From Dolichospermum flos-aquae CCAP 1403/13F (GTDB lineage: Bacteria; Cyanobacteriota; Cyanobacteriia; Cyanobacteriales; Nostocaceae), in contig NZ_CP051206.1 in NCBI RefSeq assembly GCF_012516395.1, positions 558,001 through 622,000 of the forward strand: 64,000 nucleotides of DNA, in the 5' to 3' direction. Each line of letters starts with the position of its first letter. Positions within the stretch are counted from its first letter, which is position 1. The notes below the pieces were generated by a model. It saw only the letters and a list, made by a program, of their open reading frames with translations. It was not told the DNA's origin and made no database searches. The position numbers were made by a program, and so were the translations under genes. This document shows positions 1-64,000 of this stretch, in pieces.

Positions 1-993
1 CAGGGTTTATGGATTAATGGGTCAACTAATTTAATTGCAGCAGTAGCAAGAACAATTCCCCTGGAGATTGTTCATCCAGAGATTCAGCAATGTTTTCTGA
101 GATGCTTTAATGATGGGCATAAAAATCCTAATTTCCGCCCTACGGCTAGGAAGTGGTTGGAGGCGTTAAAAGTAGGGAATGATAGGCTAACTATATGTGG
201 CAGGGTAGATAGTCATTACTATAGCCGAACTTATGGTAAATGCTATTGGTGCGATCGCTCTACAAATCTTGGTGTTGATATTTTTCCTGGAGTTGTTAAA
301 GCAAAACCATCTGTTGTGGTGGAATCAACATCACAACCACAAGTTATTAGTAATAGATTCATAGGAAACCTCCTACAAACCCTCTCTGGTCATTCTGACT
401 CGGTTTGGTCAGTAGCATACAGCCCCGATGGTCAAACCCTGGCTAGTGGGAGTGATGACAAGACTATCAAACTGTGGAATGTGAAAACGGGAAACCTACT
501 GCAAACCCTCTCTGGTCATTCTGACATGGTTATTTCAGTAGCATACAGCCCCGATGGTCAAACTCTGGCTAGTGGGAGTTATGACAACACTATCAAGATA
601 TGGGATGTAAAAACAGGAAACCTCCTACAAACCCTCTCTGGTCATTCTAGATCGGTTTGGTCAGTAGCATACAGCCCCGATGGTCAAACTCTGGCTAGTG
701 GGAGTTGGGACAACACTATCAAGATATGGGATGTAAAAACAGGAAACCTCCTACAAACCCTCACTGGTCATTCTTCCCCGGTTAGCTCAGTAGCATACAG
801 CCCCGACGGTCAAACCTTGGCTAGTGGGAGTGATGACAAGACTATCAAACTGTGGAATGTGAAAACGGGAAACCTACTGCAAACCCTCACTGGTCATTCT
901 AACCCGGTTGTGTCTGTAGCATACAGTCCCGATGGTCAAACTCTGGCTAGTGGGAGTAGTGACAAGACTATCAAGATATGGCGGTTAAAGTAG
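1..993 (+). CDS. WD40-repeat protein, 5' end outside the window
   Basis: The reading frame is open from base 1, so the gene starts upstream. The first 120 or so residues contain a cysteine-rich stretch (ICGRVDSHYY, then KCYWCDR and LGVDIFPG). It resembles the tail that follows kinase-like domains in some cyanobacterial signalling proteins; that is a family impression, not proof. From about residue 122 there are five WD40 blades of 42 residues, each with GHS, SVAYSPDGQTLASGS and IKIW or IKLW. Five blades are fewer than the usual seven of a closed propeller, so blades may have been lost, or the protein may oligomerise. Likely a protein-interaction scaffold. The start and any catalytic domain cannot be judged from this window. 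Confidence 0.8.
   Translation, partial: QGLWINGSTNLIAAVARTIPLEIVHPEIQQCFLRCFNDGHKNPNFRPTARKWLEALKVGNDRLTICGRVDSHYYSRTYGKCYWCDRSTNLGVDIFPGVVKAKPSVVVESTSQPQVISNRFIGNLLQTLSGHSDSVWSVAYSPDGQTLASGSDDKTIKLWNVKTGNLLQTLSGHSDMVISVAYSPDGQTLASGSYDNTIKIWDVKTGNLLQTLSGHSRSVWSVAYSPDGQTLASGSWDNTIKIWDVKTGNLLQTLTGHSSPVSSVAYSPDGQTLASGSDDKTIKLWNVKTGNLLQTLTGHSNPVVSVAYSPDGQTLASGSSDKTIKIWRLK
364..993 (+). repeat. Five tandem 126-nt WD40-coding units
   Basis: Units start at 364, 490, 616, 742 and 868, exactly 126 nt (42 codons) apart. They are nearly identical at the DNA level, including synonymous positions; differences cluster in the few codons after GHS. Such uniformity points to recent unit duplication or gene conversion, and copy number may vary between strains. 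Confidence 0.95.
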
Positions 994-1104
994 TCATTGA
1001 TAGGATTTTATTAGCAATGGTCTATTTTATCATCCTGTAAATCCTTTAATCCTGGACATCCTGATTCAGACAATTTTACTAACCTATTTCCTCATCATAA
1101 ATCT

Positions 1105-1546
1105 ATGAATCATAAAGTTTTTTATCTTGATGGTAAAACAATTAATAACAAACAAACATTTTTAAAACAAGCTGCTGAAGCAATGGAATTTCCTACATAC
1201 TTCGGTGCTAACTGGGATGCTTTTGATGAATGTATCACCGATTTAACATGGTGTCCGGCTCCAGGGCAAGCGCATCTTATTTTTAGAATGCTTACTGGAC
1301 AAAGGTTTTGACGATTGTTAATTTTTGTAACTAAAGGTTGAAACCCTTGCTGGGCATGGATTACAGAATTTAGGTGCGTTTGCCCTGTGTCCGGCTCAAA
1401 GATATGTCATATCATAACATCATGCTGATATCTTTGCTCAAGCTGAACCGACACAGTACCAAATAGCATTGGATATTTTAAATTCAGCCAAAGAATACTG
1501 GGAAGCTAATAATATTCCTCTCAAGTTTTTAGTTATTAACAAATAG
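1105..1546 (+). pseudogene. Barstar-family inhibitor, copy 1, disrupted
   Basis: This copy matches the intact barstar-like gene at 4018-4323 almost base for base. It is interrupted after codon 52 by a 126-bp element (1262-1387) flanked by the 10-bp duplication tgtccggctc. Beyond the insertion, homology resumes at 1398 and runs to the same stop at 1546, but a TAT codon of the intact copy has become TAA (about 1415). The gene therefore has two lesions and encodes at most a 68-residue truncated protein. Barstar proteins inhibit barnase-type RNases; no such RNase is seen nearby. Confidence 0.85.
1262..1387. mobile_element. 126-bp MITE related to the ISAs1-family element
   Basis: The element starts CAGGGCAAGCGCATCT and ends AGGTGCGTTTGCCCTG, giving imperfect terminal inverted repeats. 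It is flanked by 10-bp direct repeats (1252-1261 and 1388-1397). A second copy of the same length, in the opposite orientation, lies at 48396-48521. The ends resemble those of the ISAs1-family element at 44419-46025 (CAGGGGAAACGCATCTAA), and the duplication length is the same, so that transposase probably moved it. Confidence 0.85.
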
Positions 1547-1764
1547 GTAAAATTATATTTTCACTATTTGGAGATTGTTGGTTGTGGTTGTCAGAATCAG
1601 GATAACCAGGATTTAAGGATGTACAGGATTGTAGTTTGTAGATTTTCTGTAAATGTTTAATGATTATAAATTATGATTTAGAGAAAAATATATTTTCTAT
1701 CATTCACAAAAACCTATATTTTCTAAAAAACATCCTGTTAATCCTGGTAATCCTGATTCAGACA

Positions 1765-1963
1765 TTATTCACTAATACTCCAATCTTCTAAACGCAAATT
1801 AGGAACTTTTTCAAAATCTTTAAAATTACGAGTTACTAAAATCCCCTTGACTGATAATGTAATTGCAGCAATGCGTAAATCTTGAGTACCAACGCGGATT
1901 TTTTGCTTAACTAATTCAGTGTAAATATTACCCGCAGCTTCGCTAAAATGTAGGACATTTAGA
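1765..1963 (-). pseudogene. VapC (PIN-domain) toxin, C-terminal fragment
   Basis: About 65 codons encode the end of a PIN-domain ribonuclease: QDLRIAAITL carries the third acidic residue of the site, followed by ILVTRNFKDFEKV and the ending LEDWSI. The N-terminal half, with the first catalytic Asp, is missing because an ISAs1-family element begins at 1964. The first few residues of the open frame come from the transposon end. No cognate antitoxin remains next to it. Non-functional. Confidence 0.8.
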
Positions 1964-2649
1964 CAGGGGAAACGCATCTAATTTTTTTTGACAAAATGTA
2001 ACTTCTATGAATAGATAAAAAGGGCAGTATTACCATGTTAATATCAAGCCAATAAATGAGTATGAAGAAAATTTGATGGTAAATTCGTTTCTATAAGAAT
2101 CAATAAAATGAGTTGAAGTGGTATTCTCAATAAAACTAAAGAGACAAAATTCACAAAATGAAGCTACCACCAAAAATCACAATAGTAGATCACTTTAAAG
2201 ATTTAGAAGATAAAAGAGTTGAGAGAACAAAAAGGCATAAATTAATAGATATAGTAACCATTGCGATTTGTGCAGTGATCTGTGGAGTAGATAGTTGGGT
2301 ATTGATGGAGGCTTATGGAAAAAAGAAAGAAAAATGGCTAAAACAATTTTTAGAACTTCCAAACGGGATTCCATCTCATGATACATTCGCCAGAGTATTT
2401 GCGAGAATAGATCCGCAACAATTTCAGAATTGTTTTTTGAGTTGGATAAAATCTATCAATAAAATTACAGAAGGAGAAGTCATAGCAATAGATGGGAAAA
2501 CATTAAGGCATTCATATGATAAAGGAAAGGATAAAGGTGCGATTCACATGGTAAGTGCATGGGCAACTAGTAATAAATTAGTATTAGGACAATGTAAAGT
2601 AGAAGAAAAGTCAAATGAAATAACAGCCATACCGGAATTAATTAAAGTA
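1964..2649 (+). mobile_element. Truncated ISAs1-family element
   Basis: The left terminal repeat CAGGGGAAACGCATCTAA is present at 1964, followed by the leader and the first 164 codons of the transposase, as in the complete copy at 44419-46025. The match stops at about 2649 and continues directly into a duplicated antitoxin fragment, so the right half was lost in a deletion or recombination. No right-hand target duplication remains. Confidence 0.9.
2158..2649 (+). pseudogene. ISAs1-family transposase, 3' truncated
   Basis: The coding sequence begins MKLPPKITIVDHF and is identical in protein sequence to the first 164 of 377 residues of the transposase at 44698-45831. It includes the N-terminal H-repeat-associated domain and the first part of the DDE fold (VIAIDGKTLRHS). 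After the break the frame runs on for nine foreign residues. The rest of the catalytic core is missing, so it cannot act on its own. Confidence 0.9.
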
Positions 2650-2650
2650 A

Positions 2651-2750
2651 ATGTCGCTTTAACCGTGCCATCTTCTTGATTTTCAATTAACACATCATAA
2701 GTTAACTTGGGTGCAATTGTGGAAAGAGCATTTTTAACAGCTAAAATCAT
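2651..2750 (-). pseudogene. HicB-like antitoxin, 5' fragment (duplicate)
   Basis: The first 33 codons (MILAVKNALSTIAPK to DGTVKA) repeat the start of the antitoxin at 3366-3794, with only a few base changes. The sequence upstream of the start, 2751-2920, also repeats 3795-3930. At about 2650 the copy joins the broken transposase, and the open frame continues out of register through it. A duplication remnant, not a working gene. Confidence 0.8.
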
Positions 2751-2946
2751 GATATTTTTACTCTTCTAACTCTGAATTAATTATAACACAATACTTGAAG
2801 AAAGTTAAAATTATCATCTACATGATTTTAAGATTTATAGAATTTTATTAGCAATCGTCCATTCTATATTTTATCATCCTGTTAATCCTTTAATCGGTGG
2901 ACATCCTGATTCAGACAAAAAATATCCTGAAAATCCTCAGAGTAAA

Positions 2947-3369
2947 TTAATTCTCTAGCTTCCTTAATAAAGCCACAAAACCAGCTTGAACAAAATGAAT
3001 ATCAGCCGTTACAGCATAAATTAAACCCTGTTCTTTCATAACAACAAATGAGATACAATCTGTTAGACCCCAACTTTTATCTTGACGACTGTGATAAAGT
3101 TCCAGCGCACCCATAAGAAGCGGTGTATCTACACTGACAACTTTGATATTATCTGTTTGATAACACTGATTAATAAACTGAACTGATGCTGTGCGGTTCA
3201 CTGCACTTAAAGCATTACCAACTTCTATTAAAATGGCTTCTGTTACCCATACTTCAACGGCATTTTTCACCCTTGGTAATAATGCTTTTGCTTGAGTATG
3301 GTATTGATCATTCTTATTTAGTAGAGCCTGAATAAATACCGTATCTAAAAATAGTCTTTCCTGATTCAT
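2947..3369 (-). CDS. PIN-domain toxin (VapC-like ribonuclease)
   Basis: A 140-residue single-domain PIN protein. The acidic residues expected of the metal site are visible: Asp in LFLDTVFIQALL near residue 9, Glu in ILIEVGNAL near 48, and Asp in WGLTDCISFVVM near 102, with AVTADIHFVQAGF near the end. PIN toxins are Mg-dependent RNases, often cutting initiator tRNA or rRNA; the target here is unknown. Its ATG overlaps the stop of the upstream antitoxin by 4 bp (ATGA), so the two are co-translated. This is the only complete PIN module in the first 5 kb. Confidence 0.85.
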   Translation of the reverse strand: MNQERLFLDTVFIQALLNKNDQYHTQAKALLPRVKNAVEVWVTEAILIEVGNALSAVNRTASVQFINQCYQTDNIKVVSVDTPLLMGALELYHSRQDKSWGLTDCISFVVMKEQGLIYAVTADIHFVQAGFVALLRKLEN

Positions 3370-3794
3370 TCTCTGATCTCATTGTCCTGTTTAGGATTAC
3401 CATATAAATAAAAATCATGTTGACTTGACCAATCACTTGGTGCTTCAATAGTTCCTGTTAATGCCTCTAGCACATCCCAAGCATTACCTTCATTTTTTAT
3501 ATCTTCTAGTGATTCAGTAAACAGAGGATTATCCTTGTGCATTCCTGAAAATTTCAGCCAAGGATGTTCTGTTTTATCTGGTTCAATTTCTAAAGTTACT
3601 ATTTCTGGTTTTCGTGCTTGAAAAAGCTGAATAAGATTATTTAATGCTTCCTCTTTATTCGCACCTAAACCTTGACATTCTGGTAAACTTAATAATGTCG
3701 CTTTCACAGTGCCATCTTCTTGGTTTTCAATTAACACATCATAAGTTAACTTGGGTGCAATTGTGGAAAGAGCATTTTTAACAGCTAAAATCAT
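3366..3794 (-). CDS. HicB-like antitoxin paired with the PIN toxin
   Basis: The N-terminal 75 residues have the HicB-like partial RNase H fold pattern: TYDVLIENQEDGTVKATL, then PECQGLGANKEEALNNL and EIVTLEIE. A tail of about 65 residues (HPWLKFSGMHKDNPL onward) is not part of HicB and probably wraps the toxin. It lies immediately upstream of the PIN toxin with overlapping stop and start codons, as expected for antitoxin-first operons. No DNA-binding motif is obvious, so autoregulation is uncertain. Function is inferred from context and the HicB-like core. Confidence 0.75.
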   Translation of the reverse strand: MILAVKNALSTIAPKLTYDVLIENQEDGTVKATLLSLPECQGLGANKEEALNNLIQLFQARKPEIVTLEIEPDKTEHPWLKFSGMHKDNPLFTESLEDIKNEGNAWDVLEALTGTIEAPSDWSSQHDFYLYGNPKQDNEIRE

Positions 3795-4017
3795 GATATT
3801 TTTACTCTTCTAACTCTGAATTAATTATAACACAATACTTGAACAAAGTTAAAATTATCATCTACATGATTTTAAGATTTATAGATTTTTATTAACAATC
3901 GTCCATTTTATATTTTATCATCCTGTAAATCCTCTAATCGGTGGACATTATCTTGACTTCGCTCGATAACCACCTGATTCAGACAATTTTGCTAACCTAT
4001 TTCCTCACCATAAATCT

Positions 4018-4323
4018 ATGAATCATAAAGTTTTTTATCTTGATGGTAAAAAAATTAATAACAAACAAACATTTTTAAAACAAGCTGCTGAAGCAATGGA
4101 AATTCCTCCATACTTCGGCGCTAACTGGGATGCTTTTGATGAATGTATCACCGATTTAACATGGTGTCCGGCTCAAAGATATGTGATATTATATCATCAT
4201 GCTGATATCTTTGCTCAAGCTGAACCGACACAGTACCAAATAGCATTGGATATTTTAAATTCAGCCAAAGAATACTGGGAAGCTAATAATATTCCTCTGA
4301 AGTTTTTAGTTATTAACAAATAG
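4018..4323 (+). CDS. Barstar-family protein, intact copy
   Basis: A 101-residue protein of the barstar fold: KVFYLDGKKINNKQTF, a helix, then the family signature YFGANWDAFDECITDL and a C-terminal strand LKFLVI. Barstars bind and inhibit barnase-like RNases; in cyanobacteria they are often orphans or immunity genes for polymorphic toxins. The gene and its flanks are duplicated at 1000-1760, where the copy is broken. No RNase partner is visible within 5 kb. Preceded by A+T-rich DNA with the dispersed aatcctgattcagac repeat. Confidence 0.85.
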   Translation: MNHKVFYLDGKKINNKQTFLKQAAEAMEIPPYFGANWDAFDECITDLTWCPAQRYVILYHHADIFAQAEPTQYQIALDILNSAKEYWEANNIPLKFLVINK

Positions 4324-4682
4324 GTAAAGTTACATTTTCACTATTTGGAGATTTTTTGTTGTGGTTGTCTGATAGCGTAGCGTGGCGCAAGCCATATCAG
4401 GATAACCAGGATTTTAGGATGTACAGGATTGTTATTTGTAGATTTTCTGTGAATGTTTAATGATTATAAATTATGATTTAGAGAAAAATATATTTTCTAT
4501 CATTCACAAAAACCTATATTTTCTAAAAAACATCCTGTAAATCCTCTAATCTTGGATATCCTGATTCAGACAAATAACATCCTGTGAATCCTTAAATCCT
4601 GGATATCCTGATTACGACATTAAACTTTTAACAAATTTATGCTAAAATAATTAACTAAGCACCATTAGGATATTTTCCAATT
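4324..4682. repeat. Gene-free stretch with dispersed aatcctgattcagac repeats
   Basis: No gene is seen. The stretch holds copies, in both orientations, of a dispersed motif (tcaggataaccaggatt and catcctgtaaatcct...ctgattcagac). Others lie near 1033, 1591, 1729, 2876 and 3918. A short inverted segment, tagcgtagcgtggcgcaagc (4376-4395), recurs reversed at 5205-5225. These repeats bound the duplicated barstar segments and are likely recombination points. Confidence 0.65.
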
Positions 4683-5132
4683 ATGCAAGTAACAATTGAT
4701 TTACCAGATAAATTAACAACGAAAATCATAAATCAATTACTAGATACGAATGTTTGTATCATGTATCTCAAGGGTAAATCTCTCAGCATTAATCATCATC
4801 TTGATAATTTAGAACCTGAAAAAATTGCGGTTTGTTCTGTAGTCAAAGCTGAATTATTTTATGGTTCTATGCGTAGTAATAATCCTCAAAAAGCCATAGC
4901 TGTACAAAAAATATTCATAGAACAATTTGTTTCTTTACCTTTTGATGATGAATGTGCAGAAAATTATGGCAAAATTCGCGCTGATTTAGCAAATTCTGGA
5001 ACTCCTATTAGTTCAAATGATATACAAATTGCTTCTATTGCTTTAGTTAATAATCTAATTTTAGTTACTCACAATGTCAGGGAATTTAAACAAGTTAAAG
5101 GGTTACAAATTGAAGATTGGGAAATTGTCTGA
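4683..5132 (+). CDS. VapC (PIN-domain) toxin with a VapB-like start fused in frame
   Basis: Residues 19 to 149 are a normal VapC: LLDTNVCIMYL with the first Asp, KAELFYGS with Glu, SSNDIQIASIAL with Asp, and LVTHNVREFKQV with the ending LQIEDWEIV. The first 15 residues (MQVTIDLPDKLTTKI) look instead like the start of a small VapB/RHH-type antitoxin common in cyanobacteria. The codon where VapC would normally start is ATA rather than ATG (ATA AAT CAA TTA CTA GAT). It seems that a deletion joined the antitoxin start to the toxin. Whether the product is active or tolerated is unknown; no separate antitoxin is present. Confidence 0.75.
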   Translation: MQVTIDLPDKLTTKIINQLLDTNVCIMYLKGKSLSINHHLDNLEPEKIAVCSVVKAELFYGSMRSNNPQKAIAVQKIFIEQFVSLPFDDECAENYGKIRADLANSGTPISSNDIQIASIALVNNLILVTHNVREFKQVKGLQIEDWEIV

Positions 5133-5248
5133 TAGTGTAGCACAAGCTATATAAAGTTACCTTTTCACTATTTGGAGATTTTTTGTTGTGGTTATTCTGA
5201 TATGGCTTGCGCCACGCTACGCTATCAGACAATTATTCATAAATTCGC

Positions 5249-5899
5249 CTATTTCCTTCTTTCTTGCAACTTCCGATAAACTGCTTTTAAATCAACCTGA
5301 TGATGCGCTAAGGCTACAAGAGTATGATAAAACAAATCTGCAACTTCACCAGCAATTCCATCGGCATCATCATCCTTACAGGCCATGACTACCTCCGCAC
5401 TTTCCTCACCAATCTTTTTCAAAATCTTATTATCACCACCAGCCAATAACTTGCAGGTATAAGAATCTTCATTGGGGCGATCGCGGCGATCGCAAATTAC
5501 CGCAAACAATTGTGATAAACTATCCCCTGGTGGTGGTGTCACCGTGCCATCAACCTGATGAAAACAACTACGTTCTCCAGTATGACAAGCTACATCACCC
5601 AACTGCTCCACCCCGATTAACAGAGCATCACTATCACAGTCATAACGAATAGTTTGTACCTTCTGAATATGTCCAGAAGTCGCGCCCTTGTGCCAAAATT
5701 CCTGCCGGGAACGACTCCAAAACCAAGTTTCCCCAGTGTCCAAAGTCCTTTGCAACGATTCCCGATTCATCCAAGCCATCATTAACACAGTTCCATCCAA
5801 ATAATCTTGGATAATTGCCGGCACTAAACCCTTGTCATCGTAGCGAATTTTTTCCACAGGGATAGCAGATGAAAGCGATTTCAGTTCAGAAGAAGACAT
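5249..5899 (-). CDS. hisIE: Bifunctional phosphoribosyl-AMP cyclohydrolase / phosphoribosyl-ATP pyrophosphatase
   Basis: Catalyses steps two and three of histidine biosynthesis: hydrolysis of PR-ATP to PR-AMP and opening of the purine ring. The N-terminal HisI domain (residues about 20-125) has the zinc and substrate motifs [26 protein letters not shown] and [10 protein letters not shown]. The C-terminal HisE domain (about 127-216) has [15 protein letters not shown] and [13 protein letters not shown]. At 216 residues the length is that of a complete fused cyanobacterial enzyme. It is a stand-alone gene transcribed away from hemL. Confidence 0.97.
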
Positions 5900-6036
5900 A
5901 CCAGTTAATTTACAATAATTCTTTGACTCAAGATACCATTTTCAGCTAATCCCATACCAGAGAAATTCACAAGCAACTTTTCACCCTATCCTAAGATAGA
6001 AGCTCAATTTTAATCACCACCTCATAGGAGATACCC

Positions 6037-7335
6037 TTGGTAAACACCACAATTAAAACCACAAAATCACAAGAAATCTTTGCTGCTGCTCAAAACCTGA
6101 TGCCCGGAGGAGTCAGTTCTCCCGTTCGCGCTTTTAAATCCGTCGGTGGACAACCCATCGTATTTGATCGTGTTAATGGCGCATATATTTGGGATGTAGA
6201 CGGCAACAAATACATTGACTATGTTGGGACTTGGGGCCCCGCTATTTGTGGTCATGCTCATCCAGAAGTCATATCCGCACTACACGCAGCCCTAGATAAA
6301 GGCACAAGTTTTGGCGCTCCCTGCGCTCTCGAAAACGTTTTAGCCGAAATGGTCATTGATGCCGTTCCTAGCGTCGAAATGGTCAGATTCGTTAACTCTG
6401 GCACAGAAGCTTGTATGGCGGTATTACGCCTGATGCGAGCCTTTACAAATCGAGAAAAATTGATCAAATTTGAAGGCTGCTATCACGGACACGCAGATAT
6501 GTTCCTGGTCAAAGCCGGTTCTGGTGTTGCTACCCTGGGTTTACCCGACTCCCCAGGAGTACCAAAATCCGTCACAGCCAACACCTTAACCGCGCCTTTC
6601 AATGATTTGGAAGCCGTAAAAGCCTTATTTGAACAAAACCCCCAGGAAATCGCCGGAGTTATTCTTGAACCCGTAGTTGGTAACGCTGGTTTTATTACCC
6701 CTGATGCTGGTTTCCTAGAAGGACTACGGGAACTTACTCAAGAATATGGGGCATTATTAGTATTTGATGAAGTCATGACAGGCTTCCGCATTGCCTACGG
6801 TGGCGCACAAGCTAAATTTGGTGTTACCCCCGATTTAACTACAATGGGTAAAGTCATTGGTGGTGGTTTACCCGTCGGCGCTTATGGTGGCCGCCGTGAG
6901 ATTATGTCAATGGTTGCCCCCGCAGGCCCAGTTTATCAAGCTGGGACTCTTTCCGGTAATCCTTTAGCCATGACAGCGGGAATTAAAACCCTGGAACTAC
7001 TCAACAAACCCGGTACTTATGAGTATTTAGAAAAAATTACCAAACAGTTAGCTGATGGATTGCTAAAAATCTGTGCAGATACGGGTCATGCTGCCTGTGG
7101 TGGTCATATTAGTGCCATGTTTGGGCTATTCTTCACCGCTGGACCTGTGCATAACTATGAAGATGCCAAAAAGGCTGATACAGCTAAATTTGGTCGTTTC
7201 CATCGCGGAATGTTAGAGCATGGTATTTACCTAGCCCCATCTCAATTTGAAGCTGGTTTTACTTCTTTAGCACATACTTCCGAAGATATTGAACAGACAT
7301 TAGCTGCTGCTAAAGAGGTGCTATCTAATCTGTAA
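6037..7335 (+). CDS. hemL: Glutamate-1-semialdehyde 2,1-aminomutase
   Basis: PLP enzyme that makes 5-aminolevulinate, the precursor of chlorophyll, haem and bilins, from glutamate-1-semialdehyde. Seen are [13 protein letters not shown] near the start, the PLP site [14 protein letters not shown], the Asp of [11 protein letters not shown] and the Schiff-base Lys in [17 protein letters not shown] (about residue 273). Length is 432, normal for the family. The start is a TTG at 6037 preceded by AGGAG at 6026-6030; there is no ATG before the conserved core, and the protein beginning [17 protein letters not shown] fits the family N-terminus. Confidence 0.97.
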
Positions 7336-7379
7336 ATAGGTAAGATGCAAGGGTCACCAGTGACGATTAGTGTTATACT

Positions 7380-7711
7380 ATTTGTCACAGGAAGGGTAAT
7401 CAACCTGTCTAAAAACCTAACTGCCTAATGGCTTTTCTGTACCTTGACAATTAAATCTATGCGGTTCTACTGCATTGTTCTAGTTTCCTCCTAGTAGTCT
7501 GTCAAGATAAAAATGATGGACTGTAGTGTGAGCGTCTCGCTCACGCGGGCAAGACTTGTACTGAGCTTGTCGATAGCGCAGCGTGGCGTTAGCCATAGTA
7601 TGCCCGCATTACCAAAAACCCGTCAAAAATAAATTTGACAGACCACTAGTTTAAGTGGTCTCGTTGAACCAAGAATCCCCGTGTCTTTAGACCGGGGAGT
7701 GTCAATCATCG
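7380..7711 (+). mobile_element. Orphan IS200/IS605-type right end, split by a MITE
   Basis: The segment ends with a hairpin (CCCCGTGTC, loop, GACCGGGG; 7677-7697) followed by AGTGTCAA. I recognise this layout, together with GTTGAACCAAGAA just before it, from the right ends of cyanobacterial IS200/IS605 elements. Upstream sequence (ctgtaccttgacaattaaa near 7440) fits the same conserved tail. In TnpB-carrying elements this region encodes the guide (omega) RNA. No tnpA or tnpB is present here. A 151-bp MITE at 7495-7645 interrupts it. Confidence 0.5.
7495..7645. mobile_element. 151-bp MITE with CTAG duplication
   Basis: Terminal inverted repeats TAGTCTGTCAA and TTGACAGACCA are flanked by the 4-bp repeat CTAG (7491-7494, 7646-7649), as expected for IS5-group elements. 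The interior holds a nested palindromic repeat (gcgggcaagacttgtactgag to tatgcccgc) that recurs at about 12230-12298. It encodes no protein. Confidence 0.7.
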
Positions 7712-7730
7712 TGCAATGAGTTAATAGTGC

Positions 7731-9335
7731 ATGAGCTACTGCGTAAATCCGACTTGTCCCGATCCCAAAAATTCAGCATCTGTTCAAACTTGTCAAGCTT
7801 GTGGCTCGCAATTATTGTTGCGTGATCGCTTTCGGCCGATGAAACCAATTGCTCAAGGTGGTTTTGGGGCAACATTTTTAGCAATAGAAGAAAAGCTGCC
7901 AGGGAAAGCTCCTTGTGTAATTAAGCAATTACGTCCATCAAGTACGACTCCGTACATATTAAAAATGGCACGGGAGCTATTTGCCAGAGAAGCGGAAACT
8001 TTAGGTAAGATCGGTAATCATCCGCAAATACCCAGGCTGCTGGACTATTTTGAAGATAACAATCAATTTTATTTAGTTCAAGAATATGTGAGCGGTTTTA
8101 CTCTCCAGCAAGAAGTGAAAAAAAATGGAGTTTATAGTGAAACCGGAGTCAGACAATTTTTAAGTGAAATCATGCCCTTGCTGCAATATATCCACGAGCA
8201 ACAGGTAATTCACCGTGATCTTAAACCAGCTAACTTAATTCGTCGTTCTCAAGATGCCAGATTGGTACTAATTGATTTTGGTGCTGTCAAAAACCAATTT
8301 AGTCAAGTCACAACCAGTCAATTAGAACAATCAGCTTTAACAGCTTATGCGATAGGGACTCCTGGTTTTGCACCCCCAGAACAAATGGCGATGCGTCCGG
8401 TTTATGCCAGTGATATCTATGCAGTAGGAGTGACTTGTATTTATTTGCTGACTGCCAAAATTCCTAAAGATTTAGAATACAATCCCACCACAGGGGACAT
8501 GATGTGGGAGCATCTGGTAGACATCAGCGACCATTTGACCAATGTATTGAAAAAAATGTTGGAGGTAACAGTACGCAATCGCTATCAGGTAGCACAAGAC
8601 GTACTCAAAGCTTTGGACATGGAGCCATATTTAGATAGTTTAGCCCAAGGATTACTATCCAAACCCTCCGGCTCTGCATCAACACAGAACAATTCAAATT
8701 CTGGTATTGATTCTATTAATTATACTCGTGCTAACAATGATGGTGTAGCAAAATTAGCTGCATCTATTCGAGCTAGAAAAGACAAGACACCAGGAGGAAT
8801 GGAATGGAAACATGGACAAACTCAGGGTGGAGAATTTGCATCTAAATCAGCCCCAAAATCAGCAGCTAGAGATGTAAATTATCATGGTGATCCATTCGCT
8901 GCGCGAACATTAGATTCCCAAAGTCTAATAGCAGCCTATGAAAAAGGACGACGAGATTTTGCTGGCTACAATTTTATTCGCTTGATTGTGGTTAATTCTA
9001 ACTTATCAGCAGCTAATTTTTATGCTGCTCAATTTCATAAATCCAATTTTCAAGGAACTAATCTTCACAATACCGACTTTGGGAGAGCAAGTTTAAAAGA
9101 AGCAAATTTCAAAGATGCGGATTTAAGCAAGGCTTATTTTAGTAATGCTGATTTAGAAGCAGCAGACCTCAGCGGTGCAAACCTCAGCCGAGCTTATCTC
9201 AGTCAAGCTAATCTGCGGGGAGCTAATTTGTCTGGAGCTAATCTTACTGGTGCTAAAATAACTGATGACCAATTGGCTGTAGCTAAGACCAATTGGCTCA
9301 CAGTGCGTCCAAATGGGAAACGGGGTTTGTTTTAA
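7731..9335 (+). CDS. Serine/threonine protein kinase with zinc ribbon and pentapeptide repeats (SpkB-like)
   Basis: Begins with a four-cysteine zinc-ribbon-like motif (CVNPTCPDP ... CQACGS, residues 4-24). Then comes a Hanks-type kinase domain (about 32-300) with the glycine loop IAQGGFGATF, ATP-binding Lys in CVIKQLRP, the catalytic loop HRDLKPANL, the metal motif IDFGAVK and the APE-equivalent FAPPEQMA. After a low-complexity linker (about 300-400), residues 400-520 are pentapeptide repeats of the A(D/N)LSGA type. This architecture matches cyanobacterial SpkB. All catalytic residues are present, so it is probably active. Substrate unknown; no membrane segment, so cytosolic. Confidence 0.9.
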   Translation: MSYCVNPTCPDPKNSASVQTCQACGSQLLLRDRFRPMKPIAQGGFGATFLAIEEKLPGKAPCVIKQLRPSSTTPYILKMARELFAREAETLGKIGNHPQIPRLLDYFEDNNQFYLVQEYVSGFTLQQEVKKNGVYSETGVRQFLSEIMPLLQYIHEQQVIHRDLKPANLIRRSQDARLVLIDFGAVKNQFSQVTTSQLEQSALTAYAIGTPGFAPPEQMAMRPVYASDIYAVGVTCIYLLTAKIPKDLEYNPTTGDMMWEHLVDISDHLTNVLKKMLEVTVRNRYQVAQDVLKALDMEPYLDSLAQGLLSKPSGSASTQNNSNSGIDSINYTRANNDGVAKLAASIRARKDKTPGGMEWKHGQTQGGEFASKSAPKSAARDVNYHGDPFAARTLDSQSLIAAYEKGRRDFAGYNFIRLIVVNSNLSAANFYAAQFHKSNFQGTNLHNTDFGRASLKEANFKDADLSKAYFSNADLEAADLSGANLSRAYLSQANLRGANLSGANLTGAKITDDQLAVAKTNWLTVRPNGKRGLF

Positions 9336-9669
9336 TTGATAAAACTTAAACTGTCAGTATTCACGTTTTTTATCTCCCGCAGAGTCGTCAACAGAAATTA
9401 AGAGTGAATTTAAATTAAATCATTTTGTCGAAAACATACTATTTTTATTAAAACTGTCATTGGTTAACCATCTGACTTTCTATTCTGGCATATTATCTCT
9501 AAATGTTCGTTTCTGTCAAAAATCTAGAATTGATTTGTCATCTGTAATGCAATAAATTGACTAAACCGATTTTGTCTAGATATACATTTTTAGGTTTTCC
9601 AGGATTGCGTTTTCTACCTCATATTTTTCATTAACTAATTTTGAAACAGCACTGAAAAGGTATGCAGTT
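9336..9669. other. A+T-rich intergenic region
   Basis: 334 bp between the kinase and devB with no gene, repeat or convincing terminator visible. It must hold the devB promoter; I see no clear NtcA box. Confidence 0.5.
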
Positions 9670-10866
9670 GTGCAAAACCACAAGCTACAAGGTTCATTAT
9701 CTTCTCAGTCTATTCTCCGATTAGCTATAGCTATTGCTATGCTGGCATCTTTATCTGTGGCTAGTATTAGTGTTTTTATTGTCCTAAAATTTCGGGATAT
9801 AGATAATCAAAAATTAGCAACTGCTGCGATCGCAATACCAGAGATAAAAACAGTCACAGCCCTAGGTAGAATTGAACCAGAGGGGGAAGTAATTAAATTA
9901 TCAGCACCTGTATCTGGAGAAGGAAGTCGAGTCGAAAAGATATTAATTCAGGAGGGAGATATGGTCAAAGTAGGACAGACAATTGCTATTTTAGATAATA
10001 GCGATCGCTTGCAAGCAGAATTAACAGAAGCCAAGGCAGAAGTGAGGATAATTCAATCTAAAATAGCTCAAATTCAAGCAGGTGTTAAACAAGGAGAAAT
10101 TACGGCTCAAAAAGCGATAATTGACAGATTAGCTGTAGAAAGTCAAGGTGATATTGATACTCAAAAAGCAACTCTAGAAAAATTGCAGGCAGAATTACTC
10201 AATGCTGAATCTGAAAATAAACGTTATCAAGAATTATATACAGAAGGGGCAATTTCTGCGTCTCAAAGAGATAGTAAAAGCTTGAATGTAGAAACGGCTA
10301 AAAAAAGTCTTGAAGCGGCACAATCACAATTAAAAAAGCTGGAATTAAGTAGCCAACAACGAAAAAAGGAAGCTTCAGCAACACTAGATCAGATTTCTGA
10401 AGTTAGGAAAGTAGATGTAGAAGCTGCAATAGCCGAATTAAATCGGGCAGAAGTATTAGTGAAAAAAGCTACTATTAATCTCCAGAAAGCTTATGTAAAA
10501 TCTCCTCAAAATGGACAAGTATTTGAAATCCATACCCACCCAGGAGAATTGATTACTAATAATGGCATTGCTGACATTGGTAAAACCAGTCAAATGTATG
10601 TAGTTGCTGAAGTTTACGAAAGTGATATTACCAAAATTCTCCAAGGTAAACAGGTGCGGATAGTTGGTGATATTTTTCCTCAAGAATTGCAAGGAAAAGT
10701 AGAAAGAATCGGTTTACAGGTAAGAAAGCAAAATCTCACTAATACAGATCCTTCTAGCAATATTGATAACAGAATAGTCAAGGTTCATATCCGATTAAAT
10801 ACAGCTTCTAGTCAGCAAGCAGCTAAATTTACTAATATGCAAGTTAAGGTAATTATTAGTCTTTAG
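9670..10866 (+). CDS. devB: DevB-family ABC-exporter membrane fusion protein
   Basis: Periplasmic adaptor of the DevBCA type, which with DevC, an ATPase and TolC exports heterocyst glycolipids or related cargo. Seen: one N-terminal membrane anchor (residues about 18-40), a split lipoyl domain (VTALGRIEPEGEVIKLSAP and later YVKSPQNGQVFEIH), a long coiled coil rich in Glu, Gln and Lys (about 110-265), and the beta-barrel region. Start is GTG at 9670; an upstream ATG at 9662 is out of frame. The exact paralogue cannot be told, because Nostocales carry several devBCA-like sets. Confidence 0.85.
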   Translation: MQNHKLQGSLSSQSILRLAIAIAMLASLSVASISVFIVLKFRDIDNQKLATAAIAIPEIKTVTALGRIEPEGEVIKLSAPVSGEGSRVEKILIQEGDMVKVGQTIAILDNSDRLQAELTEAKAEVRIIQSKIAQIQAGVKQGEITAQKAIIDRLAVESQGDIDTQKATLEKLQAELLNAESENKRYQELYTEGAISASQRDSKSLNVETAKKSLEAAQSQLKKLELSSQQRKKEASATLDQISEVRKVDVEAAIAELNRAEVLVKKATINLQKAYVKSPQNGQVFEIHTHPGELITNNGIADIGKTSQMYVVAEVYESDITKILQGKQVRIVGDIFPQELQGKVERIGLQVRKQNLTNTDPSSNIDNRIVKVHIRLNTASSQQAAKFTNMQVKVIISL

Positions 10867-10883
10867 TCAGTGGTCAGTTGTCA

Positions 10884-10956
10884 GTAGGGGCGAAGCATTT
10901 GGAAGATAAATTATCGGTCATTGCCAGAAATAGTTCTCCAAATGCTTCGCCCGTAC
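10884..10956. repeat. 73-bp palindromic element, copy 1
   Basis: A hairpin-forming unit with ends GGGGCGAAGCATTTGGA and TCCAAATGCTTCGCCC. Copies of the same 73-bp length lie at 21775-21847 and 22849-22921 in the reverse orientation. All three are embedded in heptamer-like (tgacaac)n sequence. It separates devB from devC. Confidence 0.9.
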
Positions 10957-10983
10957 AGTTGTTAGTTGTCAATTATCATTCCT

Positions 10984-12159
10984 ATGATTAGTATTTTTCA
11001 ACAATTTCGACGACGAACTCCTTTGGGTTGGTTGCAACTTACTCATGAAAAAAGTCGTTTATTCGTAGCAATATCAGGTATTGCTTTCGCTGATGTTCTT
11101 ATGTTTATGCAGTCAGGCTTTCAAACTGCTTTATATGACAGCAATACTAGATTACATCGCAGTTTACAAGCTGATATTATTCTCATTAGTCCCCAAGCCC
11201 GTAGTTTACAAAGTATGTCTATTTTTTCCCGGAGACGACTTTATCAAGCAATGGACATACCGGGGGTGAAATCGGCTGAAGCTATGTATTGCAATCATAT
11301 TATTTGGAAGAATCCCCAAACACATTTGGAAACTGGAGTTTTAATTATTGGGATAAATCCAGATCAACCAGCTTTTGATTTACCAGAAATTAATCAACAA
11401 TTACAGAAGATTAAATTACCAAATACAGTTTTATTTGATCGGGCAGCCAGAGGGGAATATCAACAAGCAATAAAGAAAATTCAAGAAGGTAAAACTGTCA
11501 CAACTGAAATTAATGGTAGCACAATTACTATTGGTGGTTTATTTAAACTTGGTGCTTCCTTTGCCGCTGACGGTAGTTTAATTACCAGTGCAAATAATTT
11601 CTCCCAAATCTTTGCCAGGCAGCCTACAAGTAGTGTGAACATCGGTTTAGTTAAAATCAAACCAGGTTATAAAACTGACCAAGTTGTTGCCCAATTAAAG
11701 GCTTATTTGAAAGATGATGTTAAGGTTCTCACTCATCAGGAATTTATTGAATTTGAAAATAACTTTTGGAGTAGCAATTCTCCCATTGGGTTTATTTTTA
11801 ATCTCGGTGTATCAATGGGATTTGTGGTTGGAGTAATTATTGTTTATCAAGTTCTTTCTACAGATGTTAATGCCCATTTGCGAGAATATGCAACCTTTAA
11901 AGCCATCGGATATCGTCATTTTTATTTACTAACTATTATTTTTGAAGAAGCTTTAATTTTAGCAGCTTTGGGATTTTTCCCAGGGTTAGCCGTATCTTTA
12001 GGACTTTATCAGCTAACCCGAACAGCGACAAATTTGCCCATGTATATGACCATAATTCGTGGTTTACAAGTGCTATTATTAACTATAATTATGTGTGCTA
12101 TTTCCGGAGTAATTGCTACTAATAAACTCCAATCTGCTGATCCTGCGGATATGTTTTAA
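10984..12159 (+). CDS. devC: DevC-family ABC-exporter permease
   Basis: MacB/FtsX-like permease of the DevBCA exporter. The N-terminal membrane segment (about residues 24-45, ISGIAFADVLMFMQSGF) is followed by a large extracytoplasmic domain (about 50-265). Three membrane segments lie near the end (about 270-295, 318-345, 358-380), and the ending QSADPADMF is typical. I start at the ATG 10984. An in-frame TTG 18 nt upstream lies within repeat DNA and is unlikely. The expected next gene, devA (the ATPase), is absent; the ATPase must come from elsewhere or the exporter is defunct. Confidence 0.85.
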   Translation: MISIFQQFRRRTPLGWLQLTHEKSRLFVAISGIAFADVLMFMQSGFQTALYDSNTRLHRSLQADIILISPQARSLQSMSIFSRRRLYQAMDIPGVKSAEAMYCNHIIWKNPQTHLETGVLIIGINPDQPAFDLPEINQQLQKIKLPNTVLFDRAARGEYQQAIKKIQEGKTVTTEINGSTITIGGLFKLGASFAADGSLITSANNFSQIFARQPTSSVNIGLVKIKPGYKTDQVVAQLKAYLKDDVKVLTHQEFIEFENNFWSSNSPIGFIFNLGVSMGFVVGVIIVYQVLSTDVNAHLREYATFKAIGYRHFYLLTIIFEEALILAALGFFPGLAVSLGLYQLTRTATNLPMYMTIIRGLQVLLLTIIMCAISGVIATNKLQSADPADMF

Positions 12160-12628
12160 TTGCTAGTTTACTTGCTTTCGTATTGGCAGCATATTACAGC
12201 ACTTCCCGGTGTTATGAGGTACATATCTAGCGGGCAAGACTTGTACTGAGCAAGCGATGCCCTGAGCCTGTCGAAGGGTCGAAGTATGCCCGCACTACAA
12301 GAGTTTCATGATTCAACCTTGTACCTCATAAGAGCGGAAACCGCTGTATTATACCCAAATTTCCCAAGTTATCTTGTTTTGGGTAGCATTTGTTCTGACT
12401 TGACCATTTGGGGCAACAGTGGGGGATATTCTCACCAAACCACATGAGAAAAGCGGACTCGGTTATGCTACTATTGGCTCGTCTATAGTCCTGCTGTCAA
12501 TACTTGGAGTCTGTGTTCTGTTGACAACTATCAAACCGAAAAGCAAGGGTTTTACACACCCTACTTATTTTTATGAAGGATACAAAAATCAAACCGAATT
12601 TCTATAAATCATCAATAATCAAAATTTA
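12160..12628. other. Post-devC region with palindromic repeat and a doubtful small ORF
   Basis: Contains a palindromic repeat (gcgggcaagac to gtatgcccgc, about 12230-12298) shared with the MITE at 7495. A GTG-started 62-codon frame at 12419-12607 contains one hydrophobic stretch (IGSSIVLLSILGVCVLL). I recognise no family for it, and it has no good ribosome site. It may be the remnant of a gene once downstream of devC; it does not resemble the DevA ATPase. Confidence 0.4.
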
Positions 12629-13222
12629 ATGTATAAAAAGCGTCCTCCTGGTTTAGTGGCAATCGTTATCTATAAGGGATTTGTTGCTTTACTATTAGCG
12701 GCAACATCCCTCGTTTTACTTTTAGCTTTGAAAAATCATGAAGCTCTAATTATGCTCTCTCAATCCTATGTTTTAGAAGGAAAACTGGAGATAATTGAAT
12801 GGCTTTTAGAAAAAGTCATTAATATCAAAAGTTCAACTTTAAAATTTAGTGGTATAGCTGCGGAAATTTATGCTTTAGAGGATGTTTGAAAAGTGGTATT
12901 CCGTAATTTTTATCACATTGCTACCCCCCTTTCCCCTTGTAAAGGGGGGAAACAATAAAAATCCAGTTCCCTCCCCTTTACAAGGGGAGGGTTAGGGTGG
13001 GGTAAAAAATATTTGATACATCAACCATAACTTTTCAAACACCTAACCCCCCTACCCCCCTTCCCTGCAAGGGAATGGGGGTTTTAAAGCCTCTCCCCTT
13101 GCAGGGGAGAGGTTTGGAGAGGGGTCAGTCTATACATTCAAAACTTTTCAAACACCCTCTTAGTTTTCATAGTTAATATAGCTGTATTATGGTACTTAAT
13201 TAGACATTTCTCTAAACATTAG
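12629..13222 (+). pseudogene. DUF2127-type membrane protein, interrupted
   Basis: The first 83 codons (12629-12877; MYKKRPPGLVAIVIYK, then a membrane helix and SYVLEGKLEIIEWLLEK) look like the start of the DUF2127 family, as I recall it. The frame is cut by a repeat element at 12878-13159. From 13157 a 21-codon open stretch (LVFIVNIAVLWYLIRHFSKH) in the same register looks like the last helix of the family. Removing the element would join the halves in frame. Even so, about 40 residues of the usual middle part would be missing, so decay was not a single event. Confidence 0.65.
12878..13159. mobile_element. 282-bp repeat element (MITE) with internal palindromes
   Basis: The ends GAGGATGTTTGAAAAGT and ACTTTTCAAACACCCTC form near-perfect inverted repeats (16 of 17), with a TTA duplication on each side. 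The interior carries C- and G-rich palindromes (cccctttccccttgtaaaggggg and relatives). An inner acttttcaaacacc end at about 13030 suggests two tandem units. No coding capacity. Confidence 0.7.
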
Positions 13223-13375
13223 TTAAGCAAAAATGCTGATAATATAAACCGATTCGACAATTATCAAAGAATAGTTAATCTAGCTACAATTTTATCAAGC
13301 AAATATGAAAAAATTTTAGTTAGATAAATGAGATAATAGAAAAGTTGATCATCAAGTCATCGAAAATTATTAATA

Positions 13376-13879
13376 ATGCCTAATTCTTCCGAACAGTTTT
13401 CAATTACACCTGATGCTTATGCACCTAGATTAAAGCGTCTACGTCAATTTAGTAAGGTATTAGATAATATAATTACCGTTCCCGGAACACAAGTAGCAAT
13501 TGGTTTAGATCCTATTATTGGATTACTTCCCATAGGAGGTGATGCTTTAGGACTCATACTTTCCTTTTATATTATCATTGAAGCTGCACAATTAGGCGTA
13601 CCTACAGCCACATTAGGCAGGATGGTAATGAATGTAATTGTTGATTCCTTATTTGGGGCTATTCCCATGTTAGGAGACTTGTTTGATTTTGCGTGGAAAG
13701 CTAATAATTACAATATTATTTTATTGGAAGAATCTTTAAAATCTCCTCAGCAAAATCAAAAAGCAGATAAATCATTTATCCTAATTTTTACTGTGGGTTT
13801 ATTTTTACTGGCTATTGTCTTAATATCCATCCCTGTGATATTACTAAGAATATTATGGCAAGTCTTCACTGGTAATTAA
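13376..13879 (+). CDS. DUF4112 domain membrane protein
   Basis: A 167-residue protein with the DUF4112 core: FSKVLDNIITVPGTQVAIGLDPIIGLLP, GGDALGLILSFYII and IPMLGDLFDFAWKAN (residues about 23-120). A further hydrophobic helix near the C-terminus (about 137-160) follows. The family is widespread in bacteria, membrane-embedded and of unknown function. Seventeen bases separate it from the alpha/beta hydrolase downstream, on the same strand, so the two are probably co-transcribed. Confidence 0.85.
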   Translation: MPNSSEQFSITPDAYAPRLKRLRQFSKVLDNIITVPGTQVAIGLDPIIGLLPIGGDALGLILSFYIIIEAAQLGVPTATLGRMVMNVIVDSLFGAIPMLGDLFDFAWKANNYNIILLEESLKSPQQNQKADKSFILIFTVGLFLLAIVLISIPVILLRILWQVFTGN

Positions 13880-13895
13880 ATTATCCTATAAAATT

Positions 13896-14831
13896 ATGAA
13901 AGATTGGTGGCAAGATAATTTTCCTCAAGGACGGCAATATCTCGTTATTCCTGATGCTCAAGGTTATCCAATTCAAATAGCTTATGGTGAAAAAGGTCGA
14001 GGTAAACCGCTAATTCTATTACATGGTTTAGGCAGTTGGAGTTATAATTGGCGACATAGTATTGAACCATTATCTCAACATTTTCGGGTAATTTGTTGTG
14101 ATTTTAAAGGTTTTGGTTTTTCCGAAAAACCTGTATCTCGTCGAGAAGAAAATGGACATCAAATTATTGAATTAAAACGCATTATTCAAGCTTTATGTGA
14201 TGAACCACCCATAATAGTAGCAGAATCTATAGGAGCATTAATTTCTTTAGGATTAGCTGGTAAAAATCCTGATTTAATCGGACGTTTAGTAGTAATTAAT
14301 GCCCCTATTTTTACAGAAAGCTTACCTCATTGGTCTATGGGTTTACTGGCACAAACACCAATAGAGATTATCCATGCAGTTGATAATTTACGTCTCGCAT
14401 ATTGGTTTGCACCTTTAGTTAGAAAAGTTATGGGAACAGAAAGACGGAAGGTATTGTATGATCCTTCCCTGTTAACAGAGGAAGATATTTACTGGATTAC
14501 TTACCCATTTATTGAAATTCCGGGAACTTTGGTAAAAGTTGCGGAAGATCTACAAATTGCTGCTCAAGAAATTGAGAATTTGCGAACGAATCAGCCAAGT
14601 ATGTTGAGTAATATTCAAAAAAATCTCAAAAATATTGAATGTCCAACTTTGGTATTATGGGGAGATCAAGATAGTTGGTTTCCTGCTAGTCATGGGGAAA
14701 AACTACATCAACATCTTCCCAATTCTCGGTTACAAATTTTGCAAAATTGCTATCATGATGCCTCAACTGGTTCTTCTACTGTTGTGAATGCCGCAATTTT
14801 GGAGTTTTTAAAAGATACCAATTTCTTTTAA
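13896..14831 (+). CDS. Alpha/beta-fold hydrolase
   Basis: 311 residues of the alpha/beta hydrolase fold: oxyanion-hole motif LLHGLGSWSYNWR (about 45), FKGFGFSEKP (about 73), nucleophile elbow VAESIGALISLGLAG (Ser near 108, with Ala where the first Gly of GxSxG is usual), acid LVLWGDQDSWFPA and catalytic His in NCYHDAS. Substrate unknown; esterase or epoxide-hydrolase-like activity is plausible. It follows the DUF4112 gene by 16 bp, and its stop overlaps the stop of the convergent RAYT gene by 3 bp. Confidence 0.85.
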   Translation: MKDWWQDNFPQGRQYLVIPDAQGYPIQIAYGEKGRGKPLILLHGLGSWSYNWRHSIEPLSQHFRVICCDFKGFGFSEKPVSRREENGHQIIELKRIIQALCDEPPIIVAESIGALISLGLAGKNPDLIGRLVVINAPIFTESLPHWSMGLLAQTPIEIIHAVDNLRLAYWFAPLVRKVMGTERRKVLYDPSLLTEEDIYWITYPFIEIPGTLVKVAEDLQIAAQEIENLRTNQPSMLSNIQKNLKNIECPTLVLWGDQDSWFPASHGEKLHQHLPNSRLQILQNCYHDASTGSSTVVNAAILEFLKDTNFF

Positions 14832-15577
14832 ATAAATCTGATTGGATTTTTATTAGATAATAATTGCATTGTCTGAAAATTAGCAGGATTTTCCTGATCT
14901 TTTACCCAATTTATCGGATTGTTGACAATGTATTCACGAATATTATTTAATGCTTCCTCATTGTGGATAATATGTTCATAATAATTACGCTGCCAAATTA
15001 CATTTCCTTTAGCTTTATTCATCCGATTAATTTGGCGTGTAGAAACTGATTTATAATTTTGAGTTATTGCCGCCAAAGATTGTGGTTTTGTCCCATTAAT
15101 TTTAATTGTTTCACCCGTATAGACTGTAGGGGCGAAGCATTGGCTTGATAAATTTTGTTGTTGTGAAAAATCTTGATTTGCCAATGCTTCGCCCGCCACC
15201 TCAGAAAACAATTGTGAAAAATCTTGATTTGCCAATGCTTCGCCCACCACCTCAGAAAACGATTGTGAAAAATCTTGATTTGCCAATGCTTCACCCGCCA
15301 CCTCAGAACTCTCAATGATAATAATCCCATGTAAATGATTGGGCATGATCACAAATTCATCTAACTCGACATTTTTAAAATATCGAGGAATAGATAACCA
15401 AGAACCCCTTGCTATCTCGCCATTTGTATTTAATTTTATTTCACCATCTACAATTTCACCAAATAAACAATTACGTTGATGGGTGCAAATGGTGACAAAA
15501 TATGCTCCCTGTTGAGTATAGTCGTATACTTTTAATCGGATGGAACGGCGGTGGTGAATATTGGAATTGTAGGGCAT
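14828..15577 (-). CDS. REP-associated tyrosine transposase (RAYT, IS200-like fold)
   Basis: A Y1 single-strand DNA transposase: start motif RRSIRLKVYDYTQQGAYFVT, the HUH metal-binding pair in MPNHLHGIIII, and a C-terminal helix with the candidate nucleophile Tyr in WQRNYYEHIIHNEEAL followed by REYIVNNPINW. RAYTs are domesticated IS200 relatives that move REP hairpins in trans. Between the HUH strand and the C-terminal helix lies an insert of about 50 residues: three 17-residue repeats (EVAGEALANQDFSQ-type) encoded by REP-like DNA, a rare case of REP units inside the RAYT frame. A REP array lies just upstream. The core motifs look intact, so activity is possible. Confidence 0.85.
   Translation of the reverse strand: MPYNSNIHHRRSIRLKVYDYTQQGAYFVTICTHQRNCLFGEIVDGEIKLNTNGEIARGSWLSIPRYFKNVELDEFVIMPNHLHGIIIIESSEVAGEALANQDFSQSFSEVVGEALANQDFSQLFSEVAGEALANQDFSQQQNLSSQCFAPTVYTGETIKINGTKPQSLAAITQNYKSVSTRQINRMNKAKGNVIWQRNYYEHIIHNEEALNNIREYIVNNPINWVKDQENPANFQTMQLLSNKNPIRFI
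15127..15300. repeat. REP units within the RAYT gene
   Basis: TGCCAATGCTTCGCCC-type units start at 15179, 15230 and 15281, exactly 51 bp (17 codons) apart. An inverted copy, GGGGCGAAGCATTGGC, sits at 15129. The outer pair can form a long hairpin across 15129-15195. Unit length keeps the reading frame of the host gene. Confidence 0.9.
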
Positions 15578-15612
15578 AAATTTAATAGATGGATTTCTTT
15601 GTCATTTCTATG

Positions 15613-15860
15613 GGAAAGGGTGAAGCATTCGCCAATATAGTTTATCTGTTTGTTCCATATTTTTCTCGTGGAAAGGGTGAAGCATTCGCCAATATAGTTT
15701 ATCTGTTTGTTCCATGTTTTTCTCGTGGAAAGGGTGAAGCATTCGCCAATATAGTTTATCTGTTTGTTCCATGTTTTTCTCGTGGAAAGGGTGAAGCATT
15801 CGCCAATATAGTTTATCTGTTTGTTCCATATTTTTCTCGTGCGAATGCTTCACCCCTACA
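15613..15860. repeat. Four-unit 57-bp tandem REP array closed by an inverted unit
   Basis: Units begin at 15613, 15670, 15727 and 15784. Each carries GGGTGAAGCATTCGCC followed by 41 bp that barely vary. The array ends with an inverted half (GCGAATGCTTCACCCC, about 15842-15858), so any unit can pair with the end. Open frames across it on both strands are products of the repeat. It lies just upstream of the RAYT start. Confidence 0.9.
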
Positions 15861-16270
15861 CAAAATAAAAAGAGAGTGGGAGGAGGCATACCAAAAGCCT
15901 GAAATCTCCCACTCTACATTTACTGCTGTAGCGTTTAGAAATATATACAAATACTGTCAAGTCATTTGGGGGGTAATGTAGCAAAAACAGTATCTATATG
16001 CGGTTAATATTCCCATTGCAGCAAATGTCAAACCTGATTATTGTGATTATTTTTGACTCCATCAATGGTCAATCAATTATTTGTAAATCATTGTTATTTA
16101 TGCTTGAAAAATGTTAGCATAAACTCTGGTACTGCATGAGAAAAATCAATATGTAGTAGCCTCTAATAGCCACAATATTGAATTTGTTTATCTTGCATCA
16201 ATGTAACTTAGGTAATTAAAACTTGGTTGCCAAGTTGGCACTTTCTTAAAAATCTTGTGTTTACAAGTTT
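15861..16270. other. Gene-free A+T-rich region
   Basis: About 410 bp between the REP array and the next gene. A run near 15873-15915 (gagtgggagg to cctcccactc) can form a hairpin and may act as a terminator. Nothing else is recognised. Confidence 0.4.
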
Positions 16271-16777
16271 CTAGAGGAATCGTGAATCTTGTCTGTCTCT
16301 AACAAATTCCGCATTGGTATTGAGGGGATAGATTTTCTCTGGTGGCGAAATTATGAGCAAATTTTTGCTGTCAGATGGAAAATTTGGGGATTTATGACGT
16401 TTCTGCGAGGACAATTTTTGACTATTGCGAGTGCGTTGAATAGCTTTTGTGCCTTCTCTTGAGTTTTGCAGTAGGTAGAAAATTACAAAAGAACCACTGG
16501 AACAGCAGAAGATAACTGCAATTATCAACCATAAAGGTAGAGGATTACTCGGATCGGAAAATGTGGAAATGGTTGATTGTACAGGGATAAGTGCGGTTTC
16601 TTTTTGTTCTTTTTGTGGTACATAGCTAATATAACTCAGTTGATGATATGCAAAAATTGCAACTCCTATAGGAATTAGGAACAAACTCAAGAACCAGATC
16701 CCAGGGTACTTTCTCACTAGATTTACTAGAAAAACTCTAATAAATCTATTTTTTTTAACCTCTTGTTCATTATCCAT
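16271..16777 (-). CDS. Hypothetical membrane protein
   Basis: A 168-residue protein if started at the ATG 16777 (MDNEQEVKKNRF); an upstream in-frame ATG at 16807 would add ten residues. Two membrane segments are visible: about residues 28-48 (WFLSLFLIPIGVAIFAY) and about 83-107 (LWLIIAVIFCCSSGSFVIFYLL), with a short linker between and a basic, Ser-rich cytoplasmic tail. I do not recognise the family. It lies 69 bp downstream of ddl on the same strand and may be transcribed with it. Confidence 0.55.
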   Translation of the reverse strand: MDNEQEVKKNRFIRVFLVNLVRKYPGIWFLSLFLIPIGVAIFAYHQLSYISYVPQKEQKETALIPVQSTISTFSDPSNPLPLWLIIAVIFCCSSGSFVIFYLLQNSREGTKAIQRTRNSQKLSSQKRHKSPNFPSDSKNLLIISPPEKIYPLNTNAEFVRDRQDSRFL

Positions 16778-16876
16778 CACATTAATCAAATTAATCACAC
16801 AAATCATAGTTTAGACAAGAGGAAAATATTTATTTTCCCTCTTTACCTAATCCGCTATCTTCTCTCCCTAATCCCC

Positions 16877-17938
16877 TTAATTAATTGGAGAATGTCTTGA
16901 AATTGCTAGTAGAATTAACTGATCTACTAATTTGGCAAAGGGTATATCCGTATTAGCCCAGAGTTGGGGATACATACTTGTAGAGGTAAAACCTGGAAAA
17001 GTATTGATTTCGTTGATGAAAATTTCTCCCGTAGCTTCCACATAAAAAAAGTCTACTCTGGATAACCCAGCCGCATCAACAGCCGCAAAAGCTTGTAAAG
17101 CCATATCTTGAATTTGTTGTGCTACCACCTCTGGTAAGTTTGCAGGAATGAATAAATCGGCTTTCCCTGGGGTATATTTAGTTTCGTAATCGTAAAAATC
17201 ACTCTCAAAGGTAATTTCACCAATGACGGAAACTCTGGGGTTGTCGTTACCTAAAACTGCACATTCAACTTCTCTGGCCACAACTCCAGCTTCAACAATA
17301 ATCCGTCTGTCATGGGCGGCTGCATTATCTAAAGCTGTTTCTAATTCTTGACGCGATCGCACTTTAGCAATTCCTACCGATGAACCTAGATTAGCAGGTT
17401 TGACAAAACAGGGATAGCCTAATACAACTTCAATTTCATCACACAATTTGGGAAATACACAAGCATTTGACCAAACTTGCGCCCTCGTCACAGCTTTATA
17501 TTTTACTTGAGGTAGTCCCGCTTGGGCAAAGGCCATTTTCATGGCAATTTTATCCATTCCCATTGCTGAACCCAATACCCCAGACCCAACAAAGGGAACT
17601 TGGGTTAAAGTCAATAAACCTTGAATTGTACCATCTTCGCCATTGGGACCGTGAAGAACGGGAAACCAAAGCTCAACTTGGGCAGTTTCGGACGGGAATT
17701 GCCATAAATTAGGGGTTATGGAGGGGATTTCTTGGGGAACACCAGATGTTAAAACTTGTTGTGCAACTTCTCCTGCTTGCCAAACACCATCTTTTTGGAT
17801 ATAAAAAGCCAAAATTTCGTATTTATTAGCATTTTCCTCTAAACTGAGGGCTTGAGCGATCGCCCGTGCCGAAATTATTGAAACTTCATGTTCTCCAGAA
17901 CGTCCACCAAACAGTAAACCCACCCGTAGCTTAGTCAT
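16877..17938 (-). CDS. ddl: D-alanine--D-alanine ligase
   Basis: ATP-grasp enzyme joining two D-alanines for the peptidoglycan stem peptide, in the cytosol. Motifs: [17 protein letters not shown] at the N-terminus, [26 protein letters not shown], the ATP-binding [15 protein letters not shown], and the metal/substrate end [17 protein letters not shown]. Length 353 is usual for the cyanobacterial enzyme. It starts at an ATG after an A+T-rich leader. Confidence 0.96.
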
Positions 17939-18105
17939 TTTTTTCTATATCTCCACAAATCCACAATTTCCATTATAGGGAAAATGCTGAAAACCCTGAC
18001 ATCTTCTTCTGTTCCCTGTTCCCTTCCCAAAATGTTCGATATAGCTTTGAATATATTCTCAATGTTCTCTCTTGCTTTTCTAGTCAAGTCTATGACCAAA
18101 ATTTC

Positions 18106-19206
18106 TTAAAATTTCGGCTGAGGAAGCACAATTCTCATAATAGTTTGCGCCCCATAGATACTCTCAATGGAAAACTCTCCTCCATGTAGTTCTACCAATC
18201 TTTTAACAATTAATAATCCTAAACCAGAACCTTGTTGTTCATACATTTTACGTTCAAATTGGACATAAGCCCCAACATTATTAATTTGCTCCTGAGTCAT
18301 ACCACGTCCATAGTCAATTACATATAAATGAAAGGCATTATTATTACTATTTCCGACAATCTTCACTGGTGTATTAGGCAGAGAAAATTTAAAGGCATTC
18401 TCAATTATTTCTTCAGTAATTTTAGCTATTTTTGCAGGAGATATTTGCGCCATACCATCTGAGATATCAATCGTTAAATCAGCTTCTCTATCAGCTTTTT
18501 TGGCAATTTCCCCAGCTACACTTTCAACTATTGATGTGACAAAAGTTTTAACTCCATTATTTCTCAGTGCTGCTACTTTTTCCGGGTTAGATGCTAATAA
18601 CTCCAGGTCTGCATACATGATAAAATTCATAGTTAATCTATGCAAGCGTTGACCAGCTTTATGAATATGTTGTAGCATTTCTAATATTTCTGCCTGGTCA
18701 AATTCTCCATAGTTTGCCATCAATAATTCTGATATTCCTATAATATGACTGAGAGGGGTATTAATTTCATGGGGTAGTGAATTAGTAATAGAACTGCGTA
18801 AATTATCCAATTTTTCCTGAGTTTTTTGCTCAAATATTGCTTGTTTATTCAGTCTGGTAGCGATCGCTTGCAATAATTGATTAGAATTAAAAGGCTTTGT
18901 TAAATAATCATCAGCACCAAGTTCCATCCCTTTACGTAAATCTGACCACTCTGATTTAGCAGTTAAGAAAATTATAGGAATTGTTGCAGTATCACTATGC
19001 TGACGCAGTTGAGTTAATACATCATAGCCATCTAACTCAGGCATCATTAAATCGCAAATTATCAAATTAGGATGTTTATCTTTAGCCAACTCTAAACCCT
19101 GTAACCCATTTTCTGCAACTAATGTATCAAAATCTGACAAGTGCAATATCTGCCTAAGATTGTTTCTGATTTGAACTTCATCTTCAATAATTAAAATCGT
19201 ATTCAT
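18106..19206 (-). CDS. Hybrid response regulator-histidine kinase
   Basis: Receiver domain at residues 1-120 (ILIIEDEVQIRNNL, phospho-acceptor Asp in LIICDLMMPELDGYD, Lys in DDYLTKPF). A short coiled linker leads to a HisKA-type dimerisation helix with the His in SLPHEINTPLSHI (about 145) and an HATPase domain (N box EIIENAFKFS, G1 YVIDYGRGMT, G2 GSGLGLLIVKRLVELHGG). The order REC then kinase is common in cyanobacteria, where the receiver gates the kinase. I start at ATG 19206 rather than an in-frame TTG seven codons upstream. No partner gene is adjacent. Signal unknown. Confidence 0.88.
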   Translation of the reverse strand: MNTILIIEDEVQIRNNLRQILHLSDFDTLVAENGLQGLELAKDKHPNLIICDLMMPELDGYDVLTQLRQHSDTATIPIIFLTAKSEWSDLRKGMELGADDYLTKPFNSNQLLQAIATRLNKQAIFEQKTQEKLDNLRSSITNSLPHEINTPLSHIIGISELLMANYGEFDQAEILEMLQHIHKAGQRLHRLTMNFIMYADLELLASNPEKVAALRNNGVKTFVTSIVESVAGEIAKKADREADLTIDISDGMAQISPAKIAKITEEIIENAFKFSLPNTPVKIVGNSNNNAFHLYVIDYGRGMTQEQINNVGAYVQFERKMYEQQGSGLGLLIVKRLVELHGGEFSIESIYGAQTIMRIVLPQPKF

Positions 19207-19377
19207 ATAGTTTTGTATCGTAATCAAATGTTAACTATATTACTAAATTAGCATGATTTTTAGCTCTTTCAGTATCCTTAAAATAATGATACGGAAAATA
19301 AAAAATCCCAGTTCACCACAAAATTCAATATATTTGTGTTACCCTAGTACAGTTGTCTAAAATCCGCACATCTGGGA

Positions 19378-19436
19378 ATTCGGGTGTTTCTTAAATTGAG
19401 AAATGCACCTAGATGGAGGTTTAACCCGAATAGGAG
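19378..19436 (+). promoter_or_regulatory. Candidate structured leader of rpsB
   Basis: ATTCGGGT (19378-19385) pairs perfectly with ACCCGAAT (19424-19431). Inside that helix GGTGTTTCT pairs with AGAAATGCACC, with a two-base bulge. The outer helix ends directly beside the AGGAG ribosome site (19432-19436), nine bases before the ATG. The layout suggests translational feedback control by S2; this is inferred from sequence alone. Confidence 0.5.
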
Positions 19437-19445
19437 TAACAAAAT

Positions 19446-20219
19446 ATGCCAGTAGTTTCCTTGGCTCAAATGATGGAGTCAGGTGTTCACTTTGGTCACC
19501 AGACCAGACGTTGGAACCCTAAAATGGCTCCTTATATCTACACCTCACGAAATGGTGTACATATCATTGACTTGGTACAAACAGCCCAGTTGATGGATAA
19601 CGCGTATAATTATATGCGGACCCAATCCGAGCAAGGTAAAAAATTCCTGTTTGTTGGTACTAAGCGCCAAGCAGCCGGAATTATTGCCCAAGAAGCCCTC
19701 CGTTGTGGTTCTCACTACATTAACCAACGTTGGTTGGGTGGAATGCTCACCAACTGGGCAACGATTAAAACCAGAGCCGAGCGTCTCAAAGATTTAGAGC
19801 GGAGAGAAGAAACCGGCGCACTGGATTTATTGCCAAAGAAAGAAGCCTCTATGCTGCGTCGGGAAATGACGAAGCTACAAAAATACTTGGGCGGCATTAA
19901 AAACATGAGGAAAGTTCCCGATATCGTGGTTATTGTTGACCAGAAGCGGGAATATAACGCAGTTCAAGAATGCGAAAAATTAGGTATTCCCATTGTGTCC
20001 ATGTTGGATACAAATTGTGATCCAGACGTTGTGGATATTCCTATTCCAGCCAACGACGACGCAATCAGATCCATTAAGCTAATTGTTGGTAAATTAGCAG
20101 ATGCTATCTACGAAGGCCGTCACGGTCAACTAGAAGCAGAAGAAGATTACGATGATTATGCTGACGAAGATTACGAATATGATGAAAGTGATAGCACTGA
20201 ATCTGAAGGCGAAGCATAA
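19446..20219 (+). CDS. rpsB: 30S ribosomal protein S2
   Basis: Small-subunit protein needed for S1 docking and 30S assembly. Family motifs are clear: [51 protein letters not shown] and [15 protein letters not shown]. Length is 257, with an acidic tail ([15 protein letters not shown]) beyond the conserved core, as in other cyanobacteria. It precedes tsf, the usual bacterial order, but the gap of 382 bp is filled with repeats. Confidence 0.98.
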
Positions 20220-20601
20220 GTAGTCTGGCAAACAAGTAGGGGTTTAGCAGCTCTCATTGGTGTCAACTTAGGCTAGGGATAACTTATTTGTTTGGCTGCA
20301 ACATTCCCGCCCAGAACTTAAGTTCCGGTCTAAAAACCAGAGTGCGTTAAAACGCACTCTGGTTAACTCAAAATCAATAATTATCCTATTTACGCTAAAA
20401 TAGTCGGTTTTAACCGACTTTAGCTTTTAGACAGGGAATTTATTCTCTGGTTTCAAGGGACTGCGCTTTACCCCTACATCCATACTACAGATTGGGATAT
20501 TTTTTTTGATTGGAAGTCTCTTAAATGATTTTCAAATGAGTCCTGATCGTCTGATAATCTTGAATAATATTTGTATCTGTCAAGTTAAGAATTGAGGCAA
20601 T
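20220..20601. repeat. rpsB-tsf spacer with palindromes
   Basis: Two strong inverted repeats: a 12-bp stem CCAGAGTGCGTT / AACGCACTCTGG (20337-20362) and AGTCGGTT / AACCGACT (20402-20419). Around them ggtctaaaaacc and cttttagacagg form an outer partial pair, so the whole 20310-20445 stretch looks like one folded repeat element. It could attenuate transcription between rpsB and tsf. No gene seen. Confidence 0.65.
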
Positions 20602-21546
20602 ATGGCGGAAATATCTGCAAAACTCGTCCAAGAGCTACGCCAAAAAACCGGTGCTGGCATGATGGACTGCAAAAAGGCACTGAAGGAAAATGAAGGTGAT
20701 GTCGAAGCGGCTACAACTTGGCTACGGCAAAAAGGTATTGCTAAAGCTGATAAAGGAAGCGCTCGCATTGCCGCAGAAGGTTTAGTAGACACCTATATTC
20801 AAGCTGATGGACAGATAGGTGTACTCATAGAGGTCAACTGCCAAACTGACTTTGTTGCCCGCAATGAAGCTTTTAAAGCCTTAGTTAAGAATCTGGCACA
20901 ACAAGCTGCAACTGCTGATAGTGTGCAGTCTTTATTGGCTCAACCCTATATTGAAAAGTCCAGCGTCACTGTTGATGAATTCATCAAAGAAACCATTGCT
21001 ACTCTTGGTGAAAATATTCAAGTGCGTCGCTTTGTGAATTTCTCTCTCACCACTGATACACCAGGAATAGCAGATAGCTATATTCATACTGGTGGTCGTG
21101 TTGGTGTATTATTGGAGCTAAATTCTCAAACCGATGCAGCCGCTACTAATGAAGAGTTCCAAAACTTGGCACGAAACGCTGCAATGCAAGTTGCTGCTTG
21201 TCCTAACGTTGAATACGTTAGCGTAGACCAAATCCCTGCCGAAATTGTCACCAAAGAAAAAGACATCGAAATGGGTAAGGACGACTTAGGCAACAAACCA
21301 GAGAACATCAAAGAAAAGATTGTTCAAGGTAGAATTGATAAGCGCCTCAAAGAAATGACTTTACTAGATCAACCTTATATCCGTGATCAAAGTATTTCGG
21401 TAGAAGAATTGGTGAAACAAGTAAAATCCAAAGTTGGCGAAGAAATTCAAGTTAGTCGCTTTGTGCGCTATGTACTCGGTGAAGGCATTGAAAAGAACGA
21501 AATGAGCTTTGCTGATGAAGTTGCTGCCCAAATGGGTGCTAAGTAA
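20602..21546 (+). CDS. tsf: Translation elongation factor Ts
   Basis: Guanine nucleotide exchange factor for EF-Tu. It has the N-terminal UBA-like domain ([20 protein letters not shown]), the EF-Tu-contacting motif [11 protein letters not shown] and the dimerisation core with a second [15 protein letters not shown]. Length 314 matches cyanobacterial EF-Ts. Next to rpsB on the same strand. Confidence 0.97.
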
Positions 21547-21657
21547 TTTTGTGATTAGTCAGTGGTCAGTTGTCAGTGGTCAGTTGTTAAGAATATATAC
21601 TTAATAATTGGTTGTTGATTATGGACTTTTATTTTTGACTAATAACTATTCCCATTT

Positions 21658-21694
21658 ACAGGCCAGCGCGTTCTGCGTGGCCTGTATTTTATTT
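21658..21694 (+). terminator. Rho-independent-type terminator after tsf
   Basis: ACAGGCCA and TGGCCTGT form an eight-pair stem, extended inside by GCGC/GCG, followed by attttattt. It lies 112 bp after the tsf stop. Confidence 0.75.
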
Positions 21695-21774
21695 AAATGA
21701 TGATTATTTATTCAAAATCCGTATATTTGTACTACAGAAAGCAACTAACAACTGACAACTGACAACTAACAACT

Positions 21775-21847
21775 GTACGGGCGAAGCATTTGGAGAACTA
21801 TTTTTGGCAATGACCGATAATTTATCTTCCAAATGCTTCGCCCCTAC
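21775..21847. repeat. 73-bp palindromic element, copy 2
   Basis: Reverse orientation relative to the copy at 10884; same length and nearly the same sequence as the copy at 22849. It is flanked on both sides by (tgacaac)n-type heptamer repeats covering about 21740-21895. Confidence 0.9.
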
Positions 21848-21905
21848 TGACAACCGACAACCGACAACTGACAACTGACAACCGACAACTAATTAGCTTA
21901 AAGTT

Positions 21906-22742
21906 ATGGCAAGAGCAATTGAACGGATAGAAAAAGATATTACTGAATTAAAAGAGGCGATTAGGGCGATCGCTCACGAACTCAATTTAGCCTATACTAA
22001 ATATATAAATACCTTGGGATCAGCCTTACAAAAACAATTGATTTTGGCTAGTTATTACCTGTGTACCCAAGGATATCCTGATGAATTTCTGAACTTATCA
22101 CTAAATCAACGGCAAAAATTACAACAAAGCCTTCGTAAATTAAGTCAACAAGCCGCTAAAGAATTAATTAGTTATATTCAACCTCCAGAAGTTACCCAAA
22201 CAGAAGCAGTTGTAGAAATTGAGGAGGAAGGAGAAAACGAAGAAAACGAAGAAAACGAACAACAACCTCAAGCATTAGATCCTTCTAACCCCATAGAACT
22301 AGTTGAATGGCAACAAAATTTAGAAGAAGAGATTCAGGAAACTTTAAAAAAAGTCTCCCAATCAGCTAATATCTTCATCCAAAAAACAGGGGTTTTACCC
22401 AAAAAACTACCAGAACCGATTTTAGTCGCTGCCACCGCTGCTGCTGCTTCTTCAGAAGCTTCTAGTAATATGATGCCCAGCCCTCCCAATTTATTAAACT
22501 TAGTCATAGAAATCAGTAATGAGGAAGATTCCGAAGATTCTAGCCTCACTCAGATTATGGCTATTCACTTACGACTAGGAGAAATAGAATTTGCTGAAGC
22601 AACACTATTGTCAGAACGCAAGGCAATTCGTAATATTTTAATGCAATTGAATAAACTCGGACGAGAATATCAAAAAAGACAACGAGAACTTAAAATTGCT
22701 GAAGCTGAAGCCGCTTGGCGTGCTAGTTGGTTTGAGGATTAG
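21906..22742 (+). CDS. Conserved hypothetical cyanobacterial protein between tsf and recG
   Basis: 278 residues, no membrane segments. The N-terminal 100 residues are helical (ITELKEAIRAIAHELNLAYTKYI, LASYYLCTQGYPDEFLNLS). An acidic low-complexity stretch follows (EEEGENEENEENEQQPQ), and the C-terminal half predicts as coiled coil (LRLGEIEFAEATLL to KIAEAEAAWRASWFED). I know the gene as a recurring neighbour of tsf and recG in filamentous cyanobacteria, with no assigned function. Spacers on both sides carry the same 73-bp palindrome. Confidence 0.65.
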   Translation: MARAIERIEKDITELKEAIRAIAHELNLAYTKYINTLGSALQKQLILASYYLCTQGYPDEFLNLSLNQRQKLQQSLRKLSQQAAKELISYIQPPEVTQTEAVVEIEEEGENEENEENEQQPQALDPSNPIELVEWQQNLEEEIQETLKKVSQSANIFIQKTGVLPKKLPEPILVAATAAAASSEASSNMMPSPPNLLNLVIEISNEEDSEDSSLTQIMAIHLRLGEIEFAEATLLSERKAIRNILMQLNKLGREYQKRQRELKIAEAEAAWRASWFED

Positions 22743-22848
22743 TACCGCAGGGCGGAATGAAAAATGCAAAATTAAAAATTAGAACCTGTATAGGTTATTG
22801 AAAATATATATCTATTAAAACTACATACTCCCTTGACAACTGACAACT

Positions 22849-22921
22849 GTACGGGCGAAGCATTTGGAGAACTATTTTTGGCAATGACCGATAATTTATC
22901 TTCCAAATGCTTCGCCCCTAC
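22849..22921. repeat. 73-bp palindromic element, copy 3
   Basis: Same orientation as copy 2, 1074 bp away, with matching ends GGGCGAAGCATTTGGA and TCCAAATGCTTCGCCC. The two copies bracket the hypothetical gene 21906-22742. Confidence 0.9.
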
Positions 22922-22955
22922 TAACAACTAACAACCGACAACTGACAATTAACCA

Positions 22956-25421
22956 ATGACTAATGAAATGCTCGATTGGATAAGATTACATAAAGCTTTA
23001 GCATTTGAGGCAGAAAAAGGCTTTATAGATTTAGTAGGTAAGCAATATCGCTTTAGTGAGTTTCTTTGTTTGACTTTTGGTAATTTCCCAACTGCTTTAC
23101 CACCAAAAGAAAGACTCCGCTGGCATCAAGTAGGAATGCAATTTGCCAATTATCCAAATTTAACATTACCAGAAAGACAACATTTAGTAGCAGAAGTTAG
23201 AAGATATCTAAATCAACTTCAACAAGAACTAGAAACAGAAGGACCTCAAATAAATTACGAATCTAAAAATCAACATCCCACAACTCCAATTGTTGCCGAA
23301 GTTAGTAAAAGACTAGCACCAACACTGGATAAACAACTGAGAGATTTACCAGAAATTGGCATCAGAAAATCCGAGAATTTAGGGCGATTAAATTTATATA
23401 CAGTCCGTGATTTACTATTTTATTATCCTCGTGATCATATTGATTATGCCCGTCAAGTAAATATTAGTGAGTTGGCAGGAGGAGAAACAGTAACTATCAT
23501 AGCGACGGTAAAACGGTTTAATTTTTTCACCAGTCCTAAAAATAAGAAATTATCAATTTTAGAATTAATCCTCAAAGATAATACTGGACAAATTAAAGTT
23601 ACCCGTTTTTATGCAGGTGCGCGTTTTAGTAGTCGTGGTTGGCAAGAAAGTTTAAAACGCCTATATCCTGTAGGTAGTATGTTAGCAGCTTGTGGATTAG
23701 TAAAAGGTGGTAAATATGGTTTAACTTTGGATAACCCAGAATTGGAAGTTTTGGCAAATCCAGGAGATACCATTGATTCTCTCACTATTGGGCGAGTTGT
23801 TCCCATTTACGCCCTGACTGAAGGAGTAATGGCTAATACAGTCAGACAGGCAATGATGATCGCTTTAACAGCAGCAGTGAATTTAAAAGATCCTTTACCT
23901 AAAGGTTTACGGGAAAAATATGCTTTGATGGAATTGAAAGATGCAATTCCTAATATTCATTTTCCTAAAGATAGTGACTCCTTAAAAATCGCTCGTCGTC
24001 GGTTAGTATTTGATGAATTTTTCTACTTGCAACTAGGCTTATTGCAACGGCAAAAAAAAGCGCGAGAAATTCAAACTAGTGCCATACTTGCACCCACAGG
24101 TAAATTATTAGAAGAATTTAACGAAATTCTCCCTTTTCAACTGACCGGCGCACAACAACGAGTTGTTAATGAAATTCTCACCGATTTACAAAAACCTGTA
24201 GCCATGAATCGCTTAGTTCAGGGTGATGTTGGTTCAGGGAAAACTGTGGTTGCTGTTATTGCTATTTTGGCAGCAATTCAATCAGGTTATCAAGCGGCGT
24301 TAATGGCTCCCACGGAAGTATTAGCAGAACAGCATTATCGTAAGTTAGTTAGTTGGTTTAACTTGTTACATTTGCCTGTTGAATTATTAACAGGTTCGAC
24401 AAAAATAGCCAAAAGGAGAGAAATTCATTCTCAGTTAGAAACAGGTGAGCTACCTTTATTAGTCGGGACTCATGCCTTAATTCAAGATAAAGTTAATTTT
24501 CAACGTTTGGGCTTAGTAGTAATAGATGAACAGCATCGTTTTGGGGTACAACAACGGGCAAAGTTACAGCAAAAAGGCGAACAACCTCATGTTTTAACCA
24601 TGACAGCTACGCCCATTCCTCGGACTTTGGCATTAACTGTACATGGGGATTTAGATGTTAGTCAAATTGATGAATTACCACCGGGAAGACAACAAATTAA
24701 AACCACAATGTTAAGTGGTCAACAACGTCCCCAGGCTTACGATTTAATCCGTCGAGAAGTTGCCCAAGGTAGACAAGTTTATATAGTTTTGCCTTTGGTA
24801 GAAGAATCGGAAAAATTAGATTTACGTTCGGCTGTAGATGAACATCAAAAGTTACAAGAAAGTGTTTTTCCTGATTTTCAAATTGGGTTATTGCATGGAC
24901 GCATGACTTCAGCCGAAAAAGAAGCAGCAATTCACAAATTCCGCGATAATGAAACTCAAATTATCGTTTCTACCACTGTGATTGAGGTGGGAGTGGATGT
25001 TCCTAATGCCACTGTGATGCTGATTGAACACGCGGAAAGATTTGGTTTATCACAATTGCACCAATTACGGGGTCGTGTAGGACGGGGTGCAGCGCAATCT
25101 TATTGTTTATTAATGAGTAGTTCTAGAAGTCCTGATGCTCAACAACGCTTGAAGGTGTTGGAACAGTCCCAAGATGGTTTTTTTATCTCGGAAATGGATA
25201 TGCGGTTTCGCGGTCCTGGAGAAGTGATGGGAACTCGCCAATCAGGTGTAGCGGATTTTACTTTGGCTAGTTTGGTGGAAGATGAGGACATTTTGCTGTT
25301 AGCACGACAAGCAGCGGAAAAGGTGATTGAGATGGATGCAAGTTTAGCGCGTTGGCCATTAATGCAGGATGAGTTGAAGTATAGGTATGAGCGGTTAATG
25401 GGTGGCGCGATTTTGACGTAA
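22956..25421 (+). CDS. recG: ATP-dependent DNA helicase RecG
   Basis: Superfamily 2 helicase that reverses stalled replication forks and branch-migrates Holliday junctions. A cyanobacterial N-terminal extension of about 130 residues precedes the wedge/OB domain (about 150-300). The helicase core has Walker [15 protein letters not shown] (about 425), [11 protein letters not shown], Walker [22 protein letters not shown] and the motif VI sequence QLRGRVGRG. Length 821, complete. The last 27 bp overlap the tail of a convergent pabB remnant. Confidence 0.97.
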
Positions 25422-25720
25422 AATCTTAGTTATCAATGTTGGTACTCCCCCCCAATTATTGAGGGGAATACAAATAGCAGGTGGTAGATCCGTAAACGCA
25501 CATATCCCTGTTGTAAATTGTTCGCACTTAGGGCTTGCCACAATGCTTTGATAATTGCTTCCATTTATTGTGATCATCATTGCCTGAATCAATGCCTTAG
25601 CTTTCAGCATTATTTCGTGAAACTCCATTTGGGGATCAGAAAGTGCCACAATACCACCGCCAACACCAATCGAAGTTTGTTCTGGGGTCAGGACAGCGGT
25701 ACGAATGACAATATTTAAAT
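25395..25720 (-). pseudogene. PabB/TrpE-type chorismate-binding enzyme, C-terminal remnant
   Basis: After the transposon end at 25721 the minus strand reads [17 protein letters not shown], then [16 protein letters not shown] and [13 protein letters not shown]. This is the last conserved block of aminodeoxychorismate or anthranilate synthase component I. The rest, including the glutamine and active-site regions, is gone from this locus. The upstream part of the open frame belongs to the insertion element. The remnant is followed by unconserved sequence to a stop within recG. Cannot function. Confidence 0.8.
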
Positions 25721-27930
25721 CCCACATTCCGCACCCCAAAATGTTACAGAGGGAAATTACGGAGATGAAAATCAAAGGAAGCATCAAAACAAACAGATAA
25801 AGTGAAAAAAGGCATTTGAGAAACAGTAAATCACCAAAAATGTCATCAAAATCTATTCTCAATAAGAAGCAATAAGAATGCACACCACCTGGAGAGGTCA
25901 ATAGATAAGCGAAAGAAGATATTCAAGAAATAATTATAAGTTAGACTAATCAATTAAAGTAAAAAACGAAATTATAGACATAGTAAAATGGAGCTATAAA
26001 TCAAAGAGATTAGCTCATCTTTACTCATAGAAATTAAATTGATAGAGATGATAATTAGCTGACTAATTGATAGTAACGTAAACAATCATCTGGTAAAAGA
26101 CTCAAGATAAAATCTCTGTCCTTATTCCAATTAGAAATATGTTTCTCCTGATTGAGTGTAACCAAATGAATACACTGAAAGCATTGAAAAATCCAGCGTA
26201 AAGTAGGACGATTAGTTGCTTTGCCTAATTGATTTTTAATTGTTGATTTAGACTCCAAAAGAGCATTTCTAATATGACGTTGAGCCAAAGTATAAACCAG
26301 TAGACATAAACCCATAATCATTCCCAAAGACTCTATTCTCTCAGGACTTTTGAGGAAAATACTGTCGGCAAAAAATAATGGGTCTTTGAGAAAACCAAAC
26401 CCTCTTTCACATGATTGTTGAGCTTTATATTCCCTGAGCATAGAATCATTGCTTAGTTCCTTTGAATCTAAAACATTTGTCGCAATAATAAAACGTCCCG
26501 CACTCAGCAATTCTGTATTAATTTTACTTTCATCCTGGGAGACTGTAGCTGATATTTGATAGGATATTTCTCCTGAAGTATCTTTTTTATTAGATTTTAC
26601 TTGAGTCACCGTACTTTCGTGAATTTGATGATATTTGAATTGTTTTGATAATTTTGATAATGCCTTGATAGCATCTGCAACACATGCAAATCTCTCTTGT
26701 GATAACTTTTTCAAATCTTGCACAGCTTTTGATTCTGCTTTGGTAATTTTTTGTGTGAGCTTATGCAGGTCTGATTCTTTTCTTTCTTGACTTTGCACTA
26801 CTAACCATCTTTGTTCTATCCCTGCATAATTTTGGATTTTTGATGCTAATTTATATCCTGGTATTGTACTATCAATAAATTCTGATTCTGCTAATGTTGA
26901 TATTAATGATTTTGCTGCTTTTATGCTTAATGGTACTCGACATAACCAACGTAATTCTGACATCATTTTCAGGTTTGATTCTGTATATAAAGCAGCGTCA
27001 GCAACCATGAGACTATTAACTTCTAATTGTTTTTGATATTCTACTGCTATTTTACCAAAACATGATGAGTCAGCTTGGTTTCCCGATGCTAGTTTTAAAA
27101 ATATTGGTATGTCTCCATCTCCTGAACATATCATTTCTATGATAAACTGTTTTAAGTCTGGACGATGGTCACGAGAATAACCGTAGGTGATGGTTATTTC
27201 TTTTGGTGATTTTACTGCTAATTCTTCTAATTCTTGGTTATTTCCTACTTTTTGACTCTCAAATATTACGAATGGTAAGCTAGTGTTATACTGCCCATGC
27301 ACGTGCATTGATGATGAGTCTAGATGTGATGTTGATAGTGATACTCCAAATTTTTGAGCAGCTTTTAAGGCTATGATAAAAAAGATTGTATCTAAGCCTT
27401 TTATAAACAGTTTATCCATGACTCTCCCCAATTTATCGTCGTTGAGATATTCTGGTTTTACTCCTGCTCCTATTAAATGCTCACAGGCTATTGTTTCAAA
27501 ATATTTGGGAAACATATATAACGGTTTGGAGACAAATCCTAACCCGTTTATTATCATGGCTTTTACCACTTGACCTGCATTTACTTTTTCGTCTTTTTCG
27601 ACTCCTATTAATTCATTTATTATTTCTACTATTCCGATTGAATCTATGATTCCTGCTACTATCCCTAGATGGTCTATGTTCTGAATTTCCATTTCTTGAG
27701 GTTTTAATTTCACAACAGTTTCCTCTCATACTTCTGTTGTTATCAATTATTTCTTATTTGGTTATCAATTCATTTTTTTCTTTTGTTACCAAGTTTCACT
27801 TTCTCACACCATTTCGCTTTTAATGCTATTTATTATCATTAAGCATCTTAATTTTTGAATTGACTTTAGTTATTATGTACTACTTTAAGGGCTTTTTTGA
27901 TCTGTGACAGTTTGGGGTGCGGAATGTGGG
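25721..27930 (-). mobile_element. IS1634-like insertion sequence, complete, 2210 bp
   Basis: Terminal inverted repeats CCCACATTCCGCACCCCAAA on both sides, continuing imperfectly (ATGTTACAG against CTGTCACAG). One transposase gene lies inside. The outer flanks belong to two unrelated genes: pabB on the left, adenine deaminase on the right. The flanking bases (atttaaat, atataaat) match at 7 of 8 positions but not at the 5-6 bp expected for this family. That fits recombination between two copies better than simple insertion. Confidence 0.85.
26055..27713 (-). CDS. IS1634-family transposase (DUF4277 N-terminus)
   Basis: 552 residues. The N-terminal DUF4277-like part (IDHLGIVAGIIDSIGIVEIIN, KVNAGQVVKAMIINGLGF) is followed by a DDE domain: the first Asp in TSHLDSSSMHVHG, the second in MVADAALYTESN, and the Glu in QQSCERGFGFLKDP. 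The C-terminal part includes IESLGMIMGLCLLVYTLAQRH. No frameshift or early stop is visible, so the enzyme may be active. Confidence 0.92.
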   Translation of the reverse strand: MKLKPQEMEIQNIDHLGIVAGIIDSIGIVEIINELIGVEKDEKVNAGQVVKAMIINGLGFVSKPLYMFPKYFETIACEHLIGAGVKPEYLNDDKLGRVMDKLFIKGLDTIFFIIALKAAQKFGVSLSTSHLDSSSMHVHGQYNTSLPFVIFESQKVGNNQELEELAVKSPKEITITYGYSRDHRPDLKQFIIEMICSGDGDIPIFLKLASGNQADSSCFGKIAVEYQKQLEVNSLMVADAALYTESNLKMMSELRWLCRVPLSIKAAKSLISTLAESEFIDSTIPGYKLASKIQNYAGIEQRWLVVQSQERKESDLHKLTQKITKAESKAVQDLKKLSQERFACVADAIKALSKLSKQFKYHQIHESTVTQVKSNKKDTSGEISYQISATVSQDESKINTELLSAGRFIIATNVLDSKELSNDSMLREYKAQQSCERGFGFLKDPLFFADSIFLKSPERIESLGMIMGLCLLVYTLAQRHIRNALLESKSTIKNQLGKATNRPTLRWIFQCFQCIHLVTLNQEKHISNWNKDRDFILSLLPDDCLRYYQLVS

Positions 27931-28431
27931 ATATAAATCTACTGGTAAAACGGGCTGTGGCATTAGGTCACGATGTGATGAATGTCCTGCAAATTGCCTG
28001 TGTGAACCCTGTCAAACATTACAATTTGGATGTGGGATTACTACAAGTTGGGGACAGTGCAGATTTGATTGTTGTTGATAATTTACAAGATTTCACGGTG
28101 TTGGCTACTTATTGTCAAGGTGTTTTAACAGCAAAAACCGGGTCAACTTTGTTACCATTTGTTCCTGTCAAACCTATCAATAGCAGAAGACAATGTAGTT
28201 CATGTATTACCTTTACCTGTGGCTGGGTTGATGAGTGATAGCGATGGTTATGAGGTAGCAAAACAGTATGCAGAACTTGATAATTGGGCAAAACAATTAG
28301 GGTCAAAACTGACTGCACCATTCATGACACTTTCATTTATGGCATTGCTGGTGATCCCAGACTTAAAACTGAGTGACCGGGGGTTATTTAGTGGTAAAGA
28401 ATTCCGGTTTGTGTCGTTGTGGATTGATTAG
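27931..28431 (+). pseudogene. Adenine deaminase, C-terminal remnant with internal deletion
   Basis: Directly after the insertion element the frame reads INLLVKRAVALGHDVMNV, then VGLLQVGDSADLIVVDNL and [14 protein letters not shown]: the end of the amidohydrolase domain and the start of the C-terminal domain of adenine deaminase. Near 28180 the frame changes, and the reading [18 protein letters not shown] ... [18 protein letters not shown], the very end of that enzyme, continues to 28431. About 130 residues between are missing. The N-terminal half is absent. Dead gene. Confidence 0.75.
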
Positions 28432-28573
28432 ATTTTAACTTGGCACAAATCAATATTTTCATAGGGTATAATCGCTGGTTTTGATAACATATTCAAAATC
28501 AAATTTATGCCCAAATTTATGTCAATTTAAAATATTAGGAATAAAGTAGAAATTAAGTTTTTCAATTAAAATT

Positions 28574-28652
28574 ATGAATCCAGAACTAGAGGCATATCAA
28601 AATGAATTTATAGAAGCCATACCGGGGTTTATTTCAATTGTTGACTTAAATC
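28574..28652 (+). pseudogene. Start of an unidentified gene cut by an IS4-family element
   Basis: An ATG at 28574 begins MNPELEAYQNEFIEAIPGF and stays open for 26 codons until the transposon at 28653. Beyond the transposon (30454 on) the same register gives only about a dozen codons before a stop. I do not recognise the protein. Confidence 0.35.
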
Positions 28653-30453
28653 CAATACCCGTGAATGAAATTAATAGCCTACAAATAATTACTAATATTA
28701 ATTCTGCAAATATTAAGGCATAAAAATAACTTCAGTTTAGTCTAAACTCCAGGCAAAATGTATCTAAAATTATATGATCATGAGATTTTTCTTGAATTTA
28801 TAAATCATCAATCTTGTCAATTATTTGAAATCAAATTTAAAAAATCATAAATGTGTCATTTTTTTCGTCGAGAATTTTTATTCCTGCTCCAAAATGAGTA
28901 GCCTGATAGTATATATTGACAAAATATGAAAGAATATTTAAGCTTTATAAGAGTTTATTTCAAGTCATCCTTGACAGTTTTGTATGGGAATTCAAAAAGA
29001 ACATCATCAGATGCTTACTCAGTTTACGACAGAATATGATCTGCAACCAATTGCAAAACATTTATCAACTATTATCAAAGAATCTTTGGCGAGTGTTTCA
29101 TCAAGTAAATGTCGTCAAGGAACGATTCTAGTACCAACGTTTGTCATTTGGTTTGTAATTCTCTCCACTATCCGTCGTGATTTAAGTTATTTAGGAATAA
29201 TGGATTGGATGATATCAGGATTGAGGTGGTTATCCTGTTGTCTACCAAAACAACTTATTTCTGAAGGTGCTATGAGTCATGCCAGAGTTCGTATAGGATT
29301 AACAGTTTTTCAACTAATATTTAAAAAACTCACTTCTAGTTTGACAACATTGAAATATGACTTTCATAAATGGACTACAGTAATATTTGATGGTTCCACA
29401 GGTACGACACCTGATACTGAAAGTAATCGTGATAAATTTGGGAAGTCTAAATGTGGTCGAGGAGAAAGTGCTTTTCCCATGCTGAGAATAGTCACATTAA
29501 TATCAGCATCAACACGCCTGATCCTAGATTTTACCTATGGTTCGAGCCAAGGTAAAGGAACTGGTGAAAGGACTTTAATGACTAAATTACTGGCACAATT
29601 TAACCAGAAAAACTTATTATTTTTATTAGATGCTGGTTTATATTCCTTTGCAACTATTTTTAGTATTCGTACAAAAGAATGCGACTTTTTACTTAGGGTA
29701 GCTTCTAATGTTAAACTACCTGTTATCTCTGATTCTCGTTTGCCAGATGGATACATGGCTAGATATCCAGATGGAAGTTATTTATCAGAAATTAATGGCA
29801 AAATTCTCAATTTAGAAAAATCTACAGAATCGCATAAACAATGGAATCAGGAAAGTATCATTGTCCGAGTTATTGAATATCAAATTCCTGGTTTTCTCCC
29901 TCGTCGTTTAGTTACTAGTATTATTGACCCTAATATTTCTGCCAAAGAATTAATTATTCACTATCATTGCAGATGGGAGGTGGAAATTAGTTTCTGTGAA
30001 ATAAAAACACATCAATGTGCTACGCTCAAAGGACAAATGCCCACTATTTTTCGGAGCAAAACATCTGAATTAGTCGAACAAGAACTTTATGCTATGTTAA
30101 TTGCTTATAATCTACTCCGCGATTTAATTTACCAATCTGCTAACGAATATAATAAAAATCCTTTACTCCTTAGTTTTCTTGAATCTTTGCAACTAGTTAT
30201 AGATTTAGTACAACTCATCAGCCATTCATCCTTAAAATTACGAGAAATTCAACATCAATATTTATTATCATTAATTTCCCAGTCTGAAATTGATCGCCCC
30301 CGACGAAAACGTATTAATCCCCGTGTTGTCAAAATTAAAATGTCCAAATTCAAGCGCAAAAACTCTTCCCATAAATCTGAAATCAGAGATATAGAAAAAG
30401 ACTTGAAAATCCTTCCCCCACAAGCAGTTTGACAATTTCATTCACGGGTATTG
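28653..30453 (+). mobile_element. IS4-family insertion sequence, copy 1 (1801 bp)
   Basis: Ends CAATACCCGTGAATGAAATT and its inverse. The transposase is identical in protein sequence to that of copy 2 at 54618-56418, and element length is the same. The flanking 10-mers (gacttaaatc, gatttaaaac) agree at 8 of 10 positions, so the target duplication has either decayed or was never matched. Confidence 0.93.
28984..30432 (+). CDS. IS4-family transposase, copy 1
   Basis: 482 residues. The N-terminal domain (YDLQPIAKHLSTIIKESL, AMSHARVRIGLTVFQLIF) is followed by a DDE core with Asp in TTVIFDGSTGTTPDTE, Asp in LLDAGLYSFATIF, and the YREK-type signature YHCRWEVEISFCEIKTH carrying the Glu. Arg/Lys-rich C-terminus. 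No lesions. The strand and position inside the element match copy 2. Confidence 0.93.
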   Translation: MGIQKEHHQMLTQFTTEYDLQPIAKHLSTIIKESLASVSSSKCRQGTILVPTFVIWFVILSTIRRDLSYLGIMDWMISGLRWLSCCLPKQLISEGAMSHARVRIGLTVFQLIFKKLTSSLTTLKYDFHKWTTVIFDGSTGTTPDTESNRDKFGKSKCGRGESAFPMLRIVTLISASTRLILDFTYGSSQGKGTGERTLMTKLLAQFNQKNLLFLLDAGLYSFATIFSIRTKECDFLLRVASNVKLPVISDSRLPDGYMARYPDGSYLSEINGKILNLEKSTESHKQWNQESIIVRVIEYQIPGFLPRRLVTSIIDPNISAKELIIHYHCRWEVEISFCEIKTHQCATLKGQMPTIFRSKTSELVEQELYAMLIAYNLLRDLIYQSANEYNKNPLLLSFLESLQLVIDLVQLISHSSLKLREIQHQYLLSLISQSEIDRPRRKRINPRVVKIKMSKFKRKNSSHKSEIRDIEKDLKILPPQAV

Positions 30454-30771
30454 GATTTAAAACGTTTTTTTAGTTTTTTTTATAGTCATTGAGGATAAAG
30501 CTTTCAATGATTGTGGACTAAGTTTTCCATTACAATCACCTCAGAATCAAAATTTTGTACTTAGTCGTTTTTGTTGACTGTATATCTGCTTTAATAGTAG
30601 TTATTTCTATTTAGCTTCAATAAATTTTAGTCAACCCTCACAAGCATTAGTTCTTATGTACTAAATACATCGGTTTCCTTGGGGTGTGACACTTGAGGGT
30701 GCGGAATGTGGGTTAGAAATAACTGCTACAGAAATCTGATTTTCTTTCATGACAATACTAATGAGATCCAG
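30454..30771. other. Gene-free stretch with a solo IS1634-like end
   Basis: Nothing coding. At 30684-30712 a 29-base segment ending GGGTGCGGAATGTGGG matches the right end of the 25721-27930 element, with four or so differences. It has no partner end or transposase nearby, so it is a relic of another copy. Confidence 0.55.
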
Positions 30772-31101
30772 CTATGTACTCAAGAAAATTGCTTTTGGTG
30801 AAACTTTTAATTTTCGACAACATTCACGTAAATCAAGAATTATTTCTGCGTTAAAGTTTTCTTCTATGGCTTTCTGGCTATCGGCAGCAGATTTTACAGG
30901 ATTACCCGGTAAGCGTAAAGCGAGAGTGTCTTTAAACCTGAGATATAAGCGACATAGGCAATTAATTCGCTCAAGCTCTTGACTGGTAACAGTGGATGTG
31001 ATATAGTGAGAGTGGTAACAAGAATTTAAGTTTTCACAATATTTATATTCTTTTCGATTCATTGAAGCTACACTAAGTGTAGCTAATGTTAATAATACCA
31101 A
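30772..31101 (-). CDS. Small hypothetical protein, probably secreted
   Basis: The frame is open from about 31133. In-frame codons before the TTG at 31101 read KQRISIILIS and continue LVLLTLATLSVAS, a basic-then-hydrophobic run typical of a signal peptide. The mature part has six cysteines (YCENLNSCYH, CLCRLYL, LRECCRK) and the segment DTLALRLPGNPVKSAAD. No ATG precedes the hydrophobic run, so the start codon is uncertain (TTG or a mutated ATG). I do not recognise the family. It runs toward the relic transposon end at 30712. Confidence 0.45.
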   Translation of the reverse strand: MVLLTLATLSVASMNRKEYKYCENLNSCYHSHYITSTVTSQELERINCLCRLYLRFKDTLALRLPGNPVKSAADSQKAIEENFNAEIILDLRECCRKLKVSPKAIFLST

Positions 31102-31174
31102 GCTTATTAGTATTATGGATATTCTTTGTTTTTACCGAATAAAAACCCAACTTCGATTTCAGTTGTTCCTATTA

Positions 31175-31190
31175 AGTGACGTAAATCACA
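31175..31190 (+). promoter_or_regulatory. CRP-like binding site
   Basis: AGTGACGTAAATCACA fits TGTGA-N6-TCACA with one mismatch. Cyanobacterial CRP proteins (SyCRP1, AnCrpA) use this consensus. Its centre is about 63-65 bp upstream of the start predicted from the TATAAT at 31234-31239, close to the class I activator position. Confidence 0.5.
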
Positions 31191-31246
31191 TATATATATG
31201 ATTTAGATCCTCCCATAGAAATCGCCATGTTGGTATAATTAATAGT

Positions 31247-31322
31247 AACTGAACTCTAGCCGAGTCATTAATAGGGAACACACTAATCGCCGACAGCCTA
31301 TCATAAGCCTGTCGCTTTTTTT
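31247..31322 (+). ncRNA. Candidate small RNA (about 76 nt)
   Basis: A perfect -10 box TATAAT (31234-31239) is followed, about 80 bases on, by a hairpin CGACAG/CTGTCG (31291-31314) and seven T residues (31316-31322), a compact transcription unit with no open frame. A CRP-like site lies upstream and no -35 box is evident, as expected for an activator-dependent promoter. The end of the unit is 110 bp from the end of apcD, on the opposite strand. Not matched to a named small RNA; transcription is a prediction. Confidence 0.45.
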
Positions 31323-31431
31323 GTTATAAGTAACGTAAAAACTGATGATAATCATAACATATCCCCACAACTGGTTAATAACTTGATAGATATTGCCATA
31401 GCCACTACCAATTGTGGGGAATTAAAGACCT

Positions 31432-31917
31432 TTAAGACATCGCTTGAATGATGTAATCAAAGTAAGGTGCGGTTTCCCCAGCGTCTTCTGCATTCAATAA
31501 ATCCAAAGACGCTTGTTTGAGAGAAGTGATAGCTTCTACCATTCCGGGAACAGGAACGCCTAGAGAGTTGTACATTTCTCGCACACCAACCAAACCAATT
31601 TTTTCAATGGGTTCTTTGTCACCAGCAAGTACACCGTAGGTAATTAGGCGTAAATACCAGCCAAAGTCCCGAATACACAAAGCCCGTTGTTTTTCGCCGT
31701 AAGCATTACCACCAGGGGAGATAAAGTCAGGGCGTTTTTGCCAAAGTTTTTTGGTAGCTTCTTGAACGATCTTTTTCTCGTTTTCTGAAAGGGTAGCAGC
31801 GATTCTTGTCCGCTTTACACCTGTTTCCAAAAATGCTTTGATGTTTTTGAGTTCGCCACTGCTGGGGTAACGCAGTTCGTCGTCAGCTTGGAGAATAACT
31901 TGGCTAATTACAGTCAT
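31432..31917 (-). CDS. apcD: Allophycocyanin alpha-B subunit
   Basis: Phycobilisome core subunit, a terminal emitter that passes energy to photosystem I or II. 161 residues of the phycobiliprotein fold; chromophore Cys in [20 protein letters not shown] (about residue 81), the Asn-containing GGNAYG segment, and the ending [11 protein letters not shown]. Sequence from memory is closest to ApcD of Nostoc ([19 protein letters not shown]) rather than ApcA or ApcF. Monocistronic, as usual for apcD. Confidence 0.88.
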
Positions 31918-32075
31918 GATTATCTAAATGACCTGAAATATTTATATCTGCTAGTTTACCGACTTAGAGGGACATTCGTGAAGTGTATGGGAAGATAGGG
32001 ATAAATGAATTTACAATTCTACATTGGGAACTCCCTTCCCTGTGAAAAAGTTCCCTCTTCCCTTATAACTGACTA

Positions 32076-33458
32076 ATGACTAATATAATGTGGCGACAAG
32101 ATGAAATTATCGAACTGGAAATTACTGATTTAAGCGACACGGGTGATGGTGTGGGACGCTTTGAACAGCGGGTGGTTTTTGTTCCTGATACAGTACCAGG
32201 AGATATCCTACTTGTCAAATTATTCAATGTTAAGCCAAAATATGCTCATGGACAGGTGCAGGAATTATTGCAAGCTTCGCCTCAACGGGTGCGTCCAAGT
32301 TGTATTGTCGCTGATAAATGTGGTGGTTGTCAATGGCAACATATTAAATATGATTACCAGTTATCAGCCAAACGCAATCAAGTAACCCAAGCTTTAGAAA
32401 GAATTGGCGGTTTTGTAAATCCACCAATAGATCCAGTTTTAGTGGCTGCTGCATCCTTTGGTTATCGCAACAAAGTTACTTATCCTATTGGTATGTCCGC
32501 TACAGGTCATGTCCAAGCTGGATATTATCAAAAAGGTAGCCATAAATTAATTAACTTGAATCAATGCCCTGTGCAAGACCAGCAGTTAAATCCTTTATTA
32601 GCTGAAATCAAATTAGATATTCAAAAGCAGGGTTGGCCAATTTATGACGAAACCCGCCACAAAGGCTTAATTCGCCATTTGGGTTTACGCATTGGCCGCC
32701 GCACAGGGGAAATGCTGCTAACTTTAGTCGTCAAAGATTGGAATTTACCAGGAATCGAAACCCAGGCACAGCAATGGTTACAGCGTTATCCTCAATTGGT
32801 CTGCGTGTCACTCAACCGCAATAGCGATCGCACAAATGCTATATTTGGATCAGAAACCCGTTGTCTAGCTGGAATTCCTTACCTGCGAGAAAAATTCGCC
32901 GGACTGGATTTTCAAATCAGACCAGATACCTTTTTCCAAGTGTACACAGAAACAGCCGAAGCGCTTTTAGAGGTGATTCAGTCAGAACTAAATTTACAAG
33001 GTCATGAAGTCCTAGTAGATGCCTATTGTGGTATAGGAACTTTAACTTTGCCCCTGGCCAAACAAGCACGGCACGTCACCGGGTTAGAATTGCAATCAAC
33101 AGCAGTAGAACAGGCAATTGTTAATGCCCAACAGAATGGAATTAATAATGTGACTTTCCAAGTCGGCCCAGTGGAAAAAATTCTCCAGAATTTGGAAATT
33201 GTACCAGATGTGGTCTTACTTGATCCGCCCCGGAAAGGATGTGAAGCTAACGTTATCAAAACATTAAGAAACCTGAAACCATCTCGCATTGTTTACGTCA
33301 GTTGTAAAGTAGCTACTCTTGCCCGTGACCTAAAATTGCTTTGTGAAGATGGGCTATATAAACTCACAAGGGTGCAACCTGCGGACTTTTTTCCGCAAAC
33401 GGCTCATGTAGAAGCAGCCGCTTTTCTGGTGTTATCGGACAATGATCAGGATAGTTAA
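32076..33458 (+). CDS. rlmD: 23S rRNA (uracil-C5)-methyltransferase, RlmD/RumA family
   Basis: SAM-dependent enzyme forming 5-methyluridine in 23S rRNA. The N-terminal TRAM domain (residues about 5-65, LEITDLSDTGDGVGR) is followed by the cysteines of an iron-sulphur cluster (CIVADKCGGCQWQH, plus the Cys in LNQCPVQ), the SAM-binding VDAYCGIGTLTLPLA, VLLDPPRKGCE, and the catalytic Cys in VYVSCKVATLARDL. Length 460, complete. The precise target uridine cannot be told from sequence. An ATG four codons later is an alternative start. Confidence 0.9.
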   Translation: MTNIMWRQDEIIELEITDLSDTGDGVGRFEQRVVFVPDTVPGDILLVKLFNVKPKYAHGQVQELLQASPQRVRPSCIVADKCGGCQWQHIKYDYQLSAKRNQVTQALERIGGFVNPPIDPVLVAAASFGYRNKVTYPIGMSATGHVQAGYYQKGSHKLINLNQCPVQDQQLNPLLAEIKLDIQKQGWPIYDETRHKGLIRHLGLRIGRRTGEMLLTLVVKDWNLPGIETQAQQWLQRYPQLVCVSLNRNSDRTNAIFGSETRCLAGIPYLREKFAGLDFQIRPDTFFQVYTETAEALLEVIQSELNLQGHEVLVDAYCGIGTLTLPLAKQARHVTGLELQSTAVEQAIVNAQQNGINNVTFQVGPVEKILQNLEIVPDVVLLDPPRKGCEANVIKTLRNLKPSRIVYVSCKVATLARDLKLLCEDGLYKLTRVQPADFFPQTAHVEAAAFLVLSDNDQDS

Positions 33459-33871
33459 TTCTTCACAAAAATAAAAATCAGAAATTTGTAGTCTAGTGGA
33501 TACTCATAATGCTAGAATGAAATTACATAAAAATAGAAACTCATTTTGTTTTAAAGAAATCGAAGCTGCATAGACTCTTAATAAAGGTGAATAAAATTGT
33601 GTTAATTACAAAATGGGCAGTTAACGAGAATATCTTTCTCCTCTTGTTCAAAAATAGCAGTTTTTACTCATCTGCTAAATGAACAGATTAACTTAAGCAA
33701 ATTGTAAATAAGCAATATGAATTCTCCCACTGAATTGCTATGCTCTAGCATTTTTATAAATTTAGTTTTACAGAGGCAAGTTTGAAGGCAGCATGACTAC
33801 CTAATTTTGATCAGAATGCCCAAAAAAGCAAACTGATGTCTAGCTAAATATAAAGCTACGGGGTTTCTCTT
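33459..33871. other. Intergenic region before the anti-sigma kinase gene
   Basis: 413 bp, A+T-rich, no open frame or repeat recognised. Presumably carries the promoter of the downstream gene. Confidence 0.4.
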
Positions 33872-34321
33872 GTGATTACCATTTCTCTTCGTCCAGTTGG
33901 GCGTTATTGGGGGACAATTAGTTTTGCCTCCACCCTTTATCTTTGTCCAATCCTAGATTTACTCTTGACTGATATTCCGGCAAAATTACAATCTGAACTG
34001 CGACTAGGACTCCAAGAAGCCCTAGTAAATGCCGCTAAACATGGGAATAATCTTGATCCCGGCAAATTCGTCGTCGTTCGGTTCTCATTAATAGATAATC
34101 AGTATTGGTGGATTATCTCAGATCAGGGTAGCGGCTTCACTCCCTCCCTCGAAGATGATAGTGATCCCGATGACTATTTACCACCAGACGAAGCGGAAAG
34201 TGGACGGGGTATGTCTTTACTGCATCAGATTTTTGATCAAGTAGAATGGAATCGCAAAGGTACAGAACTCACGCTTTGTAAGCAATTAGAAAGCCGTCGT
34301 TTATTATCTTTGCGAAGATGA
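33872..34321 (+). CDS. Anti-sigma regulatory factor (RsbW/SpoIIAB-type serine kinase)
   Basis: 149 residues of a GHKL ATPase: N box LGLQEALVNAAKHGNN, G1 IISDQGSGFTP, G2 ESGRGMSLLHQIFD. Proteins of this type bind sigma factors or phosphorylate anti-sigma antagonists (STAS proteins), in the cytosol. The partner is not in this window. Start is GTG at 33872; no in-frame ATG precedes the fold. Preceded by a long spacer. Confidence 0.85.
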   Translation: MITISLRPVGRYWGTISFASTLYLCPILDLLLTDIPAKLQSELRLGLQEALVNAAKHGNNLDPGKFVVVRFSLIDNQYWWIISDQGSGFTPSLEDDSDPDDYLPPDEAESGRGMSLLHQIFDQVEWNRKGTELTLCKQLESRRLLSLRR

Positions 34322-34351
34322 AAGGGAACAGGCAAAAAGATATATATTTCC

Positions 34352-34630
34352 CTATTCCTTAATTTCCTCACGCTGATGTCCGTGAGTTGGGCAGGGAGGG
34401 GCGGAAATTGATTTATCTAGCCAGCCTACAGCCTGTTGTAGCCTTGCCTGTGCCTCTTGGGGTTCATTTTTGACCAAAAATACCATTGCGGCGGCTGCCT
34501 GTTCACTAGCGCGGGAATTGCGGTTAGACTTGAGACGATGCCAATCATCAGGAGAGATACTCAGCCTTTCCATGAGGGCCTGTGCTAGTTCTAGAGTGCT
34601 AATTTCATTTAGTTGGCTAGTTTGTGACAT
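34352..34630 (-). CDS. Small conserved cyanobacterial protein
   Basis: 92 residues, mostly helical: STLELAQALMERLSISPDDW, then RASEQAAAAMVFLVKN and EAQARLQQAVGWLDKSI, ending with CPTHGHQREE. I know similar short proteins from many cyanobacteria (a DUF family); function unknown. It is divergently oriented to the gene at 34697, with 66 bp between the starts. Confidence 0.6.
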   Translation of the reverse strand: MSQTSQLNEISTLELAQALMERLSISPDDWHRLKSNRNSRASEQAAAAMVFLVKNEPQEAQARLQQAVGWLDKSISAPPCPTHGHQREEIKE

Positions 34631-34696
34631 AAGACTAAGTGCTGAGTTAAGAGTAAAAGTTATGATTTAATCATCATAGCCAATGACTAATCACCA

Positions 34697-35041
34697 ATGA
34701 CTAATTTAGACGAAAATCCCCAGCCAGATTTTGCACAGGAATTAGAGGAGGTAGAAACTTCACTGCGATTCTTGAAAGATAGATATACCCAAGTGCAAAA
34801 TGATCAACAACAACAGGCACAATGGCAACAGGAATTAAAAAATTTAAAGCAAAATAGAAAGCAGACTCCAGAAATTAAGAACGAACTAAGCCGCCTGCAA
34901 AAACAGTTAGAAACCTTAGAAATCAACTTAGAAAGCCAGTTGTTTTCTTGGAATAGCCTGAAAAGACCTTTTTGGCAAGCTATTCGTTTTGGTGGTTTAG
35001 GCGTTATTATAGGTTGGTTATTAAAATCTTGGGTGGGGTGA
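34697..35041 (+). CDS. Coiled-coil protein with C-terminal membrane anchor
   Basis: 114 residues. Residues about 10-85 are a Gln/Glu/Lys-rich coiled coil (EELEEVETSLRFL-like, QQQQAQWQQELKNLKQN, LSRLQKQLETLEINL). The last 20 form one hydrophobic segment (AIRFGGLGVIIGWLLKSW), so it is a probable tail-anchored protein facing the cytosol. No family recognised; occurs in cyanobacteria as a hypothetical protein. 84 bp upstream of asnS, with a hairpin repeat between. Confidence 0.6.
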   Translation: MTNLDENPQPDFAQELEEVETSLRFLKDRYTQVQNDQQQQAQWQQELKNLKQNRKQTPEIKNELSRLQKQLETLEINLESQLFSWNSLKRPFWQAIRFGGLGVIIGWLLKSWVG

Positions 35042-35065
35042 TTTAAAATATCCCCGACTTCTAAG

Positions 35066-35094
35066 ATCCCCGACTTCTTCAAGAAGTCGGGGAT
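35066..35094. repeat. Hairpin repeat ATCCCCGACTTCTT
   Basis: A perfect 14-bp stem with a one-base spacer (AAGAAGTCGGGGAT on the other side), preceded by a partial copy (tccccgacttct, 35051-35062). The same family recurs split at 60825-60882 after ureC. A dispersed cyanobacterial repeat; may also end transcription. Confidence 0.8.
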
Positions 35095-35125
35095 CTGATC
35101 CTTTAAAAAATACAAATTTTAGAAA

Positions 35126-36517
35126 ATGCTAAATTCTCGGATTGCGGAAATATTAAGAAGTGGTAAACCCGAAGAAACTTTGGTAGTTCAAGGTTGGGTA
35201 AGAACAAAACGCGAATTGAAAGGATTTGCGTTTCTAGAAGTTAATGATGGTTCATCTTTGGGGAATTTGCAAGTTGTCATTAATCAAGACTTACCAGATT
35301 ATCAAGGAATATTAAAACAAATCAATACAGGTGCTTCTATAGAAGTATCAGGAGTGCTAGTAGCTTCTCAAGGAAAAGGACAAAGAATAGAATTAAAAGC
35401 AGATACAGTGAAAGTATACGGAGACGCTGATCCTGATACCTATCCTCTGCAAAAGAAACGTCATTCCTTTGAGTTTCTGCGAACCATTGCCCATTTGCGT
35501 CCTCGAACAAACTCCTTTGGTGCAGTATTTCGGGTGAGAAATGCTTGCGCGACTGCTATTCACCAATTTTTTCAACAACGGGGCTTTTTATGGGTGCATA
35601 CTCCCATTATTACCGCCAGTGATTGTGAAGGTGCGGGTGAATTATTTAGTGTTACCAATTTCAATTTAAAGAATGTTCCCAAAACAGAAAATCAAGAAAT
35701 TGATTATAGCCAAGACTTCTTTAGTAAACCGGCATATTTAACAGTTAGTGGCCAATTAGAAGCCGAAATCATGGCTATGGCTTTTACTAATGTCTATACC
35801 TTTGGTCCCACATTCCGGGCGGAAAATTCTAATACTTCGCGTCACTTAGCCGAATTTTGGATGGTTGAACCAGAAATGGCTTTTTGTGATTTAGAAGGTG
35901 ATATGGATTTGGCTGAGGAGTTTCTCAAACACATTTTTAAATATGTGATGGAAACCTGTCCTGAAGACATGGAATTTTTCAATGAACGGATTGATAATAC
36001 TGTTTTAGAAACTGCAAATAACATTATTAACAATCAATTTGAACGGTTGACTTATACAGAAGCAGTCAAACTTCTAGAAAAAGCCGATGTTAAATTTGAT
36101 TATCCTGTGAGTTGGGGTGCAGATTTACAATCAGAACATGAACGCTATTTAGCCGAACAACTGTTTAAAAAGCCCGTGATTGTGACAGATTATCCAGCAC
36201 AAATCAAAGCCTTTTATATGCGGTTGAGTGATGATGAAAAAACCGTCCGCGCGATGGATATTCTCGCACCAAAAATAGGGGAAATTATTGGTGGTTCACA
36301 ACGGGAAGAACGGTTAGATGTGTTAGAAAAACGGGTTTTAGCACAAGGTATGAACCCGGAAGATTTGTGGTGGTATTTAGATTTGCGTCGTTATGGTACT
36401 GTTCCCCATGCTGGTTTTGGTTTGGGGTTTGAAAGATTGGTGCAATTTATGACAGGTATGGGGAATATTCGGGATGTTATTCCGTTCCCTCGCACACCAG
36501 AAAACGCGGAGTTTTAA
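35126..36517 (+). CDS. asnS: Asparagine--tRNA ligase
   Basis: Class IIb aminoacyl-tRNA synthetase. An N-terminal OB-fold anticodon-binding domain (residues about 15-110, [21 protein letters not shown]) precedes the catalytic domain. Motif 1 is [20 protein letters not shown], motif 2 [22 protein letters not shown], motif 3 [15 protein letters not shown]. Length 463, complete. A terminator hairpin lies just beyond the stop. Confidence 0.97.
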
Positions 36518-36524
36518 TGATTTT

Positions 36525-36552
36525 AGAGACGTTATTTACAACGTCTCTTTTA
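36525..36552 (+). terminator. Terminator of asnS
   Basis: AGAGACGTT (36525-36533) and AACGTCTCT (36540-36548) form a nine-pair stem with a six-base loop, followed by TTTT. It starts 8 bp after the asnS stop. Confidence 0.8.
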
Positions 36553-36566
36553 AAAATCTTATCTTT

Positions 36567-37379
36567 CTAATTGCTAACTTTTTGATTTAACCAAGTTACC
36601 AAGTCAGCAACTTCATAAAAATCAAATAACGCTTCTCCTAAATCTTCTAAATCGTCAGCAGATAAATTTATAATCTTGGTCATTAATGGATCATTAACAT
36701 CACCAAAACGCCGTTTTAAAAGACGATTAATCATTTTCAATGCTTCTTTTTGCACGATATCTTGATAAATGACAGACTCTTTCATAATATCCTCCCGGAG
36801 AAATTGACGAACCAAATCTTTTTCAAACCGTAAACCTGCGAGAACTTCTACACAACCAGCAATATTTTGTTGCTGTTCCCTATCTGGAATTGTAGCGACT
36901 TTTTGAGCTACTTGGGATAATAAACTTTGTGCTGAGTCAGTGCGGGTTAAAGTTGCTAAAGGTAATAATGCGGAATTATCTAAAAATACCCTTGAATCTT
37001 GTTCCCAAAGACGCACAACCTCAAATTTGTGAATAGTGGTATGATCTCGATATTCTTCAGTAAAAGCCACTTCGTCATTAGTTTCCTGCAAAAAGATTAA
37101 TACCTGAGTTACAGGACATTTATATTGACGCTTTAACCTGACAGAATAATCAAGCATTCGGAAATTAAGGGGAGTTTTAGATTTAGGTAAAGTCTGAAAT
37201 TCAATATGCAGAATTTGGTTTTCTGTTTGCAGAAATGTCACAGAATCAGCACGAATGGGTTCAAGTGTTAATTCTGTTTTCAATACTTCAATTTGTGTTG
37301 GTTCTACCCCCAGTAACCAACGCACAAAATCAGCAGGATACTGTTCAGCTAAATATTTACAAGCGTTATCGTAGCTCAA
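36567..37379 (-). CDS. Rpn-family / DUF4351 PD-(D/E)XK nuclease-like protein
   Basis: 270 residues. The nuclease-like core is N-terminal: ADSVTFLQTENQILHIEFQT (Asp near 45, Glu-x-Gln near 60), then RMLDYSVRLKRQY. The C-terminal part has the DUF4351-type ending ALKMINRLLKRRFGDV and LGEALFDFYEVADLVTWL. Rpn proteins are DNA endonucleases linked to recombination or phage defence and are very abundant in cyanobacteria, with most copies of unknown role. Whole and in frame. Confidence 0.8.
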   Translation of the reverse strand: MSYDNACKYLAEQYPADFVRWLLGVEPTQIEVLKTELTLEPIRADSVTFLQTENQILHIEFQTLPKSKTPLNFRMLDYSVRLKRQYKCPVTQVLIFLQETNDEVAFTEEYRDHTTIHKFEVVRLWEQDSRVFLDNSALLPLATLTRTDSAQSLLSQVAQKVATIPDREQQQNIAGCVEVLAGLRFEKDLVRQFLREDIMKESVIYQDIVQKEALKMINRLLKRRFGDVNDPLMTKIINLSADDLEDLGEALFDFYEVADLVTWLNQKVSN

Positions 37380-37442
37380 ATCTTTCTCCTTTACTAATCA
37401 TTTTGGTGATATTTTATAATAATTTATTTAACATTAAATCCT

Positions 37443-38729
37443 CTATTTTTTGGCTAATATTACATAATCATCTAATGTGTAGTGTGATTCGTGATTTTGA
37501 TAAAAATACTTTTTGATCATAGGACTCATATAAACTTGTTGAGGTAAATTTTCTCTAGCAAATTTTGCAAAGCCACTAGAATAAGCTGTTCTTAAACCAG
37601 TTGAGGTTAGATATCTATACCAAACTAATTCTAATCCAAATTCTGCTACAAATTTACATACTAGATTTTCTTCTTGTTCTTTATCTTCTACTTTCTGAGT
37701 ATTATAAAATTTAAATAACTTTTTATCTTGCACAATTAGTAATACATATCCTTGATGATTTAAACTTTCAGCAAATATTTGTTTATATATATTAGTCGCT
37801 TCCTGATGTTTAACTGTATCGTTAAAAAAACAATGGGAAATAACTATAAAATCAAAAAAGTTTTTTGGGATATTATGAGATTTTTCATCCCAGGTAAATA
37901 TGTCGTTAGTCACAAAGCGAAAATAAGTATTTATGGAAGTAATCCGCGATTCAATATATTTACGCCAAAATTGAAGTCCTCGATACTGGAAAGCGTCTTG
38001 TTTTTCTAAAGAATAGTAAGATAAGTGCATTTGAGGAATATCAAAAAAGCTGCTACAACTTTGGAGAAATAAAGCCAAACCATAAGCTGTTGTTCCTGGT
38101 CCAGCAGCAATATCAAGAATGTTCAATTTAGTTGGTAGCAACCCATCTTGGTAAATTAAAAACCATGCTAAATAGAGACAATAGACATTTTCTGAAAAAT
38201 ATTTCATAAAATAGACATGGGGGGTCAGACTAAAACGGTAGTCTGGATCTTTTCCCATTTTTAAGCTATTAATATCATCAAGAGCATCTTCTAACTTAAT
38301 TGCTAATTTTTGTTCAGGAATTTTACTAAATTCCTCTTGAAGATATTCCACTAGTTTAACTTCAAAATCATCAAATATACGCTCATCAATTCCTGTAATT
38401 TGTAGTTTATATTCATCATGCTCCACTAATTTAAAAGCTTGATATATATAGTTAATAAATTCTGCATCTGACTTTAATAACAGATGAGATTTTGATTCTT
38501 TTACTGCTGTTACTTGTTTTCTTAAATTTGCGGTTTCGCGTTTATGTTCCTGGGAAATCCGTTCAAGTTGCAGTTTATCCCTAAATAGTTTCTCTAACCA
38601 TGAAAGACTTGCTCCCGATTTTTGAATCTCTTGCAAAATTTTCACAGCACTTCGTGTATCACCACGCTGTAATGCTGATTTAAATTGCTGACTTCTCCAC
38701 CAATTAATAATAAAATTACTCATAACCAA
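37443..38729 (-). CDS. Putative SAM-dependent methyltransferase with N-terminal helical region
   Basis: 428 residues. The first 95 are helical and charged (FKSALQRGDTRSAVKILQE, LEKLFRDKLQLERISQEHK). The central region has a Rossmann-type SAM-binding motif LNILDIAAGPGTTAYGLAL (about 205) and a later acidic strand FVTNDIFTWDE and DFIVISHCFFND. A C-terminal segment resembles class I methyltransferase strands (GYVLLIVQDKKLF). I cannot name the family or substrate. Its ATG lies 14 bp inside the upstream radical SAM gene, so the two are translationally coupled. Confidence 0.6.
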   Translation of the reverse strand: MVMSNFIINWWRSQQFKSALQRGDTRSAVKILQEIQKSGASLSWLEKLFRDKLQLERISQEHKRETANLRKQVTAVKESKSHLLLKSDAEFINYIYQAFKLVEHDEYKLQITGIDERIFDDFEVKLVEYLQEEFSKIPEQKLAIKLEDALDDINSLKMGKDPDYRFSLTPHVYFMKYFSENVYCLYLAWFLIYQDGLLPTKLNILDIAAGPGTTAYGLALFLQSCSSFFDIPQMHLSYYSLEKQDAFQYRGLQFWRKYIESRITSINTYFRFVTNDIFTWDEKSHNIPKNFFDFIVISHCFFNDTVKHQEATNIYKQIFAESLNHQGYVLLIVQDKKLFKFYNTQKVEDKEQEENLVCKFVAEFGLELVWYRYLTSTGLRTAYSSGFAKFARENLPQQVYMSPMIKKYFYQNHESHYTLDDYVILAKK

Positions 38730-39636
38730 ACCCGTCTTTTCCTTCTTTTATTTCTACACCTGGAAGCTGAGAAACTAACTTTTCTTTAAATCTCTGATAA
38801 CTAAATCTATCAGAATTATACCACCAAGCATACTTTTGTTTAATTTCTTCAGCTTCTTGACGAGTTCCTGCGACAAGAGAACGATTATTATTAGGATGAA
38901 AATCTTGAATTACTACTCTATCTGCAATAGCTAATCTCTGAATAAAGGCATCTTCATCTATTACTAAAGTTGGTAATAGAGGTGTAATTGTAATAGAAAT
39001 TTTAGGAATAAAACCTTTAAAAATATCAATGCTTTGTCTGATTTTATTAATAGCATTTAATCTGGCTTTAATACTAGGAGAACGGGGTTCAAAATCTCTT
39101 CTCACGGCTTCGCTACCTGTGGGAATGCTCATATTAATTCGTAACCGTTGAAACCTTTGTAAATAATCAATATCTCTAGTAATAATGGGACTGCGAGTTT
39201 GAATTACTAAATTTGGCCGATAATCAAGCATTACTTCTAATAAACTGCGAGTTAATTGATGTTTAGACTCCAAAGGTTGATAAGGATCTGTTACACTACT
39301 CATGTAAATTCTAGGAGGTTGCTTGGGATTTTTCCGATACCAAGTTTCTAATTCTTTTGCTAAAACAACCGCCGCATTTTCTTTATAAATTACCCATTTA
39401 CCCCAGTCTTGACGCATTTGAGGATTAGGACTAAATGCAGCAGCATAGCAATAACTACAGCCATATTGACAACCCCGATAAGGATTGAGGGTAAAGTCAT
39501 AAGCAGCAATAAACCCAGTCGCTTTTGTTAGTAGTGATTTAGCATTTTGGGCGTAAACTGTAGTATCTCCAAATTTTTCGCGCACGCATTTTGTAGGAGT
39601 TTCGTCGCTATAACCTTCATACCTTGGTTTCGCCAT
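38716..39636 (-). CDS. SPL-like radical SAM protein
   Basis: 306 residues with the [4Fe-4S]-binding CxxxCxxC in YRGCQYGCSYCYAAAFSPNP (about residue 57). It is followed by SSVTDPYQPLESKHQLTR and TRSPIITRD, all typical of the spore-photoproduct-lyase-like / Rv2578c-like radical SAM group. These generate a 5'-deoxyadenosyl radical; substrates of the non-spore members are unknown. It overlaps the methyltransferase-like gene downstream by 14 bp, implying a shared pathway. Confidence 0.85.
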   Translation of the reverse strand: MAKPRYEGYSDETPTKCVREKFGDTTVYAQNAKSLLTKATGFIAAYDFTLNPYRGCQYGCSYCYAAAFSPNPQMRQDWGKWVIYKENAAVVLAKELETWYRKNPKQPPRIYMSSVTDPYQPLESKHQLTRSLLEVMLDYRPNLVIQTRSPIITRDIDYLQRFQRLRINMSIPTGSEAVRRDFEPRSPSIKARLNAINKIRQSIDIFKGFIPKISITITPLLPTLVIDEDAFIQRLAIADRVVIQDFHPNNNRSLVAGTRQEAEEIKQKYAWWYNSDRFSYQRFKEKLVSQLPGVEIKEGKDGFGYE

Positions 39637-39786
39637 ATTTTAATATGTTATTCACTTGATAGATCCTAAAAATGCTATTGAATACATTTAAATATAAGCA
39701 CTGCTGATACACAAACGTATATTCACGTATTTTTATATTTTTTTATAAACATAGAGAAAATAGTAAGTTGAAATTAGGAATGTTAT

Positions 39787-41157
39787 TTAAAACGTATATT
39801 TCATGTTCAAATATACTTTAAATAACGAATTTAACTGAAATTTAACTCCTTCTTCTTCTAACACTTTTTCTACTAAACACCGTCGTGTTAAAGATTGTAT
39901 AATTTGCAAAAATCTAGCATTTGATAATTCAAAATCAGCGGGTTTTTGGAAAATATCTATAGGTTCATTTTGTGTTGCTAACCAGTTGATAACCTTATTT
40001 TCTAATTCTGATAAACGTTCTAAATGATTTTCTAAAAGTGCTTCTATATCTCCTAAAAATAGATCATCATTAGCTGTTATAAATAGGGATACTTTACCAT
40101 TAAAAAATTCTATTATAGTTAATATAATGATATTTAACCAATCAGGATGACCTTGATAAAGTCTTATTAATTCATCCCATTTATCCTCATCTTTTAAACC
40201 TTTTTCTCTCAATATTGCTTTAGCATCTTTTCCTAAACCTTGAAGATGTAATGTTTTTGTGTGTTTGTTTTGAATTTCTAAAGTTTCTATATCTGGGGGT
40301 TTTGCTGAACTAATCAAAATTAAACAACTTTGATGAGATGATGTGGCAATTTGTTGGAAAAATTTACTATAATCTTTATACTCTGTTAAATATTGACCTG
40401 CTAAGTTACCAAATTGAAAAATATTATCTACGTCATCAATGATTAGTAAACAACGAGATGAGTTAAAATAATCTATGATTTCAGGTAATGGGTTTGATTG
40501 TGATTGAGAAAAAAATTGTTTAAGTTCATCTTTAAGAGTTATTAGTTGAGGAAGATGATCAAGACTGCGATAAATAATATAATCAAATTCTGTTTTAATT
40601 TCTGAGATTAGTTTCAGAGTTAAAGCAGTTTTACCAATTCCATTTAATCCATAAATTGTGATTAGTCTAGTTTTATTTTCTAATATCCATTCTTTCAGAG
40701 TAGCAATTTCTGAATTGCGTCCATAATTATATTTTAATTCTGGTGCTTTTGTTAAGTCAATTATTGGTATTTGATGTTGGGTTTCGGGAGAATTATAACT
40801 TTTTTGTTTATAGTTAGTAGTTTTTATATCTTTGTCACAAATATTAATATTGCCTTCATTAACTTGTACACCAAAATCATCCCTTTGAGAAATACGATGT
40901 TTCTTTTCTACTTTAGAACGGAAATTATCTCTATTAAAATTTTCTCCTAATGCTTGACTTAGCTTTTGCCATAATTTAGCTGCTTCTTTTTTAATGTGAG
41001 ACTCACTGCAATTATTAAATTCTTCAGCTATTTGCCAATATTTTTGACCTTGCCAAACGCCTTTGAGAATTGCTTCTTGTACAGGAGTAAGATATTTACC
41101 TGTATTTTCAAAGATTAAATTATCCATGTATTGTAAAATGTCATCAATGTTTCGCAT
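39787..41157 (-). CDS. STAND NTPase (NB-ARC type) with N-terminal HTH
   Basis: 456 residues. Residues about 18-85 form the helix-turn-helix found at the N-terminus of many cyanobacterial STAND proteins (YLTPVQEAILKGVWQGQKYW, KKEAAKLWQKLSQALG). An NTPase core follows: P-loop TIYGLNGIGKTALTLKL (about 170), Walker B SRCLLIIDDVDNIF (about 240), and the winged-helix region (ENHLERLSELENKVINWLA). Typical relatives continue with WD40 or TPR sensor repeats; this one ends after about 60 more residues, so the sensor is missing or encoded elsewhere. Divergent from two very small membrane proteins. Confidence 0.8.
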   Translation of the reverse strand: MRNIDDILQYMDNLIFENTGKYLTPVQEAILKGVWQGQKYWQIAEEFNNCSESHIKKEAAKLWQKLSQALGENFNRDNFRSKVEKKHRISQRDDFGVQVNEGNINICDKDIKTTNYKQKSYNSPETQHQIPIIDLTKAPELKYNYGRNSEIATLKEWILENKTRLITIYGLNGIGKTALTLKLISEIKTEFDYIIYRSLDHLPQLITLKDELKQFFSQSQSNPLPEIIDYFNSSRCLLIIDDVDNIFQFGNLAGQYLTEYKDYSKFFQQIATSSHQSCLILISSAKPPDIETLEIQNKHTKTLHLQGLGKDAKAILREKGLKDEDKWDELIRLYQGHPDWLNIIILTIIEFFNGKVSLFITANDDLFLGDIEALLENHLERLSELENKVINWLATQNEPIDIFQKPADFELSNARFLQIIQSLTRRCLVEKVLEEEGVKFQLNSLFKVYLNMKYTF

Positions 41158-41320
41158 ATTATGTTCACATTTGTATATTTTATATTCATAATACTATAAG
41201 TATACCAAATCCTACAAATTCCTACTAAAAGCTGTGTACTAAATCCTACAATCGTTAAAAAATTAAAAGATACCATCAGAAATAAGGGACTTCCATAGAT
41301 TTTTCAAGGAGTGATATTCT

Positions 41321-41551
41321 ATGTTATCAACAAATTTACTACATCTTGCTATTGAACCCGTAACAACAACAGTAGGCTTAATTGCTTTAGGAAAAGCTTT
41401 AGGGCTTTTTGGTGCTGCTGCTGGTGGTTCAATAGCTGGTAAATATGCTGCTGGACATAAAGGTGAAAAAGCATTAAAAGAGGGAATGAATTTTACTCTA
41501 GCTAACATTAGACTCGCTGAAGATATTAATGACAGGGCTTCTCAAGACTAA
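41321..41551 (+). CDS. Small glycine-rich hydrophobic protein
   Basis: 76 residues. A hydrophobic, Gly/Ala-rich segment (TTVGLIALGKALGLFGAAAGGSIAG, about 15-40) is followed by a charged amphipathic tail (GEKALKEGMNFTLANIRLAED). A good ribosome site, AAGGAG, precedes the ATG by 10 bp. Family not recognised. The segment could span or insert into the membrane. It starts 163 bp from the divergent STAND gene and is followed by a terminator-like hairpin. Confidence 0.55.
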   Translation: MLSTNLLHLAIEPVTTTVGLIALGKALGLFGAAAGGSIAGKYAAGHKGEKALKEGMNFTLANIRLAEDINDRASQD

Positions 41552-41591
41552 AAGGATACTCAAGAGAAACTTTGTACTCTTTCGACACTAT

Positions 41592-41637
41592 TTTCCCTAT
41601 TCAAAATTTATCTAGTTGTGAGTAGGGAAATTTTTAA
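41592..41637 (+). terminator. Terminator-like hairpin between two small genes
   Basis: TTTCCCTA (41592-41599) pairs with TAGGGAAA (41623-41630), followed by a T-rich run. The loop is long (23 bases), so the terminator would be weak and some read-through into the next small gene is likely. Confidence 0.5.
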
Positions 41638-41663
41638 TTGTTTTTACTAACCAGGAGTGGTAT

Positions 41664-41756
41664 ATGAAAATAATACCAAAAAATGCAGCCCCTTTCATTC
41701 TAATTATACTGGTTATTTTTGTTGTATATTTCATTGCTAGTTGTGTTGCAGGTTAG
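41664..41756 (+). CDS. 30-residue single-pass membrane peptide
   Basis: Start ATG at 41664 with AGGAG at 41653-41657. It encodes MKIIPKNAAPFILI followed by a strongly hydrophobic run and ends SCVAG. One membrane helix fills residues about 10-27, with a Lys-containing N-terminus. Too short for standard gene calls. The ribosome site and membrane character argue for a real peptide, comparable in shape to small membrane toxins or photosynthetic small subunits, though it matches none I know. Confidence 0.5.
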   Translation: MKIIPKNAAPFILIILVIFVVYFIASCVAG

Positions 41757-41902
41757 AAGATAAACTGCTTGTGTTATTCTTCGGTTGTAGTAGTGCTAAG
41801 TTGAGTAAAACGAGTATAAATATCATTAAAAAACCATGTTATTAATTCCGTTTTACCCAACGATTTGCTACAATCAAACTAAACTGTTCCTATTAAAATC
41901 TT

Positions 41903-42178
41903 ATGCCATCACCTAAGATTATTGAACTTGAACAAATATTGTAAACTTACTCCATTGAAGATAAACAATGGTTATTACAGCAGTTAATTCAACAACTGGG
42001 ATTAGATAATCAAGAAAAACCACCAGTAAATTATAAACAACAAGCAAAAGAGATTATTGCAGAAACTATCAGCGAAGTTTTAGCTTTATCCAAAAACTGC
42101 GAAGAGGAAGTTTGGAAAAAATTTTATGCAGCCAGTGGAAGAATATCGGCAAAATTAAATGAATCGGATTTCTTATAA
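41903..42178 (+). pseudogene. VapB-like antitoxin with a nonsense codon
   Basis: The frame starts MPSPKIIELEQIL and hits TAA at codon 14. In the same register it then runs on for 77 more codons (YSIEDKQWLLQQLIQQLGL to RISAKLNESDFL). The pattern of an N-terminal helix with QWLLQQLIQQ resembles small cyanobacterial antitoxins. No toxin follows it. A single point mutation would restore the frame. Confidence 0.55.
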
Positions 42179-42203
42179 TCATTAAAGTCGTCTTTATTAA
42201 AAT

Positions 42204-42407
42204 TTAAATAAGATCATATTCGGTTAAATTCGCTTGTTTCATCAAACTTTTTAGAAGTCCAATTTTCAAATCTTCATTACCATGAATTGGTATAGAAATA
42301 CTGATGTTATTTTTTTTAAAACGATGATGACTGCCTTTCACTCTGATTAATTGCCATCCTTTCTTTACCAGTATTTATGATAATTTTTTACCTGATATTG
42401 CTTTCAT
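42204..42407 (-). pseudogene. HicA mRNA interferase with a nonsense codon
   Basis: Reads MKAISGKKLS, then TAA at codon 11, then ILVKKGWQLIRVKGSHHRF and ISIPIHGNEDLKIGLLKSLMKQ. This is the HicA double-stranded-RNA-binding-like fold with its catalytic His in GSHH. Sixty-eight codons in total. The ATG overlaps the hicB stop (ATGA). The stop codon should abolish the toxin. Confidence 0.8.
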
Positions 42408-42601
42408 ACATTTAGTTCCACTACTCTGTCAGAAGAGCTAATATTTTCTGGTTCATCCTCTGCATATAAACTGATTACTTCTTTAAGATTCTCTAATACT
42501 TCTTCAATGGTTTCTCCTTGAGTGTAACATCCATGAAAAATTGGTACTTCAGCCCAATAACCGCCCTCTTCGGCTGTATGAATTATTGCTTTAATTTTCA
42601 T
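42404..42601 (-). CDS. hicB: HicB-family antitoxin
   Basis: 65 residues with the HicB partial RNase H fold: IKAIIHTAEEGGYWAEVP, FHGCYTQGETIEEVLENLKE. It should neutralise HicA. No C-terminal DNA-binding domain is present; the short form is common when hicB precedes hicA. The downstream hicA is broken, so this is now an orphan antitoxin, possibly kept to counter other HicA copies. Confidence 0.85.
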   Translation of the reverse strand: MKIKAIIHTAEEGGYWAEVPIFHGCYTQGETIEEVLENLKEVISLYAEDEPENISSSDRVVELNV

Positions 42602-42678
42602 AAGGTTGGATTTTCCTGATAATAGGAGTGTGGTTACTTAATATTAAGTATATACAAAAATATATTTTACGTCCAGAA

Positions 42679-42800
42679 CTAATTTTCTAACTGTAAATCT
42701 TTAACCCTAATTAAATCAGAATCGTGAGAAACTAAAACTAAATTATGAATAATCGCAGTAGCAGCTATTAAAATATCTGCGCCCTGAATAATTTTTCCGA
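42679..42800 (-). pseudogene. VapC toxin, C-terminal fragment
   Basis: The minus strand reads IQGADILIAATAIIHNLVLV, then SHDSDLIRVKDLQLEN and a stop: the last 40 residues of a PIN-domain toxin with the third Asp intact. No start codon. It lies directly after the DUF5615 gene and is probably the other end of the vapC whose start is at 43552. Confidence 0.7.
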
Positions 42801-43142
42801 TTATTGCTGTGGACGAATCACTCTAACTAATTTATTTTCAAGAGTACCTTCACTAAAAATAGCATTATTGATAAGTGCTGCTTGTCTTTCTGTCTTTAAG
42901 TCTTCCTTGCAGAGGATAATTCCAAAATGGTTAGGTTGAGATCGGTGCAGTCGTCTGAAATCATCCCAATTTCGTGTCAAAACAGCGCGTTTATCTGCGA
43001 TCGCAAATTCTAGAACATCTTCATCAGGAATTCCTAATCTAGAGTTTCCCGTTTCTTCAGTAGTAAGGACATCGTGACCAAATATCCGCAGCAATTCTAC
43101 AATAGGCAGAGGAAAATTTTCATCGGCATAAAGACGTGCCAT
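42801..43142 (-). CDS. DUF5615 PIN-like toxin
   Basis: 113 residues of the DUF5615 (Mut7-C-like, PIN-related) family: LYADENFPLPIVELLR with the first Asp, HDVLTTEETG, DEDVLEFAIADKRAVLTRNWDDF with further acidic residues. Members pair with DUF433 proteins and are believed to be RNase toxins. It starts three bases after the DUF433 stop, so the two are co-translated. Complete. Confidence 0.82.
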   Translation of the reverse strand: MARLYADENFPLPIVELLRIFGHDVLTTEETGNSRLGIPDEDVLEFAIADKRAVLTRNWDDFRRLHRSQPNHFGIILCKEDLKTERQAALINNAIFSEGTLENKLVRVIRPQQ

Positions 43143-43145
43143 TTT

Positions 43146-43502
43146 TCAACTTTCCTCATTCCTACGAATAGCAGCCTCAATTTCCTCTGAATGAGCATCA
43201 GCATAACCCCAAGCATTAACTAAATCCTCTGCCTTTAAGTGGGGAAAATCCTGCAATATTCGAGCATCGGAAGCATCTAAGCGGCGATAATTGACCAGCG
43301 ACCAAATGGGGATGCGAGTATTGACGATTCTGGCATCACCACCACACACTCCGGGAGTTTTTTCAATTCCTTGCCAAACATTGCTTAAACTTCGCACTAA
43401 GAGTTGGATAGCTTGTGCTTTTTCGGATGGACTTAATGCCAGAAGTTCTGGTTCTAAATCTTTTAAGGTCATAGATACTTTTGTTTTTGTATTTTTGGAC
43501 AT
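43146..43502 (-). CDS. DUF433 antitoxin
   Basis: 118 residues. The C-terminal half is the DUF433 winged-helix domain: TPGVCGGDARIVNTRIPIW, SLVNYRRLDASDARILQDFP, LKAEDLVNAWGYADAH. An N-terminal helical part (LEPELLALSPSEKAQAIQLL) probably contacts the toxin. Pairs with the DUF5615 gene downstream as a type II toxin-antitoxin module. Its ATG lies within a stretch that also carries the beginning of a vapC in another frame. Confidence 0.82.
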   Translation of the reverse strand: MSKNTKTKVSMTLKDLEPELLALSPSEKAQAIQLLVRSLSNVWQGIEKTPGVCGGDARIVNTRIPIWSLVNYRRLDASDARILQDFPHLKAEDLVNAWGYADAHSEEIEAAIRRNEES

Positions 43503-43552
43503 TTTGTTTTAGTGAGGCACAAAACAATATTCGTATCTAATAAATAACCCAT
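43503..43552 (-). pseudogene. VapC toxin, N-terminal fragment
   Basis: Immediately after the stop of the gene at 43553 an ATG begins MGYLLDTNIVLCLTK, the canonical first strand and catalytic Asp of a PIN toxin. It then runs out of homology where the DUF433 gene begins. Together with 42679-42800 it suggests one vapC whose middle was replaced by the DUF433-DUF5615 module. Confidence 0.7.
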
Positions 43553-43846
43553 TTAACCCCGGCGTTTTACAGATCCATCGAAAATTCTCATTTGCTCTGG
43601 AGTTAAATCATTGAGCATTCCTGAAACGAGATGTAAAGATAAAATTCTTTTAATCCGTTTCGTTAGTTCTTGTTCAGATATATTATTAACATCAGGAACA
43701 TCAACAGGATCAAAAGTACGATTAATTACTTTGAGCATTTCCTGTATATCTAAGTTTTCTTGATAAAGAGGATTATTGTCAATTAGAGTTTTGACAATTT
43801 CGGTTAATTTTTGATAATTAGATTGATGATTAATAATTTGAGTCAT
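43553..43846 (-). CDS. Putative antitoxin of the broken vapC
   Basis: 97 residues, largely helical: YQKLTEIVKTLIDNNPLYQ, EMLKVINRTFDPVD, SEQELTKRIKRILSLHLV, MLNDLTPEQMRIFDGSVKRR. The stop codon TAA abuts the ATG of the PIN toxin fragment, the usual antitoxin-toxin spacing. Family not firmly recognised. The basic C-terminus could bind nucleic acid. The promoter region ahead contains the repeat aaaataattatcgttacta twice (43860-43880, 43967-43990), possible operator sites. Confidence 0.55.
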   Translation of the reverse strand: MTQIINHQSNYQKLTEIVKTLIDNNPLYQENLDIQEMLKVINRTFDPVDVPDVNNISEQELTKRIKRILSLHLVSGMLNDLTPEQMRIFDGSVKRRG

Positions 43847-44418
43847 AGTTAAACCTCCTCAAAATAATTATCGTTACTAAAAACAAAGCTGAACCCTATT
43901 ATAACAGCTACAATATCCCTGAGAAGTATCGTTATAATAGCATTCTTTACTTTATCATATTTTCATAAAAAATAATTATCGTTACTAAAAACATACATAC
44001 TATGTTAATATATAAATTGTTTGTTGATATTAATAGCTAAAAATGTCTACCACTATTAAGTTTATTGATTTATTTGCAGGAATTGGGGGAATGAGATTAG
44101 GCTTAGAAAAAGCCTGTAAATCTTTAGGAATTCACAGCGAATGTGTTTTAACTTCCGAAATTAAATCTACAGCAATTAAAGTTTATCAACAAAATTTTAA
44201 TGAAGATAAAATCTGGGGTGATATCACTGAAATATCAAGTCAAAAAATACCTGATTTTGATGTTTTATTAGCTGGGTTTCCCTGTCAACCTTTTAGTAGT
44301 GCAGGAACAAGACAAGGATTTTTAGATACTAGAGGAACTTTATTTTTTGAAATTGAACGTATTTTACAAGATAAATCACCTTTTGGATTTTTATTAGAAA
44401 ATGTTGAAGGTTTAGTTC

Positions 44419-46025
44419 CAGGGGAAACGCATCTAAATTATCTTGACAGAATACTATATTAGTGCATCAATATGGGAAAATATCTAACTTCATTCAAAAT
44501 CTGATAAATTCCTTTATTAAAATTATAAAAATTTCATAAATTTAGAGTAATTATTTATTTTTAATGATGGATTTATTTTGTTCAGTTCTATATATTAATA
44601 TCTATATTTTTTGGCATCAAAAATATAGATTCTATTGTAGAATCAACAGAAAAATAAATTGGTTATATTTATATTTGTCTATATTTTCTGATTTTTATCA
44701 GATACATTCTAAAATCTTCTCTAAATATTCATCATCCCATCCTGCACAAAACTGCTTACTTTTAGTTCCTAGTTTTTGGCTTTTTTCTTTTCCTAAAAGA
44801 TTAACTGCTATATGACGAATAACTGCAAAGTTTTGTGGTGCATTATCCTTTCTTATCCGACAATCATCTTCTCTAAAAGCTACATCTAAAACCCAGTGTA
44901 ATGAATTCTCTATACCCCAATGAGTGCGGACTGATTCTCCTAGTAATTTCGCATTATTTGTCAAACTACTTATATAATAGCCTGTCTCAACCTTCGTTTT
45001 TCCATTAACTTTTCGTATATATTCTACCATTCCTACACTTTGAAGATTTACCCATTTCTTATCAGTATCTATTCTTTCTTCTATGTCTGATAACATGAGA
45101 TAATGACGAATCTCTTCTCTTCCATGTTTGTCTTCTTTTGTATGAAATTCACTATATTTGAATCCCTCAAACCCTTTAGATATAGCTTCTTTGAAGATTT
45201 CTTCTACATTCTTATATAAATTACCTTGATTCTTTTTGAGTGCGATAATATATTCGCCTGATTTTTCTGCAATTGATTTTACTATCTCTTTTTGACACCC
45301 CATCGCATCAATCGTTACTAAACATCCGGCTATATCTAATACTTTAATTAATTCCGGTATGGCTGTTATTTCATTTGACTTTTCTTCTACTTTACATTGT
45401 CCTAATACTAATTTATTACTAGTTGCCCATGCACTTACCATGTGAATCGCACCTTTATCCTTTCCTTTATCATATGAATGCCTTAATGTTTTCCCATCTA
45501 TTGCTATGACTTCTCCTTCTGTAATTTTATTGATAGATTTTATCCAACTCAAAAAACAATTCTGAAATTGTTGCGGATCTATTCTCGCAAATACTCTGGC
45601 GAATGTATCATGAGATGGAATCCCGTTTGGAAGTTCTAAAAATTGTTTTAGCCATTTTTCTTTCTTTTTTCCATAAGCCTCCATCAATACCCAACTATCT
45701 ACTCCACAGATCACTGCACAAATCGCAATGGTTACTATATCTATTAATTTATGCCTTTTTGTTCTCTCAACTCTTTTATCTTCTAAATCTTTAAAGTGAT
45801 CTACTATTGTGATTTTTGGTGGTAGCTTCATTTTGTGAATTTTGTCTCTTTAGTTTTATTGAGAATACCACTTCAACTCATTTTATTGATTCTTATAGAA
45901 ACGAATTTACCATCAAATTTTCTTCATACTCATTTATTGGCTTGATATTAACATGGTAATACTGCCCTTTTTATCTATTCATAGAAGTTACATTTTGTCA
46001 AAAAAAATTAGATGCGTTTCCCCTG
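44419..46025 (-). mobile_element. Complete ISAs1-family insertion sequence (1607 bp)
   Basis: Terminal inverted repeats CAGGGGAAACGCATCTAA on each side and perfect 10-bp target duplications ggtttagttc (44409-44418, 46026-46035). One intact transposase gene. The insertion looks recent: the duplications are unchanged and the host gene carries no further lesions. Probable source of activity for the 126-bp MITEs. Confidence 0.95.
44698..45831 (-). CDS. ISAs1-family transposase
   Basis: 377 residues. N-terminal H-repeat-associated domain (KITIVDHFKDLEDKRVERTK, IAICAVICGVDSWVLMEAYG) and a DDE core: Asp in VIAIDGKTLRHSYDKG, Asp in CLVTIDAMGCQKEIV, Glu in THWGIENSLHWVLDVAFRED. Intact. The first 164 residues are identical to the broken copy at 2158. 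Confidence 0.95.
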   Translation of the reverse strand: MKLPPKITIVDHFKDLEDKRVERTKRHKLIDIVTIAICAVICGVDSWVLMEAYGKKKEKWLKQFLELPNGIPSHDTFARVFARIDPQQFQNCFLSWIKSINKITEGEVIAIDGKTLRHSYDKGKDKGAIHMVSAWATSNKLVLGQCKVEEKSNEITAIPELIKVLDIAGCLVTIDAMGCQKEIVKSIAEKSGEYIIALKKNQGNLYKNVEEIFKEAISKGFEGFKYSEFHTKEDKHGREEIRHYLMLSDIEERIDTDKKWVNLQSVGMVEYIRKVNGKTKVETGYYISSLTNNAKLLGESVRTHWGIENSLHWVLDVAFREDDCRIRKDNAPQNFAVIRHIAVNLLGKEKSQKLGTKSKQFCAGWDDEYLEKILECI

Positions 46026-47227
46026 GGTTTAGTTCAACATGATGACGGTAGAACATTAACAACTATTGTAAATAAATTAGAACAATTAGGTTATCAGGTT
46101 AAATGTGATGTTTTGAATGCTAGAGATTTTGGTGTTCCTCAAGATAGAAAAAGAGTTTATATTACTGGAACTAAGACAAACTCTATTTCTTTAAATTTTC
46201 CTAGAAATAATAAATCTGTATTATTAAATATTTTAGAAACAGGTTGTCCGACGTTACAAACAAATTTTGTAAAGAAATTATTAGCACAATATTCTCTTGA
46301 TGAACTTTATGGTAAATCTATTAGAGATAAAAGAGGAGGAGAAGATAATATTCACAGTTGGGATTTAGAATTAAAAGGAAATGTTAGTACAGAACAAAGA
46401 GAATTACTAAATTTATTACTAAAACAAAGAAGAAGAAAAAATTGGTCTGCTAAAAAGGGTATTCAGTGGATGGATGGAATACCGTTAAGTTTAGATGAAA
46501 TTGAGACTTTTTATCAACATAAAAATTTAAAACAAATATTAGATGATTTAGCCAATAAAGGTTATTTAAAATATGAACATCCTAAAGATATTCAAGAAGT
46601 AGTAAATAAAGATGGTAAAACAGTAAAGAAAAGAGAATATAGACTTGATTTACCAAAAGGCTATAATATTGTAGTTGGTAAACTCAGTTTTCCAATTAAT
46701 AAAATACTTGATCCTCATGATATTTCACCAACTTTAGTAGCTACTGATATGCAAAGATTAGCAGTAGTTGATGGTAAAGGGTTAAGATGTTTAACAATTA
46801 GAGAGGGATTAAGATTATTTGGCTTTCCTGAAGATTATCACATTAATTTACCTATCAATAAAGCATTTGATTTATTGGGAAATACTGTAGTAGTTACTGT
46901 GGTAAGAGAAATTTCGGAAAGAATAGTTATTCAAAAAATGCTGTCAGTTCCTAATAAGGTTTATGTATTGACTAGATAAGACTAATAAACCAGAAGTGTT
47001 GAATGTTAAGATTTTGAGGATTGTGTCCAAGTTGTGCATTGGTATTGGTGATACCAAATTTGATCAATTAATGACTCTATTCTCAATAGACAATGGATTT
47101 TACCTGGGTAAAACGCAAAGATTGTAAAGTTTTATTGCAGGATTCAACACTTGTGGTATAAAACCTAGTTTTGGAATATTATATATTTTATTTTACACCT
47201 AATTTTTTATATTCTAGGCTTACAGTT

Positions 47228-49169
47228 ATGGCACGTATCTTTCCTGACTGGGATGCTATCAACAGCATGAACAACCCTTTAACTAAGGGAGAAAAGGCTT
47301 TAGCAAAGTTTCTTTATGAAAATCTCAGTGACAACTGGGAAATTTATGTACAGCCATTTCTTAATGGTGATAGACCGGATATTGTTATTTTAAATCCCCA
47401 TGTAGGTGTAATGATATATGAAGTTAAAGATTTGAATTTGGATCTTTATTACTGGGAATCAAACAGATTGTTTGTTAAAACAATAAATGGATCATATCCT
47501 ACAGATAACCCGATTGAACAAGTGCGCCATTATAAAAACAGTATCTTAAATCTATATATTCCTAGCTTGAGAGAAAAGATTGATCAGAATCCAAAGGCTT
47601 TGAGCCTTATCAGAACTGGTGTTTACTTTCATGAAGCAAGCACTCAAGAAGTGTCTAATTTTCTGCAAAATTCTAAATATACTTCGTCAGTTAATGAACC
47701 AATAATAGGTTTTGATAGTCTCCATAAAAATAATTTAAAAACTGTAGTACCTGACTGTAATTGGACACAGAGTAAATGGATTAATTCTAAAGATAGTCAT
47801 ATTTTTGAAACTCTTCGGAATTGGCTATCTCCCCCTTTTCATAGTAAACAGCAAGGTACAAAAATCAAACTAGATGATAGCCAAAAACGTCACGCTGAAC
47901 CCAAACCTGGACATCATCGCATCAAGGCTGTAGCAGGAAGTGGAAAGACATTAATATTAGCTTATAGGGCAGCAAAATTAGCTTCAGAAGGTAAGCGTGT
48001 TCTAGTTATAACATTTAATATAACGCTCTGGCATTATATAAGAGATCAAATAGCTCGTACTCCCTTTGATTTTGATTGGAAAAATATTGTCTTTAAGCAT
48101 TTTCATGGTTTTTGTAGTGATGAGTGTAAAAGATTAGGTATTGAGTGGCCTAATAGCAAGGAAAACGATCAGCTATTTAAAACTATTATACCTAATCGGT
48201 TAATTGAAGTTATTACAGGAAAAATACCTCATAAAGCTAGTAAAGACCAATTAAATTTTGATGCAATATTAATTGATGAAGGACAAGATTATTATTGGGA
48301 ATGGTATAACCTCATTTGTCATTATTTGAATGAAAGAAATGAATTATTGCTGGTTTGTGATACTAGACAGAACATTTATCAAAGAGATATAGACTCAGGG
48401 CAAACGCACCTAAATTCTGTAATCCATGCCCAGCAAGGGTTTTAACTTTTAGTTACAAAACTTAACAATCGTCAAAACCTTTGTCCAGTAAGCATTCTAA
48501 AAATAAGATGCGCTTGCCCTGGATATAGACTGGACAGATGGAAAAATGAGAAATGTAAAATTTAGAGGTGATTGGGGTAAGTTGAAAGAAAATAAATCTT
48601 ATAGACTGCCAAATCAAATTGTTCAAGTAGTTAATGATTTTGCAGTTCAGTTTCTTGAAAGAGAGGCAGAAAATAATTCTATTGCTTACAACCAAATGGA
48701 GTTATTTGATAACCCGCAACTCATTTGGGAAAATGTATCTACTATAAATCAAGGAATTGAGCTTTGTGAAAAAGCATATAATCATTTTTTTAACCAAGGT
48801 ATTCAACCCAGTGACATAATTTTCTTAATACCTGATCATAAAATCGGATGGCAACTTGTTGAAAATTTTGAAAGTAAAGGCATAAATGTAAATCATGTAT
48901 TTGAAAATCCAGAAAAAAATCATTACCATAAAAAGTCATTTTGGATGGGAGATAGTAGATTAAAAATGTCTACTATTCACAGTTTCAAAGGTTGGGAATT
49001 AAAGACGGTAATTCTTCTCATTTCAGAAAATACATATCCTATGAACACAGGAAAAAGTCTTGATTATTTGGTTTATACAGCATTATCAAGAAGTCTGAAA
49101 GATTTATGTGTAATTAACTGTTGCAATAAATATGATTCCTTTGGTAATACGTGGCAACAACTAAATTAG
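47228..49169 (+). pseudogene. NERD-domain UvrD-type helicase, interrupted by a MITE
   Basis: Start ATG 47228 (MARIFPDWDAINSM); the frame is also open upstream to a TTG at 47171. An N-terminal NERD nuclease-related domain (LTKGEKALAKFLYENL, DRPDIVILNPHVGVMIYEVKD, about 15-120) is followed by a superfamily 1 helicase: Walker A KAVAGSGKTLILAYRAA, Walker B ILIDEGQDYYWEW. The MITE at 48396-48521 interrupts the gene within LVCDTRQNIYQRDID. After it the motifs continue: PNQIVQVVND, KMSTIHSFKGWELKTVILL and VYTALSRSL (motifs V and VI). Excision restores RDIDWTDGK in frame. Likely part of a defence or DNA-repair island with the neighbouring methylase. Confidence 0.88.
48396..48521. mobile_element. 126-bp MITE, second copy
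   Basis: Starts CAGGGCAAACGCACCTAA and ends TTGCCCTG, with perfect 10-bp flanking repeats gatatagact (48386-48395, 48522-48531). Same length and nearly the same sequence as the copy at 1262-1387, in the opposite orientation. Confidence 0.92.
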
Positions 49170-49238
49170 AAAATCGCAATGCTCCAACTAAATCTTGATA
49201 GATTACCAAAGGTGTAAAATTTTATGCAAAATTTTTAC

Positions 49239-50027
49239 TTAAATTAATCTTGCTTTAGAGAATAAATGAGGTCTATTTAGTTCACCTTCTTCATTTAACA
49301 AATTATCAATATCCCAATTAAAATTATTTATGAATCTTTTTATTACATCATATTTAATTGTATCTAAAGAAGATTTATTAATATTTCGACTGTATTTTAG
49401 TGATGTTGAATTAACAGGAATACCAAATTTATAATCATTAGTAATACTATTTGGAGTTAGCTTAACAGTCATATTTACATCATTGGTGTTAGTAATCATA
49501 GTTGTTAGCAACACATCATTAAAAGGTAGAGAAGCATTCCAGATATTTAATAATGCTTCAATTTGATAAATAAAAGCCTTTGCTAAATCATCATAATTTA
49601 AGCATTTTCTTCCAGGAATAACCTCTAGATTATAATCATTATTATCATTAAGAATTTGAGAAGTTTTTTGTACACTACGTTCCAGGCACAACAAAAATTC
49701 ACAATGACCATTTCTAAAAATTTTAATTCTGTGGCCTAAAGAAGAATCATGGATGTAATCCAAATTTTTATTAATTAATCCATCTTCATCTGATCTAGGG
49801 GAATTTTCTATGCTATTCACATAACTACTATCGTATCCTGAAACAGGAAACTGTTTTAAAGTATGAATTGACTCTGATAAATTAGGGTTCTGCGGCTCAA
49901 TAATATTATCAGATATATTAAAAGGTGTGATGCTAACTGCAATCCATACATATCTTCTTGCAAATGTAATCCATTCTTTTTCTCTAGATTCAATAAACGT
50001 TGAATTATTTACATCTTGCATTGTCAT
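49239..50027 (-). CDS. Hypothetical protein of the defence-like island
   Basis: 262 residues, soluble, no family recognised. N-terminal part: FIESREKEWITFARRYVWIAVS; middle: GHRIKIFRNGHCEFLLCLER and LNYDDLAKAFIYQIEALLNIW; the end is Asn-rich. The strand pattern resembles the C-terminal part of some AlbA/Schlafen-like ATPase proteins, but this is weak. The gene is convergent with the helicase gene and lies 212 bp downstream of groL on the same strand. Base composition is lower in G+C than groL, consistent with acquired DNA. Confidence 0.5.
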   Translation of the reverse strand: MTMQDVNNSTFIESREKEWITFARRYVWIAVSITPFNISDNIIEPQNPNLSESIHTLKQFPVSGYDSSYVNSIENSPRSDEDGLINKNLDYIHDSSLGHRIKIFRNGHCEFLLCLERSVQKTSQILNDNNDYNLEVIPGRKCLNYDDLAKAFIYQIEALLNIWNASLPFNDVLLTTMITNTNDVNMTVKLTPNSITNDYKFGIPVNSTSLKYSRNINKSSLDTIKYDVIKRFINNFNWDIDNLLNEEGELNRPHLFSKARLI

Positions 50028-50075
50028 ATTTTTCCTCCTCTTCCTTCGTGTTCTTCGTGTCTTCGTGGTTTATCC

Positions 50076-50113
50076 AAAAAAATGACCGCTTCCTTCCACA
50101 AGGGGCGGCCATT
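50076..50113 (-). terminator. Terminator of groL
   Basis: On the minus strand AATGGCCGC pairs with GCGGTCATT (one G-U pair), followed by a run of T. It begins 21 bp beyond the groL stop. Confidence 0.75.
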
Positions 50114-50134
50114 ATTTAAAAGTAGGAAAAGATT

Positions 50135-51811
<1,677 letters not shown>

Positions 51812-51876
51812 TCAAAGAAATTGGTGAGTGGTGAACAGGTAATTCGGAAAAATTCTTACCCATCACCCATGCCCAA

Positions 51877-52188
51877 TTAGCTGACGATTGCTAAAATGTC
51901 TTTTTCAGAAAGCAATACATATTCTTCTGTCGCCAGCTTGATATCAGTGCCAGCGTACTTGGAGTACAACACTTTATCGCCAACATTAATGTCCATTGTT
52001 TGACGAGTCCCGTCGTCATTGCGCTTGCCAGGTCCCACAGCGGCGATTTCGCCAACTTGGGGTTTTTCCTGAGCATTATCGGGCAAAAACAAACCGCCTG
52101 CGGTTTTTTCTTGGGGGGCGCTTACTTTGATAAAAACGCGATCGCCCAGGGGCTTAACGGTGGAAACGCTTAAAGATACGGCTGCCAT
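51877..52188 (-). CDS. groS: Co-chaperonin GroES
   Basis: The 10-kDa lid of the GroEL ring, 103 residues: [20 protein letters not shown], the mobile loop [15 protein letters not shown], and [14 protein letters not shown], ending SEKDILAIV. First gene of the operon, starting 18 bp downstream of the CIRCE element. Confidence 0.98.
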
Positions 52189-52206
52189 ACAAAATTTTTT
52201 GCTAAA

Positions 52207-52233
52207 TTAGCACTCTCGACTCATGAGTGCTAA
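52207..52233 (-). promoter_or_regulatory. CIRCE operator (HrcA site) of groS-groL
   Basis: TTAGCACTC-N9-GAGTGCTAA, a perfect match to the consensus inverted repeat bound by the heat-shock repressor HrcA. Located 18 bp upstream of the groS start, where binding would block transcription. Confidence 0.95.
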
Positions 52234-53242
52234 TCTAGCTTTATATAGGACATAATAGCAATCATGACTTGTGTACGGGTTTCCGAACTAGGGCTAGGGT
52301 GGCAATACTTAAGTGCAAATATCCAATTATTTTAGTTGTCAGGGTTTGTTGCGTAGGTAATGAATATTTTGATATGGACAACTTTATTTGCAAACTTGGG
52401 AAATTGTTATAGAACTGTAATCAGGGATCTACTCAATGAGTAACAGCACCGTGATCCACGAACAGGCATCTCATCCCTACAACTACTAGGGAACTGGGAA
52501 CTGGGGACTGGGGATTGGGGACTGGTGACAGGGAGTATTTAGCTCTTCCCCCATTACTAATTACCCAGTCAAAAAAACAGATAAATGCTCAATTCTGTTA
52601 CAAATCAGCTAGTCTAGAACTTGGTAATGCTGTTAACAAGGACTGGGGGAGCGATCAACCCATCAGTTAGCACACAGTTATTCCATAGGCATCTTCACAG
52701 CCCAAGCCAAAAACTTGCGTGTTTGTTGTTCTAGAACGATAATGGTAGTTTACCTAGATGGGGTCTGGTATCGCCAATTAAATCCAGAAGTCATGAGAGC
52801 AGGTCATCCAAGACCAGTAAATTGGCCATGAGGATGGTGAAAAAATCTGTATTTTTAACCCATGCTTTGCCAAAAAAAACTTCCCGGCTGATTTTGAACC
52901 TCTGATAGAGGCTTCACATCCTAAGGATAAGTAGAGCAGCAGTATGCCAATGAAAGCGCAGGTGAGTTTTGAACTAAGGTCATCTTGAAAAATACCGACT
53001 TGTGATTCACAAGGACGATAATTTAATCAGGGTTTTCAGCCTGCAACTTTCAAATGGATCTATAATAGCGCATTATAAAGACTACTGCTATACGTATCCT
53101 TACTAGACTTTTTCCATTCACCTGCAAGTCTGTTGAAAGTAACTAACACTTTTAAGACTTAGGGGAGTTAAAGTAAGTTAAGTGGGAAAAAAGACAACAT
53201 CCTAAGTCATCCACCATACGGGATAACTATATCAATACCTTA
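52234..53242. other. Long non-coding region with STRR repeats
   Basis: About 1 kb without a convincing gene. It carries heptamer-type STRR sequence (gaactgggaactggggactg and on, 52489-52528). A 29-codon frame at 52742-52831 (MVVYLDGVWYRQLNP, ending RPVNWP) has a codon pattern like real protein but no clear ribosome site. The region must contain the groS promoter and the leader of the response regulator at 53243, which could be several hundred bases long. Confidence 0.5.
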
Positions 53243-53920
53243 ATGGATCGAAGCGCGAGAAGTGCCACTGTTATGAAAGAACCCAGCATGAAAGACCACA
53301 AAAGACTTCTATTCATTGATGATGACCCTAACCTCATCTTGCTGGTGAAGGATTACTTAGAGTTCCGGGGCTACGAAGTCATCACGTCCGCCAATGGCAG
53401 AGAAGCCCTGGATCTTCTAGAAACCGAAGTTCCAGATATGATCATCTGTGATGTGATTATGCCGGAAATGGACGGATACACTTTTGTCGAAGAAGTCCGC
53501 AAGACTGAACGAACTAGTTGGATTCCCGTTCTTTTCCTCTCAGCTAAAGGTCAAAGTGCAGACCGAGTTAAGGGGTTAAATAAAGGTGCTGACGTATATA
53601 TGATCAAGCCCTTTGAACCGGAAGAACTCGTAGCACAAGTAGAATCCTCACTTAAGCAAACTATCCGTTGGAAAGAACATCAAACCAAGGGTGCGGACAG
53701 CGGTTCTCGTATCCAAGTTCCTTTCGATGTCCAGTTAACCCCCACTGAACTGAAAGTAGTCCAGTTTGTCGCTAGGGGTTTAGCAAACCGCGAAATCGCT
53801 GAAGAATTAAATGTCAGCCAGCGGACTGTTGAAAGCCATGTGTCCAATATGTTGGGCAAAACCAATCTCCACAACCGGACTGAATTAGCACGGTGGGCGA
53901 TTGAAAATCAAATGGCTTAA
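53243..53920 (+). CDS. NarL/FixJ-family response regulator
   Basis: 225 residues. Receiver domain at about 17-135: LLFIDDDPNLILLVKDYL, phospho-acceptor Asp in MIICDVIMPEMDGYTF, Lys in DVYMIKPFEPEEL. A LuxR-type DNA-binding domain follows at about 160-225: LTPTELKVVQFVARGLANRE, LNVSQRTVESHVSNMLGKT. Cyanobacterial and plastid relatives (Ycf29-like) have this architecture. The ATG at 53243 is used here; ATGs at 53273 and 53288 are equally placed ahead of the domain. No kinase gene adjacent. Confidence 0.88.
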   Translation: MDRSARSATVMKEPSMKDHKRLLFIDDDPNLILLVKDYLEFRGYEVITSANGREALDLLETEVPDMIICDVIMPEMDGYTFVEEVRKTERTSWIPVLFLSAKGQSADRVKGLNKGADVYMIKPFEPEELVAQVESSLKQTIRWKEHQTKGADSGSRIQVPFDVQLTPTELKVVQFVARGLANREIAEELNVSQRTVESHVSNMLGKTNLHNRTELARWAIENQMA

Positions 53921-53956
53921 ACAATTTTAGATTTTGGATTTTGGATTTTGGATGAT

Positions 53957-54580
53957 TTATCTAAGGTCTAAAGTCCAAAATTTTTGATTTTGGATTTGGG
54001 AAAATTCCGCTGGAGACGGAAAATCTACATCTTCATAAAGTTGCGTCATTGTTCCTGCAAAGTTAATGCTTTGTAATTGAAATGAAGTTTCCTCTCCTGC
54101 ATAAGACTGTAATACCCAAAGTCCATCTTCATTACGGCGGAAACATTCAACTCTCGGTTTTTTCGGATTAATTAAAATATATTCTTGTAAAGTTTCTATA
54201 GTTTGATAATCAGCAAATTTGTCACCTCGATCAAATCCTTCTGTAGAATCAGATAAAACTTCGATTATTAAACAGGGAAATCTTTTATATCCTAGTGTGT
54301 CTTGATCACGCTTGTCGCAAGTTACCATAATATCAGGATAAAAAAATCTATTTAAAGACTCAATTCTGGCTTTCATATCAGAAATATATACTCGACAACC
54401 AGAACCACGCATATAATTACGCAGTAGTGTTGCCAAATTAAGAGCTATAGTAACATGAGCTTCTAATGCGCCAGCCATTGCGTAGATATATCCATCAATG
54501 TATTCATACTTAATGGGGCTATTTTCTTCTAATTCTAGATATTCTTCGGGAGTGATGTAGATTTGGGGAGAAGCAACCAT
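53957..54580 (-). CDS. Uma2-family (DUF820) restriction-endonuclease-like protein
   Basis: 207 residues of the PD-(D/E)XK superfamily: TPEEYLELEENSPIKYEYID, GYIYAMAG, then the catalytic-type pair RFFYPDIMVTCD and CLIIEVLSDSTEGFDRGDK. Uma2 proteins are hugely expanded in cyanobacteria and of uncertain function. Complete. An IS4-family element sits 37 bp beyond its start, so its promoter may be altered by the insertion. Confidence 0.88.
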   Translation of the reverse strand: MVASPQIYITPEEYLELEENSPIKYEYIDGYIYAMAGALEAHVTIALNLATLLRNYMRGSGCRVYISDMKARIESLNRFFYPDIMVTCDKRDQDTLGYKRFPCLIIEVLSDSTEGFDRGDKFADYQTIETLQEYILINPKKPRVECFRRNEDGLWVLQSYAGEETSFQLQSINFAGTMTQLYEDVDFPSPAEFSQIQNQKFWTLDLR

Positions 54581-54617
54581 ATTTAAAACCTCAAAAATTA
54601 AGATGTAGGCTTAACAC

Positions 54618-56418
54618 CAATACCCGTGAATGAAATTAATAGCCTACAAATAATTACTAATATTAATTCTGCAAATATTAAGGCATAAAAATAACTTCAG
54701 TTTAGTCTAAACTCCAGGCAAAATGTATCTAAAATTATATGATCATGAGATTTTTCTTGAATTTATAAATCATCAATCTTGTCAATTATTTGAAATCAAA
54801 TTTAAAAAATCATAAATGTGTCATTTTTTTCGTCGAGAATTTTTATTCCTGCTCCAAAATGAGTAGCCTGATAGTATATATTGACAAAATATGAAAGAAT
54901 ATTTAAGCTTTATAAGAGTTTATTTCAAGTCATCCTTGACAGTTTTGTATGGGAATTCAAAAAGAACATCATCAGATGCTTACTCAGTTTACGACAGAAT
55001 ATGATCTGCAACCAATTGCAAAACATTTATCAACTATTATCAAAGAATCTTTGGCGAGTGTTTCATCAAGTAAATGTCGTCAAGGAACGATTCTAGTACC
55101 AACGTTTGTCATTTGGTTTGTAATTCTCTCCACTATCCGTCGTGATTTAAGTTATTTAGGAATAATGGATTGGATGATATCAGGATTGAGGTGGTTATCC
55201 TGTTGTCTACCAAAACAACTTATTTCTGAAGGTGCTATGAGTCATGCCAGAGTTCGTATAGGATTAACAGTTTTTCAACTAATATTTAAAAAACTCACTT
55301 CTAGTTTGACAACATTGAAATATGACTTTCATAAATGGACTACAGTAATATTTGATGGTTCCACAGGTACGACACCTGATACTGAAAGTAATCGTGATAA
55401 ATTTGGGAAGTCTAAATGTGGTCGAGGAGAAAGTGCTTTTCCCATGCTGAGAATAGTCACATTAATATCAGCATCAACACGCCTGATCCTAGATTTTACC
55501 TATGGTTCGAGCCAAGGTAAAGGAACTGGTGAAAGGACTTTAATGACTAAATTACTGGCACAATTTAACCAGAAAAACTTATTATTTTTATTAGATGCTG
55601 GTTTATATTCCTTTGCAACTATTTTTAGTATTCGTACAAAAGAATGCGACTTTTTACTTAGGGTAGCTTCTAATGTTAAACTACCTGTTATCTCTGATTC
55701 TCGTTTGCCAGATGGATACATGGCTAGATATCCAGATGGAAGTTATTTATCAGAAATTAATGGCAAAATTCTCAATTTAGAAAAATCTACAGAATCGCAT
55801 AAACAATGGAATCAGGAAAGTATCATTGTCCGAGTTATTGAATATCAAATTCCTGGTTTTCTCCCTCGTCGTTTAGTTACTAGTATTATTGACCCTAATA
55901 TTTCTGCCAAAGAATTAATTATTCACTATCATTGCAGATGGGAGGTGGAAATTAGTTTCTGTGAAATAAAAACACATCAATGTGCTACGCTCAAAGGACA
56001 AATGCCCACTATTTTTCGGAGCAAAACATCTGAATTAGTCGAACAAGAACTTTATGCTATGTTAATTGCTTATAATCTACTCCGCGATTTAATTTACCAA
56101 TCTGCTAACGAATATAATAAAAATCCTTTACTCCTTAGTTTTCTTGAATCTTTGCAACTAGTTATAGATTTAGTACAACTCATCAGCCATTCATCCTTAA
56201 AATTACGAGAAATTCAACATCAATATTTATTATCATTAATTTCCCAGTCTGAAATTGATCGCCCCCGACGAAAACGTATTAATCCCCGTGTTGTCAAAAT
56301 TAAAATGTCCAAATTCAAGCGCAAAAACTCTTCCCATAAATCTGAAATCAGAGATATAGAAAAAGACTTGAAAATCCTTCCCCCACAAGCAGTTTGACAA
56401 TTTCATTCACGGGTATTG
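54618..56418 (+). mobile_element. IS4-family insertion sequence, copy 2 (1801 bp)
   Basis: Same ends, length and transposase protein as copy 1, but with a perfect 10-bp target duplication ggcttaacac (54608-54617, 56419-56428). This is probably the younger insertion. Both copies point the same way and bound about 24 kb of chromosome. Confidence 0.97.
54949..56397 (+). CDS. IS4-family transposase, copy 2
   Basis: 482 residues, identical in protein sequence to the enzyme at 28984-30432, with all DDE motifs (FDGSTGTTPDTE, LLDAGLYSF, YHCRWEVEISFCEIK). Intact, so a working source of transposition is plausible. Confidence 0.95.
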   Translation: MGIQKEHHQMLTQFTTEYDLQPIAKHLSTIIKESLASVSSSKCRQGTILVPTFVIWFVILSTIRRDLSYLGIMDWMISGLRWLSCCLPKQLISEGAMSHARVRIGLTVFQLIFKKLTSSLTTLKYDFHKWTTVIFDGSTGTTPDTESNRDKFGKSKCGRGESAFPMLRIVTLISASTRLILDFTYGSSQGKGTGERTLMTKLLAQFNQKNLLFLLDAGLYSFATIFSIRTKECDFLLRVASNVKLPVISDSRLPDGYMARYPDGSYLSEINGKILNLEKSTESHKQWNQESIIVRVIEYQIPGFLPRRLVTSIIDPNISAKELIIHYHCRWEVEISFCEIKTHQCATLKGQMPTIFRSKTSELVEQELYAMLIAYNLLRDLIYQSANEYNKNPLLLSFLESLQLVIDLVQLISHSSLKLREIQHQYLLSLISQSEIDRPRRKRINPRVVKIKMSKFKRKNSSHKSEIRDIEKDLKILPPQAV

Positions 56419-56561
56419 GGCTTAACACTTGCTATTTATACTAAACTAGCCATTTGTAATAGATTAAGAAAATCCTGATTTAGTCTTTGATAAATTCCTG
56501 AGTTAATTTTAGCATTGCATCATGATCAAATCAAGTTGCAAAAATTAAATGAAAAGTTATT

Positions 56562-57302
56562 TTACCAAAAAACTAATAATTCTCGTTGCTGCCATAAAAT
56601 CAGGATACCACTGAACAGGACAAAGGAGATAACCAGTCGCCGGAATTGTTTCTCGCTGATTTTTTGGAGAACCAAATGTCCCAACCAGTTGCCAGGTATA
56701 GCAGCTAAACCAAGGACAATTCCATAACCAATATATGGTAATTTGAAAGCACCAAGAAAACCATAAACAACAATTTTAACGATATGAACAATTACTCGAT
56801 TTGTTGCCTGAGTTGCGAGTAATTCTTCTTTTTGTAAGCCATAGTTAATATAAAGTGGAGCTAATACAGGACCCATACTCCCTATTAATCCAGAGAAAAA
56901 AGCATAAACAAAACCTGCTGGTAAAAAATACCAAGCTTTGACTGAAAAAGATTTTTCTTCATTTTTAAACAAGTAACTAGCAGCCGAAAAAATCAGAAAT
57001 ATAGCAACTAAAATACTTAACCAATCTAATTTAAGTTTTGTTAGTGTAAAAGCTCCCAAAATTCCGCCAAAAATTGCTCCGGGTAACTCCCATTTAACAA
57101 CATCCCAATTAATTTTTTGCCAATATACAAATACTCTTTCACTGTTTCCAAATAGCCCACTAATAGTAATTACGGGAGCGATCGCTACTGCCCCTAGAAA
57201 CATCCCAACAATGGGCATAAGAATTAATGCACTCCCACCACCCGCTAATAAACTGATAAACCAGCCAACAATCCCAGCTAATGCCAACCAAAATATTGTC
57301 AT
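56562..57302 (-). CDS. TauE/SafE-family membrane transporter
   Basis: 246 residues with seven or eight hydrophobic segments. The family-typical start GWFISLLAGGGSALILMPIV recurs in spirit as FFSGLIGSMGPVLAPLYI (about 135-155), the two inverted halves of the fold. Members export sulphite, sulphoacetate or other organic anions; substrate unknown here. Divergent from ureD with a 43-bp gap. Confidence 0.85.
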   Translation of the reverse strand: MTIFWLALAGIVGWFISLLAGGGSALILMPIVGMFLGAVAIAPVITISGLFGNSERVFVYWQKINWDVVKWELPGAIFGGILGAFTLTKLKLDWLSILVAIFLIFSAASYLFKNEEKSFSVKAWYFLPAGFVYAFFSGLIGSMGPVLAPLYINYGLQKEELLATQATNRVIVHIVKIVVYGFLGAFKLPYIGYGIVLGLAAIPGNWLGHLVLQKISEKQFRRLVISFVLFSGILILWQQRELLVFW

Positions 57303-57345
57303 AAATGATTGAATAATATGTTAAACCGGTTACTCTGCTCTCTAA

Positions 57346-58185
57346 ATGATTGACAACTCATACACAATAAAAGGTTGGCATGGCAAACTTAACTTAGTTT
57401 ATGCTCGTTGCCAAGATTCCACTCAGTTAATTTACAATCACCATCAAGCCCCTTTTAAGGTACAACGCCCCTTTTACCCAGAAGGACAGGGAATTTGCCA
57501 TAGCGTGATTTTACACAATGCTGGAGGCGTTGTGGGAGGTGATCGCCTATCTTCAGAAATTCACCTCCAACCCCAGACAAACGCCTTAATTACTACCGCA
57601 GCCGCAAGTAAAATATATCGTAGTAATGGCTTATTAGCAAGACAAACCGTAGATATTCAAATTGATGCTCATGCTTGTTTAGAATATTTACCCCAAGAAA
57701 CGATTTTGTTTAATGGGGCAATTTATCGCCAAGATGTGCGGGTAGAATTAGCTGTAGGTGCGAGTTATTTGGGCTGGGAAATTACGAGATTCGGTAGAAG
57801 TGCTAGGGGAGAAAAGTTTTTAGAGGGAGAGATGCGATCGCACACAGAAATCTGGCAAAATGGTATGCCATTATGGATTGATAGACAAATCGTCCCTGGT
57901 AGCGAAGAAGTGTTTCACAGTCCTCATGGTTTAAGAGACAATCCCGTTGTTGGTAGTTTTGTTGGCGTTGGTTTCCCCATATCTCCAGGAATCATCAACC
58001 AAGCACGTTCTTTAATTATTCAAAACTCTGATGCTGGAGTAACTCGCTTACAACATGGATTTTTGTGCCGATATCGTGGTAATTCTACATCCCAAGTCAG
58101 AAGTTGGTTTACAAATATTTGGCAAATGTTACGAGTATCTTGTCTAAATCGTGGTAATTGTATTCCTAGAGTATGGCAAATTTAA
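57346..58185 (+). CDS. ureD: Urease accessory protein UreD
   Basis: Scaffold for nickel insertion into urease, acting with UreF and UreG. 279 residues with YPEGQGICHSVILHNAGGVVGGDRL, TTAAASKIYRSNG and EYLPQETILFNGAIY, all characteristic. First gene of ureD-ureA-ureB-ureC. The genes for UreE, UreF and UreG are not in this window and must be elsewhere for an active enzyme. Confidence 0.95.
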   Translation: MIDNSYTIKGWHGKLNLVYARCQDSTQLIYNHHQAPFKVQRPFYPEGQGICHSVILHNAGGVVGGDRLSSEIHLQPQTNALITTAAASKIYRSNGLLARQTVDIQIDAHACLEYLPQETILFNGAIYRQDVRVELAVGASYLGWEITRFGRSARGEKFLEGEMRSHTEIWQNGMPLWIDRQIVPGSEEVFHSPHGLRDNPVVGSFVGVGFPISPGIINQARSLIIQNSDAGVTRLQHGFLCRYRGNSTSQVRSWFTNIWQMLRVSCLNRGNCIPRVWQI

Positions 58186-58224
58186 ACGAACCACAGAGAC
58201 GCAGAGAACGCAGAGGAGGGAACA

Positions 58225-58527
58225 ATGCAGCTTACACCCCAAGAGAAAGATAAATTATTAATTTTCACCGCTGCTTTAGTGGCAGAAAGACGTAAAAATA
58301 GAGGGTTAAAATTAAATTATCCTGAAGCAGTTGCCTTTATTTCTGCGGCGATTTTGGAAGGTGCAAGAGATGGTCAAACTGTAGCAGATTTAATGAGTTA
58401 TGGGACAACTTTATTAACTCGTGATGATGTTATGGAAGGGATTCCTGAAATGATTCATGATGTTCAAGTGGAAGCCACTTTTCCTGATGGTACAAAGTTG
58501 GTAACTGTACATAATCCAATTCGTTAG
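58225..58527 (+). CDS. ureA: Urease subunit gamma
   Basis: 100 residues, the smallest urease subunit: [60 protein letters not shown]. Starts 39 bp after ureD with GGAGGG as ribosome site. Normally followed closely by ureB; here 212 bp intervene. Confidence 0.97.
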
Positions 58528-58570
58528 AAATGATTAAGATAGGAGAAAGTGCAAATGAAGACAAAACAAT

Positions 58571-58722
58571 ATGAGATTAACATCAGTTAATATTCAAGGT
58601 TATCGCCCTTTCAGCAATTTTGAAGCCCCATTACAGCCACTAGAAATTTTAGAGAGGCTTCCATGAAAGTTGAATGTCCTCAAGCTTTGAGAGCATTTGT
58701 GGAATTCTTAGAAAACCTTTAA
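58571..58722 (+). pseudogene. Scrap of an AAA ATPase gene between ureA and ureB
   Basis: An ATG at 58571 begins MRLTSVNIQGYRPFSNF and EAPLQPLEIL, which is how RecF/SMC-like AAA ATPases start just before their Walker A loop. The frame then stops at 58666 (ERLP). An overlapping ATGA starts a 19-codon frame ([19 protein letters not shown]) that could be the tail of the same or a neighbouring gene. The middle is deleted. A foreign remnant inside the urease operon. Confidence 0.5.
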
Positions 58723-58739
58723 ATCAGGAAAACTCAATT

Positions 58740-59045
58740 ATGATACCAGGCGAAATCATCACACCCAATGGTGAAATAGAATTAAATGCAGGTCGTCCAA
58801 CTACTAAAATAATAGTCGCAAATACAGGAGACAGACCAATTCAAATAGGATCACACTTTCACTTTTACGAAGTCAATAACTCGTTAAACTTCCATAGAGA
58901 AAAAACACGAGGAATGCGATTAGATATTCCCGCCGGCACAGCCATCAGATTTGAACCAGGAGACGAAAAAGAAGTTACTCTAGTTCCTCTCGTTGGTACA
59001 CGCCAAATCTATGGCTTCAACAACAAAATTGACGGAGACCTCTAA
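58740..59045 (+). CDS. ureB: Urease subunit beta
   Basis: 101 residues: [60 protein letters not shown] start at the ATG 58740, which matches the family N-terminus; the frame is open upstream to 58674, but that part belongs to the foreign remnant. Part of the (alpha-beta-gamma)3 urease. Confidence 0.97.
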
Positions 59046-59096
59046 AATTCTCTCTGTCTCTCTGCGTCTAAAGCGTGATAAAAAAAGGATAAAAAT

Positions 59097-60803
59097 ATGC
59101 CCTACAAAATGAACCGCCAAGCCTACGCCGATACCTTCGGACCAACAGTAGGAGACAGAATTAGATTAGCCGACACCGAACTATTTATAGAAGTAGAAAA
59201 AGACTTCACAACTTACGGTGATGAAGTGAAATTTGGTGGGGGAAAAGTCATTAGAGATGGGATGGGACAATCCCCAATTTCTAATCATGATGGTGCAGTA
59301 GATTTAGTTATTACTAATGCTTTAATTCTCGATTGGTGGGGAATTGTCAAAGCAGATATTGGCATTAAAGACGGCAAAATTTATAAAATTGGTAAAGCCG
59401 GAAATCCCTATATTCAAGACAATATAGATATTATTATTGGACCGGGAACAGAAGCTTTAGCCGGTGAAGGAATGATTCTCACTGCGGGGGGAATAGATAC
59501 CCACATCCATTTTATCTGTCCCCAACAAATTGAAGTCGCTATTGCTTCCGGTATTACCACCATGATTGGTGGTGGGACAGGCCCAGCTACGGGAACAAAT
59601 GCCACAACTTGTACCCCTGGTCCCTGGAATATGTACCGAATGTTGCAAGCTGCTGACGCATTCCCTGTCAATTTAGGATTTGTGGGCAAAGGTAACACCA
59701 GTCAACCCCAAGGACTGATAGAACAAATCGAAGCCGGGGCAATGGGGTTAAAACTCCATGAAGATTGGGGAACAAATCCAGCCACAATTGATACTTGCTT
59801 GACCGTTGCTGATGAATATGATGTGCAAGTAGCAATTCACACTGATACTTTAAACGAAGCCGGCTTTGTGGAAGATACAATTGCCGCTTTTAAACATCGT
59901 GCTATTCACACTTATCACACAGAAGGTGCTGGAGGTGGTCATGCACCAGACATTATTAAAGTTTGCGGACAAAGTAACGTTTTACCATCTTCCACTAATC
60001 CTACCCGTCCTTACACCGTCAACACTCTAGATGAACATTTGGATATGTTGATGGTATGTCATCATTTAGATGCAGCTATTCCTGAAGATGTATCTTTTGC
60101 TGAATCCCGTATCCGTCGAGAAACTATTGCTGCGGAAGATATTCTGCACGATTTAGGCGCGTTTAGTATGATTGCTTCTGACTCCCAAGCAATGGGGCGT
60201 GTCGGTGAAGTAATAATTAGAACTTGGCAGACAGCACATAAAATGAAGGTGCAACGGGGAAGCCTTGCTGGTGATAGTCATGCCGATAATTTACGAGCTA
60301 AACGTTACGTTGCTAAATATACAATCAATCCGGCAATTACTCATGGTATTTCTGAATATGTGGGATCAGTAGAAGCGGGTAAATTAGCCGATTTGTGTTT
60401 GTGGAAACCTGCTTTTTTTGGTGTCAAACCGGAAATTGTCATTAAAGGCGGCATGATTGCTTGGTCACAGATGGGTGATGCTAATGCTAGTATTCCCACA
60501 CCCCAACCTGTATATATGCGCCCGATGTTTGGCAGTTTTGCTGGTGCTAGAAATGCAACATCATTAACTTTTGTGTCTCAAGCTGCTTTGTCCAGAGAAA
60601 TTCCTCAACAATTAGAATTAAGAAAATTAGCGATCGCAGTTTCAGGAACTCGTCAAATTACTAAGCGAGATATGAAATTAAATGATGCTTTACCTCATAT
60701 TGAAGTAGATCCAGAAACCTACGAAGTTCGCGCAGATGGTGAATTATTAACTTGTGAACCAGCAACCGTTTTACCAATGGCACAAAGATACTTTCTCTTT
60801 TAG
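59097..60803 (+). CDS. ureC: Urease subunit alpha
   Basis: Catalytic subunit hydrolysing urea to ammonia and carbamate; 568 residues. Nickel ligands and the carbamylated Lys are in place: [14 protein letters not shown] (HxH), GLKLHEDWG (Lys), [24 protein letters not shown], and the mobile flap [15 protein letters not shown] with the conserved Cys and His. Ends MAQRYFLF. Lies 51 bp after ureB. Provides nitrogen from urea. Confidence 0.98.
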
Positions 60804-60822
60804 AATAGATGAAGATAAGATC

Positions 60823-60886
60823 CCCGACTTCTGACATCAATTTATAATTTGTGGACACAATAAATAAAAGAAGTCGGGGATCTGGG
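60823..60886. repeat. Split hairpin repeat after ureC
   Basis: AGATCCCCGACTTCT (60824-60838) pairs with AGAAGTCGGGGATCT (60871-60885) around a loop of about 32 bases. Same family as 35066-35094. Possible terminator of the urease genes. Confidence 0.75.
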
Positions 60887-60912
60887 TATGAACGATTGCT
60901 ATAACTGAATAC

Positions 60913-61629
60913 TTAACCTAAATCAAACAGTAATATTTCTGCATTTGAATTACTGCTAATTGTTAATTTCTCTTCTCCTGTAATTTCTACTCCATCTCCA
61001 GCTTTCAATTCGTGATTATTGAAAATTACTTCACCTTTAGCTATTTGCAACCAAGCATAACGATGGTTTTGGACATGATAATTTACCACATCACCTTGTG
61101 CTAAAATTCCCGCATATAAAGAGACATCTTGGTAAATAGTTACAGCCCCATCTCGTCCATCTTCTGCCGCAATCAAACGCATTTTTCCCTGCTTCTCTGA
61201 CCTAGGAAAAGCTTTTTGTTCATATCTAGGTTTTAGTCCTTGCTGATTTGGTAAAATCCAAATTTGCAGCAAGTGTAATTCTTCAGTTTGAGAAGGATTA
61301 AATTCACTGTGCATAATTCCAGTTCCTGCACTCATAACCTGGGCTTCACCGGGAAGAATTACCGAACCTGTGCCTAAACTATCTTTATGTTCAACCGCAC
61401 CTGATAAAACATAGGTGAGAATTTCCATGTCTTTATGTCCATGAGTGGGAAATCCTGCACCAGCAGCAATGCGATCATCATTAATCACTCGCAAAGAACG
61501 AAATCCCATCCGGTTGGAATCATAAAAACTGCTAAAGGAAAATGTATGATAACTATTCAGCCAATCAATATGATTATGTCCACGGGAATTGCCATCATGA
61601 ATTACATAATTAATGGTATTTTGAGTCAT
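60913..61629 (-). CDS. Pirin-family protein (quercetinase-like bicupin)
   Basis: 238 residues of the YhaK/pirin type: NSRGHNHIDWLNSYHTFSFS, RVINDDRIAAGAGFPTHGHK with the metal-binding His pair, MEILTYVLSGAVEHKDS, and GIMHSEFNPSQTEELHLLQ. Some members oxidise quercetin; others are redox or stress sensors. Complete, alone on the minus strand, convergent with ureC. Confidence 0.9.
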   Translation of the reverse strand: MTQNTINYVIHDGNSRGHNHIDWLNSYHTFSFSSFYDSNRMGFRSLRVINDDRIAAGAGFPTHGHKDMEILTYVLSGAVEHKDSLGTGSVILPGEAQVMSAGTGIMHSEFNPSQTEELHLLQIWILPNQQGLKPRYEQKAFPRSEKQGKMRLIAAEDGRDGAVTIYQDVSLYAGILAQGDVVNYHVQNHRYAWLQIAKGEVIFNNHELKAGDGVEITGEEKLTISSNSNAEILLFDLG

Positions 61630-61960
61630 GATTTCACATTGCTATTTAATAGTTAAGTAGGTGAACACAATAAAACCAAACTGTGTAAAGAAACGTAAAA
61701 TCGCTGAAAACTTCTTTACTCTTGCCTCTTGCCTATTGCCTTGCTATAACGACAATTTTCAACGCCAACCTACTTAGTTGTACTGGAAAATTGCCAAAGC
61801 AGAATTAGTTTTTTCACTGTTTATATAGTAAAGTAGATACAGATAAATTCACAAATACGCACTAAAAAGTAAGATCCAAGAACCCCAATCCCCCCGCAAG
61901 CGAGGAGGGTGCTATGATGTCTCTCGTTCAAGTGCATAACGCTATATAGCTAATAATTTT
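61630..61960. other. Intergenic region between pirin and DCC genes
   Basis: 331 bp. Contains a G/C-rich inverted stretch (ccccccgcaagcgaggaggg, about 61890-61910), perhaps a repeat or terminator. No gene seen. Confidence 0.4.
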
Positions 61961-62373
61961 ATGAATTACTACGTGTCTATGATGGCAACTGCAATCTTTG
62001 TGTGACTTTAGTGCAGTTGTTGGAAACTTTAGACCAAGGGAAACTGTTTCGCTACGTTTCTATGCAAGATGAGGAGACATTATCTCAATGGGGGATTACC
62101 TCGACAGATTGTCAACAGGGGATGATTTTAATTGATGGTAATGCTACAGAAAGACGTTGGCAAGGTAGTAATGCTGCTGAGGAAATTGGACGACTATTAC
62201 CTTTGGGTAGTATATTTGTGGATGCGTATCGGGCATTACCGGGGATGAAATGGGCAGGAGATAGGTTTTATGAACAAATTCGGGATAATCGTTATACATT
62301 GTTTGGTAAGCGTTCCCAAACCTATCAATCACCATACTGTGTAGATGGTAGTTGCAAAACTGATAACGAGTAA
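61961..62373 (+). pseudogene. DCC-family (DUF393) thiol-disulphide oxidoreductase-like, frameshifted at the start
   Basis: The family motif YDGNCNLC is encoded at 61978-62001 and the frame then runs intact to 62373 (VTLVQLLETLDQGKLFRYV, LPGMKWAGDRFYEQIRDNRY). The only suitable ATG (61961; MNYYV) is one base out of register with it. A single missing base near 61975 would explain this. Without it translation could begin only at GTG 62002, after the CxxC motif. Either a fresh mutation or a sequencing error. Confidence 0.7.
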
Positions 62374-62470
62374 TATTGAGCCTGACCCTGATTTAGTACA
62401 TAAGTTCTAGTATGTAAGAATATAAACCTCTTTTCTGAGTAATTCCTGCCATTTTTGCATTTATATCCTA

Positions 62471-62503
62471 AAATATTGTTAACCTTTAAAGTTAACAATA
62501 TTT
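62471..62503 (+). promoter_or_regulatory. Palindromic operator upstream of the HigBA module
   Basis: AAATATTGTTAAC-N7-GTTAACAATATTT, a perfect 13-bp inverted repeat ending 17 bp before the toxin ATG. Its position and symmetry suit autorepression by the HTH antitoxin. Confidence 0.65.
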
Positions 62504-62519
62504 ATAGAACCGTGATAGA

Positions 62520-62861
62520 ATGGATATTGTATTCGAGAGTAGCAAGTTTGAAGAAGAGTGCAATAACCAACGGCTTTTAGTGAAAAATCATGGTGCAGAT
62601 AGAGCTAAACGTATCAGAAAACGGCTAGATCATTTGCGTTACTATGCCAACGTGCTTGAAGATATGCGAAATCTCCCCGGACGTTGCCACGAATTAATTC
62701 ATGATCGAGCAGGTCAATTAGCACTCGATTTGGATCATCCATATCGGCTTATATTTGAGCCAGCAGATGAACCAATTCCTACCAAATCAGATGGTGGTCT
62801 CGACTGGAATCAAGTAACTGCCGTGAGAATAATCGGCGTGGAGAATTATCATGGAAAGTAA
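62520..62861 (+). CDS. HigB/RelE-like toxin
   Basis: 113 residues. The RelE-type core is seen in RAKRIRKRLDHLRYYANVLE, MRNLPGRCHELIHDRAGQLA, LDLDHPYRLIFEPAD and VTAVRIIGVENYHGK, close to HigB toxins whose gene comes before the antitoxin. Such toxins cut mRNA on the ribosome. The stop overlaps the next gene by 11 bp, indicating coupled translation. Confidence 0.82.
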   Translation: MDIVFESSKFEEECNNQRLLVKNHGADRAKRIRKRLDHLRYYANVLEDMRNLPGRCHELIHDRAGQLALDLDHPYRLIFEPADEPIPTKSDGGLDWNQVTAVRIIGVENYHGK

Positions 62862-63966
62862 GATCCAAAATCGGTACAATCCAGATTACGTTTCTCCTCC
62901 GGGGGATACCCTTTTGGAAGTTCTGGAAGATAGGGATATGACCCAAGCAGAACTAGCGGAACGGACAGGAAGACCAAAAAAAACAATTAATGAAATTATT
63001 AAGGGTAAAGCTGCAATTACGCCAGAAACAGCATTACAGCTAGAACTAGTATTCAATATTCCAGCTAGTTTTTGGAACAATCACGAACGACGTTACCGCG
63101 AGTTTTTAGCACAACAGGAAGAAAAAAAGCGTTTAGCAAAACAAGTACCCTGGCTGAAAGAAATTCCTGTGACAGCCATGATTAAATCTGGCTGGATTCG
63201 CCGGTGTGGGGATAAAGTGGAGCAACTGCGGGAACTGCTAAATTTTTTCGCAGTCGCCTCCCCTGAACAATGGGAGGGTATATGGTTGAATAATCATATA
63301 GAGTTTCGTAAATCTCAAGCATTTCAAAGCGACGCTGGAGCTATATCTGCTTGGTTACGTCGTGGAGAAATAGAAGCATCTAAAATTGCTTGCGCTCCCT
63401 ACAATGCAACCAATTTTAGGGAAGCATTGCGAAAAATCCGTGCTTTAACTGTGGAACTACCAGAAATCTTCCAACCAAAAGTAGTACAGTTGTGTGCAGA
63501 AGCTGGTGTTGCTGTGGTTTTTGTGCCAGAACTTCCGAAAACACGAACTAGTGGTGCAACTCATTGGTTGAATGCTGACAAAGCACTCATTCAACTCAGT
63601 TTGCGGTATAAAACTGATGATCATTTGTGGTTTACATTCTTCCACGAAGCCGGTCACATTTTACTACATGGGAAGCGGGATTTCTTTCTTGAGGGAACAG
63701 GTGTTGTCTCTGTTGAGGATCAAGAAAAAGAGAATGAAGCTAACAAGTTCTCTGCGGATATACTCATTCCACCTGGAGATTTAAAACGATTTTTGGCATC
63801 AATCTCAAAAATTAGTCAAGTAAATATTATCCAGTTTGCTAATGAAATTGGTATTGCACCGGGGATTGTCGTTGGGAGACTTCAACATGATGGACTTTTA
63901 CCTCCTAGCCATTGTAATGATTTAAAGCAAAGGTGGGAATGGGCTTTAGATGAGCAGAAAAACTAA
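62851..63966 (+). CDS. HigA-like antitoxin fused to an ImmA/IrrE metalloprotease domain
   Basis: 371 residues. N-terminal XRE helix-turn-helix (about 18-75): SPPGDTLLEVLEDRDMTQAE, ERTGRPKKTINEIIKGKAAI. A helical middle leads to the DUF955 (ImmA/IrrE) domain (about 210-340) with the zinc motif WFTFFHEAGHILLHG and a downstream Glu in EKENEANKFSADILIPP. The domain order is that of HigA antitoxins that may be cut or cut others in response to stress. Pairs with the toxin immediately upstream. Confidence 0.85.
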   Translation: MESKIQNRYNPDYVSPPGDTLLEVLEDRDMTQAELAERTGRPKKTINEIIKGKAAITPETALQLELVFNIPASFWNNHERRYREFLAQQEEKKRLAKQVPWLKEIPVTAMIKSGWIRRCGDKVEQLRELLNFFAVASPEQWEGIWLNNHIEFRKSQAFQSDAGAISAWLRRGEIEASKIACAPYNATNFREALRKIRALTVELPEIFQPKVVQLCAEAGVAVVFVPELPKTRTSGATHWLNADKALIQLSLRYKTDDHLWFTFFHEAGHILLHGKRDFFLEGTGVVSVEDQEKENEANKFSADILIPPGDLKRFLASISKISQVNIIQFANEIGIAPGIVVGRLQHDGLLPPSHCNDLKQRWEWALDEQKN

Positions 63967-64000
63967 TTATTTTTTTTACTCACTCGGCCGATTAAACACC

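Follow-up and report, generated by a model that had tools for sequence, protein, structure and literature searches.

The window analysed here (the whole stretch of DNA, 64,000 nucleotides from Dolichospermum flos-aquae CCAP 1403/13F) belongs to a genome of 5.2 Mb in 2 contigs (G000) and carries on its minus strand a REP-associated transposase gene, with REP sequences both inside its own reading frame and just upstream of it. The features of the locus are as follows.

14828..15577, minus strand: TnpA-REP (RAYT) gene of the subclass 2.4 type, an ORF of 249 aa with an ATG start.
15329..15340, minus strand: HuH motif N80-H81-L82-H83, of which N80, H81 and H83 are invariant in a 63-row alignment.
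15161..15313, minus strand: three in-frame 51-bp units (17 codons), each with the REP core GGGYGAAGCATTGGC, from repeat searches.
15126..15144, plus strand: inverted REP (GTAG foot and GGGCGAAGCATTGGC) closing the in-gene array, from the sequence and inverted repeats.
14930..14932, minus strand: codon of tyrosine Y216 (motif YIVNNP), invariant in the same alignment.
15613..15841, plus strand: four 57-bp units with the core GGGTGAAGCATTCGC, just upstream of the gene, from repeat searches.
15841..15859, minus strand: inverted footed REP closing the upstream array, where the plus strand reads GCGAATGCTTCACCC followed by CTAC, from the sequence and inverted repeats.

The 249-aa ORF matched Pfam Y1_Tnp at 31.1 bits (cut-off 23) and NCBIfam NF047646 (REP-associated tyrosine transposase) at 65.7 bits, the latter in two stretches and under the cut-off of 80. 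An alignment of 63 rows was built from the window protein and 62 of 76 related ORFs, leaving out 10 ORFs without a suitable start codon, three for length, and L031; its invariant positions include M78, P79, N80, H81, H83, W195, Q196, R197, Y199, Y216, N220 and P221. The protein has the marks of TnpA-REP subclass 2.4 (Quentin et al., 2018; PMC6006769), entered in the table of that paper as "2.4 (4)", which corresponds to Bertels group 4. The invariant W195-Q196 pair precedes the tyrosine motif, which has the subclass form YIxNNP (YIVNNP at 216-221), and the insertion between HuH and tyrosine is variable, with 50 to 477 aa from HuH to WQ across the 76 related ORFs. The window gene also contains in-frame REPs. 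Its HuH motif, NHLH at 80-83, agrees with the NH[IFV]H of the subclass at the asparagine and both histidines, the leucine lying outside I/F/V. The closest named match of the transposase, among the matches listed, was in Trichormus sp. NMC-1 (81% identity over the best segment). The gene is thus a TnpA-REP (RAYT) gene resembling subclass 2.4, and its product is predicted from its family to be a HuH/tyrosine single-strand endonuclease; an earlier note on this DNA, which had called it a REP-associated-type transposase, is supported by the Pfam and NCBIfam matches and by the HuH and tyrosine motifs.

The reading frame stays open across the three direct units (15161-15211, 15212-15262 and 15263-15313), which encode residues 89-139, the other two having 96% and 90% identity to the first. 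Tandem Repeats Finder scored the in-gene array at 275, with a period of 51 and 2.9 copies. The HuH motif and Y216 bracket both the units and the inverted footed REP; on the coding strand the insert reads as REP arm plus spacer, three times head to tail, and then one inverted GTAG-footed REP. The inverted unit (15126-15144) has 15 nt perfectly complementary to two of the three direct units, and the third has one base altered in its core. The upstream array (15613-15859) begins 36 bp before the ATG and is built likewise, from four 57-bp copies with a slightly different core. What the earlier note had read at this locus, namely three 17-codon REP units in frame between the HuH motif and the tyrosine, an inverted unit able to pair with them, and an adjacent array with a slightly varied core, was all confirmed. 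Within the stretch checked, the REP array at the window gene is limited to the 5' flank; on the downstream side there were zero footed hairpins in 300 bp and zero GAAGCATT-type REPs in 1.5 kb (L001).

As RNA, the insert (15110-15330) had a folding energy of -61 kcal/mol, compared with -52.8 on average for shuffled sequences (z -2.0; 5 of 200 shuffles were as good or better). This somewhat better fold, and the footed array just upstream of the start codon, would fit autoregulation, with the in-gene hairpins limiting expression either in the mRNA or by offering the enzyme a place to bind its gene, and the tandem copies tuning it. However, the z-score is modest, and the 1, 3 and 24 copies seen in close relatives (below) are hard to square with fine tuning, so that we regard this explanation as unlikely.

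In close relatives the number of units differs. The orthologue in G004 (213 aa) has a single inverted REP pair in its loop, without 51-bp tandem copies, whilst the loop of the NMC-1 orthologue holds 24 units (GEALAKQDF x24), and its frame is open through 607 aa. The tandem 51-bp amplification looks recent, giving a series of 1 (G004), 3 (window) and 24 (NMC-1), all in frame. As 23 of the NMC-1 51-bp units are letter-identical, and so hard to assemble, the tandem units could be put down to an assembly artefact; we find this scarcely credible, as the three units of the window genome differ from each other and the in-gene REP is at the same place in two other records. Outside the loop, dN/dS over 159 codons was 0.247, 0.197 and 0.187 for the three orthologue pairs, which indicates past purifying selection on the enzyme core despite the insert. 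The NMC-1 protein retains the tyrosine, but in a motif YTVSNP instead of YIVNNP and with a shorter C-terminus, so that its full function is not certain. In G004 (L002, 1565-1599), directly after the in-gene REP, the foot-bearing end CCCCTACA occurs four times at a 9-bp spacing, in frame (TPTTPTTPT).

The earlier note had described the gene as having taken REPs into its coding sequence. The in-frame REPs are present and their tandem copies look recent, but a recent capture of them is improbable. Capture of the neighbouring REPs is not favoured by the cores, as the in-gene core has TTGGC and the upstream core TTCGC, nor by the GAAGC-type heads found in the same loop of distant relatives. Such a REP was seen in Elainella and in two deltaproteobacterial (Geobacteraceae-type) relatives, with an AAAGC variant in Fischerella; because these occupy the same loop in distant relatives, the REP is probably old in the gene lineage.

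We surveyed the site more widely in 79 loci, taken from the top 80 of at least 579 hits that the window protein gave in named genomes; 76 ORFs were parsed (L105, L107 and L109 were not). Among the hosts sampled are Cyanobacteria, Chloroflexi, Thermus, Nitrospira and several Deltaproteobacteria. Under a strict rule (a GT[AG]G foot followed immediately by at least 7 perfect pairs, with a loop of up to 60 nt), a footed hairpin was present between HuH and Y in 69/76 ORFs of this best-match sample and lacking there in 7/76. Dinucleotide-shuffled loops gave a mean of 1.8/76 and a maximum of 4/76 (20 rounds). Elsewhere in the genes, footed hairpins were found in 3/76 before HuH and 8/76 after the loop, and in the flanks in 27/76 within 300 bp upstream and 17/76 within 300 bp downstream. 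In 37/76 the loop had a hairpin and neither 300-bp flank did, the reverse (flank, not loop) was seen in 2/76, and 5/76 had neither. Tandem repeats were present in 28/76 loops, compared with 1/76 N parts and 5/76 C parts. Among near relatives, 10 of the 16 parsed loci (of 30, the window's own included) had a loop hairpin, the other six having shorter loops, of 41-52 aa.

As a contrast sample, the best 30 loci in the phylum for NF047646 were taken, of which 19 were parsed and 11 were not. A REP foot was found in 0/19, with loops of 47-52 aa and mostly DH[LIF]H and YIHxNP motifs, in a sample that is biased in that long loops split the NF047646 match and the window gene is absent from the four G000 places listed. 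This shows, at the level of sequence, that the feature is missing in another subclass type and says nothing on how frequent it is.

The palindrome is kept whilst the peptide varies. In 32 loops the element has the form GTAGGG...CCCTAC with 16-17 nt between, 28 or 29 nt in all. At the seven inner positions of each arm, which the pattern leaves free, 98.3% were paired, in 25 distinct sequences, as compared with 53.8% on average and 64.0% at most in 2000 shuffles; the 25 stems come from related sequences and are not independent, which overstates the number of events. Two reading frames are used in these double-foot loops, 23 giving VGA... and 9 giving xRG...; the third is impossible in an open frame because the TAG of GTAG would be read as a stop. 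The resulting peptides differ, as in VGATHASPL, VGAQHAAPL, CRGGSRTAPT and VGAGFKPAPT. It is the DNA hairpin that is conserved, rather than the encoded peptide. Retention of the palindrome may reflect selection, correction between its two arms or repeated replacement by new REPs. That the insert is instead a functional peptide domain, with its REP similarity secondary, would agree with the open reading frame that each of the three orthologues keeps through it; against the differing peptides and two frames of the 32 loops, whose DNA palindrome is kept, and the 50 to 477 aa span of the stretch from HuH to WQ in the 76 ORFs, we consider it very improbable.

We then compared the REPs of the locus with those dispersed in this and other genomes. 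In genomes carrying the gene, the 12-mer GGGYGAAGCATT occurred 444 times in G000, 230 times in G004 and 89 times in NMC-1 (25 of these within the gene). Of 58 other genomes scanned, 57 had at most 15 copies and G043 had 80; in a further count, the genomes of L032, L034, L033 and L036 had 13, 21, 1 and 0. In G043, which is of the same order, nothing matched the window protein at E 1e-3, and its 80 copies may be orphan REPs, or the transposase may have been lost or have diverged. The dispersed form GGGCGAAGCATTTGGA was present in 383 copies in G000, in both orientations, with 2 in G004 and 1 in NMC-1, its near-privacy to G000 being judged among five genomes; the family looks like a recent burst sharing the 12-mer core. 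This expanded REPIN differs from the exact in-gene form in G000. The exact form at the RAYT locus, GGGYGAAGCATTSGC, had 11 copies in G000; nine belong to the locus of the window gene, and the remaining two form a pair elsewhere. It is plausible, and unproven, that the window gene drives the GGGCGAAGCATTTGGA burst. The refuting condition set by the earlier note, equal abundance of the repeats in relatives lacking this RAYT, thus has a mixed outcome, and REP copies track the gene only in part: numbers are high in the three carriers and at most 15 in 57 of 58 others, but G043 has 80 copies without a match and GGGCGAAGCATTTGGA is nearly private to G000.

G000 has four other RAYT-like matches, three of them with a parsed ORF. 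One of the three has NHYH/YIHLNP, the motifs of subclass 2.1 (listed without REPs by Quentin et al., 2018, PMC6006769, in the available part of the paper), and one has subclass 2.6 motifs. A GAAGCATT REP within one kilobase was absent for all three, and a REPIN pair lies some 1.3 kb from the fourth, unparsed match.

Head-to-tail pairs were not confined to the gene. G000 has 24 of them, five at the locus of the window gene and the rest at 12 other places, with repeated spacings of 67 and 70 bp. NMC-1 (G080) has long arrays at C12:403363-404567 and C12:887688-889320, with 16 copies at a 76-bp spacing and 29 at a 56-bp spacing respectively, and each has one inverted copy at an end. The in-gene spacing of 51 is divisible by 3, unlike those of 67, 70, 76 and 56; this is only suggestive, as the upstream spacing of 57 is divisible by 3 too. 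A similar REP array is shared by L146 (G000:C1:60888-61008) and L155 (G005:C1:360218-360394), with identical preceding bases in the stretch compared and two versus three direct units; these are probably one locus with differing copy number. Further copies of the dispersed REPIN GGGCGAAGCATTTGGA were seen within the window at 10884-10956, 21775-21847 and 22849-22921. In a sample of 14 dispersed REPIN sites (L140-L153; in the window, 21558-21890), many were inside short tandem repeats of heptamer type (TGACAAC / GTCAGTT), as if these served as landing sites, and 2/14 of the sampled G000 sites lay within an open frame of at least 100 aa.

To return to the REP inside the gene, its inheritance was followed on a gene tree. 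The window gene pairs with that of Elainella, and this pair joins Fischerella and two genes of Deltaproteobacteria, every head in the group being GAAGC or AAAGC. In 34/58 cases the REP head of the nearest tree neighbour had at most 1 mismatch, compared with 10% of random pairs. Head and gene tree agreed more than expected by chance, with a weak correlation (Mantel r 0.16; 2/1000 permutations as high), and since any piece of a gene follows the gene tree, co-inheritance alone shows no function. By these comparisons REP and gene tend to travel together, as would be true of any segment of a gene.

Donor copies elsewhere were sought with exact matches to four 13-mer head types in 34 genomes, many of them draft MAGs, with one head counted per gene. 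By this count, which misses sequence variants and any dispersed copies of another head from that loop, the exact in-gene head had zero copies outside the loop in 9/21 on-type genes and zero beyond the locus (about 3 kb each side) in 11/21, with up to 23 outside copies in the others. Three of the nine private cases are named strains and not MAGs (Caldimonas manganoxidans, Thermus arciformis and Thermus scotoductus). Variant double-foot REPs occur elsewhere in the genome (G061) of L038, one of the nine. A double-foot search allowing 2 mismatches in 26 genomes gave further matches in private-case genomes (7 in G065 and 4 in G068), but it used a single fixed length, its backwards-pattern control was as high or higher in most genomes, and it was not used for counts.

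The expectation that each genome would be richest in its own in-gene head type was set aside, as the matrix of four heads by 34 genomes was not clean. The genome of L044 (G090) has 177 GAAGC heads, a type absent from its surveyed gene, and that of L071 (G064) has 75 GCAGC heads although the gene carries GACGC, pointing to a possible second transposase or a change of type. The genome of L054 has 13 GCAGC heads, and the AACCC head was seen at low counts in several off-type genomes.

These counts bear on a passive origin, the view put forward by Quentin et al. (2018; PMC6006769), in which REPs insert widely and the loop is the sole site in the gene able to take up in-frame DNA at little cost. Their structural model places the variable region at the periphery, with perhaps little impact according to the available text, intragenic REPs are known from unrelated genes of other species (PMC3733652), and the same REP forms arrays at other sites in the genome. 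Set against this are the lack of an exact donor head elsewhere in 9/21 genes and beyond the locus of about 3 kb in 11/21 (as exact 13-mers), the great regularity of the hairpin (69/76) with arms that remain palindromic though the stems differ, and the 2/14 of sampled dispersed G000 sites that fall in an open frame. We consider passive insertion possible, if on the unlikely side.

The reading that we prefer, with a probability of roughly 0.7, is that a lineage-old in-frame REP sits in the variable loop as the enzyme's putative own recognition site, that its hairpin and not its peptide is kept, and that its tandem copies come from slippage or processing. The gene lineage would carry this REP in the stretch from the HuH strand to the tyrosine helix, where a DNA hairpin can persist because the encoded peptide is free to vary widely in sequence and length. 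As the enzyme's recognition site, the REP would travel with the gene and so couple enzyme and substrate. Tandem copies of REP arm plus spacer would arise by slippage or hairpin processing in single-stranded DNA, as elsewhere in the genome, and within the gene only multiples of 3 would survive. On the sequence side, this reading draws on the in-frame site, its high regularity in the branch, palindromes that are nearly perfect though their stems differ, agreement of stem and tree, purifying selection on the core and a variable copy number. A bolder version, which we put forward tentatively and hold to be doubtful, would make the REP a built-in self-address under DNA-level selection, its coupling kept through horizontal transfer even without another exact copy in the genome; the enzyme would act on or repress its own gene, and the head-to-tail units would be products of this self-action.

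How RAYTs and REPs are matched is an open question, for which an embedded hairpin that is kept palindromic while the peptide varies offers a direct handle. Under the preferred reading, the in-gene hairpin would predict the substrate of each enzyme from its sequence alone. The series of 1, 3 and 24 copies in close relatives is also a natural experiment on the growth of REP arrays.

The earlier note knew of no described example of such a gene, and on this point it has been overtaken. Quentin et al. (2018; PMC6006769) describe in-frame REPs, as a rule located between HuH and Y, as a trait unique to TnpA-REP subclass 2.4; in the part of the text available such insertions are predominant, and short repeats in the variable region are mentioned. 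The window gene shares with the subclass as presented there the WQ pair, YIxNNP, NHxH, the variable HuH-Y insertion and the in-frame REPs, along with long, double-foot REPs and Cyanobacteria among the hosts. It differs from that description in the tandem 51-bp amplification, with 1, 3 or 24 copies in close relatives, and in that the surveyed in-gene REP is more regular than the flanking REPs and sometimes lacks an exact copy elsewhere. These points on tandem pattern and regularity may overlap with figures S6, S7 and S10 of the same paper. In the accessible portion of a 2021 paper on TnpA-REP recognition of REPs (PMC8266576) we found no passage on in-gene REPs, and we found no later study of them after Quentin et al. 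(2018) in the open-licence literature.

Among other systems, the RAYTs flanked by REPs of Nunvar et al. (2010; PMC2817692) likewise have a HuH/Y transposase adjoining REPs; compared with the arrangement given in the part of that paper available, the window gene has REPs upstream only, within the stretch checked, and others inside the gene. Intragenic GTAG/CGTC REPs and the Rickettsia RPE (PMC3733652, 2013) are, as far as the accessible text goes, palindromic repeats in host genes of many unrelated kinds; here too the repeats lie inside a protein gene, and the host gene is itself the REP-type transposase. REPINs (PMC3116915, 2011), in the sections available, are inverted REP pairs dispersed in the genome, like the one form seen here, whose 383 cores run in either orientation, whereas the in-gene copy of the window is a head-to-tail array closed by a single inverted unit. 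The kind of gene described here is thus already known, if little studied, and its unusual part is the tandem copy series.
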